Assembly: GCA_031268065.1 (NCBI GenBank)
Contig: JAIRXX010000137.1
Span: 1-10,675, forward strand
Reading direction: 5' to 3'
Length of the DNA: 10,675 nt
From: Propionibacteriaceae bacterium
GTDB taxonomy: Bacteria; Actinomycetota; Actinomycetes; Propionibacteriales; Propionibacteriaceae
The position numbers and the translations under genes were made by a program. Positions 1 through 10,675 of the stretch are shown piece after piece. Numbering within the stretch: the stretch's first letter is position 1; each line of letters starts with the position of its first letter. The notes under the pieces were generated by a model. That model had not been told where the DNA came from and made no database searches. It saw nothing but the letters and a program-made list of their open reading frames with translations.

Positions 1-1171
1 TCAGCGAATCCCCAGCCTGCAGCAGCCATTCGGCACGGCCTGCCATCGCTTCGGTGACCGCGTGCAGCAGCGTCGGCCAACCGTCTATCCCGTAATAGAG
101 GAAGGAGCCGATACCCAGCGCGGCCAGCGTCTGGGTCAGCTTCCGCGAGCCGACTTTCACCGGTTTCTTGTCCAGCTTGTCCAGCCAAGTGCCGAGCTTG
201 CCAATCACCGCTTTTGTCGAGGTTCCCAGCGAGCAACGCAAATCGGCGCACCACTCGGCGAAGTGCTCCAAGGCGGTGTCGAAACCTTGGGCTTGGATTA
301 TCTCGCCGGAGTCGGAGATGCTGACAGCCGCGTCCAGCACCAGGCTGCGGATGTTTTTGCCGAAAAGCTCAGCGTAGCCAGCTCCGATGGCGGTGCCGTA
401 GGAATAGCCCAGATAAGACAACTTTTTGTCACCGACGAGTTGGCGCAGCAGATCGAGGTCTTTCACGGTGTCCTCGGTGGAGATGTGTTCAAGCAGCACC
501 CCGGATTTCTCCCAGCAGGACTTGCCGAAGTCGCGGTAGGCGTCGATCAATTTCTGCCGCTCAGCCGGGGTGTCCGGAGAGCCGTCCAGCGCGTTTAGCT
601 TGTCGGCCTGCTTGGACCCATAGCATTTGACCGGCGTGGAGCCGCCGACTCCGCGCGGATCCCAGCCGACGATATCGAAGCGTTCCAGCCCTTTGCGGTT
701 GAACGCGGTGACATATTCGACGCCCGACGCGCCCGGACCACCCGGATTGACGAAGAGGGTGCCGATTCTGGGCGATTTGCTGGCCTTTATCCGTTTGAGG
801 GAGAGGGTCAACGCCTGTGCGCCGGGATTGTCATAGTCCAACGGCGCCAGCACCGTGGCGCATTCGCCGCGCGTGCATTTCTTCCAGTTGGGCTTCTGCC
901 GCAGATATCCGCTCAATCCCGTCCCGCTCGGGGCGGCGGCAAAGCCGGAGGGCACGGCATCGCTGGGCGGATAGCTGGGACGATCTGTGCCCGGTGTGGC
1001 GGTGGGAGATGGCGGCACCGTTTGGCTGGGATGCGGAACGCTCGGAGCGGGCGTCGTTTGGGAGGCGCTGGGCGCGGTTTCGCCGGGGCCAATCCAAGGC
1101 AGGCAGGCACTGAGGGCAGTCGCCAAGACGACAGCCAAGCAGCAGAAGTATTTGCTACTGCGCAATTTCAC
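1..1171 (-). CDS. Secreted lipoprotein alpha/beta hydrolase, tripeptidyl-aminopeptidase (SlpD/SlpE/TAP) type; C-terminus cut by window edge
   Basis: Probable exported peptidase of the S33 alpha/beta-hydrolase family, which releases short N-terminal peptides outside the membrane. The 390 visible residues begin with a basic n-region and hydrophobic core ending in the lipobox LSAC, so Cys23 should be lipidated. A Pro/Ser/Thr-rich linker follows (about 30-85). The catalytic domain shows the oxyanion-hole motif NPGGPGASG (142-150), GWDPRGVGGS (169-178) and the nucleophile elbow GYSYGT with Ser257. The catalytic Asp and His and the TAP-like C-terminal region are expected beyond the left edge; relatives are about 500 residues long. 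The start is a GTG lying inside the 3' end of the DoxX gene (17-base overlap). It is chosen because it places the signal peptide exactly at the N-terminus, although no strong Shine-Dalgarno precedes it; translation is probably coupled. Exact substrate is unknown. Confidence 0.9.
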   Translation of the reverse strand, partial: MKLRSSKYFCCLAVVLATALSACLPWIGPGETAPSASQTTPAPSVPHPSQTVPPSPTATPGTDRPSYPPSDAVPSGFAAAPSGTGLSGYLRQKPNWKKCTRGECATVLAPLDYDNPGAQALTLSLKRIKASKSPRIGTLFVNPGGPGASGVEYVTAFNRKGLERFDIVGWDPRGVGGSTPVKCYGSKQADKLNALDGSPDTPAERQKLIDAYRDFGKSCWEKSGVLLEHISTEDTVKDLDLLRQLVGDKKLSYLGYSYGTAIGAGYAELFGKNIRSLVLDAAVSISDSGEIIQAQGFDTALEHFAEWCADLRCSLGTSTKAVIGKLGTWLDKLDKKPVKVGSRKLTQTLAALGIGSFLYYGIDGWPTLLHAVTEAMAGRAEWLLQAGDSL

Positions 1172-1946
1172 GGGCCATTTTCGCTTTGGTGCGGCGGGAG
1201 CGGAAACTGTAATCCAGGCTCCAGCCGCCAGCGCCGACGAGCAGGATGGCGATGCCCACCGTGGCCAGCAGCAATTCAAGCTCACCGAGGAAGCCAGGCC
1301 AATTCTGGGCCTGGAAGACGGAATACGGCCCCCATTCCACCAAGGCCAGGGCGCAGCCGGTGAGGGCGGCCAAACCGAATCCGGCCACTCTGGTCAGCAG
1401 GCCGACAATGAGTGCGAAGGCGATCAAAAGCATCGCCACTCCGGCGACGATGACTGCCAATCCGCGCCACTCGGTGGTGATGACGGTGTTTTCCAGCATG
1501 GCGGTGGACTTTTCCGTAGAACCGAGCCATTGCACCGCCCGGATGCCGAGTATCCCAGCCACGACGATGCGCAGCAGGAACAGGCCCAGCGAGGGCAGGA
1601 ATTTGTCGGTCGTGCGCTTGGCGGGCGCCGGGGCGCTGGCCGGTTCCGCTATAACGGCGGTGGCTGGGGCCGGGCTGGCGGCCAGGGCTTGCAGGCGGGC
1701 TTCCTTGCGCGCCGACCGCTCGGCTTGCAGACGTGCCTCTTCGGTGGAGAGCGGCGTCGGAGGAGCGGGAGAGTCGCGGAAGATGTCGTCCATAGGGGCG
1801 TCTGGCGCGGGCAGCGCCATCGTGTTGTCGGGATCCTCCGGGATTTTCCACTGTTCTTCGAGGCCGGTGGGCTGGGGGCCTTGGGCTTTCTCGTCTTCGG
1901 GCAGCGTCCAATCCTCGGGCGTTTGCTGAGACTCTTGCTCGCTCAT
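1155..1946 (-). CDS. DoxX-family integral membrane protein with long acidic cytoplasmic N-terminus
   Basis: A 263-residue protein. Residues 1-115 are hydrophilic: the first 60 are rich in Asp, Glu and Pro, followed by a charged, probably helical stretch (EEARLQAERSARKEARLQAL, about 69-88) and an Ala/Pro linker. Four hydrophobic segments follow, at about 117-141, 163-183, 187-206 and 220-241, ending in a basic tail (SFRSRRTKAK). The four-helix layout and the first segment (FLPSLGLFLLRIVVAGILGIRAVQWL) fit the DoxX/DoxD family. Members are membrane proteins sometimes linked to redox or thiol stress, but no biochemical role can be assigned here. The start is the ATG preceded by GGAAGG with 8-base spacing; a longer in-frame reading 16 codons upstream lacks this. 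It overlaps the downstream hydrolase gene by 17 bases, so the two are probably co-transcribed. Confidence 0.8.
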   Translation of the reverse strand: MSEQESQQTPEDWTLPEDEKAQGPQPTGLEEQWKIPEDPDNTMALPAPDAPMDDIFRDSPAPPTPLSTEEARLQAERSARKEARLQALAASPAPATAVIAEPASAPAPAKRTTDKFLPSLGLFLLRIVVAGILGIRAVQWLGSTEKSTAMLENTVITTEWRGLAVIVAGVAMLLIAFALIVGLLTRVAGFGLAALTGCALALVEWGPYSVFQAQNWPGFLGELELLLATVGIAILLVGAGGWSLDYSFRSRRTKAKMAREIAQ

Positions 1947-1954
1947 CGGACAGT

Positions 1955-1960
1955 CCTTCC
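1955..1960 (-). promoter_or_regulatory. Ribosome binding site deciding the DoxX start
   Basis: On the minus strand the motif GGAAGG lies 8 bases upstream of the ATG at 1946. It supports this start over the in-frame ATG at 1994. Confidence 0.65.
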
Positions 1961-2004
1961 CACACAGAGACTTATTCAGCTTCCATGCTGTCATTGCTGA
2001 GGGG

Positions 2005-2035
2005 CAGATTGACTCAGCGACACGGCATCAATCTG
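2005..2035. repeat. Perfect 8-bp inverted repeat, possible operator or RNA hairpin
   Basis: The arms CAGATTGA and TCAATCTG are exact reverse complements separated by 15 bases. The repeat lies about 60-90 bases upstream of the DoxX start. It could be a dimeric repressor site or a 5'-UTR hairpin. The arms are more A+T-rich than the surroundings, as expected for a binding site, but no regulator can be named. Confidence 0.4.
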
Positions 2036-2083
2036 GGATATCGGTGCTGGCTGGGCCATCCAGCTGCGCGGGCCTGCCGGGCG

Positions 2084-3247
2084 TCACTGCTCGGACAGCG
2101 CGATCAGCAGCGATTCCATCGCCAGCAGCGCGGTGACATTCGCCATCAACTCCCGGCGGCAGGCCAGGATGGCGTCAAGCTTGCGCAGGGTGGCCGCTGG
2201 GGTGGAGCTGGCAGCCAAATGTTGGATGTCGGAGTTGAATTCGAGGTTGATCAGGGCTTTCCCCGAATCGGTCTGCCGCATCAGCACGTCGCGGTAATAC
2301 GAGGTCAGCTCGGTGAGCACGCGATCCAGGCAGTCGCGCTGCAGCCGGGTGGAGCGTTTCTTCTGCTGCTCCTCCAATTCCGCCAGCGCCGCCGCCGCAT
2401 GCCGGGGCCTGGTCCTGGACCCGGAGATGCCCAGCGTCTCTTGCAGCCGCGCCCACTCGGCGGCGTCCAATTCGGCGGTGATGGCCGCCGCTTCGGCGGT
2501 GGCGGCCTGGACGAGGGCCTGAGCCGAATCCAGACATGCGCCCAGCGAATGGAGCTTCGCCGGGATGGACAGCATCTCCACCCGGCGCTCCCTGGCTTCG
2601 CTGCTGGACGCCAGCGACCTGGCCCGGCCAATGTGGCCTTGGGCGACGCGGGCGGCGAATTCGGCTGTCGGTGGATCGATCCCGTCCCGGCGCCGCAGCA
2701 ATTCGCTGATCGCCTGCTCGCTGGGAGTCACCAATTCGGCCATCCGGCAGCGGGAACGGATGGTGACCACCACATCTTCCGAGGTGGGGGCGCAGAGCAT
2801 CCAAACTGTGCGGGGAGCTGGCTCTTCCAGACTTTTCAACAGCGCGTCCGCCCCGCGCTCGGTCACCCGGTCGGCGTCTTCGATCACCAGGATTTGGTAT
2901 GGCCCGGTGGCTGGGGCCAGCGCCGCGCTGCGGACCAATTGCCGCACTTCGTCCACCCCGATGGACAGCTTCTCGGTGCGGACCAGCGTCACATCGGGAT
3001 GGGTGCCGCCGCGCACGCTGAGGCAGGTTTGGCATTCGCCGCAGCCCCCGCGCGGGCATTGCAGCGCGGCGGCGAAAGCTTTGGCGGCGTTGGAGCGCCC
3101 CGAGCCGGGCGGGCCGACGAACAGCCAGGCGTGCGTCATCGCGTGCGGCTCCTGGGAAACGGCGCGGCGCAGCACGGACACAAGTTTGCCTTGGCCGACT
3201 AGATCGGCCCACACCCCAAGGCCCGCTTCCGGGACAGCTATGCTCAC
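2084..3247 (-). CDS. holB: DNA polymerase III, delta-prime subunit
   Basis: Clamp-loader subunit that works with DnaX and delta to load the beta sliding clamp at the replication fork. The AAA+ domain shows the region GPPGSGRS (45-52), a P-loop-like sequence with Arg in place of the invariant Walker A Lys, as I recall for actinobacterial delta-prime proteins, which are not thought to hydrolyse ATP. A zinc-module cysteine set follows (Cys64, Cys69, Cys72, Cys75), then the Walker B-like LVIEDADRV (120-128), ADALLKSLEEP and the SRC motif (165-167). The rest, to residue 387, is the helical lid and C-terminal collar. The start is a GTG; the first 20 residues (ending GVWADLVGQ) match the usual N-terminus of the family. 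No clear Shine-Dalgarno is visible. It lies about 60 bases after tmk in the same direction, as in many actinomycetes. Confidence 0.93.
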   Translation of the reverse strand: MSIAVPEAGLGVWADLVGQGKLVSVLRRAVSQEPHAMTHAWLFVGPPGSGRSNAAKAFAAALQCPRGGCGECQTCLSVRGGTHPDVTLVRTEKLSIGVDEVRQLVRSAALAPATGPYQILVIEDADRVTERGADALLKSLEEPAPRTVWMLCAPTSEDVVVTIRSRCRMAELVTPSEQAISELLRRRDGIDPPTAEFAARVAQGHIGRARSLASSSEARERRVEMLSIPAKLHSLGACLDSAQALVQAATAEAAAITAELDAAEWARLQETLGISGSRTRPRHAAAALAELEEQQKKRSTRLQRDCLDRVLTELTSYYRDVLMRQTDSGKALINLEFNSDIQHLAASSTPAATLRKLDAILACRRELMANVTALLAMESLLIALSEQ

Positions 3248-3307
3248 AGGGTCAAGTCTGTCACGAGCTGGGGACAGGTCGTGGACCGACCAAGACAGTT
3301 TGGCGAA

Positions 3308-3922
3308 TCAACCAGCCAATAGGGCGCTGACCCGCTGCTGGATGGCGGCGGCCAACTCCGCGACAGGCTGCCTGGCTGGCAGGACGAGATAGCGTTTGGG
3401 GTCGCGGGCGGCCAGCGCGAGGAAATGCCGGCGCACCCGGAGGTGGAAATCCGCGCCGGCGGCTTCGAGCCGGTCTTTGTCGGGGATTCCCGCCATCGCC
3501 GCTTCCGGGTCCAGATCGAGCAACACGGTCAACTCGGGCGCCAGTGCGCCGGTGGCCCAATTGGCGATGGCCTCCACCTCGGCGAGATCGAGCACCCGGC
3601 CCGCACCCTGGTAGGCGAGCATCGAATCGACGTAGCGGTCGCAGACCACCACCGCGCCGCGTTCCAGCGCCGGGCGCACTGCGTCAGCGATGTGGCTGGC
3701 TTTGTCGGCGGCGTACAGCAGCGCCTCGGAACGCGGGGAGATGTCTCCGGTCTGGTTGCCCAGCAAGATCGAGCGGATCGCGGCGCCCAGCGGAGTGGCC
3801 CCCGGCTCGAAGGTGAGCAGCACTTCCCGGCCTTGGGCGCGCAACCAGTCCGCAAGCAGCGCGGCTTGGGTGGATTTGCCCACGCCGTCCCCGCCCTCGA
3901 AGACGATGAACGCCCCGGCCAC
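3308..3922 (-). CDS. tmk: Thymidylate kinase
   Basis: Cytosolic enzyme that phosphorylates dTMP to dTDP with ATP, feeding dTTP synthesis. The 204-residue length is normal. The P-loop is FEGGDGVGKST (8-18, with Lys16). The substrate motif is FEPGATPLG (38-46), where Phe replaces the Arg of the common REPGGT form, a variant I recall from other actinomycetes. DRYVDSMLAYQG (95-106) carries the characteristic DRY motif and the AYQG of the dTMP site. LLDLDPEAAM (134-143) and PDKDRLE (147-153) form the LID region. The start is a GTG 8 bases after the topA stop with only a weak GGCGG upstream, suggesting translational coupling to topA. Placement between topA and holB supports the assignment. Confidence 0.96.
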   Translation of the reverse strand: MAGAFIVFEGGDGVGKSTQAALLADWLRAQGREVLLTFEPGATPLGAAIRSILLGNQTGDISPRSEALLYAADKASHIADAVRPALERGAVVVCDRYVDSMLAYQGAGRVLDLAEVEAIANWATGALAPELTVLLDLDPEAAMAGIPDKDRLEAAGADFHLRVRRHFLALAARDPKRYLVLPARQPVAELAAAIQQRVSALLAG

Positions 3923-3930
3923 AGCCGCCG

Positions 3931-6570
3931 CTACTTCTTCTTGGCCCGCGAGCCAGCGCTGGCCCGCCGTTTCGGCGCCGCCCTGGGGGGTTGGGCGCGT
4001 TTGTCGGCCAGCAACTCGGCGGCCCGCTCCAGCGTCAGTTCCGCCACCGAGTCGGTGCGCCGCAGGGTGGCGTTGGTCTGCCCGTCGGTGACGTACGGCC
4101 CGAAGCGCCCATCCTTGACCACCACCGGATTTCCAGTCGCTGGATCGCTGCCCAACTCGCGCAGGGGACCGGCGGCAGCGCTGCGCCCGCGCACTTTCGG
4201 CTGGGCGTAGATGGCTTGGGCCTGCTCCAAGGTGATGCTGAAAATTTGTTCCTCGGTCTCCAGCGAGCGCGAATCGCTCCCCTTTTTCAGGTACGGCCCG
4301 TAGCGGCCATTCTGGGCGGTTATCTCCTCGCCGTCGGCGTCCTTCCCCAACACTCTGGGCAGGCTGAGCAGCGCGGTGGCCTGGTCCAGGGTGACCGATT
4401 CGACCGACATGGATTTGAACAGCGATGCGGTCTTGGGCTTGGCTGATTTGGGGGCGTCCTCGGGAAGCACCTGGATCACATATGGCCCGTAGCGCCCGTC
4501 CTTGGCCACTATCGCATAGCCGGTCTTCGGGTCGGTCCCCACCGGGCGCTCCGGATCGGCGGGGCGGTCCAGCAGTTCCCGCGCGTATTGCCCGGTCAGC
4601 TCGTCGGGCGGCAGCTCGGGGTCCACGCTGGCGCGGTGCCCCTCGCTGTCCTCGACGTTGGTGCCGTAGCGCCCCACGCGCAGGTCGATGCCGTCCGCGA
4701 TGGGGAAGGTGGAAAGTTTCCGGGCGTCGATGTCGCCCAGATCGCTGACTAGGGCCTGCAACCCGCCGTCCTCGAAGTAGAAATCGGTGAGCACGGCCAG
4801 CCGGGCGGCGTTGCCATTGGCAACCTCGTCCAAGTCCTCTTCCATCTGGGCGGTGAATTTGTAATCGACCAATTTGGAGAAGTGCTCTTCCAGCAGCCGG
4901 GTGACCGCGAAAGCCAGCCAGGTCGGGACCAGCGCCTGCCCCTTCTTGAATACGTAGTCGCGGGCGGTGATGGTGCGGATGATCGCGGCGTAGGTGGAGG
5001 GGCGGCCGATTTCCAATTCCTCCAGTTTGGCCACCAACGACGGCTCGGTGTAGCGCGATGGCGGCCTGGTCTGGTGCGCGGAGGGGGTGAAAGACTCCCC
5101 GGTGAGCCGCTGGCCGTCCACCAAAACGGGCAGCCGGGCCTGTTCGTCGTCTGTTGACTGGTCGTCATCGACAGATTCGACGTAGGCGGCGAGGAACCCG
5201 GCGAAAGTGATCGTGCGCCCGCTGGCGGCCAAGGTCGCCCGACCGGCGTCGATGCTCTTTTCGCCCAACTCCAGGCTGAGGCGCTGCGGCAGGGTGGCCC
5301 CGATCTTGACCGAAATGGTCTGCCCCTCGGCGTCCTTCATCTGGGAGGCCAGCGTGCGTTTCCAAACCAACTCGTACAGCCGGTATTGGTCGCCGCTGAG
5401 TCCGGTCTGATTCGGCGCCTGGAAGTCGCCAGCGGGGCGGATAGCCTCGTGCGCCTCCTGCGCGTTCTTGACTTTCGAGGTGTAGGCGCGGGGGCGTTCG
5501 GGGAGGTATTGGCCGCCGAACAGCTCTTTCACCTTCTTGCGGGCCAGGGTGGTCGCGGTGTTGGAAAGCGTCACCGAATCGGTGCGCATATAGGTGATGA
5601 AGCCGCGTTCGTACAACTCTTGGGCCACCGACATCGTGCGCTGCGCGGTGAAACCGAGCTTTCGCCCAGCCTCTTGCTGCAAAGTGGTGGTTCGGAACGG
5701 GGCGTAGGGACGCCGTGAATAGGCCTTGGATTCCACCGAGGTCACGGCAAAGCTGGCGTCGCCCAGCGCCTCGGCAAGTTTCCGCGCGGCAGCCAAATCC
5801 AATTGGAGCAGTTCGGGCTTGAGCAACTTTCCGGTGGAGTCGAAATCGCGGCCAGTGGCGATACGGTTGGTGCTCACCGCGATGACTTTTGCGGTGAACG
5901 TGGGTGGCTCGGCATTCTCCCCCGCGCCGAGAACGGCTTCGACATCGGCGTAGTCGGCTGGCTGGAATGCGATTCGTTCCCGCTCCCGGTCAACCAAGAG
6001 CCGGGTGGCCACTGACTGCACGCGGCCCGCCGACAGCTTCGGCATGACCTTCTTCCACAACACCGGGGAGACTTCGTAGCCGTAAAGCCGGTCCAGGATG
6101 CGCCTGGTCTCCTGGGCATCCACCAGGTCGGTGTCCAGCTCGCGGGTCTTCTCCACCGCATCCCGGATGGCTTCTTCGGTGATTTCGTGGAAGACCATCC
6201 GCTTCACCGGAATTTTCGGCTTGAGTTCGTCCAGCAAGTGCCAGGCGATGGCCTCGCCCTCGCGGTCCTCGTCAGTGGCCAGGAAGAGTTCGTCGGCCTC
6301 GGAGAGCTTGGCTTTGAGGTCGCGCAACGTCGCCCGCTTCTCAGCGGGCACCACATAGACCGGCATGAACCCGGCGTCAACGTTCACCCCGGTGCGCGCC
6401 CATTTCTCGCCCTTGTACTTGGCCGGCACCTCGGCGGCGGCGGTGGGGAGGTCGCGGATATGCCCGCGAGATGATTCGACGACGTAGCCTGGCCCCAAAA
6501 TTTTACCCAAGCTGACCGCCTTGGTAGGCGACTCCACTATTACCAGCCGATGCGGTCCCGCTTTAGCCAC
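3931..6570 (-). CDS. topA: DNA topoisomerase I (type IA), actinobacterial form
   Basis: Relaxes negatively supercoiled DNA by transient single-strand cleavage through a 5'-phosphotyrosine. The 879-residue protein opens with the Toprim domain: VIVESPTK (Glu13) and TDEDREGEAI (Asp100, Asp102, Glu104). The catalytic tyrosine is Tyr327 in GFITYMRTDS. KLSAGRVQSVATRLLVDRE (178-196) and the IGRPSTYAAI block (521-530) are typical family motifs. The C-terminal part has no zinc fingers. Instead it has repeats built on R(Y/F)GPY at 693-697, 756-760 and 822-826, plus a more degenerate GRYGTNV at about 633-639, as in mycobacterial TopA. It ends in a Lys/Arg-rich tail (about 857-879) that probably binds DNA. 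The start is a GTG preceded by AGGAAG with short 4-base spacing. It heads the topA-tmk-holB run. Confidence 0.97.
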   Translation of the reverse strand: MAKAGPHRLVIVESPTKAVSLGKILGPGYVVESSRGHIRDLPTAAAEVPAKYKGEKWARTGVNVDAGFMPVYVVPAEKRATLRDLKAKLSEADELFLATDEDREGEAIAWHLLDELKPKIPVKRMVFHEITEEAIRDAVEKTRELDTDLVDAQETRRILDRLYGYEVSPVLWKKVMPKLSAGRVQSVATRLLVDRERERIAFQPADYADVEAVLGAGENAEPPTFTAKVIAVSTNRIATGRDFDSTGKLLKPELLQLDLAAARKLAEALGDASFAVTSVESKAYSRRPYAPFRTTTLQQEAGRKLGFTAQRTMSVAQELYERGFITYMRTDSVTLSNTATTLARKKVKELFGGQYLPERPRAYTSKVKNAQEAHEAIRPAGDFQAPNQTGLSGDQYRLYELVWKRTLASQMKDAEGQTISVKIGATLPQRLSLELGEKSIDAGRATLAASGRTITFAGFLAAYVESVDDDQSTDDEQARLPVLVDGQRLTGESFTPSAHQTRPPSRYTEPSLVAKLEELEIGRPSTYAAIIRTITARDYVFKKGQALVPTWLAFAVTRLLEEHFSKLVDYKFTAQMEEDLDEVANGNAARLAVLTDFYFEDGGLQALVSDLGDIDARKLSTFPIADGIDLRVGRYGTNVEDSEGHRASVDPELPPDELTGQYARELLDRPADPERPVGTDPKTGYAIVAKDGRYGPYVIQVLPEDAPKSAKPKTASLFKSMSVESVTLDQATALLSLPRVLGKDADGEEITAQNGRYGPYLKKGSDSRSLETEEQIFSITLEQAQAIYAQPKVRGRSAAAGPLRELGSDPATGNPVVVKDGRFGPYVTDGQTNATLRRTDSVAELTLERAAELLADKRAQPPRAAPKRRASAGSRAKKK

Positions 6571-6606
6571 TGCACTTCCTAGCCCAGAATGAGATCTGAC
6601 TACCCG

Positions 6607-6634
6607 ATGTTAGCCATATTTCTGGAAAAGTCAC
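6607..6634 (-). promoter_or_regulatory. Candidate topA promoter
   Basis: On the minus strand a -35-like GTGACT and a -10-like TAACAT are separated by 16 bases inside an A+T-rich patch of the gap upstream of topA. The -10 would lie about 37 bases before the GTG start. Each hexamer matches four of six sigma-70 consensus positions, so this is only a reasonable guess. Confidence 0.35.
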
Positions 6635-6665
6635 CTTTTGGCCGCGCGGATCAGGGCAGTCGGCC

Positions 6666-8279
6666 TCAGTTTACCGGGGAACTGCCCAATGTCACCGCTG
6701 CTGAATGCTCAACTCCGGAGGGGTCGATCCAAGTCACTTGGACCACAGTCCCCGGCTCCAACGCCCGAATCACATTGGCCAGATTGGTGTCTCCCCTGAC
6801 TTCGGTGGAGTCGACCTGGGTCAGCGTCGAACCCGGCGCTATGCCGGCCTGGTCTGCGGGGCTGTCTTTGGCGATTTCTTGGATTTGGCGGCCCAGCCGA
6901 TGTCCTCTTTCCGGCACCACGGTGATCCCGATATAGCCCGCCGGGCCGACGCGGACACTGCCCTCGTCGTGTCCGGCCTCAATGACGCGGACTATGGCCA
7001 TCGCGTCAGCAATCGGGATGGCGAAAGACATCGATTCTTTCTGAGACCCTGCCGTCGTCATTCCGGTGACTTGGGCTTGGGAATCGAACATTGGGCCGCC
7101 AGAATCGCCGGGAACGGCGTTCGCATTCGACGCGATCAGGCCTTCCAGGTTCTCCTCCGCGCCCCAGGGGGAATCGGAACTCACCGTCAAAGATTGGTCC
7201 ATCCCGAGCACTTGGCCGTTGGCCCGGATCAGCACGCCGCCGCCCTCGGCATTGCCGACCACCGAGACCGCATCGCCATTGTGCAGGGTGTCGTAATCCA
7301 AGGTCACCGTTTGCAGGCCGTTGGCGTCGTCCAATTGCAGCAGGGCTACGTCGCGTTGCGCGTCAAAGCCCACAACGGTTGCGGAATATGTCTTGCCGGT
7401 GTCGACGATGGTGGCGGTCAGCGATTCAGTTCCGGCAACGACATGGTAGTTGGTGAGGATTTTCCCTGCAGCATCGAGCACCATTCCGGTCCCGGCGCTT
7501 TGCGAATTGCCGGAAATGCCCCAGATGAGCACGATCCCCTTGGATTGCTCGGCGGTCACCGAGGTGTCCGCATTGCGGTAGTTGTCGTCCGACCGCTGGT
7601 TCGGCTGCTGGTTCGGCTGTACGGGCTGCTCGGGCTGCGTCACCGAAGGCCGCTCCGTCTGGCTCAAGCTGGAGATTAGCTGGCCGCCCACGGCGAACGA
7701 GCCGATGCCGAGCAGGAAGGACACCAGCATGGCCAGCACCGTCATCCCCCGGCGTTGTTTGGGTTTGGCGGCTGGGGGTGTCGCCGCTGGCGGCTGCCAT
7801 TGCGGGTAGCCGCTGTAGCCCAGCGGATAGCCGGTGCTGGTGGGCGCTGCCGGAGGCGGGGGCGGGGGCGGGGTAAAGGCATTCCCCCAGGTGTTCGACT
7901 GGGTTGGCGCCGCCTGGCTGGACTGGTAAGCGGGCTGTCCGTCCGGCGCTGGGGCTGTGGAGGCAGTCGCCGCACTGGCCGCAATGCCCGGACCGCTGGC
8001 CCAATGCTGGGCTGCCGTCGGGAAGTTGTACGTGGACGGCGCCCAGGCTTGGGACGGCTGGGCAGGCGGCGGCCAAGCCTGCGCGTCAGCAGTAGGCGGC
8101 GGCCAGGCTTGGGCTTGCCAGGCTTGGGGTTGCACCTGGCTTGCACCTGGCGCGGGTGGCCAAGCTTGAGTGCTGGGAGCCGGAGTTTGGGCTGCCGCAG
8201 GGGATGGCGAAATCTCCGCCCCAGTGTTGGGCGGTGTGCTCTGATCGCCTGCTAAGGGCTTGTTCTCAAACTCAGCCAT
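6666..8279 (-). CDS. Membrane-anchored HtrA/DegP-like trypsin-fold serine protease with PDZ domain
   Basis: Probably cleaves misfolded or specific envelope proteins outside the membrane. The 537-residue protein has a Pro/Gln/Ala/Trp-rich cytoplasmic region (1-175) with repeated QAW(PPP) units and seven consecutive prolines (137-143), then a basic KPKQRR, one transmembrane helix (about 179-204) and a Gln/Pro linker. The protease domain (about 238-435) has an intact triad: His279 in LTNYHVVAG, Asp310 in AQRDVALLQL and Ser393 in PGDSGGPMF. A PDZ domain (about 445-530) follows, with the carboxylate-binding-type segment GYIGITV. The ATG start is preceded by AAGGAG at ideal spacing; an in-frame ATG 18 codons upstream is less likely. 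The upstream neighbour is a clear paralogue lacking the triad. Overall layout resembles mycobacterial PepD/HtrA-type proteins, but the exact orthology is not established. Confidence 0.9.
   Translation of the reverse strand: MAEFENKPLAGDQSTPPNTGAEISPSPAAAQTPAPSTQAWPPAPGASQVQPQAWQAQAWPPPTADAQAWPPPAQPSQAWAPSTYNFPTAAQHWASGPGIAASAATASTAPAPDGQPAYQSSQAAPTQSNTWGNAFTPPPPPPPAAPTSTGYPLGYSGYPQWQPPAATPPAAKPKQRRGMTVLAMLVSFLLGIGSFAVGGQLISSLSQTERPSVTQPEQPVQPNQQPNQRSDDNYRNADTSVTAEQSKGIVLIWGISGNSQSAGTGMVLDAAGKILTNYHVVAGTESLTATIVDTGKTYSATVVGFDAQRDVALLQLDDANGLQTVTLDYDTLHNGDAVSVVGNAEGGGVLIRANGQVLGMDQSLTVSSDSPWGAEENLEGLIASNANAVPGDSGGPMFDSQAQVTGMTTAGSQKESMSFAIPIADAMAIVRVIEAGHDEGSVRVGPAGYIGITVVPERGHRLGRQIQEIAKDSPADQAGIAPGSTLTQVDSTEVRGDTNLANVIRALEPGTVVQVTWIDPSGVEHSAAVTLGSSPVN
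8130..8151. repeat. 11-bp perfect tandem duplication inside the protease gene
   Basis: TTGCACCTGGC occurs twice head to tail on the plus strand, within the part coding for the QAW-rich cytoplasmic region. The unit is not a multiple of three, so loss or gain of one copy would shift the reading frame. Confidence 0.6.
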
Positions 8280-8285
8280 CGGTCT

Positions 8286-8291
8286 CTCCTT
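8286..8291 (-). promoter_or_regulatory. Ribosome binding site deciding the protease start
   Basis: AAGGAG on the minus strand lies 6 bases upstream of the ATG at 8279. It is the strongest Shine-Dalgarno in the window and rules against the upstream in-frame ATG at 8333. Confidence 0.8.
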
Positions 8292-8327
8292 GGTCAATCC
8301 TACCTTTGCCAGGAATCCAGTTTGCTT

Positions 8328-8346
8328 GCCCAATCCAAGCTTGGGC
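8328..8346. repeat. Small hairpin in the gap between the two protease-like genes
   Basis: GCCCAA and TTGGGC are exact inverted arms around a 7-base loop, with an overlapping CCAAGCTTGG palindrome. No T-run follows on the minus strand, so it is a weak terminator candidate; it may be an operator or a 5'-UTR structure. Confidence 0.4.
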
Positions 8347-8371
8347 TGTGAGAAGTCTGTGTGAAGCTGTG
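8346..8371. promoter_or_regulatory. Three helically phased CTGTG direct repeats upstream of the active protease gene
   Basis: On the plus strand CTGTG starts at 8346, 8357 and 8367, giving 11- and 10-base spacing. On the minus strand these read CTCACAG, CACACAG and TTCACAG. Tandem half-sites one helical turn apart are typical of OmpR-family response regulators. The array lies about 67-92 bases upstream of the start codon. No regulator gene is in the window, so function is inferred. Confidence 0.35.
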
Positions 8372-8382
8372 AATCCGCACCG

Positions 8383-9699
8383 TTAGTTGAACTCGCTTAG
8401 CTGGACTTCGACGCTGGCTGACTTCCGCTCTCCGGCGGCGTTCGTCCAGGACAGCTTCACTTGCGTCCCCGGCTTGAGCATCCGCACCACGTTGTCGGCG
8501 TCCTGCAATTCTCCGAATTTGTCACCGTCGATGGACACCAGGACGTCGCCTGCTTTGAGGCCAGCTTCCGCAGCCGGTCCGTCGCTGACTGATTCCACCA
8601 ATGCGCCAGCCTCGCCCTCCTGTTTGGGGGAGAGGTCCAAGCCCAGATAGCCCGGACGGCCTAAGTGCAGCGTGGCTGGCTCAGCCTCCTCGGCCAAGAT
8701 ATTGTCGGCGGCTGCGGTGACTTCGCTGATCGGCAGCGCGAAGGCGCTGGCGCCAGGCCCAATCGCCATCGCGGTTACTTCGGAGTATTCGTTCGTCAAA
8801 ACGCAGCCTGGGTCTAGTGTCACATCCAGCAATTCCCAGACATCGGGGACTTTGGTCTCAGACCCGTCACCGGAGAAGTCGATGGCAGCGGCGGTGGCAT
8901 AACTGATGGATTCAACCAGATAGCCATATTCCTGCCAGCTGCAGGCGTAGTAAGGGGTGCTGTCTCCATCCACGTCTTCCGCCGTCGTCACCGGTGTCCA
9001 GCCGTAGTCCTCGTCCACACCAAGTATCGCTATGTCTCGGGTGGGGTCGAAACCGAGCAGCGTGGCTTCCGCTTCCCACCCTGAAACAGTGACCCTGCTT
9101 GAACCGGCCAACGCGCTATAGCTGGTGGCGATCAGGTTGGAGCTGAGCGGCACCCCGCCGCTGGTGAGGGAGTCGTCGGAGAGGGCTTCGTTGGTGATAT
9201 CGAGGGAGAGCAATTCGGGGGCGCTGATGTGATCGCCGTCGGGGTAATCAATGGATGAGGGAGGTAGCGGGGCATCGGCGATGAAAGAGGTGATGACGTT
9301 GAGCGAGATCACCGCTGCCAGGATCGCCATCACGACCCGGCCAGGCGTTACTTTCCGGCGCTTGGGTACCCAGAAACCCGGCATTGGCCCGCGCGGCTGG
9401 GCATTCGCCATTTTGCCGCTGGCGGTGGCGGCTGGATTGTAAGTGGCGAAGGTGGGTGGACTGGCTGTGGGCTGTCCACCGTATTGCGGTGCTGGCTGCG
9501 CTGGGTATGCCTGCGCCGGGCTGGGCGGAGTCGGGGCTGACTGCAAGGTTTGGGCTGGCTGCGGGAGCCGGTAGCTGTCCGCTTCGGTCATCTGCGGCAA
9601 GTCCTGGACTGCCTCGACCTGGTAGCCGCCGTCCGGTGTCTGGGTCAGCCCGAATGGGTCAGCGGGAAAGAACGGGTCAGCTATGTCTTTTTCAGCCAT
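8383..9699 (-). CDS. Membrane-anchored trypsin-fold pseudoprotease with PDZ domain
   Basis: A 438-residue paralogue of the adjacent HtrA-like protease. It has a Pro/Gln/Tyr-rich cytoplasmic region (1-115) ending in PKRRK, a transmembrane helix (about 121-142), a degenerate trypsin-like domain (about 175-335) and a well-kept PDZ domain (about 345-435). Direct comparison shows IATSYSALAG where the neighbour has ILTNYHVVAG, so the catalytic His is Ser195. FDPTRDIAIL keeps the Asp (Asp222). LDPGCV stands where the neighbour has GDSGGP, so the nucleophile is Pro297. It should therefore be unable to cleave peptides. The PDZ half aligns end to end (GYLGLDL, GPAAEAGLKAGDVL, VVRMLKPGTQVKLSW). The only two cysteines, Cys253 and Cys299, flank the dead site. 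The start is the ATG after GAAGG; a longer in-frame reading exists from 9819. The likely role is scaffold, sensor or regulator of the active protease (inference). Confidence 0.85.
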   Translation of the reverse strand: MAEKDIADPFFPADPFGLTQTPDGGYQVEAVQDLPQMTEADSYRLPQPAQTLQSAPTPPSPAQAYPAQPAPQYGGQPTASPPTFATYNPAATASGKMANAQPRGPMPGFWVPKRRKVTPGRVVMAILAAVISLNVITSFIADAPLPPSSIDYPDGDHISAPELLSLDITNEALSDDSLTSGGVPLSSNLIATSYSALAGSSRVTVSGWEAEATLLGFDPTRDIAILGVDEDYGWTPVTTAEDVDGDSTPYYACSWQEYGYLVESISYATAAAIDFSGDGSETKVPDVWELLDVTLDPGCVLTNEYSEVTAMAIGPGASAFALPISEVTAAADNILAEEAEPATLHLGRPGYLGLDLSPKQEGEAGALVESVSDGPAAEAGLKAGDVLVSIDGDKFGELQDADNVVRMLKPGTQVKLSWTNAAGERKSASVEVQLSEFN

Positions 9700-9839
9700 T
9701 TCGCCCGCCTTCGTCCGCGCACCAATGGCTTCATTATGGCGGGTTGGCCAAAATTTAGGAATCTTATTGTCGGGCAGTGCCAATCGGCGGCAATTTGGTT
9801 GGCTGTTCTGGGTTGGCAAATCCTGGGCTGATTGGCTGG
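9700..9839. other. Intergenic region upstream of the pseudoprotease
   Basis: This 140-base gap separates the pilin-like genes from the protease pair. It includes an A+T-rich patch (about 9750-9770) and, on the minus strand, a -10-like CATAAT at 9733-9738 with no matching -35. GGTTGGC occurs three times (9742-9748, 9797-9803, 9811-9817). The gap suggests a separate promoter for the protease pair, but none is convincing. No intrinsic terminator was seen after the pilin-like genes. Confidence 0.4.
9708..9712 (-). promoter_or_regulatory. Ribosome binding site deciding the pseudoprotease start
   Basis: GAAGG on the minus strand lies 8 bases upstream of the ATG at 9699. The resulting N-terminus MAEKDIADPF begins with MAE like that of the paralogue, supporting this start over the upstream in-frame ATG at 9819. 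Confidence 0.5.
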
Positions 9840-10322
9840 CTATGCGGCCAATCTCCCGGCATACGCCGTTCGGCTCACCAGGTGGGTGAGGCCGAAAATG
9901 GTGAAATCTCCCTCCACGACCACGCTGACCACTTGGTCGAAGGCGTCGCCGTGGCGCTGGCAGCTCGTCAATCTGACCTCATTTCCCGCTGCCACCCCCC
10001 CAGCGGCGGCGCATCCCTTGGCGGCTGCTGAGACGGCCACCAGGTCGGCCGCCTGGCTCACCTGTTGCAACCGGGCCGCGTAGGCCCCGCCGCCGAGCAG
10101 CGCCACCGCCAGCAGGCAGCCGACAATGATCGCCGCCAAGGCCAGGCTGGTCCCCGAGCCGCGTTCGCCGCGCAGTTGGGGTGAACTCCGCCCCGGTGGC
10201 CGCCGCGCCGCCGTCTTCGCCGGGCATTTGATCGCCTGGTCGCCACTTGGCTGGGATTCATCCACGCGCCAACGGCTCCGCTGGGGCGGATGCCGTGCGG
10301 CTACCGCGCCGCCGAGGCTCAT
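9840..10322 (-). CDS. TadE-like pilin-related membrane protein of the Rv3654c type
   Basis: A 160-residue protein. A basic, Pro/Ser-rich N-terminus (1-54) leads to ERG-SGTSLALAAIIVGCLLAVALLGGGAYAARLQQ, a class III (type IV pilin-like) leader and hydrophobic helix with a likely processing site after Gly55. AADLVAVSAAAKGCA (91-105) matches the AADLAALAAA pattern of Rv3654c-type proteins, and a second cysteine (Cys121) pairs with Cys104 as in that family. The start overlaps the upstream stop as ATGA and is preceded by GGTGGAG at 5 bases, so it is well supported even though the resulting leader is much longer than in M. tuberculosis Rv3654c as I recall it. A GTG at 10265 is an alternative start. 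It probably acts as a minor pilin or assembly factor of the Tad system. The usual Glu at position +5 of the mature protein is absent (Leu60). Confidence 0.75.
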   Translation of the reverse strand: MSLGGAVAARHPPQRSRWRVDESQPSGDQAIKCPAKTAARRPPGRSSPQLRGERGSGTSLALAAIIVGCLLAVALLGGGAYAARLQQVSQAADLVAVSAAAKGCAAAGGVAAGNEVRLTSCQRHGDAFDQVVSVVVEGDFTIFGLTHLVSRTAYAGRLAA

Positions 10323-10666
10323 CGGTTCTCCACCAATACTTGCGCCTGGGTTTGCAGCGGCACGGCTGGCAGCCAACTCGCCCAGGGGCGTGCCGCCAGA
10401 CTCACCCGCACCCGGACGCTCTCGCCGGTGCGGAAAATCTCGACTTCGGCTTCAGCGGGCGCGTCAGCGATGGCCAACTGCGCACCGGCGTGGTCGCCAC
10501 GTGCCTCTTGCCGGGCCACTTCGCCAGCTGTCGCCTGGCAGGAGGCCAAAAGCAGCAGCAGCGCGACCACCCAGGCCACCAAGATGACGAATCCGGCCAC
10601 GAAGAGCCAAGCGAAGGCCAATTCTGCGGTCACCATGCCGCGCTGATCCCTTGAATGCGCGCGCAT
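10319..10666 (-). CDS. TadE-family minor pilin of the Rv3655c type (5' end possibly beyond the window)
   Basis: A 115-residue protein with a short basic leader MRAHSRDQRG followed by MVTAELAFAWLFVAGFVILV and a long hydrophobic helix to about residue 42. The site Gly10/Met11 with Glu15 (+5) is the classic prepilin-peptidase signature. QATAGEVARQEARGD (44-58) is the conserved stretch after the helix in TadE proteins. A small beta-rich C-terminus (about 72-113) follows. It would be a minor pilin of the Flp/Tad secretion system at the cytoplasmic membrane. The ATG at 10666 fits a normal leader length, but only nine bases precede it in the window and the frame stays open, so a farther start cannot be excluded. 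The downstream Rv3654c-like gene begins within its stop codon. Confidence 0.8.
   Translation of the reverse strand: MRAHSRDQRGMVTAELAFAWLFVAGFVILVAWVVALLLLLASCQATAGEVARQEARGDHAGAQLAIADAPAEAEVEIFRTGESVRVRVSLAARPWASWLPAVPLQTQAQVLVENR
10328..10334 (-). promoter_or_regulatory. Ribosome binding site deciding the Rv3654c-like start
   Basis: GGTGGAG on the minus strand lies 5 bases before the ATG that overlaps the preceding TGA. It sits inside the 3' end of the upstream TadE gene, indicating coupled translation. Confidence 0.65.
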
Positions 10667-10675
10667 TCCAGTTCT

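Follow-up and report, generated by a model that had tools for sequence, protein, structure and literature searches.

The stretch of DNA analysed here (the window) is an entire contig (C47, 10,675 bases) of a Propionibacteriaceae genome of 2.23 Mb in 385 contigs, with an estimated completeness of ~76%. The genes on its minus strand follow in the order: two ORFs resembling TadE-type minor pilins (their NCBIfam scores were slightly under the cut-off), a degenerate HtrA-like gene (pseudo-HtrA, 8383..9699, 438 amino acids, predicted to be membrane-anchored and PDZ-bearing), a triad-intact HtrA (6666..8279, with His279, Asp310 and Ser393, a transmembrane segment and a PDZ domain), the gene that we take to be topA (3931..6570), which is the conserved downstream neighbour of HtrA, and two further ORFs, presumably tmk-like and DNA polymerase III delta'-subunit-like by their appearance. 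The frame of pseudo-HtrA is intact, as an earlier note on this DNA had stated, from an ATG at 9699 to a stop at 8383, and the start is backed by an orthologue (P0002), because the alignment begins at the first residue of P0002. The ribosome-binding site that had been called good is present (GAAGG upstream of the ATG) but moderate rather than strong; the neighbouring HtrA has AAGGAG. A promoter/terminator scan found no site of either kind between pseudo-HtrA and HtrA; it gave one promoter-like site at 6695-6668 and, on the opposite strand, two terminator-like ones (shuffle mean 3.4).

The N-terminal region of pseudo-HtrA is proline-rich and begins with a tail (residues 1-52; 9544..9699, minus strand, as are all features of this gene) that is predicted to be cytosolic and is conserved among the pseudo-copies. 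It is followed by KRRK and a hydrophobic stretch predicted by hydropathy to be a transmembrane helix (residues 122-140; 9280..9336), by a degenerate trypsin-fold core (residues 182-274 by Pfam, 8878..9156, the fold running to about residue 342), and by a PDZ domain (residues 350-431; 8407..8652) starting with GYLGL, which we take to be the carboxylate-binding loop. The protein would be anchored N-in, with the core and PDZ domain outside. The PDZ domain scored 47.9 bits against PDZ_2 (cut-off 27), more than that of the triad-intact neighbour (37.2 bits), and is as well preserved as had been claimed. The Trypsin_2 score was 24.0 bits, below the cut-off of 27.6 (neighbouring HtrA 85.5, above it), and the TIGR02037 scores of pseudo-HtrA and the neighbour (51.9 and 116.7) were both under the cut-off of 416.2. 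An HtrA fold, i.e., a trypsin-like core with a C-terminal PDZ domain, was predicted in a structure model (mean pLDDT 61; triad-intact HtrAs were included in the input alignment), which superposed on Rv3671c and DegP chains at 2.6-2.8 Å over 183-187 residues. Foldseek gave, among the 50 matches listed, HtrA/Deg/DegS/MucD-type chains with a best E of 9e-16 and whole-length TM-scores of only 0.24-0.34 by query length. The ten-residue pLDDT means were 72-95 in the PDZ region from residue 341 on; the helix (121-140 in the model) had low pLDDT, and the tail formed a short hairpin of middling confidence.

Aligned with the neighbour, pseudo-HtrA has Ser195 (9115..9117) in the column of His279, Asp222 (9034..9036) in that of Asp310 and Pro297 (8809..8811) in that of Ser393. 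The replacement of the catalytic His by Ser and the retention of the Asp, both proposed in the earlier note, are borne out, and Ser195 is identical in both orthologues. The nucleophile is lost as well and its site, LDPGC after a five-residue deletion, contains no GxSG in this stretch, but the proposed change from Ser to Pro297 depends on how the alignment is drawn across the deletion, and both orthologues have Ala there. TSYS (His site), RDIAI (Asp site) and GCV (right after the lost Ser) are common to the three pseudo-copies; with His and Ser absent in all three, none has the His-Asp-Ser triad of HtrA/Do (S1C) proteases. Pseudo-HtrA is almost certainly a pseudoprotease, i.e., a protease homologue that has lost catalytic residues, and its sequence supports the non-catalytic status suggested earlier. 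Another working triad was also looked for. The core of the window copy (residues 158-344) holds no His from which one could be built (its sole histidines are residues 157 and 345), which rules out alternative catalytic residues in this copy; both orthologues carry core His (FSHDG in each, plus one more each), and no core His column is common to all three. Two cysteines, Cys253 (8941..8943) and Cys299 (8803..8805, two residues past the lost Ser), are invariant in the three pseudo-copies, and Cys is absent from 30 of the 31 triad-intact HtrA ectodomains (the exception, L047, has one). The pair may form a disulphide beside the dead active site.

Two orthologues were found: P0002, a metagenome protein of 423 amino acids from JGI, and the protein of another Propionibacteriaceae MAG (G029, isolate Gx481_bin65, contig JAISCH010000331.1), with identities to the window protein of 49% and 46%. 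G029 belongs to the same genus group as the window genome, is ~59% complete and has the same gene order (pseudo-HtrA, HtrA, topA), so that in both genomes pseudo-HtrA lies directly upstream of the triad-intact HtrA on the same strand. Its contig was found by an alignment scan of contigs, which also turned up a single weak match, in a Clostridiales MAG, and its protein appeared as P0003 in a protein search that scored the 7,997 candidates with the most shared words; a single-sequence scan of the genome contigs yielded no relative. When a profile of the three sequences was run against 198 genomes of the family (for many of them, scoring covered only 9 first-look candidates), only two reached orthologue-level scores, the genome of the window with 731 bits and G029 with 768 bits; their copies are themselves part of the profile, and the next match had 94 bits. 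Ten plasmid records matched weakly, each over less than 80% of the query. The frames are intact in the window and G029, and the P0002 protein is intact; frameshifted orthologues, which would have spoken against maintenance, were looked for, and both orthologues were free of frameshifts. The N-terminal tail is 56-57% identical to that of the window copy (29/52 in P0002, 20/35 in G029), and its search in 40 other genomes (G029 excluded) gave no convincing match (best E 0.07). The tail at window 9544-9699 reads DPFFPADPFGL...DGxYxVE.

The triad-intact HtrA is widespread in the genus. Its position beside topA was confirmed on one stretch in 27 genus relatives (L035-L059, L061, L062) and the window, and all 31 non-pseudo rows retain His, Asp and Ser (including L060, whose contig ends before topA, and two copies that are not topA-linked, L063 and, from another genus, L070). 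The HtrA locus was fetched from 27 genus mates besides G029; in two (L042, L046) the upstream DNA was too short, and in none of the other 25, with at least 1 kb readable upstream, was a pseudo-copy found there (E 1e-4). The nearest HtrA relatives (G020 and G021) are among those without it, and in one genus mate (G006, 66% complete) no HtrA match was found. The missing pseudo-copy upstream of HtrA in genus mates suggests that the origin of the gene, or its retention, is confined to a small clade. Tandem HtrA pairs with both triads intact occur in another genus (L086, L087, L088 and L097, from G179, G183, G177 and G178, respectively).

Between the window and G029, pN/pS of the pseudo-copy was 0.57 over the full length (bootstrap 0.50-0.68), 0.59 in the core (0.48-0.75) and 0.45 in the PDZ domain (0.31-0.60), compared with 0.37 overall, 0.18 in the core and 0.36 in the PDZ domain of the triad-intact HtrA; these values are rough, as synonymous changes are near saturation (dS ~1.4) and the protein-guided codon alignment is slightly biased towards codon positions one and two. 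In the N-terminal tail (35 aligned codons) the interval of 0.33-1.64 includes 1. The codon comparison shows purifying selection on the pseudo-copy, in both core and PDZ domain. The order of constraint is inverted between the two genes: the PDZ domain is better conserved in the pseudo-copy (identity 0.53, core 0.46), the core in the triad-intact copy (0.86, PDZ domain 0.70), which means that the constraint linked to catalysis is gone from the pseudo-copy and that on the PDZ domain is left. Three intact sequences and a pN/pS of 0.57 are those of a gene maintained for a function, as had been proposed, in a comparison that comprises three sequences and two fragmentary genomes.

The homology between the two neighbours noticed earlier extends, as described, over core, PDZ domain and C-terminus, at 27% identity (72 of 266 aligned positions; E 4e-20 for the single comparison). 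We nevertheless doubt, from the sequences, that the neighbouring HtrA need be the parent of pseudo-HtrA. Placing the pseudo-copies in one clade with the HtrAs of the window and of G029 was weakly disfavoured (AU p 0.047), and placing them with all topA-linked HtrAs of the genus was not rejected (p 0.33). With a PDZ-only profile, the multi-PDZ protein P0004 (85 bits), L094, an HtrA from another genus (79.5 bits), and L050 (68.9 bits) all scored above the window HtrA (57.7 bits), which counts against a simple local duplication. In the phylogenetic tree the clade of the window pseudo-copy joined L108 and L110 (92/82) and the eight degenerate rows came together (100/99); the grouping with L108/L110 may be a result of long-branch attraction, which is likely in view of branches of 2.5-3 changes per column.

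L108 and L110 belong to a set of further degenerate HtrA-like proteins in the family. A profile survey of the fetched loci aligned 123 HtrA-like ORFs, both window ORFs counted, a sample biased as a rate because many loci were gathered via pseudo-copy profiles: 111 keep His, Asp and Ser, two are the window and G029 pseudo-copies, four are partial, four lack Ser and/or His (L107 HDE, L109 HDV, L108 RDP, L110 SDP), and two have Thr for Ser (L198, G007:C49; L200, G008:C10). One genus contributes L108 (G010:C67), L110 (G023:C59, 929-2194) and L109 (G024:C86, 1125-2600). At L108 there are two adjacent degenerate ORFs (1070-2371 and 2298-3170), the first with R/D/P, the second, downstream, ending without a PDZ domain, missed by the profile and outside the count of 123. 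L107 (G214:C48, 1156-2616, minus strand) is from another genus, as is its relative L106 (G213:C28, 1200-2648, plus strand), which is also degenerate, reads GSSGDDG and was counted, doubtfully, as Ser-keeping; the gene beside each of these two is presumably lactate/malate dehydrogenase-like, named from its translation. L107, L108, L109 and L110 resemble the window copy in that the Asp column is kept and His and/or Ser is lost, whereas L108 and L110 retain a Trypsin_2 signal (33-35 bits) with a weak PDZ domain (~20 bits), the reverse of the window copy. The presence of differently degenerate proteins elsewhere in the family suggests that the loss of catalysis recurred, or predates this pair. The profile found no further HtrA-like ORF in the 8.6-18 kb surrounding each of the five degenerate loci, and no triad-intact HtrA within 18 kb around L108; among the loci seen, adjacency to a triad-intact HtrA is therefore particular to the window lineage, and such pairing is not a general need of degenerate copies. 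These other pseudo-copies, together with the Cys pair, the five-residue deletion, the conserved tail, the His-free core, the conservation across three sequences, the inverted domain constraint, the restriction to a small clade and the doubt that the neighbour is the parent, are additions to the earlier note.

As to function, we consider pseudo-HtrA more likely to be a non-cutting partner of the adjacent HtrA, led by its PDZ domain, than a PDZ sensor acting by itself or a holdase. The earlier note had named regulator, decoy and adaptor of the active enzyme as frequent roles of such pseudoproteases. The PDZ domain of pseudo-HtrA would still bind peptides, C-terminal or exposed, in misfolded or signalling proteins of the envelope; the core, closed and possibly pinned by a disulphide, would be a docking or holding surface; and together these would make the protein an adaptor or modulator that does not cut. 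It could pass clients on to the neighbouring HtrA, enter mixed assemblies with it or sequester activating peptides, and the conserved tail may report or anchor its state inside the cell. The loss of His and Ser in three of three copies, the His-free core of the window copy, pN/pS below 1 in core and PDZ domain, the inverted constraint, the gene order in G029, the HtrA fold of the model and the precedents of MamO and of a dead Bacillus subtilis HtrA all count for this reading. Against it, the gene neighbourhood comes from two of the three copies, those of the window and G029, whose genomes are both fragmentary; the core has changed much faster in the pseudo-copy than in the triad-intact HtrA, so that any interface with the neighbour shows no strong overall conservation; and the degenerate copies elsewhere in the family lack such a pairing in the DNA surveyed. 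We give an adaptor or regulator role in partnership with the adjacent HtrA somewhat less than an even chance of being correct. Unlikely, though with an appreciable chance, is a PDZ receptor or scaffold independent of HtrA, e.g., a membrane-spanning sensor coupling peptides of the envelope to a partner in the cytosol via the tail: it agrees with a PDZ domain better kept than the core, and with a tail that is conserved among the orthologues, lacks a convincing match in other genomes and may fold into a hairpin, but it leaves unexplained why the whole degenerate core was retained and why the gene adjoins HtrA in both genomes of known context, and the pN/pS interval of the tail includes 1.

Pseudo-HtrA might instead be a holdase that protects unfolded exported proteins, a role reported for catalytically dead HtrA of E. 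coli and B. subtilis. In B. subtilis, fitness was improved by an HtrA with Ser changed to Ala, which the authors credit to retained chaperone activity (PMC10715036), and the HtrA fold is retained in our model; the five-residue deletion just before the nucleophile should, however, give a different client cleft, and we consider this function improbable. A plainly decaying gene is ruled out by the codon test and the intact orthologues. Decay of a paralogue under residual constraint would fit the difference in core pN/pS between pseudo-copy and triad-intact HtrA, but it is very improbable given intact frames at 46-49% identity, common substitutions, a common Cys pair and pN/pS clearly below 1. Least credible is cryptic catalysis by other residues, e.g., with Cys299 as nucleophile: this residue is invariant and close to the lost Ser, and both orthologues, unlike the window copy, have core His, yet no His column is shared by the three, and Cys253 and Cys299 co-occur as would be expected for an extracellular disulphide. 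Returning to the non-cutting partner, one may, with low confidence, picture a two-gene envelope device of a small actinobacterial clade, in which a disulphide-locked non-cutting HtrA reads peptides by its PDZ domain and sets the activity of the triad-intact HtrA across the membrane; it would have evolved independently from MamO/MamE, and Propionibacteriaceae would hold several HtrA pseudoprotease lineages of which this is one.

Compared with known systems, the Mycobacterium tuberculosis HtrAs Rv1223 and Rv0983 (HtrA/PepD), which we take to be membrane-anchored, share with the window protein the trypsin-fold core and one PDZ domain and were among the fold matches; these actinobacterial HtrA/PepD proteins are proteases, whereas the window copy lacks His and Ser. 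Among the open-licence papers listed, none dealt with HtrA pseudoproteases of actinobacteria, which does not prove their absence from print. In one survey, 42 of 966 serine protease homologues in prokaryotes, over five families, were inactive (PMC2605481). The nearest precedent is MamO/MamE of magnetotactic bacteria. As stated in PMC4794232, MamO is a degenerate HtrA-like protein (triad positions His116, Asp149 and Thr225) that activates MamE-dependent proteolysis without catalysis, and every major magnetotactic proteobacterial clade examined there evolved its pair of active and inactive HtrAs independently. The window copy belongs to a different phylum, has lost both His and Ser and, with its His-free core, lacks the di-histidine metal site of MamO; the MamO model NF040961 was not among the 23 NCBIfam families listed for the window protein (E up to 1). 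It is L198 and L200 that have Thr at the catalytic Ser column, like the reported MamO. An independent actinobacterial pair, together with the further degenerate proteins of the family, would show that HtrAs spawn non-catalytic relatives outside biomineralization, and would make the regulation of an HtrA by its own dead relative open to direct testing in a two-gene system. Common to MamO/MamE and the window pair is that an HtrA-like protein with a degenerate triad has been kept alongside an active HtrA homologue.
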